A stretch of DNA of 64,000 bases from Prochlorococcus sp. AG-347-L20 (lineage in GTDB: Bacteria > Cyanobacteriota > Cyanobacteriia > PCC-6307 > Cyanobiaceae), in the NCBI GenBank assembly GCA_003281225.1, contig QCCP01000002.1:62001-126000 (forward strand). The letters are read 5' to 3'. Position 1 is the first letter of the stretch. Each line of letters begins with the position of its first letter. Shown here one piece after another: positions 1-64,000 of the stretch. The translations under genes were made by a program, and so were the position numbers. The notes below the pieces were generated by a model, which saw only the letters and a list, made by a program, of their open reading frames with translations, ran no database searches and was not told the origin of the DNA.

Positions 1-48
1 AAACCCAGTAATTACAATAGGAGTGGTGCAACCCATCTGGCGTAACTC

Positions 49-80
49 TGGGAGTTTTTTGTTTACGGACTCCCATTTTT
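49..80 (+). terminator. Rho-independent terminator of a gene upstream of the window
   Basis: TGGGAG at 49-54 pairs with CTCCCA at 70-75 and is followed directly by a T-run. It lies just before the ATG at 95, so translation of the next gene probably starts there and not at the earlier GTG at 23. Confidence 0.6.
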
Positions 81-94
81 CTTTTATTAATCTA

Positions 95-355
95 ATGCCT
101 AATAGATATCAACCAAGAACTACCAAAGAAATGGCTAGTGATTTGGGAATTACAGAAACCAAATTAAAGTCACTTTATATGAAGGTTAAGTTTCAACAAG
201 GTAAGCAGTTTGTTGTTATGAGTGTCCCATTATCTAAAAAAGATAAAGAGCATAAAGGTAAAAAAATTGTATGGAGCAAACAAGCTACAGAGCAAAAATA
301 TTTTGGCAAAAGAGGTAAACCAAACAAACTTACAAAAATTACGAGGTGGAATTAA
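95..355 (+). CDS. Hypothetical protein, 86 aa
   Basis: The family is not recognised. The product is small and basic, with a short segment (MASDLGITETKLKSL) that could be a helix-turn-helix-like start, then a Lys-rich tail ending KITRWN. The ATG at 95 is preferred because an upstream in-frame GTG (23) lies before a terminator hairpin. Its TAA overlaps the ATG of the next gene by one base, so the two are probably co-transcribed. DNA binding is only a guess. Confidence 0.55.
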   Translation: MPNRYQPRTTKEMASDLGITETKLKSLYMKVKFQQGKQFVVMSVPLSKKDKEHKGKKIVWSKQATEQKYFGKRGKPNKLTKITRWN

Positions 356-660
356 TGAGTTTAGAAGAACGCTTATTTAAGTCTTTTAACGATCAGCAGA
401 AGATTGAACATGAGGCTAGAGAAATTGAAACTCTAATTAAGTCTTTTGAAGGTGCTGCTGGCCTATTACCAGAAAGGCAATATGGCAATCCAGTAGATCC
501 AACTAAATTTGGATTAACTTTAAAATCAATTATTGAACGTAATCACAAAGAACTTGCATCTTACTTAACGTGCATAAACGTAGTTCTTTATAAAAGAGTC
601 TTATTTTATTGTAAGTTCACTACCAAAAAATGGAATCACTTTAAAATTTTTTTCTTTTGA
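355..660 (+). CDS. Hypothetical protein with a possibly replaced C-terminus, 101 aa
   Basis: Not recognised. The ATG at 355 has a GAGG ribosome site 9 bases upstream and overlaps the previous stop. The first ~72 residues are charged and helical (LEERLFKSF, IIERNHKELASYL). After about 570 the translation turns into a low-complexity Cys/Phe/Lys-rich tail and runs 60 bases into the 3' end of the convergent gene at 601-1476. That tail is probably not native: an island insertion may have removed the true 3' end and left a chance stop. Confidence 0.5.
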   Translation: MSLEERLFKSFNDQQKIEHEAREIETLIKSFEGAAGLLPERQYGNPVDPTKFGLTLKSIIERNHKELASYLTCINVVLYKRVLFYCKFTTKKWNHFKIFFF

Positions 661-1476
661 AAAACATAAATAACGCGGTTTAAATCTTTTGTGAAAATCA
701 TTGTTTGATATTAAATATTTTTTTTCTATATCTAATTCAATAAATAAAACTAAAAAATAATAACATAAGGCGCTGGAGAATATCTCAATATTCTCAAGAA
801 CATATTCTTTTTTTATTAGGGGGGTTATGTATAAAACTGGCAAGAAGATATTTAATCCTAGTATTTTCTTCTTCCGCGTAGTTTTGACAGCTTTGAAAAT
901 AATATCATTATTATTAAGTACGATTTTATAAGTTTTTGTGCCACTCTTAAAATTTTCTTTAAATGAAGAATAGATATCTTTTACAGGTATTATTTTTCTT
1001 ACATATTTTTTAAATGCAAATGGTGAAAAATATTTAAATCCCTCAAAATAAAAAAATCTAGCTGTAAGTATATCCATATACTTAAATCCAAAACTAAGAA
1101 AAACTGTAATTGCTATGTTATTTGGTGTAAAATTTACAACTGAATATTTTCTTTTATTCAAATAATCAACAGCAGATTTAGCAAGTTGAATGGATTCCAT
1201 ACCTCTAATGTTTGGCGAGACATACCAAGACATTAGATTAGCTACGCGAATTTCTTCTCCCCTTGAAAAATATTTTCCTTGGTAAGGAGATAAGACTGCA
1301 CCATTAATTTCATTATCAGAATTAAAAATATAGAAACCGTAAAAATCTATATCTTTATTTGCTTTTTTAATATAATTTTTTACTTTATTAGATCTTTCTA
1401 ATGACCAAGAAAAACCTAGAGCAAGAAATTTTATTACTTTATTTAATTCATTCTCTCTTATTATAGAAATAGCCAT
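601..1476 (-). CDS. Predicted GNAT-like acyltransferase
   Basis: 291 aa. The N-terminal half reads like a GNAT N-acyltransferase: a segment with SWYVSPNIRGMESIQLAKS resembles the substrate strand and acyl-CoA-binding loop-helix, followed by a VVNFTPN strand. The C-terminal half is Lys/Phe/Tyr-rich and unassigned. It is the second gene of a minus-strand pair, 2 bp after a PIG-L-type deacetylase. That pairing suggests re-acylation of an amino sugar exposed by the deacetylase, which is inference. The acyl donor could be CoA or the neighbouring acyl carrier protein. The family call is moderate, the substrate unknown. Confidence 0.55.
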   Translation of the reverse strand: MAISIIRENELNKVIKFLALGFSWSLERSNKVKNYIKKANKDIDFYGFYIFNSDNEINGAVLSPYQGKYFSRGEEIRVANLMSWYVSPNIRGMESIQLAKSAVDYLNKRKYSVVNFTPNNIAITVFLSFGFKYMDILTARFFYFEGFKYFSPFAFKKYVRKIIPVKDIYSSFKENFKSGTKTYKIVLNNNDIIFKAVKTTRKKKILGLNIFLPVLYITPLIKKEYVLENIEIFSSALCYYFLVLFIELDIEKKYLISNNDFHKRFKPRYLCFSKEKNFKVIPFFGSELTIK

Positions 1477-1478
1477 AA

Positions 1479-2330
1479 TTATTTTTTTACTAATAATTTA
1501 AAAATGAACTTTATTAAGTTTTGAGATATTCGAATAAAAAAAATCAATTTATAAAAAATTTTCAATAAAAGCATTTTTTTATAATTATTTTCTTGATTTT
1601 CAATGTAGTTAATCATTAGAGGATTTTTATGCAAATTAGTAGTTAAATTTTTTGTTTCTAATTTGTAAAAGATATCAAAATTTGGTGGCTTATAGTTATC
1701 AAAATATGTCCAACAACCGTAAGTTATATATAGTTTCTTTAATTGGTCATAAATAGCTAAATTTGATCTTAGCATTTTAGGATTTTGGTTCAATAAGTAT
1801 GCGTTTTGTTCCATCATTTCTAAGGTCTTTTTTGATGTATATCCAAAAACCCATGTCTCAAATTCATATTTTTTCGATAACTCAATAATTGAATGGTTAA
1901 CTTGAACATGCTCTGGATGTCCATATTCTCCCCATGGACTATGTGTATAAACTATTTCAATTTTTGATAAAAATTTATCTAATTTTTTAATAAGTTGAAA
2001 ATAATTTTCCTTATAATCAACCATAGATCTTCCAAATTTCATTCCATACTTTGATCTTTCCCCTGTTTTCCAGTCCGTTGGAATTAATGATGGTGATGCT
2101 TGATATAAGTCTAAAAATATTGTATTAGGCAAAGTATAATTTTCTTTTACTTTTTCTCTAGCAATAGTTAATTCTTTATTTCCTGGAATTCCGCTAAAAC
2201 AAATAATTATTATTTCAGCATTTTCTAATAAAGAACTTGCCCAAAGTATTTCATCGTCAGGATGTGCAACAACAACACAATATTTTTTTTTTTTGATATT
2301 CTTCAAGAAAGATTCTGTTATTAAATTCAT
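1479..2330 (-). CDS. PIG-L (LmbE-like) family N-deacetylase
   Basis: 283 aa. Proteins of this family are Zn-dependent enzymes that remove N-acetyl groups from GlcNAc-type substrates. The family signature AHPDDE lies at residues ~22-27 after a hydrophobic strand (KYCVVV), and the third metal ligand region is THSPWGEYGHPEH around residue 130. The C-terminus is basic and hydrophobic and may touch the membrane. It leads a two-gene minus-strand unit with the acyltransferase at 601-1476 and diverges from the acyl carrier protein gene at 2438. This arrangement suits surface-glycan modification. Confidence 0.82.
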   Translation of the reverse strand: MNLITESFLKNIKKKKYCVVVAHPDDEILWASSLLENAEIIIICFSGIPGNKELTIAREKVKENYTLPNTIFLDLYQASPSLIPTDWKTGERSKYGMKFGRSMVDYKENYFQLIKKLDKFLSKIEIVYTHSPWGEYGHPEHVQVNHSIIELSKKYEFETWVFGYTSKKTLEMMEQNAYLLNQNPKMLRSNLAIYDQLKKLYITYGCWTYFDNYKPPNFDIFYKLETKNLTTNLHKNPLMINYIENQENNYKKMLLLKIFYKLIFFIRISQNLIKFIFKLLVKK

Positions 2331-2437
2331 TATCTTATAGAATCGTTTTTTGGAGAAATTTATTACAAATATGAAAAATAAAAGTCTTGAATTTTCAGGA
2401 TTGATATACTAAAAAAATATTTATAGCTAGATTATTA

Positions 2438-2725
2438 ATGATTACTGAGGATGAAATTATTGATATAGTTATTTCAGTTTCAGACAATAAAATTAAAAAG
2501 GAAAATTTTAATAGTAATTCTAACTTAGTTGGCCCAAATTCAATTTTCGATTCTTTAGGTCTCGTGCAACTTTGCATTGCACTTGAAGACAAGGCTAGTG
2601 AAATTGGATTCGAATTTGACTGGAAATCTGAAAAAGCAATGTCTACAATGTCAAGTATTTTTAAAAATCCTGAATCTCTCGCCATAGAATTTAATAAACA
2701 GTTTTCTGAACAAAAGAATAAATGA
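2438..2725 (+). CDS. Acyl carrier protein
   Basis: 95 aa, the size of a discrete ACP. The phosphopantetheine attachment motif is DSLGLVQL, with the Ser at about residue 39 at the start of helix II, preceded by the typical FNSNSNLVGPNS loop. It is the first gene of a plus-strand trio; its last codons overlap the SDR gene by 4 bases. Being island-borne next to an acyl-activating enzyme, it probably serves a dedicated pathway and is not the housekeeping fatty-acid ACP. Confidence 0.8.
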   Translation: MITEDEIIDIVISVSDNKIKKENFNSNSNLVGPNSIFDSLGLVQLCIALEDKASEIGFEFDWKSEKAMSTMSSIFKNPESLAIEFNKQFSEQKNK

Positions 2726-3408
2726 TTATAGTAACAGGAGGATCTTCAGGTTTAGGTAAATTTATTGCTCAAAGTTTAGAAAATGATAATCATAAAGTTA
2801 TTAGAATTTCTAGAAGAAGTTCCAATTTTGAGAATCATTTAAATTGCGATATTAGAAATTATGAAGATTTAAGGAAAACGTATAAAAAAATAAAAGATTT
2901 AGGTGAACCAGTTTTTGCACTAATTAATTGTGCAGGAATAGCATCAATGAATTTGGCATTAACAACTCCTAAGAATGTAATTGAAAATATAATTAATACA
3001 AATTTAATAGGAACAATTTATACAAATCAAGTTTTTGCTCCTTTGATTATTAGATCAGGAAAAGGAAGAATTATTAATTTTTCAACAATTGCAGTATCAA
3101 TTGCTTTGGAGGGTGAATCTGTATACTCTGCTAGTAAAGCGGGAGTAGAGTGCTTTTCAAAAGTTTTAGCAAAAGAGTTAGCAAATTTCAAGATTACAGT
3201 AAATTGCATTGCACCAGGACCTATAAGAACAAATTTAATTAGAGGAATAAATGAAGTTCAGATAAAAAACATATTAAAAAATCAAATTATAAAAAAAGAA
3301 TTTAACCACCAAGATGTTTTTGATATTGTAAAGTTAATCTTATCTCCTGATTCTTCTAGTCTTACTGGTATGGTATTTCCTGTTGGAGGTAATAATGGTT
3401 TTAGATGA
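2722..3408 (+). CDS. Short-chain dehydrogenase/reductase (FabG-like)
   Basis: 228 aa, normal for a classical SDR. Cofactor motif TGGSSGLG at residues 5-12, RISRR after beta-2 (suggests NADPH), the NCAGIA segment near 72, and the catalytic YSASK near 135. The end has the IAPGPIRT and GNNGF features of 3-oxoacyl-ACP reductases. It overlaps both neighbours (ACP by 4 bp, ligase by 14 bp), so translation is probably coupled. Expected role: reduction of a keto group on an ACP-bound intermediate, or of a sugar nucleotide. Confidence 0.8.
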   Translation: MIIVTGGSSGLGKFIAQSLENDNHKVIRISRRSSNFENHLNCDIRNYEDLRKTYKKIKDLGEPVFALINCAGIASMNLALTTPKNVIENIINTNLIGTIYTNQVFAPLIIRSGKGRIINFSTIAVSIALEGESVYSASKAGVECFSKVLAKELANFKITVNCIAPGPIRTNLIRGINEVQIKNILKNQIIKKEFNHQDVFDIVKLILSPDSSSLTGMVFPVGGNNGFR

Positions 3409-4696
3409 GCTTTGTAAAATATGGGAAGGTTATGACCAACCATTTCTTATAAATGCAGGAAAGAATATCTATTTTGATCAACTTGAGAAAATTATCATTG
3501 ATGATTTAGATCAGGTGAATTCTGGAGATGTGGTTGCAATAATTGGTGATTTTGATCATGAAAGTATTTTTACATTTCTAAGACTTATAGATAAAGGCTG
3601 TATTCTAGTGCCTTTGACAATAGAAACTAAACAAGATCATGATTATTTTTTTAAAGAAGCAAAAGTCCAGTATATTTATGAAAAAAATAAGTTAAAAAGA
3701 GTAATTCAGAGAGAAGTATTTAATCATGATTTACTAAAACTTTTGAGAGCATCTGGTAATCCAGGATTAATTCTTTTTACAACTGGTACTACTGGCCGAC
3801 CTAAAGCGATATTACATGACCTAGAGAAATTTTTAGAGAGATATAAAACTCCTAGAAAACCAATGAAAACTTTATCATTTTTACTATTTGATCATATAGG
3901 TGGCATTAATACATTGCTTCACATGTTATTTAATAGAGGTACTGTAATTACTATAAAAAATAGAAACATAGAGGAAGTTATTTCTTTATGCGGTAAACAT
4001 CAGATTGAATTACTACCAACTACACCTACCTTTTTAAGGCTTTTATTGTTGTGTGATGATATCCATCAAATAATTCCAAAAAGTTTAAAAGTGATATCTT
4101 ATGGAACGGAAAGATTAGATGAATATACACTTAAAAATCTTTGTGAAAGACTACCCTCTATATCTTTTAGACAAACTTATGGAATGTCTGAACTGGGTAT
4201 TTTGAGAATTAAATCTTTTGCTCGAAATTCATTATTTATGAAAGTTGGTGGGGAAGGAGTTGAAACGAAAATTGTAAATAATGTTTTACATATAAAATCA
4301 AAAAACAAAATGTTAGGCTATTTAAATGCAGAAAGCCCTTTTGATGGTGATGGATGGTACTGTACAAAAGATATTGTTGAATCAAATCAAGATAATTATT
4401 TAAGAATTACGGGCAGAGATTCTGACGTTATTAATGTTGGCGGTTTAAAATTTATGCCATCTGAGATTGAGAGAGTAGCTTTAAGCTTACCTTCAATAAA
4501 ATATGCAAAAGCTTATGCAATAGATAATCCTATTACTGGACAACATGCTGAACTGCTTATAGATTCAGAAGATAATATTAATATTAATATAAATAATATA
4601 AAGAAGGCTTTAAAATCCGAACTTCCTCCATATATGATCCCTTTAAAAATAGTAACTGGAAAATTAAAAATTTCTCATCGATTTAAAAAACTATAA
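3395..4696 (+). CDS. AMP-forming acyl/aryl-activating ligase (ANL superfamily)
   Basis: 434 aa, shorter than most acyl-CoA synthetases (~500), like stand-alone adenylation enzymes. Motifs in order: phosphate loop FTTGTTGRPKA (~residue 128), YGMSE (~265), TKDIV (~325) and GRDSDVINVGGLKF (~340), with a Lys-rich end. The ATG at 3395 sits 5 bases after GGAGG, inside the SDR coding region. The context of ACP plus reductase suggests it loads a carboxylic acid onto the ACP at 2438. The substrate cannot be told from sequence. Confidence 0.8.
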   Translation: MVLDELCKIWEGYDQPFLINAGKNIYFDQLEKIIIDDLDQVNSGDVVAIIGDFDHESIFTFLRLIDKGCILVPLTIETKQDHDYFFKEAKVQYIYEKNKLKRVIQREVFNHDLLKLLRASGNPGLILFTTGTTGRPKAILHDLEKFLERYKTPRKPMKTLSFLLFDHIGGINTLLHMLFNRGTVITIKNRNIEEVISLCGKHQIELLPTTPTFLRLLLLCDDIHQIIPKSLKVISYGTERLDEYTLKNLCERLPSISFRQTYGMSELGILRIKSFARNSLFMKVGGEGVETKIVNNVLHIKSKNKMLGYLNAESPFDGDGWYCTKDIVESNQDNYLRITGRDSDVINVGGLKFMPSEIERVALSLPSIKYAKAYAIDNPITGQHAELLIDSEDNINININNIKKALKSELPPYMIPLKIVTGKLKISHRFKKL

Positions 4697-4717
4697 TTTA
4701 TATTTATCCTTAAGAAA

Positions 4718-4959
4718 ATGACTCGACATAACATTGTGTTACGTTTGCCATAACGGAATTGGCGCTGAAGTTGTTGGAAAGTCGGCTGAGAAAGTTGGTA
4801 AGTTATCAGGTTTAATTCATACCATTAGTACTGTTGATAATCCAGAGGAATTTGTCTAGGAGGATTCTATAAACCAAGGGAACTAAAATTCTTGATTTTA
4901 GTGATAAGTATATTATTGAATTTGAAAAAGAAATAATGCAACTGATTAGGAGAAGTTAA
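4718..4959 (+). pseudogene. Remnants of small coding sequences
   Basis: No intact gene. One open stretch (4734-4859, TTG start at best) encodes a Gly/Val-rich segment ending STVDNPEEFV. A second, in another frame, ends in EKEIMQLIRRS with its TAA overlapping the ATG at 4959. Both look protein-like but lack proper starts, which suggests decayed genes at the island edge. Confidence 0.4.
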
Positions 4960-5234
4960 TGAGGAGAATTCTTAAAATTACATCTAAAGTAAAATCTCAC
5001 ATGGCTTATAGAGACATTGTTGTATCTTTATCAGTTAATGAGAGGAGAAAATGGGAGAGTGATTTTATACAAGCTACTTTAAAAAAACTTGCTCACATGG
5101 GATATGGAGAAATACAAGGAGGATCAAAAGGAGTTATCTATTTTACGAAAATAAAAATATTGGGAGTAATTTGCTCCCCTTTTTGGAGGACCGAACATAC
5201 CAGGCTAATTTTACAGATACCTTACAACATATAG
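4959..5234 (+). CDS. Hypothetical protein, 91 aa
   Basis: Not recognised. The ATG follows AGGAGAAG and overlaps a preceding stop. The first ~65 residues look natural (AYRDIVVSLSVNERRKW, then LKKLAHMGYGEIQGG). The last ~25 residues run through a terminator hairpin at 5162-5184, so the original protein may have ended earlier or the gene may be truncated. Confidence 0.45.
   Translation: MRRILKITSKVKSHMAYRDIVVSLSVNERRKWESDFIQATLKKLAHMGYGEIQGGSKGVIYFTKIKILGVICSPFWRTEHTRLILQIPYNI
5162..5184 (+). terminator. Terminator-like hairpin inside the end of an ORF
   Basis: GGGAG (5162-5166) and CTCCC (5174-5178) enclose a 7-base loop, followed by a T-run. The short stem weakens the call, but the shape matches the hairpin at 49-80. 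Confidence 0.45.
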
Positions 5235-5252
5235 TTAAGGCTCTAGTTGTGA

Positions 5253-5369
5253 GGACTAGATCCAAACAACAAAATACACTACTGGTCTCTATCTGGTCTC
5301 CTTGTCTTGATAGCTATTTTGATTATCAATATTGTCTTCTTAAGAACTTGGTTACATAAACGCTTTTGA
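5253..5369 (+). pseudogene. Start-less remnant of a one-span membrane mini-protein
   Basis: After an in-frame TGA the frame encodes KIHYWSLSGLLVLIAIL, a long Ile/Leu/Val span, then a basic tail LRTWLHKRF and TGA. This is a clear membrane helix with positive-inside residues, but the open frame has no ATG, GTG or suitable TTG before it. It probably lost its start. Confidence 0.4.
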
Positions 5370-5390
5370 AGTATCTTAAAAATTTAATTT

Positions 5391-5446
5391 AGTCGAGACT
5401 CGTTAGTTTTCAAGAGTAGAGCCTTAAACCACTCGACCACCCCTCC
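5391..5446 (-). tRNA. tRNA-Ser(UGA) 5' fragment (non-functional)
   Basis: Read on the minus strand from 5446: a GGAGGGG acceptor strand, a D-arm with GGTCGAGTGGTTTAAGG, and an anticodon loop CTTGAAA carrying TGA. The 3' side of the anticodon stem no longer pairs (CTACT against ACTAA), and the T-arm and 3' acceptor strand are absent. It is therefore a broken tRNA and not a working gene. Such half-tRNAs usually mark integration or recombination sites. Confidence 0.6.
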
Positions 5447-5643
5447 AACAGGTTATTAAGTTTTATTGAACTTGAAACCATAACATAAGAAATTAATCAC
5501 AGTCTATAAATTCAAAGATTTAAAAATCATTTCAAGAAACTAGTTTGAGATAGGAATTTTTATTAATTATGATGAGTTAATCGTTAAAAATTCTAACATT
5601 AGTCACATTTAGTTCATAAAAAATCTAGTCGGCTAACAATAAA
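5447..5643. other. Gene-free stretch between tRNA fragment and next gene
   Basis: AT-rich sequence with stops in all frames. No convincing hairpin, promoter or small ORF was recognised. Confidence 0.4.
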
Positions 5644-5793
5644 TCATCCGAAGTTGACATTTTGTTGAAATAAACCAAATAAGTTATTTCCAACCATGGC
5701 AGCGATTATTAAAACGAAGGCAACTATGGCGAAAAGAGCACTTACATCTTTTATGTCATAAGGTGCTTTAAATAAAGGTTTCTGATTTGCCAT
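5644..5793 (-). CDS. Single-span membrane mini-protein, 49 aa
   Basis: Not assigned to a family. It starts MANQKPLFKAPYDIKD, has one transmembrane helix (ALFAIVAFVLIIAAMVG) and a short polar end, NVNFG. It resembles small photosystem or NDH subunits in layout, but no specific match is recognised. The composition is well ordered for an ORF of this size. Confidence 0.6.
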   Translation of the reverse strand: MANQKPLFKAPYDIKDVSALFAIVAFVLIIAAMVGNNLFGLFQQNVNFG

Positions 5794-5884
5794 AGTTATC
5801 AAATATATAAATGCAATTAAATCATATTAGTTTAATACTTGTTAGAAGTATTAAGTGATTTGGTAGATTAAGTTTGGACAAAAA

Positions 5885-5909
5885 AAAACCACTCAAAGTG
5901 GTTTTTTTT
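5885..5909 (-). terminator. Bidirectional terminator after the DUF4278 gene
   Basis: AAAACCACT (5885-5893), loop CAA, then AGTGGTTTT, with A-runs and T-runs on the two sides. It can end transcripts in either direction; the gene at 5924-6025 ends 15 bases away. Confidence 0.8.
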
Positions 5910-5923
5910 ATTGGATAAATGAA

Positions 5924-6025
5924 CTAGCTTGTGTAAGCTTTTCCTCTATAAGTTAGCTCGATGTGCTGCTTTTTAGCTGCTGCTTTGTTCTGGACGTACT
6001 TTTGTCCTCTGTAAATTAGAGTCAT
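5924..6025 (-). CDS. DUF4278 mini-protein, 33 aa
   Basis: Very short, basic, with the DUF4278 signature twice: LIYRGQKY near the N-terminus and LTYRGKAY at the end, separated by an Ala/Lys/Gln linker. Function is unknown in the family. GGAG sits 9 bases before the ATG. Codon use is richer in G and C than in the neighbours, and the gene has a structured leader and a strong terminator, both suggesting high expression. Confidence 0.75.
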   Translation of the reverse strand: MTLIYRGQKYVQNKAAAKKQHIELTYRGKAYTS

Positions 6026-6135
6026 TTTTTTAGCTCCGGTTTCGCTTAAGTCCCCGTTCCATGGCTTAAGTCGATTTGCGGCTTGCTATACGCAAGTTGA
6101 ACGTTTTGGTAGCGGTTGCTACAGTTTTATAATAG
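6026..6135 (-). promoter_or_regulatory. Structured 5' leader of the DUF4278 gene
   Basis: On the minus strand, an AT-rich candidate -10 (TATTATAAAA, 6126-6135) is followed by two hairpins, GTAGC-AACC-GCTAC (6109-6122) and CTTGC-GTATA-GCAAG (6082-6096). A 9-base direct repeat, GACTTAAGC, occurs twice 20 bases apart (6064-6072, 6044-6052). The segment is much GC-richer than its surroundings and has no ORF of its own. Upstream, 6136-6330 shows only AT-rich spacer. Confidence 0.45.
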
Positions 6136-6330
6136 CATTCAAGAAAATTATTTGTCCAGGCCTTTAATAAATAAACTTAATGCTTCAATAATGAAATTGT
6201 CTCCTAATAAAGAAATTTATGTTTTTCTTTATGTAGTTTCTTGCAGGTTACATTTTGTTCGTTTTTGAGAAGTATTTTTTATTTAATCAACTTTTAAATG
6301 TAAAATTCTTAAGATTATAAAATTTGTTTT

Positions 6331-6525
6331 ATGTTTTCTAGAAGCAAAAAACCTACAGTAAAAAAATCCGCAATAGTTGAAGAGACTCCATTATTTGCCC
6401 AATTATTACCATTCGCAAACAGAATGAATGATAAAGTTCAATTGGTAAATGCTTTGGCTTTTACTTTTATTATGGGGTTCTCAATTTTTGGGATTGCTCT
6501 ATGGAAACTATCAGGGCTGACCTAA
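6331..6525 (+). CDS. Single-span membrane protein, 64 aa
   Basis: Not recognised. A basic N-terminus (FSRSKKPTVKKS) is followed by PLFAQLLPFANRMND and one membrane helix, NALAFTFIMGFSIFGIALW. It lacks the ExxNGRxAM motif of Hli proteins, so a chlorophyll-binding role is not supported. It ends 5 bp from the convergent gene at 6530. Confidence 0.65.
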   Translation: MFSRSKKPTVKKSAIVEETPLFAQLLPFANRMNDKVQLVNALAFTFIMGFSIFGIALWKLSGLT

Positions 6526-6529
6526 TTAT

Positions 6530-6787
6530 TTAATTTTGCAAAGCATCAATTTTTGATTCTTTGCTTTCAATTATGGTCATTAACCATCTAGAGGCTAGCC
6601 CTCTGGATATTGATCTATTTTTTAAAAATCTACATATGTAAATGTGTAGATTTTTTTCGTTTCTGGAGTTAAATTTTTCCTCAAAATCTAAGATATCCTC
6701 TTCTGATGTTCTTTTTCTTAGCTCGTCCACTAAAGCATGAGTTGAGGAATCATTAAATAAGTTCCCGATATTTAGGCTTAATGTCAT
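6530..6787 (-). CDS. Hypothetical protein, 85 aa
   Basis: Not recognised. Soluble and helical, with DELRKRTSEEDILDFEEKF followed by FLKNRSISRGLASRWLM, a helix pattern that could mediate protein contacts. The ATG at 6787 is preferred over an adjoining TTG. It lies downstream of nrdJ on the same strand, 89 bp away. Confidence 0.5.
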   Translation of the reverse strand: MTLSLNIGNLFNDSSTHALVDELRKRTSEEDILDFEEKFNSRNEKNLHIYICRFLKNRSISRGLASRWLMTIIESKESKIDALQN

Positions 6788-6875
6788 CAATAATTTATGT
6801 CCCTAATAAAGAGGTAGCCATAAATTAAATTTTTAAAAACTAATTAATACTTATTATTTACAAAAAATTTAAAAA

Positions 6876-9209
6876 TTAATCTTTCGGTTTAGCGAGAGGG
6901 AGAAGGCATTTATCTGAATCACAACCTGCTGGTCCTGCTTCAGATAGCTCTCCAACATCATATTTATTAAGAGCGTCAAAGAAATCGTTATTGACTTTCC
7001 TTTCTATTACTTTATTCTGCAATGATATATATTCCTCTTTACTTATTGGTTCAAAGGGCAATCTAGGAAAAGTAGCATTAGCACTAAATCTAGCTAGCAA
7101 TGCTGCTGAAATATATCCCTCATTATTTTCTATTGCATTATGAATAGCCTTAGCTAAATCCTCGATTTCATTTTCTCTAAATTCTACGGTTGCAGAGGTA
7201 TTATGCTCTGTGTAAAATTTCTGAACTTGCATATAAAAATCAAATTGAGCTAATGCTGAGAAATTATTGATGTCTATTTGGTCTGCGCCGTCTATATTTG
7301 CCCAACTAACTTCTGTAGGGATTTCAACTAACCATTCTGTACATCTTGGATCAAATGGATTATCGAGCAAGCAACCATTTTCATCTTTATCAGATTGAGA
7401 TGGAACAACTGAGTAACCATAATCCATGCAAGCTAAAGCAATTGGGTCATTCTTCCTGAAAGTTATTCTTCTTATGAATCTTTGAGCCTTTGGAGGATGC
7501 CATCCTGGAGCCGCTCCAGTAAGAAGACTTTTAGTTCCAGCTGGCTGAACTGTTGTGCATCTATTTGGTCTCCTTAGATTATGCTTATCACAATATTCCC
7601 ATACAGTTTCTTTTACTATTTTTCTCCAAGAATCTAAGAATTTAGCTTCCTTTTCTTTGAAGGCCTTCCCTTCTTCGCTATTTGGCCTTCCTGCTTCCCA
7701 CCATTTCAACCATGGCGTCCCAAAGGCATGGACACAAAAATCAAATAATCCAGTGAAACTAACTCCTACAATAGGATCATATTCCCTACTTTTTCTGTAA
7801 CGCTCAACTTCAAATTCATGATTAAGTAAGCATGCTACAGAAAGAGCGGCTGCTTTAAAAGCTTTTTTTTGCTCTTCAAAATTTCCTGGATCAATCTGAT
7901 TTAAATGAACTTCAGCCAAATTGCAATGGAAATCATTTCCCAAGATCTCCCCACAAGGGTTAAGTCCATATCGGCTCATCCTGTGGTTTAACTCTTCTTC
8001 TGAAAAAGGACCATAACTACTATTTATCCAACTTCTCGCTTCATCCTTGCCTTGTTCTGAGTAGATTTCAATAAATTCCTTCCTCAATTCATCATCTTTG
8101 AGAATATCTGCATTTGACCTTGCGATTGCTTCTGGGGCAAATTGAATGGCTCCCTCACCGGAATGGAATTGTTTTGTTACTGCATCCAAAATAGTTTGGT
8201 AAGTGGGTTTTGTATGGTAAACCCTCGTATGATTGGCCATTCTGAGGGCATCTTTTTCAGGATCTATTCTCCAATTACCATTCTCATCTTGACTCCATAA
8301 ATTTTCTTTCGCTGATGAGGCTTCCTTATCATCTGAAGCAAATTGTCTCATTCCAGCACTTCTTCTTATATTCCCAGCAACAATAGTTACTGCAGCTTCA
8401 TCAATTAATAAACAACACTCTACTGTACTTAATTTCCTGCCAATTGCCTTTCCAAGAAGTGAAGCGACTCTAGAGTAAAGATCTTTCAATTTGATAGGAT
8501 TTGCCATACCACCAAAACCTTTTAATGATTCTCCAGCAGGCCTAATATCTTCCAAATCAATATAAACATCAATTTCTCTTTCAAGACTCTCATTACTTGA
8601 TGCCTCGAGAAGATATTTATAGCTATCTACCCATCCTCTTCTGCTATCTCCAACTTTGATATGAAGGTCTTTCCCTTTGTTTTCTAGTGATGATTTTTCT
8701 TTCCTTTGATCTTTAGGAGTGATTCCAACTTCACTAACTGATTTAATGTTTATTTTGTTTATTACGGTAGGTAAATTGTTTATAAAATGAGGCTCAATTA
8801 TTGCACCTGTGCCACATCCCATCATTGCTAAGTCCATCATCAAAGCAAAGGCTTCCCAATCAATTAAGTTTGTTGAAGTACAGTTGTATGCTCCTGAGAA
8901 ATTTTGGTTCTTATTAATCCAAGGGGTTCCGCCTATCCATAACCATCTTCCTGAAGGTTGAGCTTTTTGGTTACTTTGCATCTCTCTCATTAGGATTAAT
9001 TCTTCTTCAGAAAGTTTTCCTAATTCTTTTAATCCCGATAAATTCCTTTCGCCTACTTCGCTCCAGTTCTCCCTTTTGCCAGATGAAGTTTTTCTACTAT
9101 AAGATCTGAAAAAAACTGGATAAGCAGCTGGCGCAGTCTTTGGAAAATCATCTTTTTTAAGATTATTGGAATTGCTCTCTGAAGAAGCTTTATTTGGTGC
9201 AACAGTCAC
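6876..9209 (-). CDS. nrdJ: Ribonucleotide reductase, class II, adenosylcobalamin-dependent monomeric
   Basis: 777 aa, the usual size of monomeric B12-dependent ribonucleoside-triphosphate reductase. It supplies dNTPs without oxygen or an iron cofactor. Residues seen: the first redox Cys in YNCTSTN (~110), the active-site loop LNPCGEI (~417-423) with the thiyl-radical Cys and catalytic Glu, and the C-terminal reducing pair CDSDKC. The GTG start is preceded by an A/T-rich tract. No cobalamin riboswitch was seen in the 130 bp upstream, so B12 control is not evident. Confidence 0.95.
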   Translation of the reverse strand: MTVAPNKASSESNSNNLKKDDFPKTAPAAYPVFFRSYSRKTSSGKRENWSEVGERNLSGLKELGKLSEEELILMREMQSNQKAQPSGRWLWIGGTPWINKNQNFSGAYNCTSTNLIDWEAFALMMDLAMMGCGTGAIIEPHFINNLPTVINKINIKSVSEVGITPKDQRKEKSSLENKGKDLHIKVGDSRRGWVDSYKYLLEASSNESLEREIDVYIDLEDIRPAGESLKGFGGMANPIKLKDLYSRVASLLGKAIGRKLSTVECCLLIDEAAVTIVAGNIRRSAGMRQFASDDKEASSAKENLWSQDENGNWRIDPEKDALRMANHTRVYHTKPTYQTILDAVTKQFHSGEGAIQFAPEAIARSNADILKDDELRKEFIEIYSEQGKDEARSWINSSYGPFSEEELNHRMSRYGLNPCGEILGNDFHCNLAEVHLNQIDPGNFEEQKKAFKAAALSVACLLNHEFEVERYRKSREYDPIVGVSFTGLFDFCVHAFGTPWLKWWEAGRPNSEEGKAFKEKEAKFLDSWRKIVKETVWEYCDKHNLRRPNRCTTVQPAGTKSLLTGAAPGWHPPKAQRFIRRITFRKNDPIALACMDYGYSVVPSQSDKDENGCLLDNPFDPRCTEWLVEIPTEVSWANIDGADQIDINNFSALAQFDFYMQVQKFYTEHNTSATVEFRENEIEDLAKAIHNAIENNEGYISAALLARFSANATFPRLPFEPISKEEYISLQNKVIERKVNNDFFDALNKYDVGELSEAGPAGCDSDKCLLPLAKPKD

Positions 9210-9344
9210 GATAAAAAAAAACGTATGTAAATAACCCGTACTGGAAGAATAACTCTACCTGTGGCGTCTGCAACTATTCTTACCACTATTTAACGGTTTG
9301 TGTAGAATTATGTTTAATATGAAATCTTTGTTTCAAGAAAGGAT

Positions 9345-10040
9345 ATGGAAAGAGTCCCCGAACCTGAATTAATGGAAGAAAAAGAGCAGGTCATTTCTTA
9401 TGACGAAGCTGATTTTTCAGAAGGGGAAGTTAATCTAATTAATCAAATAAATCAATATCTTTTGAAAAAAAATATTTCTTTGGGTGAAAAAGATTTAATA
9501 GTTGATTTAGGATGTGGCCCGGGAAATATTTCTGAGAAGTTAGCAATAAAATGGCCTAATACTGCAGTCGTAGGAATAGATGGTTCTAAAGAGATGATTT
9601 TGAGAGCAGAATATAATAAAAGTATTTCTAATAATCAAAAAAAATTAAAAAATTTACGTTACATTTGTTCTGACATCAAAGACATTAAATCAAATAATTT
9701 TTTATTTAAAAAAAAAATAAGTTTACTTGTAAGCAACAGTTTGATTCATCACATTACCAATCTTGAAGATTTCTTCAACACAATAAGAAGTTTGTCTAGT
9801 AATATCACTGTTAATTTTCACAAGGACTTAAAAAGGCCATTAGATGAAAAGTCTGCTTTAGAACTCAAAGCACAATGTTCGACAAAATATAATGAGATTT
9901 TAACTAATGATTATTATGCATCTTTAAGAGCTTCTTATACTTTTAAAGAGTTAAAAAATTTTACCTTAGAGAATGATCTAACCTCTTTAGATGTGTTTGA
10001 AGAAGGTGAAAATTATTTAATAGTCTATGGTAATGTTTAA
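9345..10040 (+). CDS. Class I SAM-dependent methyltransferase
   Basis: 231 aa. Motif I is VDLGCGPGNISEKLA (~residues 49-63), the acidic end of beta-2 is VVGIDGS, and a motif IV-like segment LLVSNSLIHH lies near 127. The substrate is unknown. An AAGAAAGGAT ribosome site precedes the ATG. It lies between divergent nrdJ and prfC, 31 bp before the latter, so it may be co-transcribed with prfC. Confidence 0.8.
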   Translation: MERVPEPELMEEKEQVISYDEADFSEGEVNLINQINQYLLKKNISLGEKDLIVDLGCGPGNISEKLAIKWPNTAVVGIDGSKEMILRAEYNKSISNNQKKLKNLRYICSDIKDIKSNNFLFKKKISLLVSNSLIHHITNLEDFFNTIRSLSSNITVNFHKDLKRPLDEKSALELKAQCSTKYNEILTNDYYASLRASYTFKELKNFTLENDLTSLDVFEEGENYLIVYGNV

Positions 10041-10071
10041 GAACTAAGTGAAAGGCCCTTATATTATATAA

Positions 10072-11709
10072 ATGAGCTTAGATACTAAAATTCTAAATAA
10101 TAAAGAAATACTGGATGCGGTAAATAAAAGAAGAAATTTTGCTATTATTTCACATCCAGATGCTGGAAAAACGACTCTTACCGAGAAGCTTCTTTTGTAT
10201 GGAGGTGCCATTCAACAGGCAGGAGCAGTAAAAGCTAGAGGTAATCAGAGAAAAGCAACCTCAGACTGGATGGAACTTGAGAAACAAAGAGGTATTTCTA
10301 TTACATCAACTGTATTGCAATTTGAATATGAAAGATCAGTAATTAATCTATTAGATACACCAGGACACCAAGATTTCTCCGAAGACACTTATAGAACATT
10401 AGCTGCTGCTGATAATGCAGTTATGTTGGAAGATGCTGCTAAAGGACTAGAACCTCAAACTAGAAAATTGTTTGAAGTTTGCAAGATGCGAAAAATACCA
10501 ATATTTACTTTCATAAATAAAATGGATAGACCAGGAAGAGAGCCATTTTCTTTACTTGATGAAATCGAATCAGAACTTGGATTAAATACCCTACCTATAA
10601 ACTGGCCAATTGGGAGTGGCGAGGAATTTAGAGGGGTTATTGATAGATTTTCGAGAGAGGTGATTTTATTTGATAAAGCAGTGAGAGGAAAACAATCGAA
10701 TGAGAAAAGATTAAGTCTTGAAGATAAAGAACTATCAAAATATGTTGAGAGAGATTTACTTGAAAACTCACTTGAAGAATTGGAGGTTCTTGATGAGGCA
10801 GGATCGAAATTTGAAAAAGAAAAAGTTTTTAATGGCTCTTTAACCCCAGTTTTCTTTGGATCTGCCATGACTAATTTTGGCGTAAGGCCATTTTTAGATA
10901 GTTTTTTAAAAATGGCACAAAAACCAACTTCAAGAAATAGTAATAAAGGGGATATTGAACCTGCAAGCGATGAATTTAGTGGGTTTGTTTTTAAGCTTCA
11001 GGCAAATATGGATCCAAAGCACAGAGATAGGGTTGCTTTTATAAGAGTTTGTAGTGGCAAATTTGAAAAGGATATGTCAGTTAAACATTCCAGAACTGGA
11101 AAAACAATTAGATTATCAAGACCACAAAAAATATTTGGGCAAGATAGAGAAGTAGTTGATGATGCCTATCCTGGAGATGTTATTGGTTTAAATAATCCAG
11201 GGATGTTTTCTATTGGAGATACTCTTTATACTGGTGCTCATCTGGAATATGAGGGCATACCATCCTTTAGTCCTGAAATATTCAGCTGGCTAAGAAATCC
11301 AAATCCCTCAGCATTTAAAAACTTTAGAAAGGGTGTTAATGAACTTCGAGAAGAAGGTGCTGTTCAGATTCTTTATGACTTTGATGAGAGTAAAAGAGAC
11401 CCTATACTCGCAGCCGTTGGTCAATTGCAGTTGGAGGTAGTAACTCACAGATTAAAAAGTGAATATGGTGTTGATGCAAATCTTGAAACAATGCCATATC
11501 AATTGGCTAGATGGATTTCTGATGGATGGCCAGCCATTGACAAACTAGGCAGAATATTCAACTGTAAAATAGTTAAAGATTGTTGGAATAGGCCAGTTAT
11601 TCTTTTCAAAAATGAGTGGAATCTAAATCAATTTGTTGAAGACAATAATCAATTAAATTTAAACAAAGTTGCCCCCGTTGTTAGTGGAGTCGAACCAATT
11701 GTTTTATAA
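10072..11709 (+). CDS. prfC: Peptide chain release factor 3
   Basis: 545 aa, full length for RF3, the translational GTPase that removes RF1/RF2 from the ribosome after peptide release. G1 is [14 protein letters not shown] (~residues 25-38), G3 is [15 protein letters not shown]4 is FINKMDR. The RF3-specific C-terminal domain ends the protein. The start is a plain ATG. Confidence 0.95.
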
Positions 11710-11760
11710 AGTCTTAATGGATTATAAAATTAGTTAATCTGTTAGTATTGGTAAAAAATT

Positions 11761-12435
11761 TTGGATTCAAACAGTAATAAAAATAATAATGAAAAATCAC
11801 CTTATGAAATTTTAGGTGTAAAAGAGGATGCTGCTTTTGAGGATATTCAGAAGGCAAGAGATATTAAAGTTAAAGAGGCTGGTGAAGATTTAATTTTAAA
11901 AGCGAAAATAGAATCTTCCTTTGATCAATTACTCATGGGGAGTTTGAAAGCCAGGCAATCAGGAAATGTAAGCTATGAAGCTGTGAGTGCCTCAAAAAAA
12001 GAAAAACAAATTAATCAATTTACCAATAATAATTTCCCACTTCTTTCTAAGATAAAAAATTTAAATAATAACTCTAACAATTCAAGTCAGTATAGTCTGC
12101 CAAAAATAACTACCCCCTCATTTGATAATCTTTCAATAAAAATATCTGTTGGGCTATTATTTTTAATTTTGTTATTTATCAGTCCAGACTCTAATAATAG
12201 ACTTTTACTCTCTATTTCAACATTAATACTTACCTATACTCAAATTAAATCAGGGAAAAGATTTATAGGTTCTCTGGGTTGGAGTGTTACGTTTCTCTCG
12301 ATAGGATTAATATTTGGTGGATTGCTTGAAAATAATTCTTTCATTCAGGAAGTATCAAACAACTCTTTATCAATACAAAAAATTCAAAGTATTCCGGCCA
12401 TGGTTATTTTATGGCTAGGCGTAATTTTTTTATGA
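11761..12435 (+). CDS. CPP1-like (DUF3353) J-domain-like membrane protein
   Basis: 224 aa with a TTG start. The N-terminus [18 protein letters not shown] resembles a J-domain without a clear HPD. A linker is followed by three to four hydrophobic spans from ~residue 125. The plant homologue CPP1 acts as a chaperone-like protein for protochlorophyllide reductase; whether this one does is inference. It overlaps the convergent hslO by 6 bp. Confidence 0.75.
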
Positions 12436-13338
12436 TTGATTTTCTATCATAGATTTAATTTCTTCATAATTTATAAGATATTTATTTTTACAAAATTCAC
12501 AAACCAACTCTGCTTTGCCATCTTTCTTGAGGATGTCCTCCAACTCGCTCTTATCAAGCATTTTCATCGCATTTAAACTTCTTTGTTTGGAACACTTGCA
12601 TTTAAAACTCACTTCTTGAGAACGAGCTTTTTCAGAGATTGATTTATCGTCAATATCGGGAAATATATTTCTAATTAACTCAAGAAGATTATCTTTTGAC
12701 TTAAATAGATCTTCGCTGAAAGAATTAATTTCTTTGCATCTTTCTTCAAGTAGTGAGACTAGCAGAGGGTCAGTATCTTTTTTAGGTAAAACTTGAGCTA
12801 ATAAGCCACCACTACAAATAACACTTTTATTTTGAATTTTTTCTCCAATAAATACAGCAGAGGGCGTTTGCTCTGAATGATATAAATATGAAGCTAAGTC
12901 TTCAGCAATATTCCCATTTACTAATTCAACAGTGCTTGTAAAGGGTTCTCCAAATCCACTATCTCTAATTACATTTAAATATCCTGTACCTAATGCTTTT
13001 GTGAAATCAAAAGAATATTTATTATTATCTATTTTGACTAGGTCCAATTCTAAATTAGGATTCCCTACATAACCCCTAACTTTCCCGTCTCTACCTGCAT
13101 CAACTAGTAATCCCTTTAAAGGTCCGTCAGATCTAACTCTTAAAGTGACTCTCCCATGCATTATTTTCATCGAGCTTGCTAAAAGCAGTGAAGCACTAAA
13201 TGCTCTGCCTAAGATACAGGTGGTTAAGTAAGAAAGACCGTGTCTTTTTTTTGCTTCTAAAGAAGATTCTGTTGTTAAGACCGCAACTAATCTTATTCCT
13301 CCATTGGCTGCAGTAGCCCGAACTATCCTATCCTGCAT
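12430..13338 (-). CDS. hslO: Hsp33 redox-regulated chaperone
   Basis: 302 aa. The N-terminal domain starts [13 protein letters not shown], and the C-terminal zinc module has the CxC (KCKCSKQRS) and CxxC (CEFCKNKY) cysteines. Hsp33 holds unfolded proteins after oxidative stress releases zinc. It begins inside the end of the ABC-ATPase gene (11 bp overlap), so the two are co-transcribed. Confidence 0.93.
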
Positions 13339-13975
13339 GATTTTCTTTCATAAAATTTTTGATTTTCCCTTTTTCCAAGAATAATATCCTAGAAGGAATT
13401 CCCTCAAATAAGGCAGGTTCATGAGTAACAATAATAATTGTATTTTTATTTTTTAAATCAAGAATTAAATTCTTCACATCATTTCTCATTGAATAGTCTA
13501 ATCCAGCAGTTGGTTCATCAAGTAAAAGAATTGAGGGGTTTCTAAGTAGTTGAACTGCTACAGCTAACCGCCTTTGTTGTCCGCCACTTAGCTGTTCTGG
13601 TGGTTGAGTCAGATTAATTTTTTTCAAACCAACTTTATTTAAAACTATTTCTATATTTTTTTCTCTTAAAGATTTATGGCCTATTTTTAATTCTTTACCA
13701 ATGGTTGTACCTATAAAGTATCTTTCAGGAAATTGGAATACTACTCCACAAAACCATCTTCTTTGTCTAGAAGACAAAATTTTATTCTTCCAAGTAATTT
13801 TTCCCTTTTGCGGATTTGTTAATCCGCTTATTATTTCGAGTAGTGTTGTTTTCCCAGAACCACTACTGCCGCAAATTAAAATGATTTCATTTTCATGAAC
13901 TTTTAAATTTAAATTGTCTATTATTTTTCTTTCACCAGTTTGAGGTTGATAAGATATTTCTTTTAAATCAAGCAT
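13328..13975 (-). CDS. ABC transporter ATP-binding protein
   Basis: 215 aa, a single nucleotide-binding domain. Walker [10 protein letters not shown] (~36-44), signature [12 protein letters not shown], Walker [13 protein letters not shown] and the H-loop IIVTHEP are all present. No permease gene is adjacent; its partner must lie elsewhere. Similarity in style to CbiO/ECF ATPases is an impression only. It precedes hslO in one operon. Confidence 0.85.
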
Positions 13976-14058
13976 TATTAATTAAGTTATAGGTATGAAT
14001 TTGAATCTAGTAATAACTTACTTATAATAGCTTTAGATCTAAAAAGATATTAGTCAAT

Positions 14059-14502
14059 ATGAATATTATTTTTAGGGAAGTTGATCCTTTTAATTGTTGG
14101 ATATGGATCAGGTTTTCAGAATCACCAACTCAAGACGAAAAAAATTATTTAGATGGTGTTTTTGATAGTTGGTACGTTTTAGGAAGGTTAGGTGGATTTA
14201 ATTCTGAAAATTTGCAAACTCATGAAGAGGGTTCCGATCTAAGTTGGATGTCCTATGATAATGACCAAAAAAATGCATCTCTTCCAGCCTTAATGCATAA
14301 TTTAGGAATTATGGAATATCAAAATCTTTGGGGAAGATGTTGGGTTGATTTTGGAACTTCAGACTCCATTTCAATAGATATATTAATTAATTCTTTGAAT
14401 GAGATATCAAATAATTATGTGAAAATTGAAGAGTTAATTATTGGGGGTGAAAATAGTGATTGGTCAGTTGAAGAGCATGAAGATTTAGTTTTCAAAGATT
14501 AA
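14059..14502 (+). CDS. DUF3531 protein
   Basis: 147 aa. It has the opening FREVDPFNCWIWIRF and the conserved WGRCWVDFGTSD segment of this cyanobacterial and plastid family, whose function is not known to me. It heads a plus-strand run with rsmE (9 bp gap) and the DUF92 gene. Confidence 0.75.
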   Translation: MNIIFREVDPFNCWIWIRFSESPTQDEKNYLDGVFDSWYVLGRLGGFNSENLQTHEEGSDLSWMSYDNDQKNASLPALMHNLGIMEYQNLWGRCWVDFGTSDSISIDILINSLNEISNNYVKIEELIIGGENSDWSVEEHEDLVFKD

Positions 14503-14511
14503 GTGTTTTAG

Positions 14512-15285
14512 ATGGAAGACTTAACAAGATTAATTATTTCCCATGAAAGAATTGAAAATATTAAGAACAATAATTTAGAACTTTCTAAAGAAGAGGCTCA
14601 TTATTTAAATAAAGTAATGAGGATAAAAAATGGTAAAAAAATATTTATAGCTAACGGAGAGGGTTCATTATGGAAAGCTATAAAAGTTAAAAATGATTGT
14701 TTAGAAATAATTAAATCAAAAAAACCTTACTTATTTCAAGAACAAGAAATGCACTTATTAGGAATAGCTGTTGTTATACCAAAAAGTGGTTTTGAGGATA
14801 TTTTAAAAATGTGTACTGAAATAGGAATTGATTATATACAGCCATTATTTTCAGAAAGACAGGTAAACAAAAATTTAAATTTTTCTAGAAAACTTTTGAG
14901 ATGGAATTTAATTATCAATGAAGCTGTTGAGCAAAGTGAGAGATTATGGAAACCATCTATTTTAAATGGAATGGATATTATTGAATGGCTAAAAAGTAGA
15001 GATAATCAAGAAAGAGTTTCAATTTCTATAACTAGAGAAGAAACACTATATGACTTAAATCAATGGTTAAGAAAACAACAAGAGTTTGGAAATAAAAAAG
15101 GAGGTATTTTTTGGAATGTAATTGGTCCTGAAGGAGGTTGGTCCGCTAAAGAAATTGATTTTTTTAAAAAAAATAATATTACCTTTGTTAAGCTTTCCGA
15201 CACTATCTTGAGAACTTCAACGGCTAGTATTAACGCATCATCAATTCTAAATCAGTGGAGAATTGATTTGAAATTAAAGAATTAG
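14512..15285 (+). CDS. rsmE: 16S rRNA (uracil(1498)-N3)-methyltransferase
   Basis: 257 aa SPOUT-type methyltransferase acting on the small-subunit rRNA. The SAM-binding knot shows VIGPEGGWSAKEIDFF and LSDTILRTSTASINA near the C-terminus; the usual RTETA is RTSTA here. The PUA-like N-terminus includes HYLNKVMRIKNGKKI. Confidence 0.88.
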   Translation: MEDLTRLIISHERIENIKNNNLELSKEEAHYLNKVMRIKNGKKIFIANGEGSLWKAIKVKNDCLEIIKSKKPYLFQEQEMHLLGIAVVIPKSGFEDILKMCTEIGIDYIQPLFSERQVNKNLNFSRKLLRWNLIINEAVEQSERLWKPSILNGMDIIEWLKSRDNQERVSISITREETLYDLNQWLRKQQEFGNKKGGIFWNVIGPEGGWSAKEIDFFKKNNITFVKLSDTILRTSTASINASSILNQWRIDLKLKN

Positions 15286-15291
15286 ATAAAT

Positions 15292-16035
15292 ATGGATTTA
15301 ATTAAAAATCAATTTTTTATAGGCTTTTGCATTAATTTTATTTTGATTTACATATTTTGCAGGATTCCTTTGATGACGAAAAGTGGTTGGGTAAGTGCAG
15401 GCATATTAGGCACAATTTTGTGGGGATGTTTGTCTTGGCAGGGATGGATGTCAGTTGTAATTTATTTATTATTTGGATCCCTCGTTACCAAGATAGGTTT
15501 TGAATTTAAAAAAGCACAAGGAATTGCTGAAAAAAGAGGCGGGAGGAGAGGTCCTGAGAATGTATGGGGCTCAGCAGCTACAGGATTATTTCTTGCCATT
15601 ATGACCAAATTTAATGCTACCAACGTAGTGATATTTAAAGTAGGTTTTGCTGCAAGTTTTGCTGCAAAGTTGGCGGATACTTTTGGTAGCGAAATTGGAA
15701 AAAGATTTGGTAAAGACACATACCTAATTACTTCACTTAAAAAGGTGGATAGGGGAACTGAGGGAGGAATAAGTATAGAAGGAACATTAGCTAGTGTTTT
15801 GGGATCAATATTTATGGCTTTTATAATGCTTCGTCTATCAATTATTTCTACAAAATATCATTTTGTAGTTGTTGTAGTTTCTGGATTCTTGGCAACACTT
15901 TCCGAAAGTATTATTGGTGCTAAATTTCAAAACAAATATAAATTAAGTAATGAATTGGTAAATGCTATTCAGACAAGTATTGCTTCTGTTTTTGCTATCT
16001 TTGCTCTTATATTATATTCATATTTTTTAAATTAA
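15292..16035 (+). CDS. DUF92 membrane protein, VTE6-like
   Basis: 247 aa with about six hydrophobic spans. The DUF92 signature includes KRGGRRGPENVWGSA, DTFGSEIG and SLKKVDRGTEGGIS. The plant member VTE6 is reported as a phytyl-phosphate kinase recycling chlorophyll-derived phytol into tocopherol; that role here is inferred from family. It starts 6 bp after rsmE. Confidence 0.78.
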   Translation: MDLIKNQFFIGFCINFILIYIFCRIPLMTKSGWVSAGILGTILWGCLSWQGWMSVVIYLLFGSLVTKIGFEFKKAQGIAEKRGGRRGPENVWGSAATGLFLAIMTKFNATNVVIFKVGFAASFAAKLADTFGSEIGKRFGKDTYLITSLKKVDRGTEGGISIEGTLASVLGSIFMAFIMLRLSIISTKYHFVVVVVSGFLATLSESIIGAKFQNKYKLSNELVNAIQTSIASVFAIFALILYSYFLN

Positions 16036-16051
16036 TAATATTTGGAAAGAT

Positions 16052-16702
16052 CTAAGATCCCTTCCATTTTTTAAGAATCTCCCAGCTTTTAAGTCTTTGG
16101 AAAAGCCAGAAATGACCGTCGGAATTTAGATGAATTCCATCATGCGTAATCCAATTTTTACTCCTTTTATCAGAGTACATTTCTCTAAAAGTAGGAAGAA
16201 ATGGAACATTCTGATTGAGGCATACTTCCTCCATTCTCCTTTCATAAGAATTACAAAAATCATTTGAGTACCATAGACATCCTGCGAACGGCATTTTGCT
16301 TTCGTCAACTGGTGTCAAACCAATAACAAATACATTTGTTTGAGAGTTCATTGCATTAATTAGCCTCTCTAATCCATATTCAAATCCATCTATATCTAAT
16401 TGATGTCTTCCATTTATCTGACCAATTGCTGCAGTGTCGTTAAGACCTACATTTAGTAGGATTGCTTTAGGTTTATTTCTTCTCGTTTCTCCTCTAGATG
16501 ACCATTCTTTTTCCCATCTAGATGAAACTTTTTCTATCCCATCTCCCCTAACGCCAAGTTGATAAATAACTGGCCCATTTTGGTTATTACCCCAATCTTT
16601 TCTAAGCCTCTCACACCATCCACCACCCTCATTATCTCCCCATCCATAAACTGAGCTATCTCCAATTACAACAAGCTGTTTTGGTAAACTAATCACTATC
16701 AC
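16052..16702 (-). CDS. GDSL/SGNH-family hydrolase
   Basis: 216 aa, GTG start (another GTG two codons later). Block I is VVIGDSSVYGWG with the nucleophile Ser, the oxyanion Asn is in LLNVGLND, and the catalytic Asp/His pair is in THDGIHLNSDGH. No signal peptide is seen, so it is probably cytosolic. Substrate is unknown (lipase, esterase or carbohydrate esterase). Confidence 0.85.
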   Translation of the reverse strand: MIVISLPKQLVVIGDSSVYGWGDNEGGGWCERLRKDWGNNQNGPVIYQLGVRGDGIEKVSSRWEKEWSSRGETRRNKPKAILLNVGLNDTAAIGQINGRHQLDIDGFEYGLERLINAMNSQTNVFVIGLTPVDESKMPFAGCLWYSNDFCNSYERRMEEVCLNQNVPFLPTFREMYSDKRSKNWITHDGIHLNSDGHFWLFQRLKSWEILKKWKGS

Positions 16703-16744
16703 CGGAAAAAATAATTACTTGATTTAACAAATTATTCTTACAAA

Positions 16745-18247
16745 TCAAGTTAAACTATTTTTGATTTTACCATTTATTAATTCTCCAACTATTGCGATGG
16801 AGCTATAAGCTATCAAAACTATGGTGACTTCTTGCCATGCGAAGGAACTTAGTGATTCTTGTAATTGCCAACCTAGACCAACACTTCCAATAACCCCAAC
16901 AATTGCAGTTTCTCTAATAATGATGTCAGATCTATAAGCGCAATATGCTAAGTAACTTTTTGCTTGTTGAGAAAATAAACCTAAAAGCCAACTAGTCTTT
17001 TTTGAGATTCCTAGAGATTTCATTGCAATATAATTTCTCTTGTCTTGGCTATCTAGATTTGTAAAAAGTAATTTGCTAGTAATACCAGCGTTGTGGAGAC
17101 CTAATGTTAAAGCTGCTAAAGATAAAGAAGGATTATTAAAAGTTAATAGAGTTAGAAGTATTACAGGTGTAGGTATTAAACGTAATAAAAATGCAAAAAT
17201 TTTTATAAAAATTTTAGAACTATTATTGTTAAAAATTCCTATTACTAATGGAGGTAAACTAATTGCGATTCCTGTTGATAAAAGACTTAAAATTATTGTT
17301 TCTAATATAAGTTTTAAGAAATCAAATAATCCTAAATCTGAGCTTGATTTAAAAAGAGAACTAACGGAATTAAAATTTTCAAAATTATTATTAAAAATAA
17401 AATAAAGAAAATATGAAAAAGAAAATAAAATTGTTATGAAAAAAACTGCAATAAAAAAAATAGATGGGATTTTATTTGTAGTATTAAATTTTACTTTTTT
17501 GAATATTAATCCAGAAATAATTATCAAAATTGCTAAGGACCATAAATAAGTCCATAACTCTCTAAAATTCAAAGTTTGGAAAGATAAAAAAATACTGGTA
17601 CCTATTCCTCCAATCCCAAAAAGTCCTAAAATTACAGTACTTCTTATTGAACACTCTAATCGATATAATCCAAAGTTTTTAAATGTATTTATTATTGGAT
17701 TCCATATTAAAGTTAGTAAAGAAGAAAATTTAGGTGCATTTATTTGATTTATAGATTCAAAACTTTTGTAGTCAATAGTTTCTAATTGTTCAGCAAAAAC
17801 TTTTGAATTTACAGCAATATAAGGTATACATATAGCTATTATTCCTATCGAAAAATTTATTCCATATATTTGCATTAATATTATTCCCCAAACCACTTCG
17901 TGTATAGATCTAATTATTGTTAGAAAAAACCTTATTATGCGGTAGAAAAAATTTGGAATATTAAAGATTTTATAAAAAATATTTGAGGAAATTATTCCAA
18001 AAATTGCTCCAAAAATAATACTTACTAACCAACTAAAAAAACTAATTAAAATAGTTTCATTTAATCGCTTAATTACGGTAATAATAATTTCATTATCGAT
18101 CTTGGGATTAAATGCAGAAATTAAGAATTCTTGGAATAATTTAAATCCTCCAAAATGAATATTGTTTATTAATTGATACCCTATAGGTATGCATACCAAA
18201 ATTGGAAGAAAAGATAATGAGGTATAGTTTAATTTTAATTTGTTCAA
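16745..18247 (-). CDS. phnE: Phosphonate/phosphite-type ABC transporter permease, fused two-domain PhnE
   Basis: 500 aa, about twice a single PhnE. Two permease halves each end in the EAA-type loop (first IYRLECSIRSTVILGLFGIGG, second YRSDIIIRETAIVGVIG), with about 12 membrane spans in all. The fused form matches the phn operon of marine picocyanobacteria. The start is TTG, 4 bp after phnC. It forms the channel used by PhnD and PhnC. Confidence 0.88.
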   Translation of the reverse strand: MNKLKLNYTSLSFLPILVCIPIGYQLINNIHFGGFKLFQEFLISAFNPKIDNEIIITVIKRLNETILISFFSWLVSIIFGAIFGIISSNIFYKIFNIPNFFYRIIRFFLTIIRSIHEVVWGIILMQIYGINFSIGIIAICIPYIAVNSKVFAEQLETIDYKSFESINQINAPKFSSLLTLIWNPIINTFKNFGLYRLECSIRSTVILGLFGIGGIGTSIFLSFQTLNFRELWTYLWSLAILIIISGLIFKKVKFNTTNKIPSIFFIAVFFITILFSFSYFLYFIFNNNFENFNSVSSLFKSSSDLGLFDFLKLILETIILSLLSTGIAISLPPLVIGIFNNNSSKIFIKIFAFLLRLIPTPVILLTLLTFNNPSLSLAALTLGLHNAGITSKLLFTNLDSQDKRNYIAMKSLGISKKTSWLLGLFSQQAKSYLAYCAYRSDIIIRETAIVGVIGSVGLGWQLQESLSSFAWQEVTIVLIAYSSIAIVGELINGKIKNSLT

Positions 18248-18251
18248 CTAA

Positions 18252-18992
18252 TTAATATATTTTCTCTAAATGAATCTTCTTTAAGTTATTTCTTTTGATA
18301 TTGAAAAAAATTTTACCATCCCTTATTCCAATAACTTTATCGAAATCGTTGAGCAAATCTAATCTATGTAATGCAATTAATGCCGTCTTTGGGGATTTTT
18401 TTGTATTATTTTTATCTACATTTTCTAGCAGAAGGTTTTTAATTTTTGTTATCAATTTGGGATCTAGATTATTAAAAGGCTCATCTGCAAGTAATATATT
18501 TGATTCTTGAATTAATGATCTAGCTATAGCCACCCTTTGTTTTTGCCCCCCAGATAGTTTTCTGATTTTTTTGTCGTAAATAGAGTTATGAAGTCTACAT
18601 AATTTCATATATTTATGCGCCTTCTTAAAAGAACTTATATTTAGTAAATTTTTAAAAGCGAAATAAAAATTGTTTTCCGCTAGTAGTCCACAATTAACAT
18701 TTTGTTCTGCGGAGAGATCTTCTATTAATCTTAAATCTTGCCATATAGTTGTTATTTTACTTTTCTGCTTTCTATCTAATTCCTTGAAACTTTCATTGAA
18801 TAATTTAACCTCACCTTGAGTTGGCTTTATAGTGCCATTAATTACAGATATAAGTGTAGTTTTTCCTGAACCACTTTTACCTAAAAGTGCAATTTTTTCC
18901 CCAGAATTTATTTTTAAATTTATTTTATTTAGGATCAGATCATTTTTGTATTTATAAGATATATTTTCTAATTCTAAGACAGTATTATTCAT
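18252..18992 (-). CDS. phnC: Phosphonate-type ABC transporter ATPase
   Basis: 246 aa. Walker A LGKSGSGKTT, signature KLSGGQKQRVAIARSL, Walker B NILLADEPFNNLD, and the H-loop LIALHRLD. Its ATG overlaps the phnD stop (ATGA). It energises import through PhnE. Confidence 0.9.
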   Translation of the reverse strand: MNNTVLELENISYKYKNDLILNKINLKINSGEKIALLGKSGSGKTTLISVINGTIKPTQGEVKLFNESFKELDRKQKSKITTIWQDLRLIEDLSAEQNVNCGLLAENNFYFAFKNLLNISSFKKAHKYMKLCRLHNSIYDKKIRKLSGGQKQRVAIARSLIQESNILLADEPFNNLDPKLITKIKNLLLENVDKNNTKKSPKTALIALHRLDLLNDFDKVIGIRDGKIFFNIKRNNLKKIHLEKIY

Positions 18993-19882
18993 CTAATTTT
19001 ATTTAATTTCCTCCCGATTTCCTCTATATTTTTATATTGTTTTGATTGTGCCTTTATAAATCTTTTTGCATTGAACATATGTAATATCTGTTTATGTGAT
19101 TTTTGCTTTATATCTAAATTTAGAATTACTGATTTAAGTTCTTTTGTAAACCCCTCCCCGAATCTATTTTCAAGATCACCTTGAGCTACCCAATGATAGT
19201 CAACATATTCTGGTGTGATCCAGAATAATTCTAAATTACTTGTTCTTTTGGGATTATTTTTAAGATTGTTTTCCCAAACCTGTTTATTTAAAGCTCCAGC
19301 ATCAAATGCCCCACTATTAACTAAAGCTATAGTGGCATCATGACTCCCACTAAAACCTGCTTTTTTTCCTTTAAAATGTTTAATTTCTACCCCTGCTTGA
19401 TTTAAAAAATATTCTGGCATTAATCTTCCAGAAGTTGAGTTTTCAGAGCCAAAAGTAAATCTTAAATTCTTTAGTTTTTTAAGTCCTTTAATGTTTGAAA
19501 TTGAGTTAAGTTCTAAATTTTTGTTTACTATAAAAACACTTTTAAATTCCTTATCGATATCTCTTTGAGCTATGACAATTGAATTAGGTGTTTGTAATCT
19601 TGCTTGAACTCCTGATAAACCGCCAAACCAAACTAAATCTAAATCTTTAGTTCTAAATCCAGTTACTGCTGCAACATAATTAATAACAGGAATGTATTTA
19701 ACTTCTACATCAAGTTGTTTGGATAATTCTTTTGAAAATAAATTAAATCTTTTGTCCAAAACATCTTGGTTTTGATCAGGTATTGCTCCAACTTTTAAAA
19801 CTTTGGGATTTGAAAATACAGGTGATGAAAAAAAAGAAAATAATAGAGATGAACTTAGTAGGAAATTCTTTAAATTAAACAT
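18989..19882 (-). CDS. phnD: Phosphonate/phosphite-type periplasmic binding protein
   Basis: 297 aa with a Sec signal peptide (basic MFNLKNF, hydrophobic core, cleavage near SPVFSNPK). The mature start KVLKVGAIPDQN and the later FGSENSTSGRLMPEYFL match PhnD-type binding proteins. It is the first gene of the phnD-phnC-phnE operon. Ligand (phosphonate or phosphite) cannot be told from sequence. Confidence 0.9.
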   Translation of the reverse strand: MFNLKNFLLSSSLLFSFFSSPVFSNPKVLKVGAIPDQNQDVLDKRFNLFSKELSKQLDVEVKYIPVINYVAAVTGFRTKDLDLVWFGGLSGVQARLQTPNSIVIAQRDIDKEFKSVFIVNKNLELNSISNIKGLKKLKNLRFTFGSENSTSGRLMPEYFLNQAGVEIKHFKGKKAGFSGSHDATIALVNSGAFDAGALNKQVWENNLKNNPKRTSNLELFWITPEYVDYHWVAQGDLENRFGEGFTKELKSVILNLDIKQKSHKQILHMFNAKRFIKAQSKQYKNIEEIGRKLNKIR

Positions 19883-19894
19883 AACTTAGTTAAA

Positions 19895-21073
19895 TTAATA
19901 GTATTCAGAGATTGCTTTTTCAATCCTCTGTAGTCCATCTTCTATTTTAATTTCTGAAGCTGCACAAGATATTCTTATACATTGATCAGCTCCAAAAGCT
20001 TTTCCAGGTACAACAACTAATCCGTAATCTTGAAGAGCTTTATTGCAGAAATCAACAGAAGTAATTGAGGAGTTGGGTAATTTTGGAAATGCGTAAAATG
20101 CTCCGTTAGGTTCTTCAATATAAATCCCATTTATATTATTAAGGCCCTCATAGAGAAGTCTTCTTCTTTGATCATAATGGCTATTTATAATTGAGAAAAA
20201 CTCATTATTAATTTTTAAAGCCTCTAAAGCACCTTTTTGAACAAAAGAGCAAACATTACTTGTACTTTGACTTTGTAATGCTGAGGATGCTTTGATTACA
20301 TCTTTGGGACCTACTAAATAACCTATCCTCCAGCCAGTCATAGCCCATCCTTTCGCAAACCCATTTATTATAAAAATTCTATCTTTTAAGTCATTTGCTA
20401 ATGAAGATAAACTGTAATGTTTAAATTCTTTTTTAAGGATTAGTTCGTAAATCTCATCAGAAATAATATTGATATTTGGATTTTCTCTAGCTAAATCGGC
20501 AATTTGTAATAATTCTTCCTTTGACATAACTCTTCCAGTAGGGTTATTAGGAGAATTGATAATTATAAATTTAGTTTTTGAAGAGATTTTAGACTTCAAA
20601 TCTTCTATATTTATTTTAAATCCATCTTCTGCAGAAGAATTTGTAAAAATTGGCTTCCCACCCGCCAATCTAACCATCTGGGGATAACTTAACCAATATG
20701 GAGAAGGAATAATAACTTCATCTCCATTATTTAACAATACTTGGAAAAGATTATATATTGCTTGCTTAGCACCATTTGTAACCATTACATTTTCAAATTC
20801 ATAATTTAAATCGTTTTGAATTTGAAGTTTATTTGCAATTGCTTTTCGGAGATCTAAATTCCCCTCTGCGGGCCCGTACTTTGTAAATCCATCAAATATA
20901 GCTTTACTTGTAGCCTCTATAACTTCTTTTGGGGCATCAAAATCAGGTTCACCTGCACTTAAATTGCAAATATCTACTCCTTCAGCAGATAATTGATTTG
21001 CTTTAGCACTTATCTGCAATGTAAGAGAAGGCTCAATTGAAAGTGCCCGATCAGATAAATTAACTTGACTCAT
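19895..21073 (-). CDS. aspC: Class I/II aminotransferase, aspartate (aspartate/prephenate) type
   Basis: 392 aa PLP enzyme, subgroup I-gamma. Seen: SAGEPDFDAP near the start, NSPNNPTGRVM, ISDEIYE, and the Schiff-base Lys in FAKGWAMTGWRIGY. Substrate-carboxylate Arg is in CIRISCAAS. The ATG at 21073 is preferred to a TTG six codons upstream. It ends 12 bp before phnD, so it may be co-transcribed with the phn genes. Confidence 0.85.
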   Translation of the reverse strand: MSQVNLSDRALSIEPSLTLQISAKANQLSAEGVDICNLSAGEPDFDAPKEVIEATSKAIFDGFTKYGPAEGNLDLRKAIANKLQIQNDLNYEFENVMVTNGAKQAIYNLFQVLLNNGDEVIIPSPYWLSYPQMVRLAGGKPIFTNSSAEDGFKINIEDLKSKISSKTKFIIINSPNNPTGRVMSKEELLQIADLARENPNINIISDEIYELILKKEFKHYSLSSLANDLKDRIFIINGFAKGWAMTGWRIGYLVGPKDVIKASSALQSQSTSNVCSFVQKGALEALKINNEFFSIINSHYDQRRRLLYEGLNNINGIYIEEPNGAFYAFPKLPNSSITSVDFCNKALQDYGLVVVPGKAFGADQCIRISCAASEIKIEDGLQRIEKAISEYY

Positions 21074-21234
21074 TGACTTATGACTTTTCAAATATGACTT
21101 TTAATAATGACAAATGCATAATTTAAGAATAAATAAAACTATCACACTATGGTTTAATTTAGTTCATTTTCTTAATCTATTTTATTTTCATGTTTTGAGT
21201 TCTTAAGATAAAAATATTTAAAGTTTTATTTTCG

Positions 21235-21738
21235 GTGAAAAGGCTAGTAATTGGGCGAGGAAGTGTATTTGCAGATTTGTTAGTAATTGGTGAGGCACCT
21301 GGAGCCCAGGAAGATTTAGAAGGAAAACCTTATGTAGGTAAATCTGGTAAGTTATTAAACGAATTATTAGTACAAGCTGGAATTGATTATAAGAAGGATG
21401 TTTATTTTTGTAATGTAATTAAATGTCGTCCACCAAATAATAGAAAACCCACTGCTAGAGAAATAAATATTCATAAACCTTGGTTATTACAGCAAATAAA
21501 GTTAGTCGATCCAAAATTTATATTACTTACTGGTTCTACTGCTATGAGAGCTATTTTAGAAGTTAAAGATCCTATAAGTAATTTAAGAGGTCAATGGATT
21601 AAAAAAGATGGGAGAGAAATTATGGTAATTTTTCATCCATCTTATTTGTTGAGATTTCCTTCAAAAGAAATCAATAAACCTTACCATCTAACTTTGAAAG
21701 ACCTAGAGAATGTAAGTGGTAAACTATATGCCGTATAA
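21235..21738 (+). CDS. Family 4 uracil-DNA glycosylase, N-terminally short variant
   Basis: 167 aa, short for the family (~190-220). It removes uracil from DNA. Motif A is VIGEAPGAQEDLEG, motif B is FHPSYLLR, and KCRPPNN is present. The N-terminal CxxC pair that binds the 4Fe-4S cluster is missing, and upstream sequence back to the in-frame TGA encodes no Cys. The fourth ligand position reads INIHKPW, with His for Cys. The GTG start has no clear ribosome site, so the start is uncertain. Confidence 0.8.
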   Translation: MKRLVIGRGSVFADLLVIGEAPGAQEDLEGKPYVGKSGKLLNELLVQAGIDYKKDVYFCNVIKCRPPNNRKPTAREINIHKPWLLQQIKLVDPKFILLTGSTAMRAILEVKDPISNLRGQWIKKDGREIMVIFHPSYLLRFPSKEINKPYHLTLKDLENVSGKLYAV

Positions 21739-21773
21739 TTTAGTGAAATCCTTTTTGAATATCAAGAATTTTA

Positions 21774-22991
21774 ATGTCATTAACTCAATCTAAAGAGGTT
21801 AATAGTCTCTCCAAAAGATATTCAACTCATATTGAGAGAAGGATAACTAGAACAGTAATGGTGGGTGATATAGCTATTGGAAGTGATTATCCAGTAAGAG
21901 TTCAATCGATGATAAATGAAGATACTATGGATGTCGAAAATGCTTACTTAGCTATCAAAAGACTTCATGATGTGGGTTGTGAAATAGTAAGGTTAACTGT
22001 CCCTTCCATAGCACATGCCAAAGCAGTAGGAGATATAAAGGCAAAATTACTAGAAAATAATATCAATACCCCCTTGGTGGCTGATGTTCACCATAATGGT
22101 ATGAAAATTGCAATGGAAGTTGCAAAACATGTTGATAAAGTAAGAATTAATCCTGGATTGTTTGTTTTTGAAAAATCAGACCCTACAAGAACTGAATATA
22201 CAGATGAGGAATTTGAAACTATTAAGCAAACAATACTTAAAAGATTTACCCCTTTAGTTGAAGTTTTAAAGGCTGAAAACAAAGCTCTAAGGATTGGAGT
22301 TAATCATGGGTCTCTATCTGAGAGGATGCTTTTTACTTATGGAGATACGCCATTAGGAATGACAGAATCTGCGATGGAGTTCGTCAAAATTTGTGATGAG
22401 CTTGATTTTCATAACATAATTATTTCTATGAAAGCTTCTAGGGCTCCGGTCATGATGGCAGCTTACAGAATGATTGCAGATAGACTTGACTCAGAAGGAT
22501 ATAACTATCCCTTACATTTAGGAGTGACCGAAGCTGGTGATGGTGATTATGGAAGGATTAAAAGTACTGCTGGAATTGGAACGCTTTTAGCAGAGGGATT
22601 AGGAGATACCATTAGGGTTTCCTTAACAGAAGCTCCAGAAAAGGAAATACCAGTGTGCTATTCAATTTTGCAATCTTTAGGATTAAGAAAAACAATGGTT
22701 GAATACATCAGTTGCCCCAGTTGTGGTAGAACACTTTTCAATCTAGAAGAAGTTGTAGATAAAGTTAGGAACGCTACCTCACATTTGACGGGTCTAGATA
22801 TAGCAATAATGGGATGTATTGTTAATGGGCCAGGAGAAATGGCAGATGCTGATTATGGTTATGTTGGAAAAGGTAAAGGAACTATTGCCTTATATAGAAG
22901 AAAAGAAGAGATAAAAAGAGTACCTGAAGATGAGGGTGTTAATGCTTTAATCCAACTTATTAAGGATGATGGGATGTGGATTGATCCTTAA
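21774..22991 (+). CDS. ispG: 4-hydroxy-3-methylbut-2-enyl diphosphate synthase
   Basis: 405 aa. It catalyses the penultimate step of the MEP isoprenoid pathway, feeding carotenoids and chlorophyll phytol. TIM-barrel motifs [14 protein letters not shown] and VADVHHNG are followed by the 4Fe-4S site: CPSCGRTLF and GCIVNGPGE. Cyanobacterial enzymes take electrons from ferredoxin. It follows the UDG gene by 35 bp. Confidence 0.96.
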
Positions 22992-23067
22992 GGATTTGTC
23001 AAATTTTTGAATTATAAATAAATTCTTTTTATAATAAAAAATATCGAAATATTTTAAGATAAGAAAA

Positions 23068-24387
23068 TTGCTTAAAAAAAAATATATATTTCTGTTTGCA
23101 ACATCCTTTTCTGGGTTATTTTTAAATAATTTTGCAGAGGCAACAGTTTTAAATAATAGTTATAAAGAAGTAATTGATCATGTTTGGCAAATTGTATATA
23201 GAGATTTTCTTGATTCAAACGGCAAATTTCAAAAGTCCAATTGGATTAATCTAAGAAAAGAAGTTTTATCAAAAACATATTCAGACAGCAATGAAGCATA
23301 TGATGCGATTAGAGATATGCTTTCTAATTTAGATGATTCTTATACAAGATTTTTAGAACCTAGGGAATTTAATCAAATGAGAATTGATACCTCTGGCGAA
23401 TTAACTGGAGTTGGTATCCAAATAGTTAAAGACAAAGAATCTGATGATTTAATAATTATTTCTCCCATAGAGGGCACCCCTGCATTTGATGCTGGAATTA
23501 AAGCTAGAGATAAAATATTATCCATAGATGATATTTCTACTGAAGGTATGAATATTGAGGATGCCGTCAAATTAATAAGAGGACAAAGAGGTACTAAAGT
23601 AAAGCTTGAAATTCTTAGAGGTTCTCAATCCTTTTTTAAGACTTTATCAAGAGAAAAAATTGAAATAAAATCTGTATCAAGTAAAGTCAATCAAACCAAA
23701 AATGGCTTATCAATTGGCTATGTAAGAATTAAACAATTTAATGCAAATGCATCCAAAGAAACTAGAGATGCTATTAAGGATTTAGAAACAAAAAAAGTCG
23801 CAGGATATGTTCTTGACTTGAGAAGTAATCCTGGAGGTTTATTAGAATCAAGCATTGATATTTCAAGACACTTCATTAACAAAGGAGTAATAGTAAGTAC
23901 AGTAAGTAAAGATGGTTTAAAAGAAACAAAAAAAGGAAACGGTCAAGCTCTAACAAAAAAGCCCTTAGTTGTCTTAGTTAATGAGGGTTCCGCTAGTGCT
24001 AGTGAAATAGTTTCTGGTGCAATAAAAGATAACAAAAGAGGAAAATTAGTTGGGAAGAAAACATTTGGTAAAGGTCTAGTTCAATCCATGAGAACTTTAG
24101 TTGATGGTTCAGGTCTAACTGTTACAGTCGCTAAGTATTTAACTCCGAATGGCACTGATATAAACAAATCTGGAATTATTCCAGACATAGAAGTAAGAAT
24201 GAATATAAACCCTATACTTCAAAGAGAGATAGGAACTAGAAAAGATAAACAATATAGAGCTGGTGAAAAAGAGCTAATAAATTTAATTAATAGAAAGAAT
24301 CAGATAAGCGAATTTAATCCCGACACCACAAACCTTAATGCATTCCTAAAAATTAATAAGGAAGATAAAGTATTTTCATTAAATTAA
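23068..24387 (+). CDS. ctpA: Carboxyl-terminal processing protease (S41)
   Basis: 439 aa with a TTG start and a signal peptide (LLKKKYIFLFATSFSG, cleavage near NFAEA). Order: N-terminal helical region, PDZ (TGVGIQIV...DKILSIDD), then S41 catalytic part with Ser in NEGSASASE and Lys in GKKTFGKGLVQS. Members cleave the D1 precursor of photosystem II or other lumenal/periplasmic proteins. It overlaps convergent nadA by 4 bp. Confidence 0.9.
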   Translation: MLKKKYIFLFATSFSGLFLNNFAEATVLNNSYKEVIDHVWQIVYRDFLDSNGKFQKSNWINLRKEVLSKTYSDSNEAYDAIRDMLSNLDDSYTRFLEPREFNQMRIDTSGELTGVGIQIVKDKESDDLIIISPIEGTPAFDAGIKARDKILSIDDISTEGMNIEDAVKLIRGQRGTKVKLEILRGSQSFFKTLSREKIEIKSVSSKVNQTKNGLSIGYVRIKQFNANASKETRDAIKDLETKKVAGYVLDLRSNPGGLLESSIDISRHFINKGVIVSTVSKDGLKETKKGNGQALTKKPLVVLVNEGSASASEIVSGAIKDNKRGKLVGKKTFGKGLVQSMRTLVDGSGLTVTVAKYLTPNGTDINKSGIIPDIEVRMNINPILQREIGTRKDKQYRAGEKELINLINRKNQISEFNPDTTNLNAFLKINKEDKVFSLN

Positions 24388-25298
24388 TTACTCATATCCA
24401 GCATTCTCTTTATTGGCACATAGGCTTTTCTTATTATTTCTGGGTCTAGTTCAATAGACGGAGAATTATTTTTCAAACAATCAAGAATTTTTTCTAAAGT
24501 ATTTAATTTCATATATGGACACTCGTTACATTTACAACCTTCTACATCGGGAACTTCAATAAAGCTTTTATTAGGTTCTTTCTTTTTCATTTGATGAATT
24601 ATTCCAGGTTCAGTTAGTACCATGTAAGTTTTAGATGGATCATTACTTACGAAATCAAGCAGCTTACTTGTTGATCCAATAAAGTCTGAGAGAATTAGTA
24701 AATTTTGACTACATTCAGGATGAGCAATTACTTTTGATCCTGGATTTTGATATTTTAATTTTAGAAGTGCTTCTTCACTAAATGATTCATGAACAATGCA
24801 GCTGCCAGGCCATAATTTAAGATCTCTTCCTGAATTTTTCTGTACCCATCTCCCAAGGTTCTGATCTGGCGCAAATATTATCTTTTTATCTTCAGGTATC
24901 TTTTTAATTAATGAGACTGCATTACTGCTTGTACATATTAGATCACTTTGAGCTTTTACTTCTGCAGTGCAATTTATATAACTTACGACATAGTGATCTG
25001 GATTTTCTTCCCTGAATTTTTTAAATTTATCTGAAGGACAATCGTCTGCTAATGAGCATCCTGCGTCAATATCTGGTAATAGGACTGTTTTATTAGGGCT
25101 AAGTATTTTTGCGGTTTCGGCCATAAAGTGCACACCGCAAAAAATTATTATATCTGCGTCATTATTTGCAGCTTTCCTAGATAGATCTAATGAATCGCCA
25201 ATAAAATCTGCAATTTCCTGAATCTCTGGAGCTTGATAATAGTGCGCAAGAATAATTGCATTAGCTTTTCCGCAACGCTCCTTTATTTCAGAAATCAA
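24384..25298 (-). CDS. nadA: Quinolinate synthase
   Basis: 304 aa as read from TTG. It makes quinolinate from iminoaspartate and DHAP in NAD synthesis. Signatures: ILAHYYQ, GDSLDLSR, FCGVHFMAE and the CKCNECPYMKLN end; the 4Fe-4S cysteines fit the family. The frame stays open upstream to a TAA beside 25355 and encodes a plausible extension (SITSTAKQKSVQNEED), but the only candidate start there is CTG at 25352. The N-terminus is therefore unsure. Confidence 0.93.
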   Translation of the reverse strand: MISEIKERCGKANAIILAHYYQAPEIQEIADFIGDSLDLSRKAANNDADIIIFCGVHFMAETAKILSPNKTVLLPDIDAGCSLADDCPSDKFKKFREENPDHYVVSYINCTAEVKAQSDLICTSSNAVSLIKKIPEDKKIIFAPDQNLGRWVQKNSGRDLKLWPGSCIVHESFSEEALLKLKYQNPGSKVIAHPECSQNLLILSDFIGSTSKLLDFVSNDPSKTYMVLTEPGIIHQMKKKEPNKSFIEVPDVEGCKCNECPYMKLNTLEKILDCLKNNSPSIELDPEIIRKAYVPIKRMLDMSN

Positions 25299-25401
25299 AT
25301 CCTCTTCGTTTTGAACTGATTTCTGTTTTGCAGTAGAAGTTATACTGGTCAGGATTTAGAATATCTCTAAATAGATTATATGCCTTTAAACAGAAAAAAT
25401 T

Positions 25402-26235
25402 CTGACAAATTTAAAAATTGCTATTGTTGGTGACTGTCATGGTCAATGGTCTGAATTAGACTTGAAAGTTTTATCGATTATCAAACCAAATATTGTTTTA
25501 TTTGTTGGTGATATTTCTGATGGAAGTGTCAAAATAATTAAAAAAATCAATGAGATCAAAATTCCTACTTTTGTGATTTTAGGAAATCATGATAGAGGGA
25601 AAGATTCTACAGGCGAAACTCTCTCAAAGCAGATACGTGTTCTTGGTGAAAAATATTGTGCATGGGATTTGAAAGTTTTTAATAATCAAATAAATTTATT
25701 GTCTGCTAGACCATGTAGTTCTGGCGGCGGCTATTATCTTTCAAAAGAAGTTAAAGGCGTTTATGGACCTATAACCGAACAAGATTCAATAAATAAAATT
25801 ATCAAATGTTCAGAAGAGACTATTGAAGAAATACCTCTAATAATTATGTCTCATGCTGGTCCTTCGGGTTTAGGTTCAGAACCTAAAAGCATTTGTGGGA
25901 AAGACTGGAAATTACCCTCTTTAGATTGGGGAGATAGAGATTTGTCTGCTGCTATTTCTCAAATACAAAAGAGAAGAAAAGTTGATCTTGTAATTTTTGG
26001 TCATATGCACAACCGGCTTAAAAGAAATCTTGGTTTAAGAGAGATGTTTAAAATTGATAGCAAAGGAACAATTTATTTCAATACTGCTGTAGTTCCAAGA
26101 TATAAAACTGATGAAGATGGGAAATTGCTAATTAACTTTTCATGGATTGAGTTTGAAAATAAGGAATTAGGGCATGTTTCTCATCGATGGTATTCAGAGT
26201 CTGGTGAAATTCGTGAAGAAGATAAATTTTTTTAG
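25402..26235 (+). CDS. Calcineurin-like metallophosphoesterase with non-standard start
   Basis: 277 aa as read from a CTG. Metal ligands: IAIVGDCHG (DxH, only in the upstream extension), VGDISDG, LGNHDRG, SHAGPSG and FGHMHNR. From the first ATG (25462) the protein would lack the essential DxH motif. The frame reaches upstream to a TAA and offers only CTG (25402) or ATT (25399). An ATG at 25380 is in a neighbouring frame and joins if one base of an A6 run were absent. The family resembles a cyanobacterial/plant phosphoesterase group; substrate unknown. Confidence 0.78.
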   Translation: MTNLKIAIVGDCHGQWSELDLKVLSIIKPNIVLFVGDISDGSVKIIKKINEIKIPTFVILGNHDRGKDSTGETLSKQIRVLGEKYCAWDLKVFNNQINLLSARPCSSGGGYYLSKEVKGVYGPITEQDSINKIIKCSEETIEEIPLIIMSHAGPSGLGSEPKSICGKDWKLPSLDWGDRDLSAAISQIQKRRKVDLVIFGHMHNRLKRNLGLREMFKIDSKGTIYFNTAVVPRYKTDEDGKLLINFSWIEFENKELGHVSHRWYSESGEIREEDKFF

Positions 26236-26258
26236 GATTAAATATCTTTGATCATATT

Positions 26259-27056
26259 TTAAGTATTATTGGGCTTTTCATATCTTGAAAATAATGTTTG
26301 AGACAAAATATAACCCGCAATTCCTGCGGCTGTAAAAGCTAAACCATTTTTAAATAAAGGTAATAAATCATTTGTTCTGGATATTATCGGTGCCAAACCA
26401 AAAATTCCAAATAACATTCCCCATAAAGGAGAAAGAAGAGCTAAAAATCCAATTGAAATGACTTGACCTTCTTTTCTTGGAGCAGATGCAAAACCTGCTA
26501 CTAAACCTCCAAGAATCGATGTACATAAAGTCCATACATATTGCTCTTTGGGTAGGCCAGGGACAACTTGGCATCCTCCTCTTTCGAGACAAATCTTTAC
26601 TGAATCAATTGCATCTAATACTGCACCATCCTCACCGTGATCTTTAACATAGTATTGGTTGCCAAATCTTGTTTGAAGTTCAACCCAAAATAACCTTGGC
26701 ATAAAATTAAAATAAGCCTCTCCGACGTTAAAGTTCAGCAAATTTCCCCCTCTAGGATCCGCAACTATCAACAAACTTGTCTCATCTAAATCCCAATAGT
26801 CCTTTATTGCACTACCAGGTGAACTTTCAAACTGAGATAAATATTTAATTTTCCACCCACTTTCAATTTCTAGATTATTGAGCTTTTCCTCTAAAGATTT
26901 TTTCTGATTAGGGCTTAATGTTTTAGCTAAATCAATTACTGGTGTTTTTTCTTCTGGTAATAGATTTGGATTATTTAAAGCGAAAACAGGTTTATGTGAA
27001 ATTAAAACTAATATAGATAGAAATATTCCTAATAAATAGTTAATCTTTGAAGGCAT
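26259..27056 (-). CDS. TPM-domain protein, Psb32-like
   Basis: 265 aa. Signal peptide (YLLGIFLSILVLISHKPVFA), then a TPM domain (TPVIDLAKTLSPNQKKSLEE, DETSLLIVADPRGG, AIDSVKICLERGG), then two or three membrane spans near the C-terminus. Psb32 proteins help photosystem II repair under high light; that role is inferred from family and host. It ends convergently 23 bp from the phosphoesterase gene. Confidence 0.8.
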   Translation of the reverse strand: MPSKINYLLGIFLSILVLISHKPVFALNNPNLLPEEKTPVIDLAKTLSPNQKKSLEEKLNNLEIESGWKIKYLSQFESSPGSAIKDYWDLDETSLLIVADPRGGNLLNFNVGEAYFNFMPRLFWVELQTRFGNQYYVKDHGEDGAVLDAIDSVKICLERGGCQVVPGLPKEQYVWTLCTSILGGLVAGFASAPRKEGQVISIGFLALLSPLWGMLFGIFGLAPIISRTNDLLPLFKNGLAFTAAGIAGYILSQTLFSRYEKPNNT

Positions 27057-27087
27057 AAATAAGTTCTGTCTTTTTATATTTTCGCCG

Positions 27088-28278
27088 ATGAATAGCTTAC
27101 CCGCGAATAATCCAGATTGGTTAGTAAAAAAAATAATAAAAATGGGTGGGACTATAAGTTTTTATGACTTTATGAATTTCGCATTAAATGATCCTATTAA
27201 TGGTTATTACGGCAACGGTAAAGCTGAGTTAGGCGTTCGAGGAGATTTTGTTACATCACCCTCTTTATCTGATGATTTTGCTTTTTTGGTTGGTAAACAA
27301 ATAGAAGATTGGTTGATTCAGTTCAAAAATAGTTTTTTATCTAATCAGAAATTAGCTGTAATTGAATTTGGAGCAGGAGATGGAAGCTTTATGAGTGGAT
27401 TAATTAAATATTTTTTAGAAAATAACAAGAATTTTTTGGAAGGAGTTTCTTTTGTAATTATTGAACCTAATGAAGGGATGGTAGAAAAACAAAAAAATAA
27501 ATTGGAAGAATTTTGTAACTTAGGCATTGATATTTTATGGAAAGGTTTGGATGAAGTAGAGGAAAATAATATAAATGGAATAGTGCTTGCAAATGAGGTT
27601 TTGGATGCTTTGCCAGTAGAGAGAATAACCTTCTCAAAAGGAAAATTACTTCGTCAAGCAGTTTCTATAGATAAAAAATCTCATAAATTATATTTTGATG
27701 AAATGCCAATTACAAGTGAATTAAGAAAAAGTATTGAACTTGCTAAAAGTGAGTTGGGAATCACTATTCCGCCTAAAGATGCTCTTGAAGGATGGACTAC
27801 AGAATGGCATATAGATAACTCAAAATGGTTAAAAGCTATTTATCAAAAAATTAATAATGGTATTTTATTGATTATTGATTACGCTAAAGAAGCCAAAAAA
27901 TACTACACCTCTAAGCATTCTGATGGGACTATAGTTTCTTATGAAAATCAAAAAATTACGAATAATGTGCTAGATTCTCCTGGAAATTGCGATTTGACAT
28001 CTCATGTGTGCATAGAAACTTTAATTAATGATGCTGAGACTCTTGGATTTGATACTGTTGGAATAACTAAACAAGGAGAGGCTTTGTTGGCACTTGGATT
28101 GGCAGAGAGACTTTATGGGATTCAGAAAGAATTTAAGGAGGATTTATCTAATGCCCTTTTAAGAAGAGAGGCATTACTTAGACTCGTTGATCCTGTTTGT
28201 TTAGGTGATTTTAAGTGGTTTGTCTTAAAAAAGTTTAATGAGAAGAAAATGAATATAAATTCAAACTGTTTGCGTTAA
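27088..28278 (+). CDS. MidA/NDUFAF7-family SAM-dependent methyltransferase (DUF185)
   Basis: 396 aa. SAM motif [12 protein letters not shown] (~91-102), N-terminal [20 protein letters not shown] and [15 protein letters not shown] are family hallmarks. In mitochondria the homologue methylates an Arg of a complex I subunit; a link to cyanobacterial NDH-1 is inference. It overlaps convergent aroB by 4 bp. Confidence 0.85.
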
Positions 28279-29366
28279 GAAAAAAACTTTAAAAATAATG
28301 AATCTTCTACGTCATCATATATATCAACAGCACCAATTTCTTTCGGTAATATGAATCTCATTTTGCCATCACGAACTTTCTTGTCGCCCATAAGTATTGT
28401 TAGAACCTCTTCTTTATTTATTTTGGGGATTTCAGTAGGAAGATCGTAACTCTCTAATAGAATTTGCTGTCTTTCTAGTTCTTCTTTTGACCATAACCCT
28501 TTCTCAATTGCTATTTTCCCCGCAATATTCATACCAATTGATATTGCCTCACCATGTAGAAATTTGCCGTATCCACATAAATTTTCAATAACGTGACCAA
28601 AAGAATGACCATAATTCAATATTGCTCTAACACCATTTTCATGTTCGTCTTGCGAAACAATATGTGACTTTGTTTTTATTGAACTATCAATTATTTTAAT
28701 TAGATATTCATTCTTGAGATTTATCAGCTCATTCTTATTTTTTTCAATTTCTAAGTATTCGAAAAGTTCTTTATCTCTTATTACTCCGTATTTTATTACT
28801 TCGGCCATGCCTGCACTAAATTCTCTTTTGGGCAAACTTTTTAAAGTTTCTGGATCAATAAAAACTGCTTTAGGTTGATTGAAAGCTCCAATTAAATTCT
28901 TACCTTTTGGATGATTTACTCCTGTTTTTCCTCCCACAGATGAATCAACCATTGATAATAATGTTGTTGGAATCTGAATATATTCGATACCTCTCAGCCA
29001 AGTCGCGGCTGCAAAACCACTTACATCTCCAACAATTCCTCCTCCAAGGGCAATAATTATTGAATTTCTATCTAAGCCAAATTCAAATGCTACATCATAT
29101 ATTTCACTTAAGGTTTTTAAGTTTTTATATGATTCTCCAGCCTTGATAAGGAACATTTTGGCCTGAAATTTATTATCTTTTAAATTATTTAAAAATTTTT
29201 CTCCATACAAATTTGATATATCTTCATTTGAAATCACAAGTATTTTTCTATTCTTTGTTATTCCAATTTTTAAAAGTTCTTCGCTGATATTATTCAGTAT
29301 CCCTGCTTCTAGAGTTACTTCGTATGACTTATCACCTAATGGGACTAATATTTTTCTCTTATTCAC
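28275..29366 (-). CDS. aroB: 3-dehydroquinate synthase
   Basis: 363 aa, full length. It converts DAHP to 3-dehydroquinate in the shikimate pathway with NAD and a metal. NAD-binding [16 protein letters not shown], then [18 protein letters not shown], and metal ligands in [11 protein letters not shown] and LHGEA. ATG start. Confidence 0.96.
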
Positions 29367-29491
29367 AATTGATTACCTAGTTAAAATTTATAAATATTTG
29401 GTATTAAATACTCTATATATTAGCAAAATCTAAGCTCTAGATCCTTAAAAATTCAGTTGTTAAGTATTAGAAATGGTAATAAAATCATGCT

Positions 29492-30682
29492 ATGAGTTTT
29501 AAAAAAAATATAAACGATATTAAGAAAAATTATTCCCTAGGAATAATTGGAGGTGGTCAACTGGCTTTGATGTTAACCGAGGCAGCAAAAAAAAGAGATC
29601 TAGAAGTATGTGTGCAAACAAAATCTTGTGATGATCCTGCTGGTTTAAAAGCAGATCATGTCATAGAAGCTGATCCTTTAAAGATAAGAGGTAATAAATC
29701 ATTAATTAATGAGTGTGAAAAAATAATTTTTGAAAATGAATGGATAAAAATTGATAAATTAAATTTAATTGGCAATAAAGATATTTTTGTTCCAAGCCTT
29801 AATGCAATTAAGCCATTAGTAGATAGGTTTTCTCAAAAAAAATTAATAGATAGAATGAATATTCCCTGTCCAAAATGGATAAGTATTGAAGATTTTAAAA
29901 ATCTCTCCGATGAGGAAATCAATAATTGGACTTTTCCTCTAATGGCAAAATCAAATAAAGGTGGATATGACGGCAAAGGGAACAGAAAAATAAAGACAAA
30001 AGAAGATTTAGATTCTTTTTTAACAGAGAATAACTCTGATGAATGGTTAATAGAAGAATGGATAGAGTATGAAAAAGAACTGGCTCTTGTTGGTTCGAGA
30101 GATAGGACCGGTAAGATAAGATTCTTTCCAATAGTTGAGACATTCCAATCAAACCATGTTTGTGATTGGGTTCTTGCACCTGGAACAAATGAATATGATT
30201 TGAACTTATTTGCAATAAATATTTTCTCTTCAATAGTCAATGAACTTAATTACGTTGGAGTTTTAGCTATTGAATTCTTCTATGGCGATAATGGTCTTTT
30301 AATTAATGAAATAGCTCCTAGAACACATAACTCAGCTCATTTCTCTATTGAAGCTTGTACTTCAAGTCAGTTTGATCAATATGTTTGCATTTCTTCTGGG
30401 ATAATGCCACCTGAAATTAAAATGAACTGTGAAGGAGCAATTATGATAAATCTACTGGGATTAAAAAAGAATTTCCCAATCTCATTGGAAACCAGAATTA
30501 AAATGTTATCTGAAATTGAGGGTTCTAATATTCATTGTTATGGCAAATCTCGAGAAATTCTGGGAAGAAAAATGGCTCACATTACATTTTTATTAAATGG
30601 TAAAACGCATTCAGAAAGATATGATAAAGCTCAAGTTTTATTAACTATGGTAAGAGACATTTGGCCATCTCCAAATGGATAA
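29492..30682 (+). CDS. purK: 5-(carboxyamino)imidazole ribonucleotide synthase
   Basis: 396 aa ATP-grasp enzyme that carboxylates AIR in purine synthesis. It shows LGIIGGGQLALMLTEAAKK at the N-terminus, KSNKGGYDGKGNRKI in the ATP-grasp region, and EIAPRTHNSAHFSIEAC. A 6S-like RNA follows directly, an arrangement known from cyanobacteria. Confidence 0.95.
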   Translation: MSFKKNINDIKKNYSLGIIGGGQLALMLTEAAKKRDLEVCVQTKSCDDPAGLKADHVIEADPLKIRGNKSLINECEKIIFENEWIKIDKLNLIGNKDIFVPSLNAIKPLVDRFSQKKLIDRMNIPCPKWISIEDFKNLSDEEINNWTFPLMAKSNKGGYDGKGNRKIKTKEDLDSFLTENNSDEWLIEEWIEYEKELALVGSRDRTGKIRFFPIVETFQSNHVCDWVLAPGTNEYDLNLFAINIFSSIVNELNYVGVLAIEFFYGDNGLLINEIAPRTHNSAHFSIEACTSSQFDQYVCISSGIMPPEIKMNCEGAIMINLLGLKKNFPISLETRIKMLSEIEGSNIHCYGKSREILGRKMAHITFLLNGKTHSERYDKAQVLLTMVRDIWPSPNG

Positions 30683-30733
30683 AAAAATGAGTTAAAGTTA
30701 GGTAACTGGATTTTTGGTTAAGTTCTTCTTTAT

Positions 30734-30928
30734 GTGCTCTGATCTGACTTTCTTTCGACGTGAGGAGACTGTCGTGATGCGGTAGTAAACCGATCTTGTA
30801 ATCGGAAACGAAAGCCCACTTTGAATCCTCTTCTGGCTTTTCCAGGTCGATGCAACAGAGAGCTGACGGGGATCCGGTTAACCTTTCAAAAGCTTGTTAT
30901 TGCAACAGTTTTTGAAAGGTCTTTTTTT
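30734..30928 (+). ncRNA. ssrS: 6S RNA (ssrS-like), including terminator
   Basis: Position downstream of purK matches cyanobacterial 6S RNA. The 5' GCTCTG (30736-30741) can pair with CAGAGAGC (30856-30863), and GAGGA pairs with TCCTC further in, giving the closed rod with a central bubble. A strong terminator follows: ACCTTTCAAAA (30881-30891) with TTTTGAAAGGT (30910-30920) and seven T. 6S RNA binds the sigma-loaded polymerase. Ends are approximate and no covariance model was run. Confidence 0.7.
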
Positions 30929-31010
30929 GGGCTCTTAAGGGGTGCCTTACTACTATGCCTTACCACTAGCACAAGGTTGGCGTAAAACTCCTGTAGTTTG
31001 GTAGTTATTT

Positions 31011-31292
31011 TTAAGCAGCATCATATTCTTCCCTATCTTCAAGCTCTCTTATAAATCTTTTATCTAATAAGTAATTGTCTATAAGCTCTGCTGCCATAAC
31101 TATCTCAGCAGCATTTTTAGATAGTTCTTGTGGATCTTTGTCTAATAAGTAATTGTCTATAAGCTCTAGATTGTACTCGTTTTCTTTAATTGGTTTATCG
31201 CTGTCTAATAGCTTTCTTATTTGTGTAAATACAAGCTCTTGATCGTATCCACTTTCTCTAATTTCTTTCAACATTTCGTCTGGAATTTCCAT
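31011..31292 (-). CDS. Hypothetical protein with an internal repeat, 93 aa
   Basis: Not recognised. Acidic, helical; the decapeptide ELIDNYLLDK occurs twice, 26 residues apart, and is matched by a perfect 27-base DNA repeat. It begins MEIPDEMLKEIRESGYD. The ATG at 31292 is preferred over a TTG three codons upstream. Recent tandem duplication inside the gene is likely. Confidence 0.6.
   Translation of the reverse strand: MEIPDEMLKEIRESGYDQELVFTQIRKLLDSDKPIKENEYNLELIDNYLLDKDPQELSKNAAEIVMAAELIDNYLLDKRFIRELEDREEYDAA
31063..31167. repeat. 27-bp perfect direct repeat inside a coding region
   Basis: TCTAATAAGTAATTGTCTAT and seven further bases occur at 31063-31089 and again at 31141-31167, start to start 78 bases (26 codons), so the reading frame is kept. 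Both copies lie in the gene at 31011-31292. Confidence 0.85.
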
Positions 31293-31511
31293 AATCGTCA
31301 ACCCCTATGTGATAGTTTTAGAGGAAAATAAGCCTAAATAAGCCAGTAATAGAGCTATTTAGAGCAAATTAGAACCTATATACTCATACTTACGAACAAA
31401 TAAGAAAAAAGCAAGAAAGAAATATAAGCAGTTATTGGAAGAGGGTTGGAGGAAGACAAGTATATTTAAAAGCTATTTTTAAAAAAGTTTTAAATTGGGG
31501 GTTGTTTCATT

Positions 31512-31772
31512 TTATTCAACTGGAGTTAGTGAATAACAAATATCTTTATAACCATTTTCTTTATCCCACTCTTTCATCTCTGGAGTACTTGTAGCAGCAC
31601 CAAATCCTTCTAAGTCTTTTACTTCAAGTATTAAGTGACTTTTATGATCATTTACCTTTATGAGCTCATATTCTTCGACATATTTATGTCCCTCCTCTTC
31701 GTGGAAATCAGCTACAAATTTAACGAAATCTTCAAAAGAACAATCAAAAGTAGAAACTATTAAGGTATTCAT
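31512..31772 (-). CDS. Hypothetical protein, 86 aa
   Basis: Not firmly recognised. Start NTLIVSTFDCSFEDFVKF, middle HLILEVKDLEGFGA, end EMKEWDKENGYKD: a beta-alpha-beta layout like small dimeric alpha/beta-barrel proteins (DUF3764-like style, weak). A shared motif (TTGACAGTC-N4-TAAAAT) lies about 40 bases upstream. Confidence 0.6.
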   Translation of the reverse strand: MNTLIVSTFDCSFEDFVKFVADFHEEEGHKYVEEYELIKVNDHKSHLILEVKDLEGFGAATSTPEMKEWDKENGYKDICYSLTPVE

Positions 31773-31796
31773 AAAAAAGAGGGTTTTGTCCCTTCA

Positions 31797-31815
31797 ATTT
31801 TAGATCGACTGTCAA
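31797..31815 (-). promoter_or_regulatory. Shared upstream motif TTGACAGTC-N4-TAAAAT, copy 1
   Basis: On the minus strand TTGACAGTC (31807-31815) is followed after GATC by TAAAAT (31797-31802), 24 bases before the ATG at 31772. The same pattern and a similar distance occur before the gene at 33607-33864. The two boxes are too close for a -35/-10 pair, so TAAAAT may be the -10 and TTGACAGTC an activator site. Confidence 0.4.
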
Positions 31816-31882
31816 TCATGTATTTAATTTGATGAGTTAAATAATTTGTTTACCAAAATACTTGACGATCCATTTCTAATGT

Positions 31883-31909
31883 ATTTATATTAATAGTACA
31901 CATGTATTA
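31883..31909 (+). promoter_or_regulatory. Promoter segment shared by the DUF1651 genes, copy 1
   Basis: ATTTATATTAATAGTACA followed by CATGTATTA; 26 of 27 bases match 34331-34357 upstream of the second DUF1651 gene. It contains a TATATT-like -10. Located 8 bases before the DUF1651 ATG. Confidence 0.55.
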
Positions 31910-31916
31910 CTAAGTA

Positions 31917-32216
31917 ATGACTTTAGGAGGAGCTAATGTTTGGACTAATTTTTCTTACGGTTATCGTAATGAGTCCCCAAGTGGTTGGTTGCTTAGCCCA
32001 GATCGCAACAGATTAATTTTATTTATAAGGAATAAAAAATCTCCAAGAAATAGTATGAGAATTTTTGCTCATACATATTATGCAAATGATCTTGGTGAGC
32101 CAATGGCAATTAAATCATCCACTCAAATGTATTTGGATAATGCTTGGGATAAATGGCATGACCTTCAATTAGAAGGTTGGACTTTTGAAGAAATTGAATT
32201 ACCTGAATCTGTATGA
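31917..32216 (+). CDS. DUF1651 protein, 99 aa
   Basis: The family hallmark SPSGWLLSPDRNRLILF lies near residue 24; the end has LQLEGWTFEE. DUF1651 is a picocyanobacterial family of unknown function. The ATG at 31917 has no ribosome site; an AGGAGG at 31925 instead serves an ATG in another frame at 31936. The stop overlaps the next gene (ATGA). It is the first of three overlapping small genes. Confidence 0.7.
   Translation: MTLGGANVWTNFSYGYRNESPSGWLLSPDRNRLILFIRNKKSPRNSMRIFAHTYYANDLGEPMAIKSSTQMYLDNAWDKWHDLQLEGWTFEEIELPESV
31936..32016 (+). CDS. Candidate 26-aa hydrophobic mini-protein overlapping DUF1651
   Basis: Begins 6 bases after AGGAG and lies wholly inside the DUF1651 gene in the +1 frame. 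MFGLIF, a hydrophobic core, then PQVVGCL and a short tail. A paralogue of equal length at 34382-34462 keeps MFGL, F, PQ and GCL with only conservative changes between. VVGC resembles a lipobox. It may be a leader peptide, a tiny membrane peptide or an accident of the overlap. Confidence 0.45.
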   Translation: MFGLIFLTVIVMSPQVVGCLAQIATD

Positions 32217-32353
32217 CTAACTTAAATCCAATCAAAAAGAAACTATCAAAAGTAGATAGAAAGATATCTATGCAAGACCCATCAAAGTTATTAGCAGAAT
32301 TTTTTAATGGTGTTGTCATTGAACTTGATGAAGAATATAAATATGACTCATAA
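32213..32353 (+). CDS. Hypothetical protein, 46 aa
   Basis: Not recognised. Basic N-terminal half (NPIKKKLSKVDRKISM) and acidic end (IELDEEYKYDS). Its ATG overlaps the DUF1651 stop and its end overlaps the next gene by 11 bp, so translation is likely coupled. Confidence 0.55.
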   Translation: MTNLNPIKKKLSKVDRKISMQDPSKLLAEFFNGVVIELDEEYKYDS

Positions 32354-32495
32354 AGAATTGATAGATCAAGTTTCTGCAAATTTATTTAAACAAAGTGGAA
32401 AGTTAGAAAGCAGAAGATCTTGGTTGGCAATGAGAAATTATCTTGAACAATTAGATACCGAACAACTTAAATCCATGCTTAAAGACCACGGATGA
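32343..32495 (+). CDS. Hypothetical protein, 50 aa
   Basis: Not recognised. Helical: THKELIDQVSANLFKQ then WLAMRNYLEQLDTEQLKSML, which could form a helical hairpin. The ATG at 32343 lies in the previous gene; an alternative in-frame ATG is at 32328. Last gene of the DUF1651 operon. Confidence 0.6.
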   Translation: MTHKELIDQVSANLFKQSGKLESRRSWLAMRNYLEQLDTEQLKSMLKDHG

Positions 32496-32505
32496 TTTGA
32501 CAACT

Positions 32506-32619
32506 TTATTTAGTTTTTATTTTTTTCTTAATTCTCAGAAAACCGTAAGTTGCAAAGCCAACCAAAAACATATCCAAGTAAATATGCCAAGTAGGGAAAA
32601 TCTGGTGTATTAATTCCAT
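32506..32619 (-). CDS. Single-span mini-protein, 37 aa
   Basis: Starts on the last base of the ligase-like gene stop (TAATG). ELIHQIFPTWHIYLD precedes one weak membrane span (MFLVGFATYGFL) and a basic tail RIKKKIKTK. Not recognised; the overlap supports translation. Confidence 0.5.
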   Translation of the reverse strand: MELIHQIFPTWHIYLDMFLVGFATYGFLRIKKKIKTK

Positions 32620-33368
32620 TATCGTTTTATTGCCACTTGCCAATAAGGATAATCTAAATTTGATTTTTCTCTAATCAATTGTAATTTTCTAGAATTTATT
32701 TTTACTACTATTCCATCTGTTGGATATTTACTAAAAAGCTTCCCTTCTAGCCATTGTTTTTTAAATAATTCAACTTGGCTAGTAAAGTTGCATGAAATAT
32801 CCTGAGGGATCGTGAAGCCAAGATTTGAAAGACTCTTTTTGGACTCATATTGGTTAAGTGTTGAATTAAGTATTTGAAATGCGCAGAAGCTAAGACTTTC
32901 AGAAAATCCTTCTTTAGCTCTTAGAAATCCAGAAGCGATTCTCTGGGAGATATTTGGACTTTGGTTGGGTGCATATAATTCACCTCTAACTTGAAGAACC
33001 CCTCGTAAAGGGAGATTATTGGGAATGTCTTGGACTTTAATAAGTTTACTAGTAACGTCTGCTCCTTTTCTTGAAATTGCTTTCTCCAAGGTTCCATCCC
33101 TATATTGCAAAGCAACGGCACAACCATCAATTTTTGGTTCAATTAATAATCTGGTATCTACTAATAATCCTTTCAAAAATTCATCTATTGAATCCTTTTC
33201 TAATGAAGGTAAAACTAGTTTATTTTTCTTTTTAAAGTAATCACAATTAGGGTTTGTTCTTAATAAATTTTTTTCAAGTTGGTCGAACTGCAGATCAGAG
33301 ATTAAAGCATTACCATTTCTATAATTATCGTCATACCATTCAATTCGTTCTTCTAAATAAGTCTTCAT
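32619..33368 (-). CDS. Stand-alone NAD-dependent DNA ligase adenylation domain
   Basis: 249 aa. Catalytic KxDG motif IEPKIDGCAVALQYRDG near residue 79, RGELY near 125, TDGIVVKINS near 218, and a final motif V-like QVAIKR. A short Ia-like N-terminus (YDDNYRNGNALISDLQFDQL) is present, but the OB-fold, zinc finger, HhH and BRCT domains of full LigA (~670 aa) are absent. It may adenylate a substrate but is not expected to seal nicks alone. It overlaps the next mini-gene by one base. Confidence 0.82.
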   Translation of the reverse strand: MKTYLEERIEWYDDNYRNGNALISDLQFDQLEKNLLRTNPNCDYFKKKNKLVLPSLEKDSIDEFLKGLLVDTRLLIEPKIDGCAVALQYRDGTLEKAISRKGADVTSKLIKVQDIPNNLPLRGVLQVRGELYAPNQSPNISQRIASGFLRAKEGFSESLSFCAFQILNSTLNQYESKKSLSNLGFTIPQDISCNFTSQVELFKKQWLEGKLFSKYPTDGIVVKINSRKLQLIREKSNLDYPYWQVAIKR

Positions 33369-33575
33369 TTAATACGATGGCTTAAGTTTTTGGCTAGGCA
33401 TCCAACTTGGTTTATCTATAATCCATTTTTCTCTATCTTCATATTTAACAGTCCATAAAAGAAATGAAGAAATTTCTTTTAGCGTTATTCCAACCAAATA
33501 TCTTGTTTTTGGACTTATTGATATAAATCCAAATAATAATATTAATAAAATAAGTTTAAACATACCTTTAATCAT
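33369..33575 (-). CDS. Small membrane protein, 68 aa
   Basis: A hydrophobic N-terminus (KGMFKLILLILLFGFISIS) forms one span, then SFLLWTVKYEDREKWI and a Pro-rich end. Not recognised. It abuts the ligase-like gene (adjacent bases), so both are in one transcript. Confidence 0.6.
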   Translation of the reverse strand: MIKGMFKLILLILLFGFISISPKTRYLVGITLKEISSFLLWTVKYEDREKWIIDKPSWMPSQKLKPSY

Positions 33576-33606
33576 TTAAAAACTCAGCATAATTTTTGCG
33601 AACTTT

Positions 33607-33864
33607 TTAACTAATGCAATTCTTATAACCTTCAATCTTTGCTAGTTCATCAATATTTAAACCTGTTTCTTCTAGTAAAGTTTCTCCTATATCGTCCTTA
33701 TTAAATTTAGTTAAAGCTCCTTCAGTAGAGTACTTAATACATTGGTTTTTGTATTTTGCTTCTTTGATAACAGGAGATAAATAAAAACCAAACAAGATGA
33801 TGAAAGCTCCATATGTTACAACTTTTCTATGGTTTTTCCACCATTCATAAAATTTATTGGACAC
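33607..33864 (-). CDS. Membrane-anchored small protein with two Cys, 85 aa
   Basis: GTG start. One span (VVTYGAFIILFGFYLS), then SPVIKEAKYKNQC and a C-terminal KNCIS. The PVIK-x-AK motif after the membrane helix and the two spaced Cys recur in the protein at 62147-62584, so the two are likely distant paralogues. A disulfide between the Cys is possible. Confidence 0.6.
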   Translation of the reverse strand: MSNKFYEWWKNHRKVVTYGAFIILFGFYLSPVIKEAKYKNQCIKYSTEGALTKFNKDDIGETLLEETGLNIDELAKIEGYKNCIS

Positions 33865-33886
33865 GAAAAATAAATGACTATTTTCT

Positions 33887-33905
33887 ATTTTAAATTGACT
33901 GTCAA
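33887..33905 (-). promoter_or_regulatory. Shared upstream motif TTGACAGTC-N4-TAAAAT, copy 2
   Basis: Minus strand: TTGACAGTC (33897-33905), AATT, TAAAAT (33887-33892), 22 bases before the GTG of 33607-33864. Same order and spacing as copy 1 at 31797-31815. Confidence 0.4.
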
Positions 33906-33933
33906 CAAATTACTTTAGAAATTTAAGTATTGC

Positions 33934-34242
33934 TTAATTTATTGTTTTTTCATTAATAGATTTAACCCAAGAATAATATCTTGATTTTCTAATCCTTTGC
34001 TCTTTCGAGACTAATCTATCCGCAGATTCTAGGGGTGATTCTCCTTTCTCAACTTTTGTTGTAATAGAAATACCAAAACCCTTTGCTTCAATTTTTGCAA
34101 TGCCACCCTCTAAAAAAAATAAAAAAGACCAACCTTTGTTCCATCCTAAATAGAAGGGATTTCGATACATTGCATTCTTTTGGAGATACTCTTTAAATGA
34201 TATTTTCCTTTTCAAGGAGTTACTTGTATTCACTATTACCAA
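33934..34242 (-). CDS. Hypothetical protein, ~102 aa
   Basis: Not recognised. Soluble: KISFKEYLQKNAMYRNP, FFLEGGIAKIEAKGFGIS, and a basic C-terminal helix. Start is a TTG (34242) or GTG (34233). No clear family signs. Confidence 0.5.
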   Translation of the reverse strand: MVIVNTSNSLKRKISFKEYLQKNAMYRNPFYLGWNKGWSFLFFLEGGIAKIEAKGFGISITTKVEKGESPLESADRLVSKEQRIRKSRYYSWVKSINEKTIN

Positions 34243-34330
34243 ATGAGAAGTTTACGGCTGATTATTTCTGGAAAGTGATTTTAGTATTTAAATAATTACT
34301 AGAGGAATACTTGACTCCTACGAGTAGTAC

Positions 34331-34357
34331 ATTTATATTAATAGTACAAATGTATTA
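34331..34357 (+). promoter_or_regulatory. Promoter segment shared by the DUF1651 genes, copy 2
   Basis: ATTTATATTAATAGTACA then AATGTATTA, differing by one base from 31883-31909. It lies 6 bases before the DUF1651 ATG at 34363, almost the same distance as copy 1. Confidence 0.55.
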
Positions 34358-34362
34358 TTTTC

Positions 34363-34653
34363 ATGACTTCAGGAGTCGCTAATGTTCGGACTTGTTTTTA
34401 TCGTGGCAGCCTTATTGACCCCCCAACTGGCTGGTTGTTTAACAAAAAAAGTGGTTTATTAATTTTTTTTGAGAGTTATAAGAAATCTGTATCTAATAAC
34501 TTAAAAGTATATACTCATCTTTTCTATGCAAATGAATTAGGTGAACCAGCCCAAATTAAAAATTCAAGACTTCATTCTATTGAGTGTGCTTGTGAAACAT
34601 GGAATGAATTAATTGCAGGAGGTTGGCAAATTGTTACTAATAAATTCCAGTAA
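34363..34653 (+). CDS. DUF1651 protein, 96 aa
   Basis: Paralogue of 31917-32216: PPTGWLFNKKSGLLIFF, then YANELGEPAQIK (YANDLGEPMAIK in the first), and AGGWQIV at the end. No ribosome site before its ATG; AGGAG at 34371 serves the overlapping mini-ORF. Followed 3 bp later by a Cys-rich small gene. Confidence 0.7.
   Translation: MTSGVANVRTCFYRGSLIDPPTGWLFNKKSGLLIFFESYKKSVSNNLKVYTHLFYANELGEPAQIKNSRLHSIECACETWNELIAGGWQIVTNKFQ
34382..34462 (+). CDS. Candidate 26-aa hydrophobic mini-protein overlapping DUF1651, copy 2
   Basis: Same layout and length as 31936-32016: ATG 6 bases after AGGAG, MFGLVF, hydrophobic core, PQLAGCL and a basic tail. LAGC is a good lipobox. Codon differences between copies are mostly synonymous or conservative in this frame but not in the DUF1651 frame, which supports translation. 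Confidence 0.45.
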   Translation: MFGLVFIVAALLTPQLAGCLTKKVVY

Positions 34654-34655
34654 TC

Positions 34656-34889
34656 ATGATCAAGGTAAATCCGTCAAAATGGGAATATCTAAAAGAATCA
34701 ACCCTAAAACGAAAACGAACAAAGATTTGTATTACTTGCAATCACTTTCGCTACAGCACTACAGAAACTTTTGCTACTGTATTGATCTGTCCAAAATACG
34801 AAAAACGTATACCACAGGGTGATCATTTACTTAAAGGTTGTGAGTATTGGCAAAAAAATAGGACGATATTTTCTCCTGAAGCATCTTAA
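34656..34889 (+). CDS. Four-cysteine small protein, 77 aa
   Basis: KICITCNHFRYS holds a CxxC, followed by LICPKYEKR and LLKGCEYWQ: four Cys that could bind zinc or an Fe-S cluster. Family not recognised. It starts 3 bp after the DUF1651 stop, so likely the same transcript. Confidence 0.6.
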   Translation: MIKVNPSKWEYLKESTLKRKRTKICITCNHFRYSTTETFATVLICPKYEKRIPQGDHLLKGCEYWQKNRTIFSPEAS

Positions 34890-34989
34890 TTATTCTCTAA
34901 TTAAACTTCTTTAGGTAGGGATATTTAATTATGTAAACAAAGCATTAATTTATACAACCTAAAAAATTTTTTTTAAGTAATTTTGAAGC

Positions 34990-35091
34990 ATGATTCAATT
35001 CTACTTTTCCATATTTTTATTAGTTGTGCTAACATTTTTTGCACTTTTATTAGATGCACCAGAATTGGCTTCTTTAATTCAAACATTTTAG
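34990..35091 (+). CDS. Membrane mini-protein, 33 aa
   Basis: MIQFYFSIFLLVVLTFFALL is one membrane helix; the tail is DAPELASLIQTF. Layout is like small photosystem or cytochrome subunits, but no match is recognised. A terminator follows 9 bases after the stop. Confidence 0.55.
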   Translation: MIQFYFSIFLLVVLTFFALLLDAPELASLIQTF

Positions 35092-35099
35092 AAAATAAT

Positions 35100-35126
35100 A
35101 AATCAGCATTTTTACTGATTTACTTT
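35100..35126 (+). terminator. Terminator after the mini-gene at 34990
   Basis: AAATCAG (35100-35106) pairs with CTGATTT (35115-35121) around an A/T loop, followed by ACTTTCTT. A short stem. Confidence 0.45.
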
Positions 35127-35177
35127 CTTAATAAGTAAGGCCTAGGTTTAACTTGTTGAATAGGAGGGATCTAATGA

Positions 35178-35276
35178 TTGACAGTCCACCAGAGAAGTTT
35201 AATTATAAAATTTAAATCTAAATAAAACTAATGCTAAATCTGGAATGAATCTTCTATTTGAGATTCATTCCTTTTT
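35178..35276 (+). ncRNA. Candidate small RNA with promoter and terminator
   Basis: TTGACA (35178-35183), 17 bases, AATTAT (35201-35206) form a good promoter. A perfect 11-bp hairpin GGAATGAATCT / AGATTCATTCC (35242-35271) with five T ends the unit, giving a ~65-base RNA from about 35213. A 13-codon ORF (ATG 35174, GGAGG before it) overlaps the promoter and could be an alternative explanation. Confidence 0.45.
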
Positions 35277-35385
35277 AATTTCTTTCTAAAAAATGTAAAT
35301 TATAAATATTAAATTTTAAAAGTAAAAAATCTGTTCATATTAAAATGATTTGAGGCCTAAGTCTCTTCTTAGATAGTGGCTAACT

Positions 35386-35568
35386 TTACCTGAATCCAAA
35401 ACCAGTTTTGTGTTCTTCTTTCTCATCCCATTCATTAATAATTAGTTTTAGTAAACTTTTAAGTTCTGAATTCGAAGCATCAGTATCTTTTTGAAGATTT
35501 ATACAAATGTTTTTTATTTCCTCAAAAGCATTATCAATTAATATTGTTTTTTGATCTGGATTAGCCAT
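35386..35568 (-). CDS. Hypothetical protein, 60 aa
   Basis: Not recognised. Soluble helix-rich protein: ILIDNAFEEIKNICINLQ, then ELKSLLKLIINEWDEKEE and a GFGFR end. ATG start; 6 bp after the gene at 35575. Confidence 0.55.
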   Translation of the reverse strand: MANPDQKTILIDNAFEEIKNICINLQKDTDASNSELKSLLKLIINEWDEKEEHKTGFGFR

Positions 35569-35574
35569 AGAATT

Positions 35575-35772
35575 TTAAAATGCTCCATTACAGTTAAATC
35601 CACTGCAGTTAATAACCCTAAAGATATTCATTACAAAGATGTGGAATCTTTCATCATAAAAAAATGCCCAGGTTGTAAATATAGCAAAACCAGCGACAGC
35701 AAAAGCAACATATTGAAGCCAATGTACTCCATAGCTATCCAATCCATTTTTATCAAAATCAGAATTACTCAA
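35575..35772 (-). CDS. Single-span membrane protein, 65 aa
   Basis: TTG start. SYGVHWLQYVAFAVAGFAIF is a membrane span followed by WAFFYDERFHIFVM; the end has Cys pairs in NCSGFNCNGAF. Not recognised. Lies between hli and the gene at 35386 on the same strand. Confidence 0.55.
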   Translation of the reverse strand: MSNSDFDKNGLDSYGVHWLQYVAFAVAGFAIFTTWAFFYDERFHIFVMNIFRVINCSGFNCNGAF

Positions 35773-35871
35773 TTGCTTTTTTACTTATAATAAAAATTTT
35801 TTTTTTAAAAGGAGAGTTTGTTTTGAACGAGAGATTTATTTTTTTCTTTAAGACCTTAAGGTATTGATAGT

Positions 35872-36126
35872 TTAAATAAAACCAGGTATTATCCACCCAA
35901 AAAAACCGTAGTTTATTATCAAAGCTAAAAAACCAATCATAGCTAATCTCCCATTTGTTATTTCGGCATTTTTCCAAAATTTACCCATGTAGTTTTTAAT
36001 TTTTTTCGAATTTTTATCTATCAAATAATTTGGTTCTAAAGGTTCCTGCAACCTTTTGAGGGCGTATAAAGAGAATTGAATTGTAATTGCGATAATAACA
36101 ACTATAAAACTAGTAAGTGCATCCAT
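35872..36126 (-). CDS. hli: High-light-inducible protein (Hli/Scp)
   Basis: 84 aa. The C-terminal helix carries the chlorophyll-binding motif EITNGRLAMIGFLALI, preceded by MGKFWKNA. An extra hydrophobic N-terminal stretch (LTSFIVVIIAITIQFSLYAL) adds a second span, unusual for the ~40-60 aa one-helix Hli proteins. Hli proteins bind pigment and protect photosystems during stress. ATG start. Confidence 0.88.
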   Translation of the reverse strand: MDALTSFIVVIIAITIQFSLYALKRLQEPLEPNYLIDKNSKKIKNYMGKFWKNAEITNGRLAMIGFLALIINYGFFGWIIPGFI

Positions 36127-36474
36127 TTTTAGATTTCGTATGTGATCATTTTGTAAGCCAAAAAGTGAATGACAATTTTAAGTATGAAACATTTCCTAAT
36201 TCCGCTTTATTGACAGAGGAAACCTTAACTTGAATTATTAATAAATGTAACATATTTAAAAAAAATTAGTATGAATTCTTACTTTTTCTTTGGATTTCAC
36301 ATTTTTAAGTACTTAAATGTTACATTTATGTGTCAGCTATACTAAACTAGTCATAATTGAATTACAGAATTATCTTTAAATTTTTTACTTTAAATTATAT
36401 AAAATATTGAAATTTTTATAAAGAATATATTTTCAATGTTATTTATTTAAAATATATTTAATAACTAGAAATTA
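36127..36474 (+). other. Gene-free 348 bp with promoter-like element and long-range inverted repeat
   Basis: TTGACA (36210-36215), 17 bases, AATTAT (36233-36238), then a perfect 13-base inverted repeat: ATAAATGTAACAT (36241-36253) and ATGTTACATTTAT (36317-36329). A transcript from ~36241 could close its two ends into a stem. No ORF seen. The remaining sequence to 36474 is AT-rich. Confidence 0.4.
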
Positions 36475-36594
36475 TTACTTTTGTTTGATTTCCGGAAGAT
36501 AGAATTTATTGCCTAATGTGTAACCAATTGACATTAGTACAAACCCAATAAGTTGTGGTAAATGAGAATTTGCTAGAGAGATTTTTTCGATCAT
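36475..36594 (-). CDS. Membrane mini-protein, 39 aa
   Basis: IEKISLANSHLPQLIG then FVLMSIGYTLGNKFYLPE, a single weak span with polar ends. Not recognised. ATG preceded by TTGAGAA. Separated from neighbours by ~50 bp. Confidence 0.45.
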   Translation of the reverse strand: MIEKISLANSHLPQLIGFVLMSIGYTLGNKFYLPEIKQK

Positions 36595-36645
36595 TTCTCA
36601 ATCTATAAATTTATATAATAATAAAATATTTTAAATACTGTAAGT

Positions 36646-36819
36646 CTATTTTCTTTTTGATTCTTTAATCTCCCCAGATTTTTTTAGTGAATTAACAAGT
36701 CTTTCATTTTCTGTTTTTAAATTTTCTAATGCAGATTTTGTGAATTGTTCTTTAGCCTCAAATTTTGCTGAACTTATAACTTTTTTATTAGGGAGTTTTT
36801 TCTTCGGTTCTGACTTCAT
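36646..36819 (-). CDS. Basic coiled-coil mini-protein, 57 aa
   Basis: A KSEPKKKLPNKKV start, then a heptad-like helix ALENLKTENERLVNSLKKSG. The second half resembles the product of 40626-40751 (VLTNENDFLVKSLKKAG), so the two are probably paralogues. The ATG at 36819 is preferred over a start four codons upstream. Confidence 0.55.
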   Translation of the reverse strand: MKSEPKKKLPNKKVISSAKFEAKEQFTKSALENLKTENERLVNSLKKSGEIKESKRK

Positions 36820-36919
36820 ATTAAACAGCAATTAAAAAAAATTTTAGAAGTTATTTTTTTTGTGTTAGGTATTATTTTTTACAGTTTTCTGGTTAATAAT
36901 ATTTGTTTACATAGATAAA

Positions 36920-37132
36920 TTAATCTTTATCTTTTGGGAGCCTTAACCATCCAGTAGTCCATTCTGATTTTAGTTTTGCCCATGAGATCCTTTTAATATC
37001 TTTTTTATTTTTGGTAGGAAAAATATCAACCCATCTATCTTCATTTTTCCCACCATAAGCTTTAACTTGAAAATGTCTATTACCATTAATAGTTTTTGGT
37101 GCTGTCCAACACAAAGTAGGAGGCCATTTCAT
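36920..37132 (-). CDS. Trp-rich DUF2389/TIGR02450-like protein, 70 aa
   Basis: WTAPKTINGNRHFQVKAYGG, DRWVDIFPT and SEWTTGWLRLPKD match the style of a small Trp-rich family common in cyanobacteria and gammaproteobacteria, function unknown. ATG start. Confidence 0.6.
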   Translation of the reverse strand: MKWPPTLCWTAPKTINGNRHFQVKAYGGKNEDRWVDIFPTKNKKDIKRISWAKLKSEWTTGWLRLPKDKD

Positions 37133-37156
37133 GAGAAATTTTTAAAAGTTAAAAAA

Positions 37157-37243
37157 CTAAAGGTTGCTTTGCCCAGTTAAAACTAAACCATAATATGCAA
37201 TCGTACCAAGGATAAGTACGATACCTAGTATTCTAATAATCAT
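37157..37243 (-). CDS. Membrane mini-protein, 28 aa
   Basis: IIRILGIVLILGTIAYYGLV forms one span, tail LTGQSNL. At 28 residues it is in the size range of PSII or b6f mini-subunits but matches none I recognise. Confidence 0.4.
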   Translation of the reverse strand: MIIRILGIVLILGTIAYYGLVLTGQSNL

Positions 37244-37313
37244 GATTTAATATTTTTGAATTCAGATTATATTAGAGAAATTTTATAAATTTGAGTTGAA
37301 GATTTAATATTTT

Positions 37314-37523
37314 CTAATTTTTTCTTTTTTTATTTCTAACTATTGATTGGCAAGATTTAGGATGCCATTCATTCTGAATCTTGCCAATAAAATCATAAAT
37401 AAATGAATCAGGACATCCAGTTGTTTTTTGAAGTTCTGAAAGTTCATCTTTAATGAATTCATATACACTCGTTATTACCCCTAAATTTTCTTCTTTGGAG
37501 GGAGCCCATTTTTTATTCTCCAT
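37314..37523 (-). CDS. Hypothetical protein, 69 aa
   Basis: Not recognised. VYEFIKDELSELQKTTGCP, FIYDFIGKIQNEWHP and a basic tail. Begins inside the previous gene (11 bp overlap), so co-translated with 37513-37704. Confidence 0.6.
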   Translation of the reverse strand: MENKKWAPSKEENLGVITSVYEFIKDELSELQKTTGCPDSFIYDFIGKIQNEWHPKSCQSIVRNKKRKN

Positions 37524-37704
37524 TAATATTTTTTAAATTATTTTCCACAATATCGTAATAGGTTATGTCTCCATAATCAGCATCCGAACAACATAAATCT
37601 CCATATAGTTCCTCTAACAAATCGTACGCATCTGAATACTTCTCAAAACTTTGAGCTGTTAATTCGTCATCTTTCCCATCAATTCTAATAATTTTGTAGG
37701 TCAT
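37513..37704 (-). CDS. Hypothetical protein, 63 aa
   Basis: YKIIRIDGKDDELTAQSFEK followed by AYDLLEELYGDLCCSDADYG: a beta-hairpin plus acidic helix with a CC pair, a common small-protein layout in picocyanobacteria. Function unknown. Confidence 0.6.
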   Translation of the reverse strand: MTYKIIRIDGKDDELTAQSFEKYSDAYDLLEELYGDLCCSDADYGDITYYDIVENNLKNINGE

Positions 37705-37764
37705 ATTTTACTTAGATGCAAAAAGTATTTTTTTATTCATTAGATCATCTTATAAATAAAAATT

Positions 37765-37971
37765 TTATTTAGGAGTGTTAGTTGGGTAAAGTTTCTGAAT
37801 TTTATTTTTCTGAATTTCTAATTTTCTTCTTTCATATTTTTTTGCCATTATTTTTCTGATAAATAATTGTGGGATAAGCCAAACTAACGCAATGGCTATA
37901 GCCATGAAAGTAGGATTTCTCCAAGTTAACCTAATAATCTCTTGTAAAAATTCTTGATTGAAAATTTCCAT
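37765..37971 (-). CDS. Single-span membrane protein, 68 aa
   Basis: FMAIAIALVWLIPQLFI is the span, then a long basic helix KIMAKKYERRKLEIQKNKI. Not recognised. ATG start. Confidence 0.6.
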   Translation of the reverse strand: MEIFNQEFLQEIIRLTWRNPTFMAIAIALVWLIPQLFIRKIMAKKYERRKLEIQKNKIQKLYPTNTPK

Positions 37972-38144
37972 ACATTAAAATTTGATGATAAAAATATCTT
38001 TGTTTTCTTTTACAAAATCTTTTAAATTTCATAACCCATCATAACCTTAAAAAATCTAATAAGGAATTTTATAAATTTTATCTTTTTCTAGTTCGTTTTC
38101 TTTTATATTTGGATTTAGATTAATTTTTATTTTTTAGTTTAGAG

Positions 38145-38810
38145 ATGTCGACTTATCTAATTACAGGATCAAATAGGGGTATTGGATTAGAACTATGTAG
38201 GCAAATTCATAAGAGGGGAGATAATGTAATTGCAACGTGTAGGAAAGCTTCAAAAGAACTTAAAGATTTAGGAGTGAGAATTGAAGAGAATATAGAAATT
38301 TCTTCTAATGAATCGATAACAAATTTGTGTAAAAAATTATCTGGAGTTAATTTAGATTGCTTAATTCATAATGCAGGAATTTATGAATTTAATTCTTTCG
38401 AAAACTTAGATAAAAAAAGTATTTTGAGTCAATTTGAAGTTAATGCATTGAGCCCAATATGTATGACTCATTCACTTAAACACCTTTTAAGAAGATTTTC
38501 TAAAGTTGCTTTTATCACAAGTAGAATGGGATCTATTGAAGATAATTCATCTGGAAGTTCTTATGGTTACAGGATGTCTAAGGTGGCCTTGTCGATGGCG
38601 GCAAAATCACTTTCTATAGATTTATCAAAAGAAGATATTTATGTAGCTATCTTGCATCCTGGGTTAGTGAGTACAAGAATGACTGGCTTTACAAGAAATG
38701 GAATTAGTCCTAAAGAATCAGCAAATGGCCTTTTAAAACGTATTGATTCTCTAAATAAAAATAACTCGGGTACGTTTTGGCATGCCAACGGTGAAGTTTT
38801 GCCTTGGTAA
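38145..38810 (+). CDS. Short-chain dehydrogenase (C-factor-like SDR)
   Basis: 221 aa. ITGSNRGIGLELC near the start, HNAGIYEF near 75, and the catalytic YGYRMSK near 145 preceded by SRMGSI. The LHPGLVSTRMTG segment fits C-factor/sniffer-type SDRs. Substrate unknown. Isolated on its strand within a run of minus-strand mini-genes. Confidence 0.85.
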   Translation: MSTYLITGSNRGIGLELCRQIHKRGDNVIATCRKASKELKDLGVRIEENIEISSNESITNLCKKLSGVNLDCLIHNAGIYEFNSFENLDKKSILSQFEVNALSPICMTHSLKHLLRRFSKVAFITSRMGSIEDNSSGSSYGYRMSKVALSMAAKSLSIDLSKEDIYVAILHPGLVSTRMTGFTRNGISPKESANGLLKRIDSLNKNNSGTFWHANGEVLPW

Positions 38811-38942
38811 TATCTATATTTTTATTTTTAAGAGATTTATATCGGTAATTTGTTAAAAAACTTTTAAATTTTTAACGAATTTCTTTTCTAGTTTAATTTT
38901 TTTAGTTATCTTTAAAAAAACATTAGTAAAGGAGGTGATTCA

Positions 38943-39065
38943 TTGTCGTATCTACCGAAAAATGCGGTTATCAAAGAGGCCGTGAATTCAGTATCTTCAT
39001 CACATTCATCGGTCTCTTTTTCTTTGATTAAGAAAAAAGGTTTTATAATCAACAGATTTATATAA
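38943..39065 (+). CDS. Ser-rich mini-protein with an extreme ribosome-binding site, 40 aa
   Basis: AAAGGAGGTGAT (38928-38939) matches the full 12-base complement of a typical 16S 3' end and lies 7 bases (from GGAGG) before a TTG at 38943. Product: SYLPKNAVIKEAVN, then a Ser-rich stretch (SVSSSHSSVSFS) and KKKGFIINRF. An internal inverted repeat (38973-38982 with 39010-39019) can fold. A terminator follows. Not recognised. Confidence 0.5.
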   Translation: MSYLPKNAVIKEAVNSVSSSHSSVSFSLIKKKGFIINRFI

Positions 39066-39083
39066 ATCGGTTACTTAATAATT

Positions 39084-39120
39084 AAAAGCTCTGCATCTCA
39101 TGAAGTTGCAGAGCTTTTTT
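39084..39120 (+). terminator. Strong terminator after the mini-gene at 38943
   Basis: AAAAGCTCTGCA and TGCAGAGCTTTT enclose an 11-base loop; six T end it. It can act in both directions and would also end the minus-strand genes from 39825. Confidence 0.8.
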
Positions 39121-39151
39121 TATGAATTTAAATAATCTTTCGAAATTTAGG

Positions 39152-39253
39152 CTATCTTTTTTGGCCGAAGTAAATTAATGCTAAAAAAGATAAAGTGCTT
39201 ACCAAAGCGATTAAGTACCACCCAGTTGAGGAGTTGCTAGTTACTTCGATCAT
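39152..39253 (-). CDS. Membrane mini-protein, 33 aa
   Basis: IEVTSNSSTGWYLIALVSTL then SFLALIYFGQKR: one span with a basic end. Its ATG directly follows the stop of the previous mini-gene (TAAATG). Last of four abutting genes. Confidence 0.55.
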   Translation of the reverse strand: MIEVTSNSSTGWYLIALVSTLSFLALIYFGQKR

Positions 39254-39343
39254 TTATTTTGATTTATCGGAGGAATTGATTATTTGAGTGAAAATCACAA
39301 TTGATATCATTAAAAAAACTAAAAGGATGTAAGTTACGTTCAT
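39254..39343 (-). CDS. Membrane mini-protein, 29 aa
   Basis: NVTYILLVFLMISIVIFTQI is a single span; tail INSSDKSK. The ATG directly follows the stop of the gene at 39344 (TAAATG), and its own TAA is followed by the next ATG. Confidence 0.5.
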   Translation of the reverse strand: MNVTYILLVFLMISIVIFTQIINSSDKSK

Positions 39344-39598
39344 TTATAGAAAAATGCTAATTATCAAAAAGATTATTCCTAGAACTACCGTAACAATAGC
39401 TCCATCTACTAATAAGTCTTTCCATGTATAACTTTTAAGCATCCTTGTTTTATCTTCTTCACTCATAAGGTTCTTTAACCACGTCCAATCTAAAAGCTGT
39501 GTCAATGCAACACCAAAAATTAAATGACCAAACAAAATACCAATTAGATCAATTCTCGAAATATCTTTAGCGAGACTTGTAATAATAAAAAAGTCCAC
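39344..39598 (-). CDS. Two-span membrane protein, 84 aa
   Basis: GTG start overlapping the previous stop (TAGTG). Spans IGILFGHLIFGVALTQLLDW and DGAIVTVVLGIIFLIISIF flank a charged middle. Not recognised. Confidence 0.6.
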   Translation of the reverse strand: MDFFIITSLAKDISRIDLIGILFGHLIFGVALTQLLDWTWLKNLMSEEDKTRMLKSYTWKDLLVDGAIVTVVLGIIFLIISIFL

Positions 39599-39825
39599 TA
39601 GCTTTTTTCTTTATTAGATAAGGCACCACCTTCTTCTTTGTATTTTTCCCAAGCTTCGCTTATTTTTGCTTTAGAGAAATTTTGTTTTCCCTCAGAGAAT
39701 TTATTTTTGAGGTTATTTAAACTATTAGTCAGTTCTTTTTTTGTAGGTTCATCAAGAAAGTTTGATGTTAATTTCCATAAATACCAGCTACTAACTAGAA
39801 GAAGAATTAATCCGAGTAATTGCAT
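39598..39825 (-). CDS. Membrane-anchored coiled-coil protein, 75 aa
   Basis: A short N-terminal span (LLGLILLLVSSWYLW) then a long charged helix (KELTNSLNNLKNKFSEGK). First of a four-gene minus-strand run whose stops and starts abut. Function unknown. Confidence 0.6.
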   Translation of the reverse strand: MQLLGLILLLVSSWYLWKLTSNFLDEPTKKELTNSLNNLKNKFSEGKQNFSKAKISEAWEKYKEEGGALSNKEKS

Positions 39826-39915
39826 ATTGGTTTTTTACCATCCTACAACTTTTCAAATGGTTTCGATAAATTAATTTCTTTAATACTTGCAGAAAGTTTT
39901 TGACCTAAATAAAAA

Positions 39916-40071
39916 TTAAAACTTTAACCAGTGGAAAAATATTCTATCCAGTAGCCATATAGTTAGACCCCCTTCCAGGAAAGCCAACCAATACATCCCA
40001 TAATCAGAAAATCCCATTTGTTCTTTTACTGTTTTAATTAATTTTTTGTGAGCTTGAATGAGATCTTTCAT
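39916..40071 (-). CDS. Hypothetical membrane-associated protein, 51 aa
   Basis: KDLIQAHKKLIKTVKEQMGF, then YWLAFLEGGLTIWLLDRI, a weak C-terminal span. Not recognised. ATG start, 16 bp after the DnaJ-zinc-finger gene. Confidence 0.55.
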   Translation of the reverse strand: MKDLIQAHKKLIKTVKEQMGFSDYGMYWLAFLEGGLTIWLLDRIFFHWLKF

Positions 40072-40086
40072 GAATAATCAAATTTT

Positions 40087-40338
40087 TTAAACCTGCTGAA
40101 TTTCTTTAATTAAAAAACCCTTCCCGTAGCAAGATAGACATGTTTTAGTCTCATCTAATGAAATTCTTAGAAAACCTGCTCCATTACATCTGAAGCAATT
40201 TACTTTGGTGTTTGAATAAATTTTTGATTTAATTTTAGCAGCACGATTTAAGTAAGAAACAGTTTCTTTACGGCCGTTTGCTTTAGCAGCTTTGTTTAAA
40301 AGCTTTTTGTAGTTGACTTTAAGTTCTTGAATATTCAT
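40087..40338 (-). CDS. Small DnaJ-type zinc-finger protein, 83 aa
   Basis: An N-terminal helical half (YKKLLNKAAKANGRK) and a C-terminal CFRCNGAGF and CLSCYGKGF pair, matching the CxxCxGxG repeats of the DnaJ Cys-rich domain. Two repeats bind one zinc. No J-domain. Possibly a thiol chaperone or an assembly factor. Confidence 0.75.
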   Translation of the reverse strand: MNIQELKVNYKKLLNKAAKANGRKETVSYLNRAAKIKSKIYSNTKVNCFRCNGAGFLRISLDETKTCLSCYGKGFLIKEIQQV

Positions 40339-40625
40339 CTTTTATTGAAACTAAGATGCGAATACAGGAAAAACTGAATGTTTTAATAAATAAAAGGATT
40401 TTGAGTTTCCCGTTTATATTTCTAATCTAATCTCTTACTGAGATCTCAATAATATAACTAGGATTTGTTTTATATGTTTGGTATAAAGAATATTAATTTG
40501 TATATTTAATAGAAATTTTATATTTGATAAACTTAAACTTTTTGGGTAGTCATTCAAGAAATATTATTTCTCTCGGGAAGGAATTTTAGAAATTTATTGT
40601 TTAAAAAATTTTTAAGTTTAGTGGA

Positions 40626-40751
40626 TTATCCAGCCTTCTTGAGGCTTTTAACTAAGAAATCATTTTCATTAGTAAGAACTTCGAGCTTAGATTTTTCCAA
40701 CTCTTTTTTGATTTCGGGATTTAAATCCTTATTTGTCTCTTTTAGATTCAT
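40626..40751 (-). CDS. Coiled-coil mini-protein, 41 aa
   Basis: KDLNPEIKKELEKSKLEVL then ENDFLVKSLKKAG. The end resembles the protein at 36646-36819. The plus-strand ORF over the same bases has a poor composition and is judged a shadow. Confidence 0.5.
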   Translation of the reverse strand: MNLKETNKDLNPEIKKELEKSKLEVLTNENDFLVKSLKKAG

Positions 40752-40915
40752 AAGATTTCTACTTAAAATTATTCAAAGACATTTGAAATCATAGTGATCC
40801 CAAAAAAAAATCGTGGATAGTTTTTTCTTAAAAGAAGATAATATTTTATTTTGCACATAGAAATTTAAATTTAATCAACATATTGTGGAAAACCCTGTTG
40901 AAAAACGCTTAAAAA

Positions 40916-41142
40916 GTGGATAACTCTTCGGGAGCATTATCAAAACAAGCTTTTCTGGAAAAATTTTTAAGTATTAATACTTCATCAAAAAAAATTAAAT
41001 GTAGTTTAAAAAGTATCATAATCAATTGTCATGACTGCGGGATCATTGCTTTTTAAAAAAAGATAAAAAATCTATTCCAGAAGCTCATGTTGATAAAAAT
41101 TTTAAAAAATTTTTCTTCTTGATGTATCAATTTGAAAATTAA
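40916..41142 (+). pseudogene. Frameshifted small gene (or programmed -1 frameshift)
   Basis: GTG start; ALSKQAFLEKFLSINTSSKK, then INCHDCGIIAF and an in-frame TAA. The next frame continues naturally with KKDKKSIPEAHVDKNFKKFF to a TAA at 41140. The switch lies in TTTT-AAAAAAA (41051-41061); a Phe-tRNA slip by one base there would restore the frame. A 12-codon ORF (MENPVEKRLKSG, 40885-40923) overlaps its start. The rest of 40752-41283 holds nothing else seen. Confidence 0.45.
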
Positions 41143-41283
41143 AGTGAAGAAAAATCAATCTAAACTTGAAATTTTTAATTTTTGTCTTAGGTGGTCAAAA
41201 AATCTTTAATTCGGTTTTCTCTATGGCAACACTTCTCAAACGCAAGATTAATCAAATAGGTTTGTATGAGTTAAATAATTAAA

Positions 41284-41520
41284 ATGTCTGAAGAAAAAAA
41301 GGATTCAAAAAAGTGTTCTGGAAAGAAAAACATCATGTTTGCCTATGGTTTTATACAACTCGGTTCTAGTTTCGTCTCTGCATTAGCTTTGGCTACTATT
41401 GCTTTTGGGTTCTGTTCACTAAAAAAAGAGTCTAAACTTTTCAATAAATGTGTTGCCGAAATTATTGAAGATGGTGGTACTAACTCAGAGGCTGTCAGGT
41501 ATTGCAATGGGGGAAATTAA
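41284..41520 (+). CDS. Single-span Cys-containing protein, 78 aa
   Basis: Basic start SEEKKDSKKCSGKKN, one span (FVSALALATIAFGFC), then FNKCVAEII and VRYCNGGN. Four Cys. Not recognised. ATG start. Confidence 0.6.
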   Translation: MSEEKKDSKKCSGKKNIMFAYGFIQLGSSFVSALALATIAFGFCSLKKESKLFNKCVAEIIEDGGTNSEAVRYCNGGN

Positions 41521-41541
41521 ACCCCCACTCAGATTAATTAA

Positions 41542-41784
41542 ATGGATTCAACTTGTGATTTGATTATTGATTCTTTAAAAGAAGAGCCAATTGGAGAAAC
41601 TAATCATTTTATTTGGTTCATAACAGATATTGGCATTGTTGCCCTATTTAAAAGAGAGGAAAACTTTGAAACTTATAGTTCGAATGTGGAAATTGAGGCA
41701 AATAAAATTGCTTTGGATATAACTAAAGAAGAGAAAGAGTACCTCAAAATAAAGGAGAGACAGCTTTTCTTGTTTTATTCATAA
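41542..41784 (+). CDS. Hypothetical protein, 80 aa
   Basis: Not recognised. LIIDSLKEEPIGETNHFIW, then IEANKIALDITKEEKEYL. Follows 41284-41520 by 21 bp on the same strand. Confidence 0.5.
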   Translation: MDSTCDLIIDSLKEEPIGETNHFIWFITDIGIVALFKREENFETYSSNVEIEANKIALDITKEEKEYLKIKERQLFLFYS

Positions 41785-41804
41785 TCTAGGTTTTAGTTCT
41801 TGAT

Positions 41805-41999
41805 TTAGTAAGATGGCTCAAGGTTAAAGGCCGGTTCCATAACATTATTTTCGCTAATTAATTCGTAGGTTAGCTCTTTATTTAGGGCATTTATATAAGA
41901 TGTATAAAGTTTTCCCCAAACAAATTCAAATTCATCTTTACTTAAATTCTTGAAAAGAATTTCTCCTTTGAAGTAAATGTGATAAGAATCATTCATCAT
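41805..41999 (-). CDS. Hypothetical protein, 64 aa
   Basis: SYHIYFKGEILFKNLSKDEF and WGKLYTSYINAL: a beta-hairpin then helix, like small picocyanobacterial orphan proteins. Start could be either of two adjacent ATGs. Confidence 0.55.
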   Translation of the reverse strand: MMNDSYHIYFKGEILFKNLSKDEFEFVWGKLYTSYINALNKELTYELISENNVMEPAFNLEPSY

Positions 42000-42092
42000 G
42001 GAAAATTAATCTTATCCTTTTTAACGCAATGAAATATGTATGTAGTATTAGGTGCTACTAAAAAGAAATTTATATTTGGATGTCAAATACTT

Positions 42093-42404
42093 TTAGACTA
42101 ACCGTGTATTCATTTTTTGTTTTTTGAATAATCCGACTGTCTCATCAAGATCCATGCACGGCTGAATACTTATATCCATTAACCTTCTCCAGGGATGCCA
42201 TTGCTTCCAAATTGTCTCAAGAGAATCTGCACTCACTACAGAATGTCCAATCCCATTTTGAACCATAAAAATCCAAGAATGAACCTCATAGTTTTCAGGT
42301 CTGTTTTGGGGACCACCTGATTCATACCAATTAATTAGCATTTCTGCCCCTTCTTCTTGATCCTCGCCATCAGTAAATTCGTAGGAAATCAAATACCTTT
42401 GCAT
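42093..42404 (-). CDS. DUF3303 protein, 103 aa
   Basis: RYLISYEFTDGEDQEEGAEM, WYESGGPQNRPENYE, SADSLETIWKQWHPWRRLMD: a ferredoxin-like fold family of unknown function found in cyanobacteria. ATG start. Confidence 0.65.
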   Translation of the reverse strand: MQRYLISYEFTDGEDQEEGAEMLINWYESGGPQNRPENYEVHSWIFMVQNGIGHSVVSADSLETIWKQWHPWRRLMDISIQPCMDLDETVGLFKKQKMNTRLV

Positions 42405-42505
42405 ATAGATTATTATTAAAATCTCTAAACTATTTTAACTCTAGATTTAGATATTGCCTCCCAATTTAATTAATGCTATCAAGTTTATAGAAGTGATTGT
42501 TTTAA

Positions 42506-42610
42506 ATGACCGAAAGATTTTGGAAAATTAAAAAGAATATTTTGACTAATTTATCTTTTATAAATAAGACAATCTTGAAGTATTTTCAAAACCATGATCT
42601 GTTCGTATAG
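42506..42610 (+). CDS. Possible mini-protein, 34 aa
   Basis: TERFWKIKKNILTNLSFINK and KYFQNHDLFV. Basic; no ribosome site. It could be chance. Confidence 0.25.
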   Translation: MTERFWKIKKNILTNLSFINKTILKYFQNHDLFV

Positions 42611-42687
42611 CTCCAGTTAACAGATAAAATTTGATACTTTTTAAAATACCTTAAATTAGTTACCATATTTGTACTGTATTGATACCA

Positions 42688-43071
42688 ATGATAAATAAAA
42701 AGGATAGTAGTGATCCAATTGATAATTTAGAGTATGAAAAAGTTCTAGAAGAAGAAATAATTAATTCGTACGAAAGTAAATTTCAAAAAGATACTGAAGA
42801 AGATAGTGAGAAGATTAAATTTTACAGACTTAAAAGAACTCCATTAGAAATATTAAATAGGTCATTTTTCTTTTTCTTTATTGGAAGTTTTCTTTTCTCT
42901 TTGTTTTTAGCTTATTCAGAAAGTAAGTTATGGTTCATTCTTTATGTAATAAGTGCATTGTCATGTGTTTTTTATACTCCTAATAGAAAAGCACTTAAAG
43001 AATTAATAGCAGCTTGGCCAAATATAGAGGATCTCATAAAAGGGAGGAGTTTGTGGAGAAAAGGCAAGTAA
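42688..43071 (+). CDS. Two-span membrane protein, 127 aa
   Basis: Acidic N-terminus (EYEKVLEEEIINSYESKF), then spans SFFFFFIGSFLFSLFLAY and LWFILYVISALSCVF, and a basic end. The ATG at 42688 is preferred over a TTG three codons upstream. First of three closely spaced plus genes. Confidence 0.6.
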   Translation: MINKKDSSDPIDNLEYEKVLEEEIINSYESKFQKDTEEDSEKIKFYRLKRTPLEILNRSFFFFFIGSFLFSLFLAYSESKLWFILYVISALSCVFYTPNRKALKELIAAWPNIEDLIKGRSLWRKGK

Positions 43072-43078
43072 ATAGATT

Positions 43079-43171
43079 ATGAAACCTTTAAATTCATTTA
43101 AAAAGTGGTTGTTAAATATTCTTGTGCCATACATAGAGGGCACCAACAAGAAAAAAGAGGATAAAAAATGA
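43079..43171 (+). CDS. Mini-protein, 30 aa
   Basis: KPLNSFKKWLLNILVPYIEG, then a Lys-rich tail. The stop overlaps the next ATG (ATGA), supporting translation coupling. Confidence 0.45.
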   Translation: MKPLNSFKKWLLNILVPYIEGTNKKKEDKK

Positions 43172-43305
43172 GTTTAATAAAGGTTGGAATTATTGTTGAA
43201 ATTTTTTTGTTTGTGGGAGTTTTTTTTTGGGTTAGGAAACTAAATAGAAAACAATCCAGGCAACCATCTCTATCAAAAAAAACAATAAAAAATCTCAAAT
43301 TTTAG
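43168..43305 (+). CDS. Single-span mini-protein, 45 aa
   Basis: SLIKVGIIVEIFLFVGVFFW is the span, followed by a basic tail RKLNRKQSRQ. ATGA overlap with the previous gene. Confidence 0.5.
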   Translation: MSLIKVGIIVEIFLFVGVFFWVRKLNRKQSRQPSLSKKTIKNLKF

Positions 43306-43387
43306 AATTTTGATCACAAAATAAGGAATCTTTATAAAGAGATTAAATTTATGGGAAAATTCTTTACTTTTTTCTCTCACTTTGTAT

Positions 43388-43780
43388 ATGAAATCGGTTA
43401 GAACATCTACATCGTTCTTAAAAAATATGGTTTCTTCCATCCAAGGTCTTGCTCCAATAACTAATCCATTAAATAGTGTCTTAGTAGAAAAGAAACTAAT
43501 AAATGTTGATCAAAAGTTTATTCAACTTGTTTCTCTGGCAGAAGGTTTACCTCGTACAGAAGTTATTGAAAGTGGTAGAAATTATTGGAGAGGTGTTTGT
43601 AGGAGCTTGATTTTTAGATTCCCTGATGATCTTGAAATTTTAAAGCTTGATGTGAGAAGTTATGTAGATAGATCAAAAGGAATTATTCAGATAAGATCTG
43701 CATCAAGATTAGGTCAATCAGATTTAGGCGTTAATCTAAGAAGAGTGGAATACTTGTTTAATCAATTAGAGAAATTTTAA
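43388..43780 (+). CDS. DUF1499 protein, 130 aa
   Basis: The DUF1499 core is seen in VESGRNYWRGVCRSLIFRFPDD, YVDRSKGIIQIRSASRLGQSDLG and RRVEYLFNQL (each quoted only in part here). The family binds or handles an unknown ligand. The ATG at 43388 is chosen; a TTG two codons upstream is the alternative. Confidence 0.75.
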   Translation: MKSVRTSTSFLKNMVSSIQGLAPITNPLNSVLVEKKLINVDQKFIQLVSLAEGLPRTEVIESGRNYWRGVCRSLIFRFPDDLEILKLDVRSYVDRSKGIIQIRSASRLGQSDLGVNLRRVEYLFNQLEKF

Positions 43781-43857
43781 TTAATCTATTTTTTATAAAT
43801 TTAAGGTTCTTTTTACCAAATAGGTGTGCTTTAATTCATAAGAATATTTGAAATGCC

Positions 43858-43989
43858 ATGGTAAAGATAATCTTAGTTGGAATTATTGTCGCGCTTGTAT
43901 ATTCTCAACCAGACCTTCGTCTTACAGTAGCTGATTGGTTAAAAGCAGCTTCTGATTTTCTTATTGAATCAGTACAAGTAAAACCTTGA
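43858..43989 (+). CDS. Single-span mini-protein, 43 aa
   Basis: VKIILVGIIVALVYSQPDLR, then TVADWLKAASDFLIESVQ. A short hydrophobic N-terminus (anchor or signal) and an amphipathic helix. Not recognised. Confidence 0.55.
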   Translation: MVKIILVGIIVALVYSQPDLRLTVADWLKAASDFLIESVQVKP

Positions 43990-44171
43990 ATTAATTTTAA
44001 TGAAGCACTAAATAAGACCTGAGACAGTAATCATTTGTTTAATGCATAAAGCTACGAAAATAAATATTATTATCCTACTTAATATGTATTTCACTTAAAC
44101 AAATAAATAGTTTTAGGAACATAATAGAAAATTTTTTTGAAATTTTTGAATAGTTAACGATAATAAGGGAT

Positions 44172-45227
44172 ATGAAGCTTAGATTATTTGAGTTCTATTT
44201 TATCAAAGACTATTTAAGGCCTTGGTTTGGTCTTATTTATTCTTTATTCTTTCTGTTTTTTTTAGGTGCAATTGGCTATCGAATAACAGAAGGATGGGAA
44301 TGGAGTGATTGCTTATGGATGGTTCTAATCACAATAACCACTATTGGTTTTGGAGAAGTTCAACCTTTAAGTCCTGAAGGCAGGATCGTAACTGTTTTAG
44401 TAATCGTAGGCGGATTGATCTTTATTCAATTTACCTTTCAAAAAGCTGTTAGATTATTCGAATCCGGCTATTTTCAAAGAGTAAACGAATTACGTTTTAA
44501 AAGACTTCTTAGAAAAATGGAAAATCATGTAATTTTATGCGGATATGGGAGGGTAGGTCAGGAAATATCTAACCAAATAAAAACGCAAAATATTCCAATT
44601 ATTGTGGTTGAGAGTGATGAAGATAGAAAAAAGATTGCGGAAGAAAATGGTTTAGAAGTTCTTTGTGCTGACGCTACTCTTGATGAGACTTTAAAACTAG
44701 CAGGATTAGAAAAATGCAAAAGTTTGGTCGTCACCTTACCTAATGATGCTGCAAATTTATATGTAGTTTTGAGTGCTAAAGGGATAAGAAGTTCTATAAG
44801 AGTAATTGCAAGAGCTGGCACTGAAGAAGCCGCAAGTAAGTTGAGATTAGCCGGAGCAAGTATAGTTGTAAGCCCTTATATCGCAGCAGGGAGAGCTATG
44901 GCGTCAATGGCTTTAAGACCAATCGCCATTGACTTTCTAGATCTATTAGCAGGAAGTGAATGTGAAATTGAAGAATTTGAATTAAGTAATGATATTAGTC
45001 TTTTTGAAACTGCAGAGAAAAGATCACTTTCTGAACTTGGAATAGGGAAAAAGAGCGGGGCAAAAATATTAGCTATTAAAGAAAATGAAAAGTTGTTCAC
45101 TAATCCTGGAGGTAATTTCATACTTCAACCAGGTCAGGTATTAATAGCATTTGGTAGTAAAGAACAACTAAATATCTTGAACGGACTTTTAGGAAATCTT
45201 GTTGTGGCCGTAGAGCTATTAAAGTAG
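44172..45227 (+). CDS. K+ channel with TrkA-N/TrkA-C (RCK) domains
   Basis: 351 aa. Two membrane helices flank a pore loop with TTIGFGEVQP (canonical TVGYGD variant), then a Rossmann RCK domain (HVILCGYGRVGQEIS, VESDED) and a TrkA-C domain after ~residue 260. It probably gates K+ flow in response to a nucleotide or ion. ATG start. Confidence 0.88.
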   Translation: MKLRLFEFYFIKDYLRPWFGLIYSLFFLFFLGAIGYRITEGWEWSDCLWMVLITITTIGFGEVQPLSPEGRIVTVLVIVGGLIFIQFTFQKAVRLFESGYFQRVNELRFKRLLRKMENHVILCGYGRVGQEISNQIKTQNIPIIVVESDEDRKKIAEENGLEVLCADATLDETLKLAGLEKCKSLVVTLPNDAANLYVVLSAKGIRSSIRVIARAGTEEAASKLRLAGASIVVSPYIAAGRAMASMALRPIAIDFLDLLAGSECEIEEFELSNDISLFETAEKRSLSELGIGKKSGAKILAIKENEKLFTNPGGNFILQPGQVLIAFGSKEQLNILNGLLGNLVVAVELLK

Positions 45228-45281
45228 ATAAATCTAGATACAGAATTAATTGCTAAATTAATTGTGGGTGGAATAAATCAA

Positions 45282-45632
45282 ATGAAAATATTTAAATTTC
45301 TAATTGTAATTCCCGTAATAACTTTAATAATTATTTTTCAAACCTCTTTGCATAATAGATATCTTATGGCTTCTGATATTAGAGATGGAGAAAAAATTTT
45401 TAGAAATGTTTGTGCAGGCTGCCATGTAAGAGGTGGATCAGTCGTTCTCAAAGGATCTAAATCATTAAAACTTTCCGACCTTGAAAAAAGAGGAATAGCA
45501 GATGTAAATTCAATAACAATAATTGCTAATGATGGGATTGGTTTTATGAAAGGTTATAAAAATAAATTGAAGCATGGAGAGGATAAGGTTCTTGCACAAT
45601 GGATTATTCAAAATGCAGAAAAGGGTTGGTAG
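45282..45632 (+). CDS. Cytochrome c6-like protein (petJ paralogue)
   Basis: 116 aa, signal peptide (KIFKFLIVIPVITLIIIF) then heme site CAGCH near 46-50, a candidate axial Met in GIGFMKGY, and the EKGW C-terminus typical of c6. It may carry electrons in the lumen. It differs from canonical c6 in the heme surroundings (VRGGSVVLKG). The ATG at 45282 is preferred over a GTG at 45264. Confidence 0.8.
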   Translation: MKIFKFLIVIPVITLIIIFQTSLHNRYLMASDIRDGEKIFRNVCAGCHVRGGSVVLKGSKSLKLSDLEKRGIADVNSITIIANDGIGFMKGYKNKLKHGEDKVLAQWIIQNAEKGW

Positions 45633-45635
45633 TAA

Positions 45636-46004
45636 ATGAAAAGCTTATTTTTTGCATCGTTTTTATTTTTATTAGCTGAATATTCTTTTGCTGAGGAATT
45701 AATTAATTACACAATTACATCTGATTCTCAAGTAAATACATTAGAAGGTGATTTAGAGGCTATTGGAAATGTAGTTATTAAAAGTAATAGTGGTAATTTT
45801 GAGGCTTATTCTGACAAGCTTTCTTTTGACAAGGATGATAAATCTCTAAAACTAATAGGTAATGTTTATGTTAAAAATTTAGAGTCTGAGGGAATTGCAA
45901 TTGAAGAAACATCTGGAGATGAATTGACAATATTTACTGAAACAGGACTTTTTGAATTCAAATCTCAAAATAAAAACAGAGTAACAACAAAAATTAAATT
46001 CTAA
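45636..46004 (+). CDS. LptA/OstA-domain periplasmic protein
   Basis: 122 aa, signal peptide (KSLFFASFLFLLAEYSFA), then repeats of the LptA beta-strand pattern (VNTLEGDLEAIGNVVIKS, YSDKLSFDKDDKSLKLIG). It would bridge lipid transport to the outer membrane. Starts 3 bp after the cytochrome stop. Confidence 0.75.
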   Translation: MKSLFFASFLFLLAEYSFAEELINYTITSDSQVNTLEGDLEAIGNVVIKSNSGNFEAYSDKLSFDKDDKSLKLIGNVYVKNLESEGIAIEETSGDELTIFTETGLFEFKSQNKNRVTTKIKF

Positions 46005-46118
46005 ATAAAGAGTCGATATTTAATTGAAATTTAAATTGGTAGCTGAGCTCTTAATGCCGATATATACATAATAATTTTATATCAAAATAATTTGATTTAT
46101 ATATTTTAAAAATTTTTA

Positions 46119-46148
46119 ATTAACCTTTGGATGTAATTTATATCTAAC
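46119..46148 (+). promoter_or_regulatory. Possible Pho box upstream of pstS
   Basis: ATTAACCT (46119-46126) resembles the cyanobacterial Pho octamer CTTAACCT; weaker octamers follow at 11-base spacing (46130, 46141). The match is partial. Confidence 0.3.
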
Positions 46149-46169
46149 AGACTCTTTTCTCATTACATA

Positions 46170-47141
46170 GTGGGCATTTTAAAAAAAATCCTTATTTTTT
46201 CTTCTGCTATCTCATTAGTTCTCTCTCAAGAAGCGATTGCTTCAAAAAGATTGAGCGGAGCAGGTGCTACATTTCCCTCGAAAATTTATACTAGGTGGTT
46301 TTTTGACTTAGCTAAATCTGGTGGACCAAGAGTTAATTATCAAGCAGTTGGTTCGGGCTCTGGAAGAAAAGCTTTCATAGACGAAACCGTAAACTTTGGT
46401 GCTTCTGATGATCCTATGAAAGATACAGATATTGCAAAAGTTAAGAGAGGATTAGTACAGATACCTATGGTTGGTGGAACTATTGCATTTGGTTATAACT
46501 ACGACTGCGATTTAAAACTGTCCCAAGAGAAAGCAGTACAAGTTGCTATGGGAATGATTAAAGATTGGAAAGAATTAGGTTGTAAACCAGGGAAATTGAC
46601 CTGGACTCATCGTTCTGATGGATCAGGTACAACAAAAGCTTTCACAAACTCTATGGAAGCGTTTTCAAAAACCTGGACATTAGGGACAGGTAAGTCTGTA
46701 AAATGGCCGGCAGGTGTTGGTGCTAAGGGTAATTCTGGTGTTGCAGGTGTTATTCAAAATACTCCTGGTGCAATTGGTTATGTTAATCAGTCTTATATAA
46801 AAGGAAATGTGAAAGCCGCTACACTTCAAAATCTTTCAGGGGAGTTTCTAAAACCATCTGCAGAAGCAGGAGCTAAGGCTCTTAATGGTATTACTTTAGA
46901 TGAAAATCTTGCGGGTAAAAATCCTAATCCAACAGCAAAAGGAGCGTACCCTATCGCTTCATTGACATGGATACTTGCTTACGAAAAAGGTAATGGTAGA
47001 AAGACTGAAGCAATAAAACAAGCCTTTAATACATTGTTAAGTGATGAGTATCAAGATAAGGCTTCATCCCTTGGATTTATCCCCTTAAAAGGGACTATCC
47101 TTTTGAAATCAAGAGCTGCCGTTGAAAAAATAGGTAGTTAA
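46170..47141 (+). CDS. pstS: Phosphate ABC transporter substrate-binding protein
   Basis: 323 aa, GTG start and signal peptide (GILKKILIFSSAISLVLS). Phosphate-binding signatures: SGAGATFPSKIY, YQAVGSGSGRKAF, FGASDDPM, THRSDGSGTTKAF. Captures phosphate in the periplasm for PstCAB. First of the pst cluster; 105 bp to pstC. Confidence 0.95.
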   Translation: MGILKKILIFSSAISLVLSQEAIASKRLSGAGATFPSKIYTRWFFDLAKSGGPRVNYQAVGSGSGRKAFIDETVNFGASDDPMKDTDIAKVKRGLVQIPMVGGTIAFGYNYDCDLKLSQEKAVQVAMGMIKDWKELGCKPGKLTWTHRSDGSGTTKAFTNSMEAFSKTWTLGTGKSVKWPAGVGAKGNSGVAGVIQNTPGAIGYVNQSYIKGNVKAATLQNLSGEFLKPSAEAGAKALNGITLDENLAGKNPNPTAKGAYPIASLTWILAYEKGNGRKTEAIKQAFNTLLSDEYQDKASSLGFIPLKGTILLKSRAAVEKIGS

Positions 47142-47246
47142 ATTTTTTAATAGATGTCAAATTATCATGACTTTCATATACCTTTAAGTCCTCTTAAAGT
47201 CTTTTACAGCATTTAGTAGTAGATTTATAGAGATATTCTTTTTTTA

Positions 47247-48194
47247 ATGGAAGAGAAATTAACTCTTTTCAAGAATCGTAAAAGATTCGGTATCGAAAAA
47301 AATATAGATATTATCTTCAAGAATACTGCCCTAGTCTTGTCTAGTCTCGTAGCAATAATACTTTTAGGAATAATTTTAGTAGTCTTTTTTCAGTCATTTG
47401 AATCATTTTCCAGGTATGGATTGAAGTTTCTCGTAACCTCTGAATGGAATCCTGTAAAAGATGAATACGGAGCTTTTACTGCAATATATGGCACATTAGT
47501 AACCTCATTTCTTTCGTTATTAATAACTATCCCTTTGGGCGTTGGAACTGCAATATTTATTACCGAGGACTTTGTACCGAAAGTTTTTAGAGAAATAATA
47601 GGTTCTTTTGTTGAATTATTAGCAGCAATTCCATCAGTTGTATTGGGACTTTGGGCAATATTTGTTATGGAACCTTTTTTTAAAGCCTTTTTTGTCTTTT
47701 TACATAATTTCTTTGGTTGGATACCTTTATTCAGTACAGAACCTACAAGCAGGAATTCTTTGTTAGCAATATTGATTTTAGTCGTAATGCTTTTGCCAAT
47801 AGTGACCTCCATTGCAAGAGATTCACTTAATCAGGTTCCTAAAAAGCTAAGAAATGCAGCATATGGAATTGGAGCAAGTAGATGGAAAACAATATTTTCA
47901 GTAATCTTGCCAGCAGCGTTATCAGGGATTATGGCAGGTGTTCTTCTTGCTTTAGGTAGAGCAATGGGAGAAACAATGGCTGTCACAATGATTATTGGTA
48001 ATTCCAATGCATTTAGTTGGTCTCTATTATCTCCTGGATATACCATTTCATCCATGCTTGCAAACCAGTTTGGTGAAGCTGATGGAAGTCAGGTTTCATC
48101 ACTCTTTTATGCGGCTTTTGTACTTATGATCCTTTCTTTGGTAGTAAATATCTTTGCGCAGTGGCTGGTGAAGAAATTCAGTCTCAAATACTAG
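47247..48194 (+). CDS. pstC: Phosphate ABC transporter permease PstC
   Basis: 315 aa, six spans. EAA-like loop AAYGIGASRWKTIFSVILPA and ALGRAMGETMAVTMIIG are PstC hallmarks. It pairs with PstA to form the channel. Upstream of pstA by 6 bp. Confidence 0.94.
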   Translation: MEEKLTLFKNRKRFGIEKNIDIIFKNTALVLSSLVAIILLGIILVVFFQSFESFSRYGLKFLVTSEWNPVKDEYGAFTAIYGTLVTSFLSLLITIPLGVGTAIFITEDFVPKVFREIIGSFVELLAAIPSVVLGLWAIFVMEPFFKAFFVFLHNFFGWIPLFSTEPTSRNSLLAILILVVMLLPIVTSIARDSLNQVPKKLRNAAYGIGASRWKTIFSVILPAALSGIMAGVLLALGRAMGETMAVTMIIGNSNAFSWSLLSPGYTISSMLANQFGEADGSQVSSLFYAAFVLMILSLVVNIFAQWLVKKFSLKY

Positions 48195-48200
48195 ATAATT

Positions 48201-49094
48201 ATGAATTCACTTTATTACCAGAAAAGATTATTAAGAAATATAGGAGATAAATTCTTTACTTCTTTATCTGTAATTTGTGTATTGATTGCAATACTTCCTT
48301 TGATTTTTCTGGTTACTTATATTCTTATTAAAGGTGGATCTCAAATTACACCAGAACTATTTACTTTAGAACCAAATCCCCCTGGGGATGATTTAGATGC
48401 AGGAGGTATTAATCCTGCATTAATAGGGACATTAATAATTACTAGCATTGCTTCAATTATTGCTATACCAGTAGGTGTTGGCGGTGGAATATATTTAGCT
48501 GAATATTCTAAAGGGGGTGCTTTTTCAAGATTTATTAGATTCGGAGTTAATGTTCTGGCGGGAGTCCCCTCAATAATTGCGGGAGTCTTTATTTATGCCT
48601 TAATTGTTTCTACAAAGATCTTGTTTGGGAGTATGTACAGCGGTTTAGCTGGAGGGATGGCGCTTTCAATATTAATGTTGCCTACTGTGATTAAGACAAC
48701 TGACGAAGGTTTAAAGTTAGTTCCTAACGAATTAAGATATGCGTCTCTTGGTGTTGGAGCAAGTATGTATACAACCATATTGAAAGTTACTTTGCCCTCT
48801 GCCTTTAGGTCTATTGCTACTGGCGTTGTACTTGGTATCGCAAGAGCTGCAGGTGAAACAGCACCTTTGATATTTACGGCTTTATTTTCTTACTACTATA
48901 TAACAGGCTTTGGGGACTTGTTTTATGAGATGGGTTCCTTGGCGGTATTGATATATAACTTTGCCCTTGAACCATATGATGCTCAAAATAAATTAGCCTG
49001 GGCAGCTTCCTTTATTCTTGTTTTGTCGATACTATCAGTAAATATATTTTCAAGGATATTGGCCGCTTTTACAGAGAAAACTAAGAGAGTATAA
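48201..49094 (+). CDS. pstA: Phosphate ABC transporter permease PstA
   Basis: 297 aa, six spans, with ASLGVGASMYTTILKVTLPS and GIARAAGETAPLIFTALFS. It abuts pstB (no gap). Confidence 0.94.
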   Translation: MNSLYYQKRLLRNIGDKFFTSLSVICVLIAILPLIFLVTYILIKGGSQITPELFTLEPNPPGDDLDAGGINPALIGTLIITSIASIIAIPVGVGGGIYLAEYSKGGAFSRFIRFGVNVLAGVPSIIAGVFIYALIVSTKILFGSMYSGLAGGMALSILMLPTVIKTTDEGLKLVPNELRYASLGVGASMYTTILKVTLPSAFRSIATGVVLGIARAAGETAPLIFTALFSYYYITGFGDLFYEMGSLAVLIYNFALEPYDAQNKLAWAASFILVLSILSVNIFSRILAAFTEKTKRV

Positions 49095-49904
49095 ATGATT
49101 AAAACTAATAAAAAAATACCAAAAAATATCATTTTGTCTCTTGAGAATGTTTCTATTAGCTATGGAACTTTCGAAGCAGTAAGAAATGTTTTTTGTAATT
49201 TTAATAAAGGAAATATAACTTCCCTTATTGGCCCCTCCGGTTGTGGTAAATCAACTGTTCTTAGATCATTAAATAGGATGAACGATTTAATTCCTAATTG
49301 TTCACTGAAAGGAACTGTCCTGTTTGATGGAACTAATATTTACGATAAAAGAGTAGATCCAGTAGAAGTAAGAAGAAGAATCGGAATGGTTTTTCAACAG
49401 CCTAATCCTTTTCCTAAATCTATCTACGAAAATATCGCATTTGGAGCAAGAATTAATGGCTTTACAGGAGATATGGATGAATTAGTGGAGAGTTCACTTA
49501 GAAAAGCAGCTTTATGGGACGAATGTAAGGATAAATTAAATGATAGTGGTTACTCTTTATCAGGTGGACAGCAACAAAGATTATGTATTGCTCGAACCAT
49601 CGCAATTGAGCCTGAAATAATTCTCATGGATGAGCCATGTTCAGCTTTAGATCCAATCTCTACTTTAAAAATTGAGGAGACGATGCATGAACTTAAGAAG
49701 AATTACACAATAATAATCGTTACCCATAATATGCAACAGGCATTGAGAGTCAGTGATATGACTGCATTTTTTAATGCAATTGAGTATGAAGATGGTGATG
49801 GAGGAAAAGTTGGTTACCTTGCAGAATTTAATTCGACAAAGAAAATTTTTAACTCTCCAAAAGAAAAAACCACTCAGGAATACATATCAGGTAAATTTGG
49901 CTGA
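49095..49904 (+). CDS. pstB: Phosphate ABC transporter ATPase PstB
   Basis: 269 aa. Walker [10 protein letters not shown], signature [16 protein letters not shown], Walker [14 protein letters not shown]-loop [10 protein letters not shown]. No phoU or phoBR gene follows in this window. Confidence 0.95.
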
Positions 49905-50011
49905 TGTTAAATTTTTACTTTTAAAAGAAAAATTTTTACGTTTAAGATGGTCAAGGGGTAGACAAACAGTATAAATACCTATATAGTTGTTTCGAATTAG
50001 TAAGTTTATCT

Positions 50012-50101
50012 TTGAAAAACTATCCTTTTCTCCCTTTCTTGATTTTTGCAGGAGCTCTAATAACAACTGCAACAATGGGATTGCCTGTATTTACTTCATA
50101 A
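50012..50101 (+). CDS. Possible signal-like mini-protein, 29 aa
   Basis: TTG start. KNYPFLPFLIFAGALITTAT, then MGLPVFTS: one weak span. No ribosome site. Low support. Confidence 0.25.
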   Translation: MKNYPFLPFLIFAGALITTATMGLPVFTS

Positions 50102-50131
50102 TTTAAGAGTATTTCTATTTACGGTAATCTT

Positions 50132-50287
50132 ATGGTTTCAATAATAAATAAAGAATTAATTGGAAGTCCTAATAAAACCTTAATAAAGGAAAATTTATTT
50201 GACTTTATAAAAAAAAGAGAGAATATGAATCTGTGTGGGAGTGAAAAATCTGTATTAAAACCATTTTTAAAAGTGGTTAATTTCTAA
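50132..50287 (+). CDS. Hypothetical protein, 51 aa
   Basis: VSIINKELIGSPNKTLIKEN, then FDFIKKRENMNLCGSEKS. Soluble and basic; not recognised. 10 bp before the next gene. Confidence 0.4.
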   Translation: MVSIINKELIGSPNKTLIKENLFDFIKKRENMNLCGSEKSVLKPFLKVVNF

Positions 50288-50297
50288 TTTATTTATC

Positions 50298-50444
50298 ATG
50301 GATAAAACTAAAGAACAGTTAGAAAAATTAAGAGAAGTAGCAGAAGCATCTCTTACAAAAACGGATGAACTTCAGAAAGTTCTTGCTCAAATAGAAGCTT
50401 TAATGTCTAGAGAAGAATCAAAAACATTATCAAAAAAGAAATAA
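50298..50444 (+). CDS. Helical mini-protein, 48 aa
   Basis: DKTKEQLEKLREVAEASLTK, then ELQKVLAQIEALMSREE: a probable coiled coil. Not recognised. Confidence 0.5.
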   Translation: MDKTKEQLEKLREVAEASLTKTDELQKVLAQIEALMSREESKTLSKKK

Positions 50445-50488
50445 TTAATTAAAAAATAATTTTAGGTTTTGTAATTTTAATTACACCT

Positions 50489-50592
50489 CTACAATTTCAT
50501 TGTAGTTATCAATTAGGTATGCAGAACCCGTTCCAAAGTTTTCTGTTAGGTCTCGAGGTCTTACCTTCATTAAGTAAAAGACCTCTTTAATT
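50489..50592 (+). ncRNA. Two-hairpin region, candidate small RNA or terminators
   Basis: CTACAAT / ATTGTAG (50489-50505, loop TTC) and GAGGTCTT / AAGACCTC (50555-50562, 50578-50585), followed by TTTAATTT. They sit between the plus gene ending at 50444 and the minus gene ending at 50628, with no ORF. Could be two terminators or a ~100-base RNA. Confidence 0.35.
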
Positions 50593-50627
50593 TGCTTGTT
50601 TCTATTATATTTTTATAATCTGCTTAT

Positions 50628-50930
50628 TTAGTTGATTACTTTATAGACTTCTTTCAGGCAGACATTTACATCGAAAGATTCAGTTTTTACAACTTCTAAT
50701 CCTGTTTTGTTTGTAACCTCAACAGTGGCATTACATTCGTCTTGTTTAAGAGCCATATAACTTGGCTTTTTATCTTCTATGTCTAATTCAACGCTTGATT
50801 CAGTATCTTCCTTATATTGCTCCATTACAAGTGTAAGCGCCTCTATCTCAACGGAAAAATTATCATTTGCTTTTGCCCCAAATGGGATGACAAGAAATGG
50901 AAATAAAATCAAGGATATTAATTTTTTCAT
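50628..50930 (-). CDS. Secreted hypothetical protein, 100 aa
   Basis: Signal peptide KKLISLILFPFLVIPFGAKA; mature part acidic with two Cys (QDECNATVEV, VNVCLKEVYK) that could form a disulfide. Not recognised. Confidence 0.6.
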   Translation of the reverse strand: MKKLISLILFPFLVIPFGAKANDNFSVEIEALTLVMEQYKEDTESSVELDIEDKKPSYMALKQDECNATVEVTNKTGLEVVKTESFDVNVCLKEVYKVIN

Positions 50931-51137
50931 TTCTATAAAATGCGTTTATTTTTTTTATAACGTAGATTGTCTGCTAATGAAAGGGTCATTAGTTGAATAA
51001 ATTTTTTATTATCTACTTTCACTTTTAAAAATAGATTGTTAAGTATAAATTAGTTGATAAATAAACTAAACGAGACGTTTAAGTATAAATTGGTATATCT
51101 AAATGAAAAATTTAAGTTACTTCAAAAGGAATTTTTT

Positions 51138-51788
51138 TTAAGATTTTATCTCGATAATTTCTTCTTCAGAAACAATTGCCCATTTTTTAAATGATTTTTT
51201 GCAGGGATATCCTCCGGTTAAGTCTCCGAATGCAGGCAGATATAAAACATTTTTATTATTGTCCATTGCAAAACACCTAAAAGATAATTTATCTCCATTG
51301 TTTTTTAAATGGATTTTTGGATGATAATGTCCACAAATATTCAAGGTTTTATTGTTTTCTAAGTTAACTGGCTCATGGCTAAAAGTAATATTTTTAGTTT
51401 TTCTAATATCAAAAATTTTTATATTTTTAAAATCACAACCTACATCATGATTTCCCAGGATTAGTTCAACTTTGGTTTTTAGTAGTTCAGGAAGATCCTC
51501 AACTTTTTTTTGAAGAGTTATATCTATTGAATATTTGCTGTGGAATAAATCTCCCAAAATTATTAGTTTATCAGGAGTATATTTTTTTACTATTTTTTTT
51601 ATTCTTGCGAAATTATTTTCATCTAAATTATTGGTAAGGGGGATACCATTTTGCTGAAAATACTCAGCTTTCCCAAGATGAATATCGGATATTAACAATT
51701 CTTTTGTTTGCGGTAAAAATAAAGCTCTTGAAGGAAGCATCTCTAACAATGTATCTTCCCAACAAAATTTAAAAGAACTTTTTTTCAT
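51138..51788 (-). CDS. pdeM: Ligase-associated metallophosphoesterase (PdeM-type)
   Basis: 216 aa calcineurin-like. Metal motifs SDIHLGKAEYF, LGDLFHS, LGNHDVG, FSHEP and CGHYHPK. PdeM-family enzymes occur in four-gene DNA-repair clusters with an ATP-dependent ligase. It starts right after the helicase gene (1 bp), last of the operon. Confidence 0.85.
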   Translation of the reverse strand: MKKSSFKFCWEDTLLEMLPSRALFLPQTKELLISDIHLGKAEYFQQNGIPLTNNLDENNFARIKKIVKKYTPDKLIILGDLFHSKYSIDITLQKKVEDLPELLKTKVELILGNHDVGCDFKNIKIFDIRKTKNITFSHEPVNLENNKTLNICGHYHPKIHLKNNGDKLSFRCFAMDNNKNVLYLPAFGDLTGGYPCKKSFKKWAIVSEEEIIEIKS

Positions 51789-54287
51789 TTAACCACTATA
51801 TTTTTTTATAAGTTTTTCTACTCTTTTTTCTATTGGTTCATTGCTTAAAGTATTTTTAAGTCTTTCAACTAATAAAGGGAAAGCAAAAGGGGTTGGACTT
51901 TTTATTTCGTTTAACAGCATTTTTAAATTTTTTAATCTTTCTAATGATCTATATATTCTTTTATTTTCTAATTGATATTCTTTAACTTCTTGATGCGATT
52001 GTTTTATTAAAAGATGGCCTTCTTCATATTTAGTAAAGACATCAAAGAAAAGACTTGAACTTATTTGAAGTTGAGAGGAAGTTTTTGTTTTGGTTGGATT
52101 ATTTTGATTTACAAGTCCACTTATTTGGGCAATATTTTTAAATCTACGTTTTGTTAATTCTGAAAAATTAATTGCATTTTCTAGATCTTCTTCTAATTTT
52201 TTGTTTTCCAAAAAGTAATCGGCTTCTTTTTTTACTATGGAAAAATCATAATCCTCTGCTGTAGTTAAGCTGAATCCAAAATCATTAGCAGTAATACTAA
52301 ATGTAGATTGTTTTAATTTTGCTAATCTTAAAGCCCATAGAAATGCAATCCCTTCATTTACAAATTTGCCATCAAGTGTAAAAACAAAAAGATTCGAAAA
52401 ATCCTTGGTTTTATATATTTCTATAAGGAATTCATCTCTCTTTGGAATATTTGAAAGAACTTTTTGTTTCTTCAATATTGGGCGTAATGAATTTAGTTCA
52501 GGATTTAAGTAATGATAATTTTCTAATTCATTGCATATATCTATTTCTTTTCTCAAACTCTCACAAAGTAGATCAGAAATTGCCATTTGACCCCCAACCC
52601 ATGCAGGAATAAGAGAACTTTTTTTTGTTGATTTTTTAACGTATAAAATCATATCTCTAATTCTTACAAATTGGAGCATTTTACCGGCAAAGTAAAATGT
52701 ATCGCCAGGATTTAATTTTGAAGCAAAATTCTCCTCTAAATTACCTAAGGATTTACCTTTCATATATTTAACATTCACAAATTTGTCACTTGTAATTGTC
52801 CCAATATTGAATTTATGCATTCTTATTAAAGATTTGTCTTTTACATAATATTTAAAGTTTTCATTATTATTTTGTGATTCTTCTTTAACTATCTTTTTAT
52901 ATTTTGGGTATGCTTTAAGACATTTTCCTCCATATTCTAAAAAGTCAAGACACCAATTCCAATCTTGATCTTTTAAGTTTCTATAACTCCAGCAATTTTT
53001 AATTCTTTCTTTCTCAATTTTTGGATCAAAGCCATTTCCGCATGCCAAACTTATTAGATGTTGTAGAAGAACATCATAAGATAATTCAGGAAGTCTAATT
53101 TCTTCAGATATACCACTTTTTATTATTCTTCTCATTGCACTAATTTCTAATAACTCCAAAGAATTAGTAGGCATAAAAATTATTTTTGATTTTCCGCCTG
53201 GTCTATGAGCACTTCTTCCCGCTCTTTGGATAAGTCTAGCTAAATTTTTTGCACTACCAATTTGAACAATTTGATCTACAGGTTGGAAGTCAACCCCTAA
53301 ATCTAATGAGCTGGTGCAGACCACCCATTTTATCAATCCGTCTTTAACCCCTTCTTCAACTCTTTTTCTATCATCTTTATCTAGTGAGCCGTGATGAAGT
53401 GCTATTTTGTCTTCCATCTCTGGCAGAAAAAATTTAAGACATTGATACCATCTTTCAGATTGATTTCTTGTATTGGTGAATAATAAGGTGCTTTTATTTT
53501 TATCTAGGATTTTTAAAAGTGAAGAATGACTTCTAATACCAAGATGACCACTCCATGGAAAGGTCGTTTCCTCCTCTGGCAAAACGCTTATAATTTCTAT
53601 CTCTTTTTGAATATTTGTACTTATAATTTTGGGTTTAATAGAGCTCATCCCAACTATTACTCTTGCTGCTTCTTCAATATTTCCAATAGTTGCAGACATT
53701 GCCCAAATTTGTAAATTTTTTATATTACCTCTTAGCCAACTTAAAGATAACTCGCACTGGTTTCCTCTTTTACTACCCATCAATTCATGCCATTCGTCAA
53801 TAATTATTGATGACAACTCCTTGAAAAAATTATTAGATTCTTTATTAGAAAGTAAAAGAGATAAAGACTCTGGAGTGGTAATAAGAATATTAGGTGGTTT
53901 AGCTAGTTGCTTTTTCTTTTCATATGGGGTTGTATCCCCATTCCTAATTTCAACAGTTATTTCTCTATTAAAATGTAAAGCTGCTAATTGAATGGAATTT
54001 TTTAAATCTCTAGTTAGAGCTTTTAAAGGCGTTATTAATAATATATTCACACTTTTATTATTTTTGGGAACTTCTATCTGTGATAAAGGTCCCATTAATG
54101 CAGCATAAGTTTTGCCGCATCCAGTAGGAACTTGTATTATTCCATTCTCTCCATTTAAAAATGCTTCCCAAGATTCGATCTGGTAGGGTAATGGCTCCCA
54201 TCCATTTGAGTAGAAAAACCGTTTAATTTTAGAAATTAAATTCTTTTGCTTACTATTTTGTTTACTATTTTGCGTAATATTTTTCAT
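51789..54287 (-). CDS. Ligase-associated DEXH-box helicase
   Basis: 832 aa, Lhr-like. Motif I PTGCGKTYAALMG, motif II IIDEWHEL (DEWH), motif III SATIG, motif VI IQRAGRSAHRPG. The long C-terminal half fits Lhr-core proteins. It would unwind or remodel damaged DNA. Overlaps the ligase gene by 4 bp. Confidence 0.9.
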   Translation of the reverse strand: MKNITQNSKQNSKQKNLISKIKRFFYSNGWEPLPYQIESWEAFLNGENGIIQVPTGCGKTYAALMGPLSQIEVPKNNKSVNILLITPLKALTRDLKNSIQLAALHFNREITVEIRNGDTTPYEKKKQLAKPPNILITTPESLSLLLSNKESNNFFKELSSIIIDEWHELMGSKRGNQCELSLSWLRGNIKNLQIWAMSATIGNIEEAARVIVGMSSIKPKIISTNIQKEIEIISVLPEEETTFPWSGHLGIRSHSSLLKILDKNKSTLLFTNTRNQSERWYQCLKFFLPEMEDKIALHHGSLDKDDRKRVEEGVKDGLIKWVVCTSSLDLGVDFQPVDQIVQIGSAKNLARLIQRAGRSAHRPGGKSKIIFMPTNSLELLEISAMRRIIKSGISEEIRLPELSYDVLLQHLISLACGNGFDPKIEKERIKNCWSYRNLKDQDWNWCLDFLEYGGKCLKAYPKYKKIVKEESQNNNENFKYYVKDKSLIRMHKFNIGTITSDKFVNVKYMKGKSLGNLEENFASKLNPGDTFYFAGKMLQFVRIRDMILYVKKSTKKSSLIPAWVGGQMAISDLLCESLRKEIDICNELENYHYLNPELNSLRPILKKQKVLSNIPKRDEFLIEIYKTKDFSNLFVFTLDGKFVNEGIAFLWALRLAKLKQSTFSITANDFGFSLTTAEDYDFSIVKKEADYFLENKKLEEDLENAINFSELTKRRFKNIAQISGLVNQNNPTKTKTSSQLQISSSLFFDVFTKYEEGHLLIKQSHQEVKEYQLENKRIYRSLERLKNLKMLLNEIKSPTPFAFPLLVERLKNTLSNEPIEKRVEKLIKKYSG

Positions 54288-55924
54288 GATATTTTTTTCA
54301 TCAGTTCATAAGCATTCTCTAGGCTATCTGCATCATTTATTTTTTTATCTTTTCTCCATTTTGTTATTCTTGGAAATCTTACTGCTATGCCAGACTTATG
54401 ACGTTTTGAAATTTGTATTTTCTCAAAAGATATTTCGAAAACCATTTCTGGTTTTAACGATCGAACAGGACCAAATTTTTCTAATGTATTTTTCCTTATC
54501 CATTTATCTAGCTCTTTAATCTCAATATTCGTTAAACCAGAATATGCACTTGCAAATTTAATTAATTCTTCGTCTTTCCATAATGCAAAACTGTAATCTG
54601 TGTAAAGACCAGCTCTTCTACCGCTACCGCCCTTAGCGTAAATTAGAACGGCATCCAGTTGCATAGGATCAACTTTATATTTCCACCAAATACCTTTTTT
54701 TCTACCAGAGGAGTATATAGAAGTCTTTTTTTTAATTATTAATCCTTCAGTATTATTTTCTCGAGATTTTTCTTTATAAGTTAAAGCATCAGGCCAATCA
54801 TTAGGAAAGATTAAATCACATATTTTAAAAATATCAGAGATATTATTCTCAGTTTTATTTTGCCATTTTGAAAAATATTTTTCTAACTCAATTCTTCTAT
54901 TTTCTAGTTTAATTTCTCTTATATCTCTTCCATTAATCTCTAAAAGATCATAAGCAATAAAAATAATTGGATATTTAATTTGGATTGATCTAGTAGGAGA
55001 CTTTCTATTTATTCTTTTTTGAAGTAAAGAAAAATCTAAGGCAATTTGTTCTTTAAAATTCCAAACTAATAATTCCCCATCAAGAACAAAATCATCTTTT
55101 ATATGGGACATTTTCTCTACTAATTCTGGAAAAGATTCATTGACTAATTCTTGTCCTCTTGTCCATAACGAAACATTACCTGACCTTTTAATTAATTGCA
55201 GCCTTATACCGTCGTATTTCCATTCAAATTGAAAATCATTTATTGAATTTTTGAAGATTTTATCTTCAATAGTATTCGCTAGAAGAAATGGAAATGGTTT
55301 GGAATTTAATTCTTCAAGATTGATGTTCTTATTAATTAAAAATTTATATGAATCAATTGAAGGCTTGAAATTACCCATCAACCTATGAGAAATAATTTCT
55401 TCATCAATATTAATTTGTTTTGATATTGATTTTGTAATTAATCCGATAGAGACTCCTACTCTAAAAGTGCCTGTAAGAATTTTATTGAAAATTAAATGGT
55501 AATCTTCAGGTAATCTTTCCCAAATATTTTTAATTTGTAAATTTTTTTCCTCCTCATTAAGTTTTGATAAATCAGGTATTGTTTTGCTTAGTAATTCATT
55601 GAGACTTATATTTGATAATTCCTTTTTTCTGGAAGTACTTTTATTTTTAAGTAATAAAGTTATTACCTCAGCAGAATCACCAACTTTTAAATAGCATGTA
55701 TCAATTAGCCATACAGGATATTCATATATTTGAGAAAAAAGATTTTTTAAATATCTTCCACTAATAAATCTCTTATTACTTTTCCCAGTAAGTAAATATA
55801 TTGCCCATGAATTATCTATTGGATCATTAGAAAAAAAATAATTCTTTAAAACTTCAATTTTATTATTTGTACTGTTACTTGAATCTAAATCTACAAATAA
55901 TTCCGAAAACTTTTTTAAGCTCAT
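54284..55924 (-). CDS. ATP-dependent DNA ligase
   Basis: 546 aa, with N-terminal DNA-binding, adenylation and OB domains. Catalytic Lys motif EWKYDGIRLQLIK near 228, LDGELLVWN near 279, EGLIIKKKTSIY near 398 and WWKYK. Unlike replicative NAD ligase, this family works in repair. First codons follow the exonuclease gene by 2 bp. Confidence 0.92.
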   Translation of the reverse strand: MSLKKFSELFVDLDSSNSTNNKIEVLKNYFFSNDPIDNSWAIYLLTGKSNKRFISGRYLKNLFSQIYEYPVWLIDTCYLKVGDSAEVITLLLKNKSTSRKKELSNISLNELLSKTIPDLSKLNEEEKNLQIKNIWERLPEDYHLIFNKILTGTFRVGVSIGLITKSISKQINIDEEIISHRLMGNFKPSIDSYKFLINKNINLEELNSKPFPFLLANTIEDKIFKNSINDFQFEWKYDGIRLQLIKRSGNVSLWTRGQELVNESFPELVEKMSHIKDDFVLDGELLVWNFKEQIALDFSLLQKRINRKSPTRSIQIKYPIIFIAYDLLEINGRDIREIKLENRRIELEKYFSKWQNKTENNISDIFKICDLIFPNDWPDALTYKEKSRENNTEGLIIKKKTSIYSSGRKKGIWWKYKVDPMQLDAVLIYAKGGSGRRAGLYTDYSFALWKDEELIKFASAYSGLTNIEIKELDKWIRKNTLEKFGPVRSLKPEMVFEISFEKIQISKRHKSGIAVRFPRITKWRKDKKINDADSLENAYELMKKIS

Positions 55925-55926
55925 AT

Positions 55927-56913
55927 TTATTTACCTAAGAAAAGAACATTTATTGATTCCTTTTCAACTAAATATTTACTTATGGCTTCACTATCTCCAT
56001 GATGAAAAAATACATTTTTTGCTTCGGACTTTTTTACTACTTCCAGAATTCCATCCCAATCTGCATGATCAGATATTGCGAACCCTTTGTCATATCCTGA
56101 TCTTTTTCTTAGAGCTCTTATAGACATCCATCCACTAGCGAAAGCTGTTTGAATATTTTTGAAATTTTTTAGATAAGTGCCCTTACTTAAAGATGGCGGT
56201 AATAATATTAGATTGCCCTTAAGTTCATCTATCTTTTTTTTATTTTCGATTTTTATAGTATCCCTAATATCAATTCCAAGTTCCTTATAACTATTGTTCA
56301 TTTTATGAATACTGCCATGGGAATAAATTTTGCCTTTAAAATTTGTGTTATTAATTTCGTTTAATAATCTCTGAGCTTTTCCAAGTGAATAGCAGAAAAG
56401 TAAAGAAGTTTTTTCTGGTGAATTAGTTATCCATTTTGAAATATCATTTGCTATTTTATTTGATTCATCCCACTTAAATATTGGCAAACCAAAAGTACAT
56501 TCACTTATTAAATAATCAGTTTTTACTATTTCATATTGTTTGCAAGTCTCATCTTTTTGAAGCTTAAAGTCACCTGAAATTAGCCATTTTTCTTCAGCAA
56601 AAATAAACCTTATTTGACTAGATCCAAGAATGTGACCGGATGGATAAAAAGAAATATTAATGCCATTTATTTTAAATTCTTCTCCATATTCAAAAGTCTT
56701 AATTTTGATATTATCTCCAACTCTTTCTTTAAGAAGTATCGCAGTTTCCCTAGTAGAAATGTATTCTTCACAGCCAAATGTAAAGTGATCAAAATGAGCA
56801 TGAGTTATTAACGCCTTTTTTACTGGCTTGCTAGGATCAATCCAAATATCTGCAAGTTCACAATAAAGATTTCCATCTTTATATCTAATTAAATATTCTT
56901 GTTTAGTTCTCAA
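55927..56913 (-). CDS. Ligase-associated DNA exonuclease (metallo-beta-lactamase fold)
   Basis: 328 aa. HAHFDHFTFG and SGHILGSSQIRF carry metal ligands, and the beta-CASP end has ISDHADWDG and HHGDSEAI. It processes DNA ends for the ligase. First gene of the four-gene operon. Confidence 0.87.
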   Translation of the reverse strand: MRTKQEYLIRYKDGNLYCELADIWIDPSKPVKKALITHAHFDHFTFGCEEYISTRETAILLKERVGDNIKIKTFEYGEEFKINGINISFYPSGHILGSSQIRFIFAEEKWLISGDFKLQKDETCKQYEIVKTDYLISECTFGLPIFKWDESNKIANDISKWITNSPEKTSLLFCYSLGKAQRLLNEINNTNFKGKIYSHGSIHKMNNSYKELGIDIRDTIKIENKKKIDELKGNLILLPPSLSKGTYLKNFKNIQTAFASGWMSIRALRKRSGYDKGFAISDHADWDGILEVVKKSEAKNVFFHHGDSEAISKYLVEKESINVLFLGK

Positions 56914-56948
56914 AACTACATCTCTTTCAGTGGAGTTAATTTAGCTAA

Positions 56949-57362
56949 TTATGCCCACGCTTGTTTTGACAAAGCTATGGCTGAAATTGTTAGTAAAGCA
57001 ATAACTACAAATTTGTTACTCCAATTAATCATGAATGAACTAATTTTGTTGTAAGAAAATCTATTAGATTTCACAATTTTTTTCTGATTCAGGATGTCAT
57101 TATCTTCATTATTTTCTAAGTAATTTAAATTTTTAATCTCATTTATTAATTTGGATTCACAAGTTGAGAGTTTTTCTACTTGATCTAATAAATCAATATC
57201 TTCAGGTCTTAATAAAGAGTTTAATTCTTTAATTTTGCTTTCGTTTTTCACAAGAAATTCATTAACTATCTCATCTGTTCCCAAACCCTTCTTTAAATTT
57301 AAAAGAATATGATCTCTTTCCCAAGATTTTTCAAGAGAATTTAAAATTTTGCTTAAACTCAT
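56949..57362 (-). CDS. Hypothetical tail-anchored helical protein, 137 aa
   Basis: Helical and charged (LSKILNSLEKSWERDHIL, LLRPEDIDLLDQVEKL) with one C-terminal span FVVIALLTISAIALS. Not recognised. Lies 35 bp upstream of the exonuclease gene and may share its transcript. Confidence 0.6.
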   Translation of the reverse strand: MSLSKILNSLEKSWERDHILLNLKKGLGTDEIVNEFLVKNESKIKELNSLLRPEDIDLLDQVEKLSTCESKLINEIKNLNYLENNEDNDILNQKKIVKSNRFSYNKISSFMINWSNKFVVIALLTISAIALSKQAWA

Positions 57363-57445
57363 TTAAGTATTTTTACTTATGATAATTTATTATTTTTTTC
57401 TTCTGTGGCTTATTCCTTTAAGTAATTAGAAAAAATTATTTTTAT

Positions 57446-57727
57446 TTAAGATTTGCGAATAAGTCTGTTTGCAAAATATTTTATCTTTACCTTTTCTACA
57501 ATTTTTTTAGAACTGCTTTTGGTTTTAACTTTATTTAAGTTGATCACTTCATCTGACACATTTTTGCCCGTTTCAAAATAACTTTTAATTTTTTTTAATT
57601 CTTCTTCATTTAATCTTTTTGTTGCACCTTTTGCGTTGATTCCAAGTTTCTTGCAGGCTAATAATATTCTATTACTTTCGACATTAAGATCTTTGGCAAT
57701 ACTAAAAATAGGTGTGTTTGTAGACAT
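57446..57727 (-). CDS. IF2 N-terminal-domain-only protein, 93 aa
   Basis: SIAKDLNVESNRILLACKKL followed by GINAKGATKRLNEEELKKI matches the IF2_N module found at the N-terminus of bacterial IF2. No GTPase domain follows; the basic tail is KVKTKSSSKKIVEKVKIK. Possibly an RNA-binding or IF2-related regulator. Confidence 0.75.
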   Translation of the reverse strand: MSTNTPIFSIAKDLNVESNRILLACKKLGINAKGATKRLNEEELKKIKSYFETGKNVSDEVINLNKVKTKSSSKKIVEKVKIKYFANRLIRKS

Positions 57728-57822
57728 TATTTTTTTACCATGTAATTTATTATTTATACTATATTTATAAATTAGAAATTAAATATATTTTTAACTATTA
57801 TTAATTTCAAAAACTTTTTTTA

Positions 57823-59142
57823 TTAGGCAACGTCATCTTCGAAATTATTTAAATCATTAAACTTTTTCTTCATGGTTGGGTTATTTCTAGTTAATTTCTT
57901 TACTGTCAAATCTTGAGATTTGCTGTCAGCAGATAAAAGATGTTTTTTGGAAAGAATTAAAGCTTCTTTGGTTTTTTGTAAATGGGTTATTGATTTATCA
58001 ATTTCTGAAATTGCATCATTAAATCTATCTTGGGCAAGTGAAACATTTTTACCTACTGCATTTTTGAATTGCTCAAGAGTACTTTCAAAATTGGTTATGT
58101 CGTAATTTTCCCGTCTCATTAAATCAATTTGTGATTTATATTTTAAGGTTTCCATAGATGCATTTCTTAACAGAGAAATAATGGGCAAGAAAAATTGCGG
58201 TCTTATGACATACATCTTTGGAAATCTATGAGAGACATCTACTATTCCTGCATTATAAAGTTCACTATCTGGTTCTAGAAGCGATACGAGCACAGCGTAT
58301 TCACAAGATTTTTGCCTTCTATCTTTATCTAATTCCTTTAAGAAATCTTCGTTTTTTCTTTTATTAGTTCCATTTAAACTTTCATTCTTCATTTCAAACA
58401 TTATTGATACTACTTCTGTTTTATTTTCATCGAATTCTCTAAATATATAGTCCCCTTTACTTCCCGAAGAGGCATCATTATCCTTTTCGAAATATGAGTT
58501 TTTAAACGCAGACGCACGATTAAGATTAAATTGGGTTTCACAATGGATTTCTAAGGTTTCCCCTACCATCTTTGTAGATAATCTAGACTTCATTTCTCTT
58601 AATTCCTGAATAGTCAGATCCCTTTCACTAATTTTGCTTTTAAACTTTTCTTCAATTAATTTTTCATTAATTGAATATTCAAGTTTCATCTTTTCAATGG
58701 AATTTGTTAATGATGAGTTCTCTTTTTCTAAATTATTAACAGCTTCACTTACTTTGTTTTTTAATGATAATTCTGAAATTAAAGACTGGTTTTTGATTTC
58801 ATCCTTCAACTTGATTAATTCATTATTCAATGAATTAATTTTATTTGTTGCTTGATTTTTTAAATCATTGAGGGCATTTGTTTTCTTTTCTTCAACTATT
58901 TTTAATTTAGATTCAAGAGTTTGGATCTCAGAATCTTTAATGCGATTTTGCTCTATTAACTGTATCTTTAACTCACGTTTTAAAATTTCCAAGGCTTTTT
59001 TATTATCTTCTTCAGCCAAGATAAGTCTTTCTTTTATTTGTTTGTTAAATTCTTCGTCTTTTATCTGAAGAAGTATTTCTTCGAAGCTGCTGGGATCAAT
59101 TCGGAAAGTTTTGCCGCATGAAGGACATTTAATATCTTTCAT
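57823..59142 (-). CDS. DUF2130 protein with N-terminal zinc motif and long coiled coil
   Basis: 439 aa. IKCPSCGKTFR (zinc-ribbon-like), a coiled coil (~residues 30-185), then the DUF2130 domain with LEIHCETQFNLNRA, GDYIFRE, VSIMFEMKNE and DRRQKSCEYAVLVSLLE; the end returns to coiled coil. The acidic/basic residues resemble a nuclease-like core; function unproven. Confidence 0.8.
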   Translation of the reverse strand: MKDIKCPSCGKTFRIDPSSFEEILLQIKDEEFNKQIKERLILAEEDNKKALEILKRELKIQLIEQNRIKDSEIQTLESKLKIVEEKKTNALNDLKNQATNKINSLNNELIKLKDEIKNQSLISELSLKNKVSEAVNNLEKENSSLTNSIEKMKLEYSINEKLIEEKFKSKISERDLTIQELREMKSRLSTKMVGETLEIHCETQFNLNRASAFKNSYFEKDNDASSGSKGDYIFREFDENKTEVVSIMFEMKNESLNGTNKRKNEDFLKELDKDRRQKSCEYAVLVSLLEPDSELYNAGIVDVSHRFPKMYVIRPQFFLPIISLLRNASMETLKYKSQIDLMRRENYDITNFESTLEQFKNAVGKNVSLAQDRFNDAISEIDKSITHLQKTKEALILSKKHLLSADSKSQDLTVKKLTRNNPTMKKKFNDLNNFEDDVA

Positions 59143-59273
59143 TGTTTAAATACAGAATTAATATTAGAAAGGATTTAATATTCAAATTATTTAAAAAGAA
59201 TATTTTTCTTGACTAAGAATAAACAATGATCCAATGTTATGCATTAAAAAATAAAATAATTACTCAATAAAAG

Positions 59274-59642
59274 TCATATTAATCCTGATTCCTTAAGAAT
59301 ATTTATTTTATTTGCTAATTCAATATCTGCAGAAGATATTGAGCGATCTAAAGTTTTGTGAGATGAAACTGTGTACCCACTATCATCAACAAATTCGTCT
59401 TCAGTATCTTTTAATTGGCCATTCTCCTTTTGGAGATTTTTAAAATTATCCGACTTGTATATATTTGACTTACTGATGTTACTATATCCAAAATTCACAA
59501 TTCCTCTAGCATCTAATGCTTCCTCAACTAATATTCCTACTACCTTAGATCTACTTATAGATTCGCTCTTGGATATTTCATCAATAATTTCAAGTACTCT
59601 TTTTCTAGGGAGATATCCTATTCTTTTTACTTTATTTTCCAT
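59274..59642 (-). CDS. Ribbon-helix-helix-like DNA-binding protein, 122 aa
   Basis: KRIGYLPRKRVLEIIDEISK then SISRSKVVGILVEEALDARG: the layout of a CopG/RHH-type N-terminus, with a polar, flexible C-terminus. The gene is flanked by ~130 and ~230 bp gaps. Possibly a transcription regulator. Confidence 0.55.
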   Translation of the reverse strand: MENKVKRIGYLPRKRVLEIIDEISKSESISRSKVVGILVEEALDARGIVNFGYSNISKSNIYKSDNFKNLQKENGQLKDTEDEFVDDSGYTVSSHKTLDRSISSADIELANKINILKESGLI

Positions 59643-59870
59643 GTGGCTTTATATATGTCAATATTGTAACACTTCTGTCAAATGCAATCAGATTTTGATT
59701 AATGGTACTTATTTATAAAATTTAAAAGTGAGATTAAAGTATAATTTTAAAGAACACTCATACAAAGTTATTTCTCAAATAGTCATGAGGATAGTTTTAT
59801 ATGCTTTTTCTAATTACTATTTCAGATTTGGTCGGATTGCTGAAATTTTTTTATTTAAATTCCAAATATT

Positions 59871-60074
59871 ATGAAGGATAAACTATATGATAATGCTGAT
59901 AGCTTTGCAATGTCATTTGATGAAGAATGGGAAAATATTGATTGTGATGATATACGACACAAGATAGATAAGGTACTTGAACTTTTATCAGACCACCCTT
60001 TTTTAATATCTAATCCAGTAAATGCTAGAAAAATGGCAGAATTTAGGATATTTTCATTAAAAAAATTTCAATAA
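59871..60074 (+). CDS. Hypothetical protein, 67 aa
   Basis: Acidic start (SFDEEWENIDCDDIRHKI), then VLELLSDHPFLISNP and a basic end. Not recognised. Confidence 0.55.
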   Translation: MKDKLYDNADSFAMSFDEEWENIDCDDIRHKIDKVLELLSDHPFLISNPVNARKMAEFRIFSLKKFQ

Positions 60075-60130
60075 TTATTCTAAAATTTTATTAAATTAAT
60101 TATTTCAAATTTACTTTAATTACTTAAGAC

Positions 60131-60304
60131 TTAAATAGTTGGTGAATTAAAAAATCCCTTACTGTATAAAAATATTATTATGCCAATAATTGGACCTATC
60201 CCAAAAACAAACAGCACTAATTTTGCAGAATTTTTTGTTTGACCTAATTTTTGATCTTTTAAATTTGAATTGGGTTGGATTTTTTTTGATTTTTTCTTTT
60301 TCAT
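60131..60304 (-). CDS. Single-span membrane protein, 57 aa
   Basis: KKKKSKKIQPNSNLKDQKLG then LVLFVFGIGPIIGIIIFLY. The ATG at 60304 is preferred over an upstream start. Not recognised. Confidence 0.55.
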   Translation of the reverse strand: MKKKKSKKIQPNSNLKDQKLGQTKNSAKLVLFVFGIGPIIGIIIFLYSKGFFNSPTI

Positions 60305-60440
60305 GAAGGATATATTACTACAACGCAACGTTAAAAGATTTTGATACGTTATTGGGGTTGAAAAAATTTTTCAATTTAACAAAATCGTTATGGGAGTCAA
60401 AAAGGATCGTATTGTATAATGTAAAGAATATAAGGGAAAT

Positions 60441-60638
60441 ATGAGCGCAACTAAGAGAGAGGAAGTATGTTCTCACCTTAGATATATAAGGTTAGAACTT
60501 AGAGAGATGCATCAAATGCTCATCAAAGAAGATTTATTGCCAGATCTTAATGAAGCAAAGGAAGTACTCTCACAGCTTGATGCTTTATTAGATTTATTAT
60601 CAGAAAAAAAAGTAACGAAGATTAAAAGCCAATTCTGA
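60441..60638 (+). CDS. Helical hypothetical protein, 65 aa
   Basis: SHLRYIRLELREMHQMLIKE and LNEAKEVLSQLDALLDLLSE, a two-helix layout. Good ATG with AAGGGAAAT upstream. Confidence 0.6.
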   Translation: MSATKREEVCSHLRYIRLELREMHQMLIKEDLLPDLNEAKEVLSQLDALLDLLSEKKVTKIKSQF

Positions 60639-60661
60639 AACTTTCGGTAAATTTTAATATA

Positions 60662-60856
60662 TTAAAGATAATTTGTAGCTGATTCTATTTTTTTTCTATT
60701 ATCGTGCATCTTTTCTAATTCATTGTAAATTTCTTTAATTTGAATTTGTATTAGATCTGTCGATTTTATATTACTTAACGCAACTAATGTTAATAGTAGG
60801 CTTTCTTTGGCTTCAATTAAATGTCTGCATTCTTTACTTCCTGCTTCGTATGACAT
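60662..60856 (-). CDS. Helical hypothetical protein, 64 aa
   Basis: SYEAGSKECRHLIEAKESLL and IQIKEIYNELEKMHDNRKKI. Convergent with 60441-60638. Confidence 0.6.
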   Translation of the reverse strand: MSYEAGSKECRHLIEAKESLLLTLVALSNIKSTDLIQIQIKEIYNELEKMHDNRKKIESATNYL

Positions 60857-60997
60857 AGGATTTCTATAAATTTTTATTATCCTAAATATATTAAAAATTC
60901 TTCCGTATTGCTTGATACTCTTATTAAATCAACGCTTATTATTGTAATTTTCTATACAGAATAAGTGATTTTTTTCACTAAGATTTAATAAAAACTT

Positions 60998-61180
60998 ATG
61001 CAAGAAAATTCCAAAGATTATAAATTCTGTATTAAGTTGGCCTTGGACAATGCAAAACAAAGAATTAACTTACTAGATAATTTAGATAAAAAGTGTCTCC
61101 AAGAAGAATATAAGGAATGGATTAATGATGGTTTAAATAAGCATACGGTTTTACTAATAAGAGATGATCCGATCATCTAA
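60998..61180 (+). CDS. Hypothetical protein, 60 aa
   Basis: YKFCIKLALDNAKQRINLLD, KEWINDGLNKHTVLLIRDD. Helical; not recognised. Confidence 0.55.
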   Translation: MQENSKDYKFCIKLALDNAKQRINLLDNLDKKCLQEEYKEWINDGLNKHTVLLIRDDPII

Positions 61181-61202
61181 GAATAAATTTTAAAAATATT
61201 TT

Positions 61203-61298
61203 TTAGTTCTTTGTACTAGAAGTAACCCTAAATAAAAAATAAAGACTTGCAATGAATATAATTGCCAAGATAATAGTTAATGAAGAAAAATTATCCAT
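61203..61298 (-). CDS. Membrane mini-protein, 31 aa
   Basis: FSSLTIILAIIFIASLYFLF is a single span; tail RVTSSTKN. Not recognised. Confidence 0.5.
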   Translation of the reverse strand: MDNFSSLTIILAIIFIASLYFLFRVTSSTKN

Positions 61299-61357
61299 AT
61301 CTTTTTTAATTATAAAATTTATTTAAATATAGCAGTTAAGTTAAATAAGTCTTGTTT

Positions 61358-61486
61358 TCAGTTTTCTTTAAAAAGAGAAAGAATAAATTTATTCAAAATT
61401 TCTTTTTCTAAAAATATTTTTTTATTCTTATAGTTTTGTAATTTCTTAAAAATTAAATCAACTAAGCGCTCTGAGTTTGGGGTCAT
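61358..61486 (-). CDS. Hypothetical protein, 42 aa
   Basis: TPNSERLVDLIFKKLQNYKN, then FLEKEILNKFILSLF. Basic helical protein; starts 9 bp after the lipoprotein gene end. Confidence 0.45.
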   Translation of the reverse strand: MTPNSERLVDLIFKKLQNYKNKKIFLEKEILNKFILSLFKEN

Positions 61487-61495
61487 ATATTAAAT

Positions 61496-61846
61496 TTATT
61501 TTTCCAATAAATAAATTTTCTCTACACCTATTTTATCTGGCTGTGTTATTTTACATCCTTTATCTTTTTCCATATTACAATCTTTTGTGGCAGGAACAGA
61601 TTTCCATGTGCATATTTTTTCTTGGGAATCTTCTCTTATTATATTCCATCCATCATCTAAGTATTCTGAAATACCATCTTCTCCACACGAAAACTTTATT
61701 TCCATTCTTTTTTTTTCTGAATTAGGATCATCCTCAATATTTTTTTCCAAATTATTTGTGGGATACTCTTTATTAGTTGATGTCTTACAAGAAATTAAGA
61801 AAATTGCAATTAGAATTATCAATGGAAATTGTTTTATTATTTTCAT
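61496..61846 (-). CDS. Predicted lipoprotein, 116 aa
   Basis: Signal peptide with lipobox FPLIILIAIFLISC at residues 7-20; the mature part is acidic with further Cys (KFSCGEDG, KICTWKS, KDCNMEK, KGCKITQ). Anchored in a membrane; function unknown. Confidence 0.7.
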   Translation of the reverse strand: MKIIKQFPLIILIAIFLISCKTSTNKEYPTNNLEKNIEDDPNSEKKRMEIKFSCGEDGISEYLDDGWNIIREDSQEKICTWKSVPATKDCNMEKDKGCKITQPDKIGVEKIYLLEK

Positions 61847-61887
61847 TTTTTTAACTTTTGATGATTCTAAATTATTTAAATTATAGT

Positions 61888-62064
61888 TTATTTTGATTCT
61901 ATTAATTTTAATAGTTTATCCATTTTATTCATCAAGTCTTTTACATCATCTGGCTTCGGTAATGTTAATTCTTCCGTAACTTCTAAATGCATTTTCTTTA
62001 AGTTTTGCCTTAAATCTTTTAAATGCATTTTTACGTTTTCTTTCTTTTGCTTTATATCAGTCAT
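61888..62064 (-). CDS. Helical hypothetical protein, 58 aa
   Basis: DIKQKKENVKMHLKDLRQNL and DDVKDLMNKMDKLLKLIESK. Probable coiled coil; not recognised. Confidence 0.5.
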   Translation of the reverse strand: MTDIKQKKENVKMHLKDLRQNLKKMHLEVTEELTLPKPDDVKDLMNKMDKLLKLIESK

Positions 62065-62146
62065 AGGGATAAAAATTTAATTTTGTTAAACTTAAAGTTA
62101 CTATCATAATATTGAGATGCTTATTTAATAGAGAATAATTCAAAAT

Positions 62147-62584
62147 TTAATTTTTTAAATTTTCTATTTCATAGATTTCTTCGCCACCATAACAAAAATT
62201 TGTAGATAACATTTTTATTTCCATATTATTAATGCCGATTGTATTTTTATTTTTAATAATATAGTTTTTAGCAATTGCTTCACAATCTAATTTATTTTTT
62301 GCATGTTTAATAACTGGATAAAAATATGCCAATGCAGTAATTACAAATAAAAAGAGTATTATTGATTTTCTTTCATTTTTAATAAATTCTTTAGATGTTT
62401 TTTTGGCTTTTAATATTTTTATTAGTAATTTATCTGGTAATCCTACTTGAACAAATAATAACTCTACCCACCATGGAAGATCCTTATCTTTCTTTTTCTT
62501 TAAGTTTGCGGAAGTATTCATTTTCTTGGCTTCATAGTTTTGGTTTTTAAGCTCTTTAGCATTAGTTGTTTCTTTTTTATTCAT
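62147..62584 (-). CDS. Single-span protein with two Cys, 145 aa
   Basis: Basic cytosolic start (NKKETTNAKELKNQNYEA), one span SIILFLFVITALAYFYPVIK, then AKNKLDCEAIA and STNFCYGGEE. The PVIK-x-AK motif and Cys spacing resemble the protein at 33607-33864. The ATG at 62584 is preferred over an upstream TTG. Confidence 0.6.
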   Translation of the reverse strand: MNKKETTNAKELKNQNYEAKKMNTSANLKKKKDKDLPWWVELLFVQVGLPDKLLIKILKAKKTSKEFIKNERKSIILFLFVITALAYFYPVIKHAKNKLDCEAIAKNYIIKNKNTIGINNMEIKMLSTNFCYGGEEIYEIENLKN

Positions 62585-62712
62585 ATCATCCAATGATTTA
62601 TTTGGAATATAGAGGTTTTATTTTGATTTGGGAACTATATTTTTATTTTATAAGTTTTAATTTAATTTATCTATGAATTTGAGTATTGTTAGTCTGTATT
62701 TAGAAATTTTAA

Positions 62713-62982
62713 ATGGCAAAAAAAAGAAGGAAGTTAAATAAAGATTTTGAGAGAAAAATATATTCATCAAAAAAAAATGTCGAATTAGTACTGGCAAAAA
62801 TCTATGATATCGATGATGAAGACATACAAAAAGAATATATGAGCGCCTTTAACAAAGTAGTTTCCTTATATAATGAATTAAAAGAAGATTACGATCGACA
62901 AGGATTTTCTGATAATTCTGAAGAACTTCTCACAAGGTATAAAAATGCTTTTAATCTTTTTGAATCAGAATTTGAAATTTAA
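62713..62982 (+). CDS. Helical hypothetical protein, 89 aa
   Basis: Basic start AKKRRKLNKDFERKIYSSKK, then acidic helices (YDIDDEDIQKEYMSAF, NELKEDYDRQG). Not recognised. Confidence 0.6.
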   Translation: MAKKRRKLNKDFERKIYSSKKNVELVLAKIYDIDDEDIQKEYMSAFNKVVSLYNELKEDYDRQGFSDNSEELLTRYKNAFNLFESEFEI

Positions 62983-62995
62983 ATTCAATTTCTAA

Positions 62996-63202
62996 TTACC
63001 GTTTGTAAGGTTTTACAGGTATTTCAATTAGCTTTCCTTCTTGGAGATCAGATCTTTTCTCTTTTAAATTTTTGATACATAAAGATACCCTTTTCTCCTT
63101 TTCACAAAATCTTTTTATTTGGAAGTCAGTAAGTGATGATGATTCATTACTAAATGAAAAAAAGGCCAATAAAAAAATTGAAAATTTTAATACCAATTTC
63201 AT
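62996..63202 (-). CDS. Secreted mini-protein with two Cys, 68 aa
   Basis: Signal peptide (KLVLKFSIFLLAFFSFSNE), then RFCEKEKRVSLCIKNLKEK, two Cys 8 apart that could pair. Not recognised. Confidence 0.6.
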   Translation of the reverse strand: MKLVLKFSIFLLAFFSFSNESSSLTDFQIKRFCEKEKRVSLCIKNLKEKRSDLQEGKLIEIPVKPYKR

Positions 63203-63242
63203 TTATTCTCTCCTGACTATTATCTAATTTTCTTTAATTTAA

Positions 63243-63521
63243 TCACTTTCTATTATAAGTATCTATAATTTTTTTCAATTCATCTTTACTTAAGTCTGTT
63301 GAAATAAACACTTCTTGGGCTGTTTTACCTTTTCTTGCTATTGCTTTATATCCGTTTATAGTTTGCACTGATAATCTAATTATCAATTTAGAAGATCTTC
63401 CCCTAGATCTTGAAATAGTAGCTGGAGTTATTGTCTTGATATTAATATCCAGTGCTAACTTTTTGAGTATTGGAATTAGACCTTCTATATGTGTACTATG
63501 ATTTAAAACTAATCTTCCCAA
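63243..63521 (-). CDS. DUF2103 predicted metal-binding protein
   Basis: 92 aa. GRLVLNHSTHIEGLIPILKK opens with the His pair, then TITPATISRSRGRSSKL and RKGKTAQEVFISTDLSKDE. The family is conserved in cyanobacteria with unknown role. Diverges from petN. Confidence 0.8.
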   Translation of the reverse strand: MGRLVLNHSTHIEGLIPILKKLALDINIKTITPATISRSRGRSSKLIIRLSVQTINGYKAIARKGKTAQEVFISTDLSKDELKKIIDTYNRK

Positions 63522-63636
63522 TTTAGATTTATTTTTATTCTATTGAGAAAATTTTGTTTCTGAGAAATTAACTTTAGCTTTGGAATGATTAAAAATTTTG
63601 AACTTCTGTTATATTTATATTAGCGATTTAAATTTA

Positions 63637-63738
63637 ATGATCTTTCAAATAGGTTGGGCAGCATTGGCTGCAATCTTTACTTTTTCAATTGCCATGGTTG
63701 TTTGGGGAAGAAATGGTGATGGTTCCATTGATATATGA
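63637..63738 (+). CDS. petN: Cytochrome b6-f complex subunit PetN
   Basis: 33 aa. [20 protein letters not shown] is its one span; the end is [13 protein letters not shown], the standard PetN C-terminus. A structural subunit needed for b6-f assembly in the thylakoid. Its stop overlaps the ATG of the next gene. Confidence 0.92.
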
Positions 63739-63875
63739 TTTCATTTTTAACTTTTGAAGTCTATTTAAGTAAATTTCTTATCCTATCATCATTCGTTTTA
63801 CTCATATTCATAACATTTGGTGTAATTTATATATCCTATGTCTCTTGGAAAGATAAAAAGAGATTAAAAAAATAG
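63735..63875 (+). CDS. Single-span mini-protein coupled to petN, 46 aa
   Basis: Starts inside the petN stop (ATGA). [20 protein letters not shown] leads into a long span ending VIYISYVSW, then DKKRLKK. Not recognised; coupling suggests co-expression with the b6-f subunit. Confidence 0.6.
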
Positions 63876-63878
63876 ATA

Positions 63879-64000
63879 TTATTTGTGGTCTTTTTTCTTA
63901 TCCTTAATTCTGAGCTCTTCAATTAATTCTTTTGCTTGTTTCATTTTTGATATAGTGCTTTTATAAATTCCAATATCCTTTTCTGCTTTATTAGCAGATA
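63879..64000 (-). CDS. C-terminal part of a helical protein, cut by the window end
   Basis: In the frame ending TAA at 63879-63881: KAEKDIGIYKSTISKMKQAK, then ELIEELRIKDKKKDHK. Charged and helical, open to the window edge. Not recognised; start outside. Confidence 0.5.
   Translation of the reverse strand, partial: SANKAEKDIGIYKSTISKMKQAKELIEELRIKDKKKDHK

Follow-up and report, generated by a model that had tools for sequence, protein, structure and literature searches.

The stretch of DNA analysed here (the window; 64,000 nucleotides from Prochlorococcus sp. AG-347-L20) contains two DUF1651 genes on the plus strand, gene A (31917-32216; 99 aa) and gene B (34363-34653; 96 aa). Both match the Pfam family PF07864 (DUF1651), with scores of 42.3 bits for A and 50.1 bits for B at a gathering score of 22, and both lack a Shine-Dalgarno (SD) sequence. 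Each host gene contains a complete ORF in a different frame: mini-ORF A (MFGLIFLTVIVMSPQVVGCLAQIATD; 31936-32016, plus strand) and mini-ORF B (MFGLVFIVAALLTPQLAGCLTKKVVY; 34382-34462, plus strand) lie in the +1 frame of DUF1651, consist of 26 codons and a stop, and begin 19 nt 3' of the DUF1651 ATG. The SD sequences of the mini-ORFs, AGGAGG for A (31925-31930, plus strand) and AGGAG for B (34371-34375, plus strand), give anti-SD duplexes of -10.2 and -6.9 kcal/mol, compared with 0.1 (A) and 0.8 (B) kcal/mol at the DUF1651 starts. The original prediction had described this arrangement, with mini-ORF ATGs at 31936 and 34382 and an SD sequence only before the mini-ORFs, and its coordinates were reproduced. 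The equal length of the two mini-ORFs is no independent evidence, because the host frame partly forces it (Leu-Ile codons give the stop).

Homologous sequences were collected by tblastn and kept if the match started at query residue 3 or earlier, reached at least 60 bits, was not near the locus ends and contained no N. Among 242 kept sequences, 205 were unique (136 A, 36 B, 21 B2 and 12 C), where B2 is the sister group of B and C is a third paralogue used as control (12 of the 13 C-type loci analysed, L237-L249, were kept). This main set excludes DUF1651 copies with another N-terminus, L007, L209 and L246 among them. A further B set of 40 loci was hand-picked after the first result was known, and 36 of them entered the statistics; L295, L296 and L303 (short DUF1651 ORF) and L304 (an A copy) were dropped. 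These 36 are relatives of the first 36 B and, as related sequences, lack independence. Parsimony on FastTree trees was used to count changes, and the Fisher, binomial and Poisson values all treat these changes as independent of one another.

The mini ATG is kept in 132 of 136 A (one more has GTG), 36 of 36 B, 21 of 21 B2 and 36 of 36 further B sequences. Three of the 136 A copies carry ACG in its place and another three have a mini-ORF stopping at codon 19, with DUF1651 intact in all six. Loss of the mini-ORF beside an intact DUF1651, the pattern that the original prediction had set against itself, is thus present in A (6 of 136), while the mini ATG is kept in every B and B2 copy counted. The DUF1651 ATG is kept as well (135 of 136 A, 35 of 36 B, 20 of 21 B2, 12 of 12 C). 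In paralogue C the DUF1651 N-terminus is of a similar kind, and the SD sequence or mini start has decayed in several copies.

A scan of 400 genomes of the family with a DNA signature of the mini-ORF (at most 3 mismatches) found matches in 66 of the 68 genomes from the same genus and in 13 of the other 332, and a reversed-pattern control likewise matched 13 of the 332 other-genus genomes. The seven other-genus matches among those listed all have 3 mismatches. Some same-genus matches (e.g. G023, G531) also have 3 mismatches only and are chance-like. Going by these matches, the signature does not extend beyond one genus. In the genome of the window itself, a profile search returned the two window copies only. 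DUF1651 alignments from other genera, among the matches listed, begin at query residue 13-22, and no MFGL-type mini-ORF was found in 7 other N-termini (6 from other genera and 1 same-genus C-type copy).

Upstream of gene A, a sigma-70-like promoter (TTGACG-18-TATATT; 31862-31891, plus strand; 10 of 12 matches) lies directly 5' of a LexA/SOS box (AGTACACATGTATT; 31895-31908), and transcription of A would start near 31898. Gene B is preceded by TTGACT-17-TATATT (34311-34339, plus strand; 10 of 12 matches) and the box AGTACAAATGTATT (34343-34356); a second, weaker LexA-like box (AGTACATTTATATT; 34326-34339) overlaps the -10 element, the match at 34323-34340 having 3 mismatches to the A/B box. Promoter-like sites are weak evidence alone, with 2 in the A stretch (2.7 expected) and 2 in the B stretch (2.4 expected). 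In 135 of the 136 A sequences the box matches at 9 of 10 half-site bases, as it does in all 36 B and in 35 of the 36 further B sequences. In total, a LexA-type box with at least 9 of 10 bases occurs in 199 of 205 upstream stretches, compared with 7 of 10250 shuffled ones. The recA (L256) and lexA (L262) genes of the same genome, with RecA and LexA identities confirmed by Pfam, are preceded by the same box type, and the published LexA consensus is given as AGTACWNWTGTACT in the part of PMC3091678 consulted. The pattern AGTACNNNTGTWYT has 11 matches in the own genome and 3 for the reversed control; this pattern alone yields false positives, because 3 of 8 match regions examined (L257, L258 and L259) fall inside genes. 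Apparently, both DUF1651 genes are under SOS (LexA) control, as judged from these operator-like matches. The boxes of A and B were absent from the original prediction.

In order to estimate what chance can produce, the DUF1651 protein was kept fixed and synonymous codons were redrawn. An ATG, an SD-like motif and 26 open codons arose in 45% of draws for A and 3.3% for B, so the arrangement in any one A sequence is nothing unusual. The fraction of draws reaching the observed hydropathy was 0.001 (A) and 0.004 (B) for residues 1-12, and 0.011 and 0.046 for the whole peptide (null mean 0.55 and 0.73, observed 1.62 and 1.51). By itself, hydrophobicity says little, because T at third positions accounts for part of it. 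The peptide consists of about 12 hydrophobic residues (Kyte-Doolittle group means 2.8-2.9 in A, B and B2), which is short for a transmembrane segment, followed by a short tail that is cationic in B/B2. In B, residues are conserved up to the C-terminus, with K22 in 72 of 72 sequences. The lipoprotein idea of the original prediction (VVGC, LAGC) was rejected, as Cys19 is replaced by Tyr or Phe in 22 of 136 A and by Tyr in 20 of 21 B2, and basic residues are missing ahead of Cys19 in both window peptides. A leader peptide, also proposed originally, or other upstream ORF was rejected too: the mini-ORF starts 19 nt into DUF1651, and in B/B2 constraint falls on the amino-acid sequence of the peptide.

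The case for same-strand overlapping genes in bacteria usually comes from expression data only. For DUF1651, a reading-frame test could draw on dozens of natural sequences, with one paralogue as internal control and with host copies that are broken. In B and B2 together (n=57), changes at DUF1651 codon positions 1/2/3 numbered 48/19/26 in codons 7-26 and 96/74/225 in the rest of the gene (Fisher 3.2e-8), and in the overlap first positions vary more than third ones (48 vs 26; binomial p 0.007). The further B sequences (n=36) gave 36/19/16 in codons 7-32 and 66/40/91 elsewhere (Fisher 0.00055). By p1/(p1+p3), codons 7-26 ranked 2 of 76 in all 72 B, 1 of 76 in the further 36 B and 1 of 78 in B2. 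We also compared changes that are nonsynonymous for DUF1651 and synonymous for the mini-ORF (NS) with those nonsynonymous in both frames (NN). The NS/NN counts were 52/39 in the overlap and 58/131 in the rest for B+B2 (OR 3.0, p 2.1e-5), and 35/24 and 42/65 for further B (OR 2.3, p 0.01); only such overlap-versus-rest tests are fair, because a mild NS excess (ratio 0.71, p 0.025) is also present in gene B outside the overlap.

Gene A behaves differently by the same test. Its changes obey the DUF1651 frame (19/7/48 at positions 1/2/3 of codons 7-26), without mini-frame periodicity (NS/NN OR 0.84, p 0.75). Purifying selection specific to the nested frame was therefore found clearly in B/B2 and not in A, and of the mini-frame constraint originally claimed for both copies, the B/B2 part stands on the codon-position shift and NS/NN, while the A part does not. 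In A there is extra constraint on synonymous sites in the first 12 mini codons only, the second half of the mini-ORF being unconstrained. Observed/expected synonymous changes in codons 7-18 were 13/43.7 in A, 4/11.7 in B and 5/23.0 in B2, and 19/25.8 in control C, which shows neither the mini-frame shift nor synonymous suppression. The constraint on A codons 7-18 could act on nucleotides and not on a peptide. Measured across these alignments, the comparative evidence exceeds chance in B/B2, and in A only over mini codons 1-12.

Some B copies, absent from the original prediction, have a broken DUF1651 around a whole mini-ORF. For example, the DUF1651 start of L295 is ATT and an internal stop follows after 35 codons, and in L303 the ATG is changed to TTG (a possible start) with an internal stop after 54 codons; both retain an undamaged mini-ORF. 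These broken copies come from draft genomes (40-80 contigs, 56 and 74% complete), in which sequence errors are possible. The DUF1651 start is also altered in L178 (ATA) and L234 (ACG) with an intact mini-ORF, and in L296 an insertion shifts both frames.

We lean slightly towards the explanation that a gene for a small hydrophobic peptide, putatively controlled by LexA, is nested within the 5' end of DUF1651. The box, the SD sequence, the ORF and, in B/B2, the mini-frame selection are seen directly. Translation and selection of the mini-ORF as a peptide is highly probable for B/B2, and for A its chance falls a little short of even. The original idea of a conserved nested ORF with a functional peptide is thus supported, and that of equal selection in both copies is not. 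Under the favoured explanation, LexA would bind and repress a single promoter giving one mRNA with a short leader; ribosomes would initiate at the first ATG without an SD sequence to make DUF1651, and separately 19 nt further on, behind the strong SD sequence, to make the 26-aa hydrophobic peptide. DNA damage or phage infection would inactivate LexA, both products would increase, and the peptide would most likely enter a membrane and exert its physiological effect. Given translation, a membrane-acting stress peptide is a reasonably likely outcome.

The mini-ORF might instead be a passive by-product, with DUF1651 residues 7-26 conserved for their own sake, third-position T in AT-rich DNA opening a hydrophobic +1 frame, and Gly codons providing a chance GGAG. 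The 45% of A redraws with all features, the DUF1651-frame changes and the 6 of 136 losses in A, and the decay of SD or start in several C copies beside a similar DUF1651 N-terminus fit this reading. However, first positions more variable than third ones in B/B2 are given by neither DUF1651-frame constraint nor neutrality, codons 7-18 are suppressed in A, B and B2 and not in C, and mini-ORFs are intact in broken B genes. A by-product is unlikely overall, and for B/B2 it is already contradicted by the aligned sequences.

Rather improbable is a cis-regulatory decoy, in which the strong internal start would affect DUF1651 translation by competition or coupling, the peptide being inert. A strong SD behind an SD-less start would suit a decoy, as would constraint in A that is strongest at the start and first codons. 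Yet mini-frame constraint extends over codons 7-32 in B and codons 18-32 in B2 (Fisher 0.0006; codons 18-32 alone gave 0.18, not significant, in the first 36 B), B residues are conserved to the C-terminus, and the mini-ORF is kept where DUF1651 is broken. A start at the mini ATG followed by a -1 slip, giving a membrane-anchored DUF1651, is very improbable: the SD solely at the mini start, a five-T run near mini codons 5-6 in most copies and the L296 insertion, which would produce such a fusion, are in its favour, but no obvious tandem slippery heptamer was seen by eye in the mini frame, this frame is constrained beyond any early slip, and the DUF1651 start looks used, because its ATG is kept and B codons 2-6 vary most at third positions (13/10/31). 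There is equally little probability in a nucleotide-level element (RNA hairpin, antisense-RNA promoter or protein site) conserving codons 7-18: it would fit the aperiodic A, one minus-strand promoter-like match (32045-32016) that would read antisense over mini-ORF A, and the antisense RNA reported opposite PMM0684 (PMC2518516; map position outside the part consulted), but the overlap shows no RNA fold beyond shuffles (z +0.47 and +0.82), promoter-like matches are not above shuffles, with none on the minus strand at B, and the codon periodicity of B/B2 is foreign to such elements.

The nested peptide gene favoured here can be compared with known systems. In the B. subtilis gene srfA, comS is likewise a small same-sense, out-of-frame peptide gene inside a larger gene, as described in the part of PMC12350097 consulted, whereas the Prochlorococcus mini-ORF lies at the extreme 5' end of its host, with a start 19 nt past that of DUF1651, and the pair exists in two copies, each preceded by a LexA box. 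With TisB/DinQ of E. coli, the LexA-type operator at the promoter (here a sequence match) and a hydrophobic peptide are shared (26 aa here, 27 aa in DinQ; PMC3567139, seen in part), and an antisense RNA has likewise been reported for the opposite strand of the MED4 B2 gene, but the Prochlorococcus peptide is encoded inside another protein gene. Both comparisons were made at the level of description.

The B2 gene of MED4 was identified here as PMM0684, which is reported to be phage-induced (PMC5490813; PMC2518516), and PMM0819 would correspond to A. The predicted mini start inside PMM0684 is at MED4 genome position 652963. The antisense RNA opposite PMM0684 is reported to rise together with the mRNA (PMC2518516). 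DUF1651 has been reported as a host-response gene (PMC5490813), and the LexA box and phage induction fit that status, as far as the excerpts of these papers go. In the papers listed on DUF1651, PMM0684/PMM0819, MED4 start sites and small proteins, and Prochlorococcus ribosome profiling and overlapping ORFs (mostly main text of non-subscription papers), the mini-ORF was not described. For the "unknown" genes that phage induces in Prochlorococcus MED4, the peptide is a concrete candidate product, and anyone who knocks out these DUF1651 genes or studies their expression may be affecting two products together. More speculatively, and with small probability, the hidden peptide and not DUF1651 would be the main effector in B/B2, an SOS- and phage-triggered membrane toxin for growth arrest or phage response; on the same reading, just as doubtful, DUF1651 or the reported antisense RNA would be its counterpart in a type I-like stress module. 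If this holds, annotated genes of one of the most abundant phototrophs in the ocean conceal a stress module.

In the predicted structure of DUF1651 B, residues 1-15 have pLDDT below 50, consistent with a disordered N-terminus. Fold searches with DUF1651 against PDB and viral entries gave nothing at E 0.001 (best E 0.31 and 0.14), and the weak matches include WGR, PC4 and PUR domains. One A homologue from the viral-contig search (L118, on a candidate viral contig) carries both the mini-ORF and the LexA box.

Two DUF1651 genes, detected by Pfam, lie 2.4 kb apart on the plus strand of the window (A, 31917-32216; B, 34363-34653), and each encloses a 26-codon mini-ORF on the same strand in the +1 frame (31936-32016 behind the Shine-Dalgarno (SD) sequence AGGAGG in A; 34382-34462 behind AGGAG in B), starting 19 nt downstream of the DUF1651 ATG. 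The anti-SD duplex energies are -10.2 (A) and -6.9 (B) kcal/mol at the mini starts vs about 0 at the DUF1651 starts, in agreement with the original prediction of AGGAG-type SDs before the mini-ORFs and none before DUF1651. This observation is confirmed, and its interpretation is partly supported: mini-frame selection, proposed for both copies, is strongly indicated in B and its sister group B2 and weakly in A.

In the mechanism that we favour, two products would be translated independently from a single LexA-controlled mRNA: at the SD-less start DUF1651, and at the strong internal start a small peptide of membrane type. Upstream of A and of B alike, a -35/-10 pair is followed by a LexA-type box immediately 5' of the gene, which is a candidate operator by its sequence. 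The cyanobacterial LexA consensus is AGTACWNWTGTACT (PMC3091678). Boxes with at least 9 of the 10 half-site bases are found in 199 of the 205 upstream stretches of our comparative set vs 7 of 10250 shuffled ones, and the pattern also matches regions upstream of recA and lexA in the same genome (both proteins confirmed by Pfam). The pattern by itself is no proof, because three of the matches read in this genome are intragenic. More LexA-like boxes stand beside uncharacterised small ORFs in two other regions of the genome (L260, near 1496; L261, near 1537), in L260 apparently as a tandem pair.

DUF1651 A was searched in 200 genomes of the same genus (183 match some paralogue at 1e-8) and in 300 of the family (73 at 1e-6), and DUF1651 B in 151 of the genus (137 at 1e-15). 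The best 80 loci for A in public genomes comprise 76 from Prochlorococcus and 4 from uncultured Synechococcaceae; the Prochlorococcus genus sampled here is presumably the high-light group. The fetched loci gave 205 unique sequences: 136 A, 36 B, 21 B2 (B-like, 54-66% identical) and 12 of a third paralogue, C, which served as control. A lost mini start or an early stop in the mini frame was looked for in these sequences. The ATG is kept in 36/36 B, 21/21 B2, 132/136 A (3 ACG, 1 GTG) and 10/12 C, and the length of 26 codons in 35/36 B (one has 25), 21/21 B2, 133/136 A (3 stop at 19) and 10/12 C. Much of this constancy in length is a consequence of the host frame. An open mini frame requires CTT or CTC where DUF1651 codon 26 is Leu, and these codons are used there in 133/136 A, 21/21 B2 and 12/12 C, which are related sequences and include the control, vs about 41% (A), 58% (B2) and 23% (C) of later Leu codons in the same genes.

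Changes were counted by parsimony, with p values assuming independent changes; DUF1651 codon positions 1/2/3 are mini positions 3/1/2. Third codon positions are the most variable in a normal gene, and so they are outside the overlap in each group. In B and B2 together, changes at DUF1651 positions 1/2/3 number 48/19/26 in codons 7-26 vs 96/74/225 in the rest (Fisher 3.2e-8), and first positions in the overlap exceed third (binomial 0.007) and second ones (0.00026). B alone gives 21/7/7 vs 36/24/61, and B2 alone 23/9/17 vs 51/43/141, its first and third positions not differing significantly (0.215). Further sampling of 40 loci yielded 36 usable B sequences, with 28/12/4 in codons 7-26; over codons 7-32 they give 36/19/16 vs 66/40/91 in the rest (Fisher 0.00055). 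Among sliding 20-codon windows, codons 7-26 rank 2/76 in all B, 1/76 in the further B and 1/78 in B2, vs 45/79 in A and 48/76 in C. Likewise, mini-synonymous changes are in excess among DUF1651-nonsynonymous ones, overlap vs rest, in B and B2 together (OR 3.0, p 2.1e-5), all B (2.5, 0.00081) and the further B (2.3, 0.01), and this excess was not found in A (0.84, 0.75) or C (1.2, 0.39).

Broken host copies were found as well. In two B loci the box, SD and mini-ORF are whole, while the DUF1651 start is ATT with an internal stop after 35 codons (L295) or the ATG is TTG with a stop after 54 codons (L303); the ATG is also replaced, with the mini-ORF whole, in L178 (B, ATA) and L234 (B2, ACG). The contrary case is L296 (B, genome G123), where an insertion at a C run in the overlap shifts both frames; it would join mini-ORF and DUF1651 into one frame and may be an assembly error. 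The lesions in all five loci come from draft assemblies and are provisional at read level. Because the peptide sequence is constrained and is kept where DUF1651 is broken, we argue that in B and B2 the mini-ORF would not be a decoy but would encode a functional peptide. Of the two roles first suggested, the functional one thus gains support for B and B2, and the leader peptide is rejected, as the mini start is downstream of the DUF1651 ATG. The lipoprotein reading is rejected too: Cys19 is replaced in 22/136 A and 20/21 B2, and neither of the two peptides in the window has a basic residue ahead of it. In its predicted LexA control, its size and its hydrophobicity the mini peptide resembles DinQ (PMC3567139); we keep it apart from the DinQ class, membrane action and toxicity being putative here.

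In A, changes track the DUF1651 frame, and the mini-ORF is unconstrained in its second half. Synonymous changes in codons 7-18 number 13 vs 43.7 expected (P 5e-8), with 4 vs 11.7 in B and 5 vs 23.0 in B2, unlike the control C (19 vs 25.8). Therefore something is protected in A, either the mini start and codons 1-12 of the mini-ORF (MFGLIFLTVIVM) or the nucleotides as such; no unusual RNA fold explaining this constraint was found. A promoter-like match on the minus strand (32045-32016), not above shuffles, stands at the end of mini-ORF A and would read antisense across it. When synonymous codons were redrawn with the protein fixed, an ATG, an SD-like motif and 26 open codons appeared in 45% (A) and 3.3% (B) of redraws, and the single A sequence, taken alone, is unremarkable. 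The hydrophobicity is partly discounted, because each mini codon has as its second base the third base, rich in T, of a DUF1651 codon; that of residues 1-12 goes beyond the synonymous null (fractions 0.001 in A, 0.004 in B).

Among the matches listed, those to DUF1651 in other genera start at query residue 13-22, and an MFGL-type mini-ORF was not found in the seven other N-termini inspected (six from other genera). When 400 genomes of the family were scanned for the signature, the element exceeded the reversed-pattern control only in the Prochlorococcus genus here, among the matches listed. This limited range, together with pLDDT below 50 for DUF1651 B residues 1-15 (AlphaFold2, 45 sequences), indicates that the nested ORF probably begins within a lineage-specific, flexible N-terminal extension. 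The location fits overprinting; the direction of origin is putative. The predicted fold of DUF1651 B has only insignificant likeness to the nucleic-acid-binding WGR, PC4 and PUR domains (PDB E at least 0.3).

In genome G015, 6S RNA (652620-652804) and Cyano-1 RNA (654509-654576) match the positions of yfr7 (652625-652844) and yfr3 (654511-654604) in MED4 (PMC1242208), and therefore the B2 gene right after 6S is PMM0684, with its mini-ORF at 652963-653043. The A copy near 774462 is, by its position, presumably PMM0819. Transcripts of these two DUF1651 genes go up during phage P-SSP7 infection (PMC5490813), and an antisense RNA opposite PMM0684 goes up together with it (PMC2518516). Mitomycin C raises recA, lexA and umuC in two marine Synechococcus strains, and DUF1651 is not among the genes named in the passages on this response (PMC3744912).

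In the window, a 6S RNA gene (30700-30884, plus strand; Rfam RF00013) lies about 1 kb upstream of A, and in MED4 the B2 copy, instead of A, comes after it. Between the two DUF1651 genes is a 249-aa ORF (32619-33368, minus strand) in which Pfam detects the adenylation domain of NAD-dependent DNA ligase (PF01653). Directly 3' of A is a 46-aa ORF (32213-32353, plus strand), overlapping the DUF1651 stop by ATGA, and directly 3' of B a 77-aa ORF with CxxC (34656-34889, plus strand), both with no Pfam match; look-alikes of the two, judged by eye, stand in one row 3' of PMM0684 in MED4.
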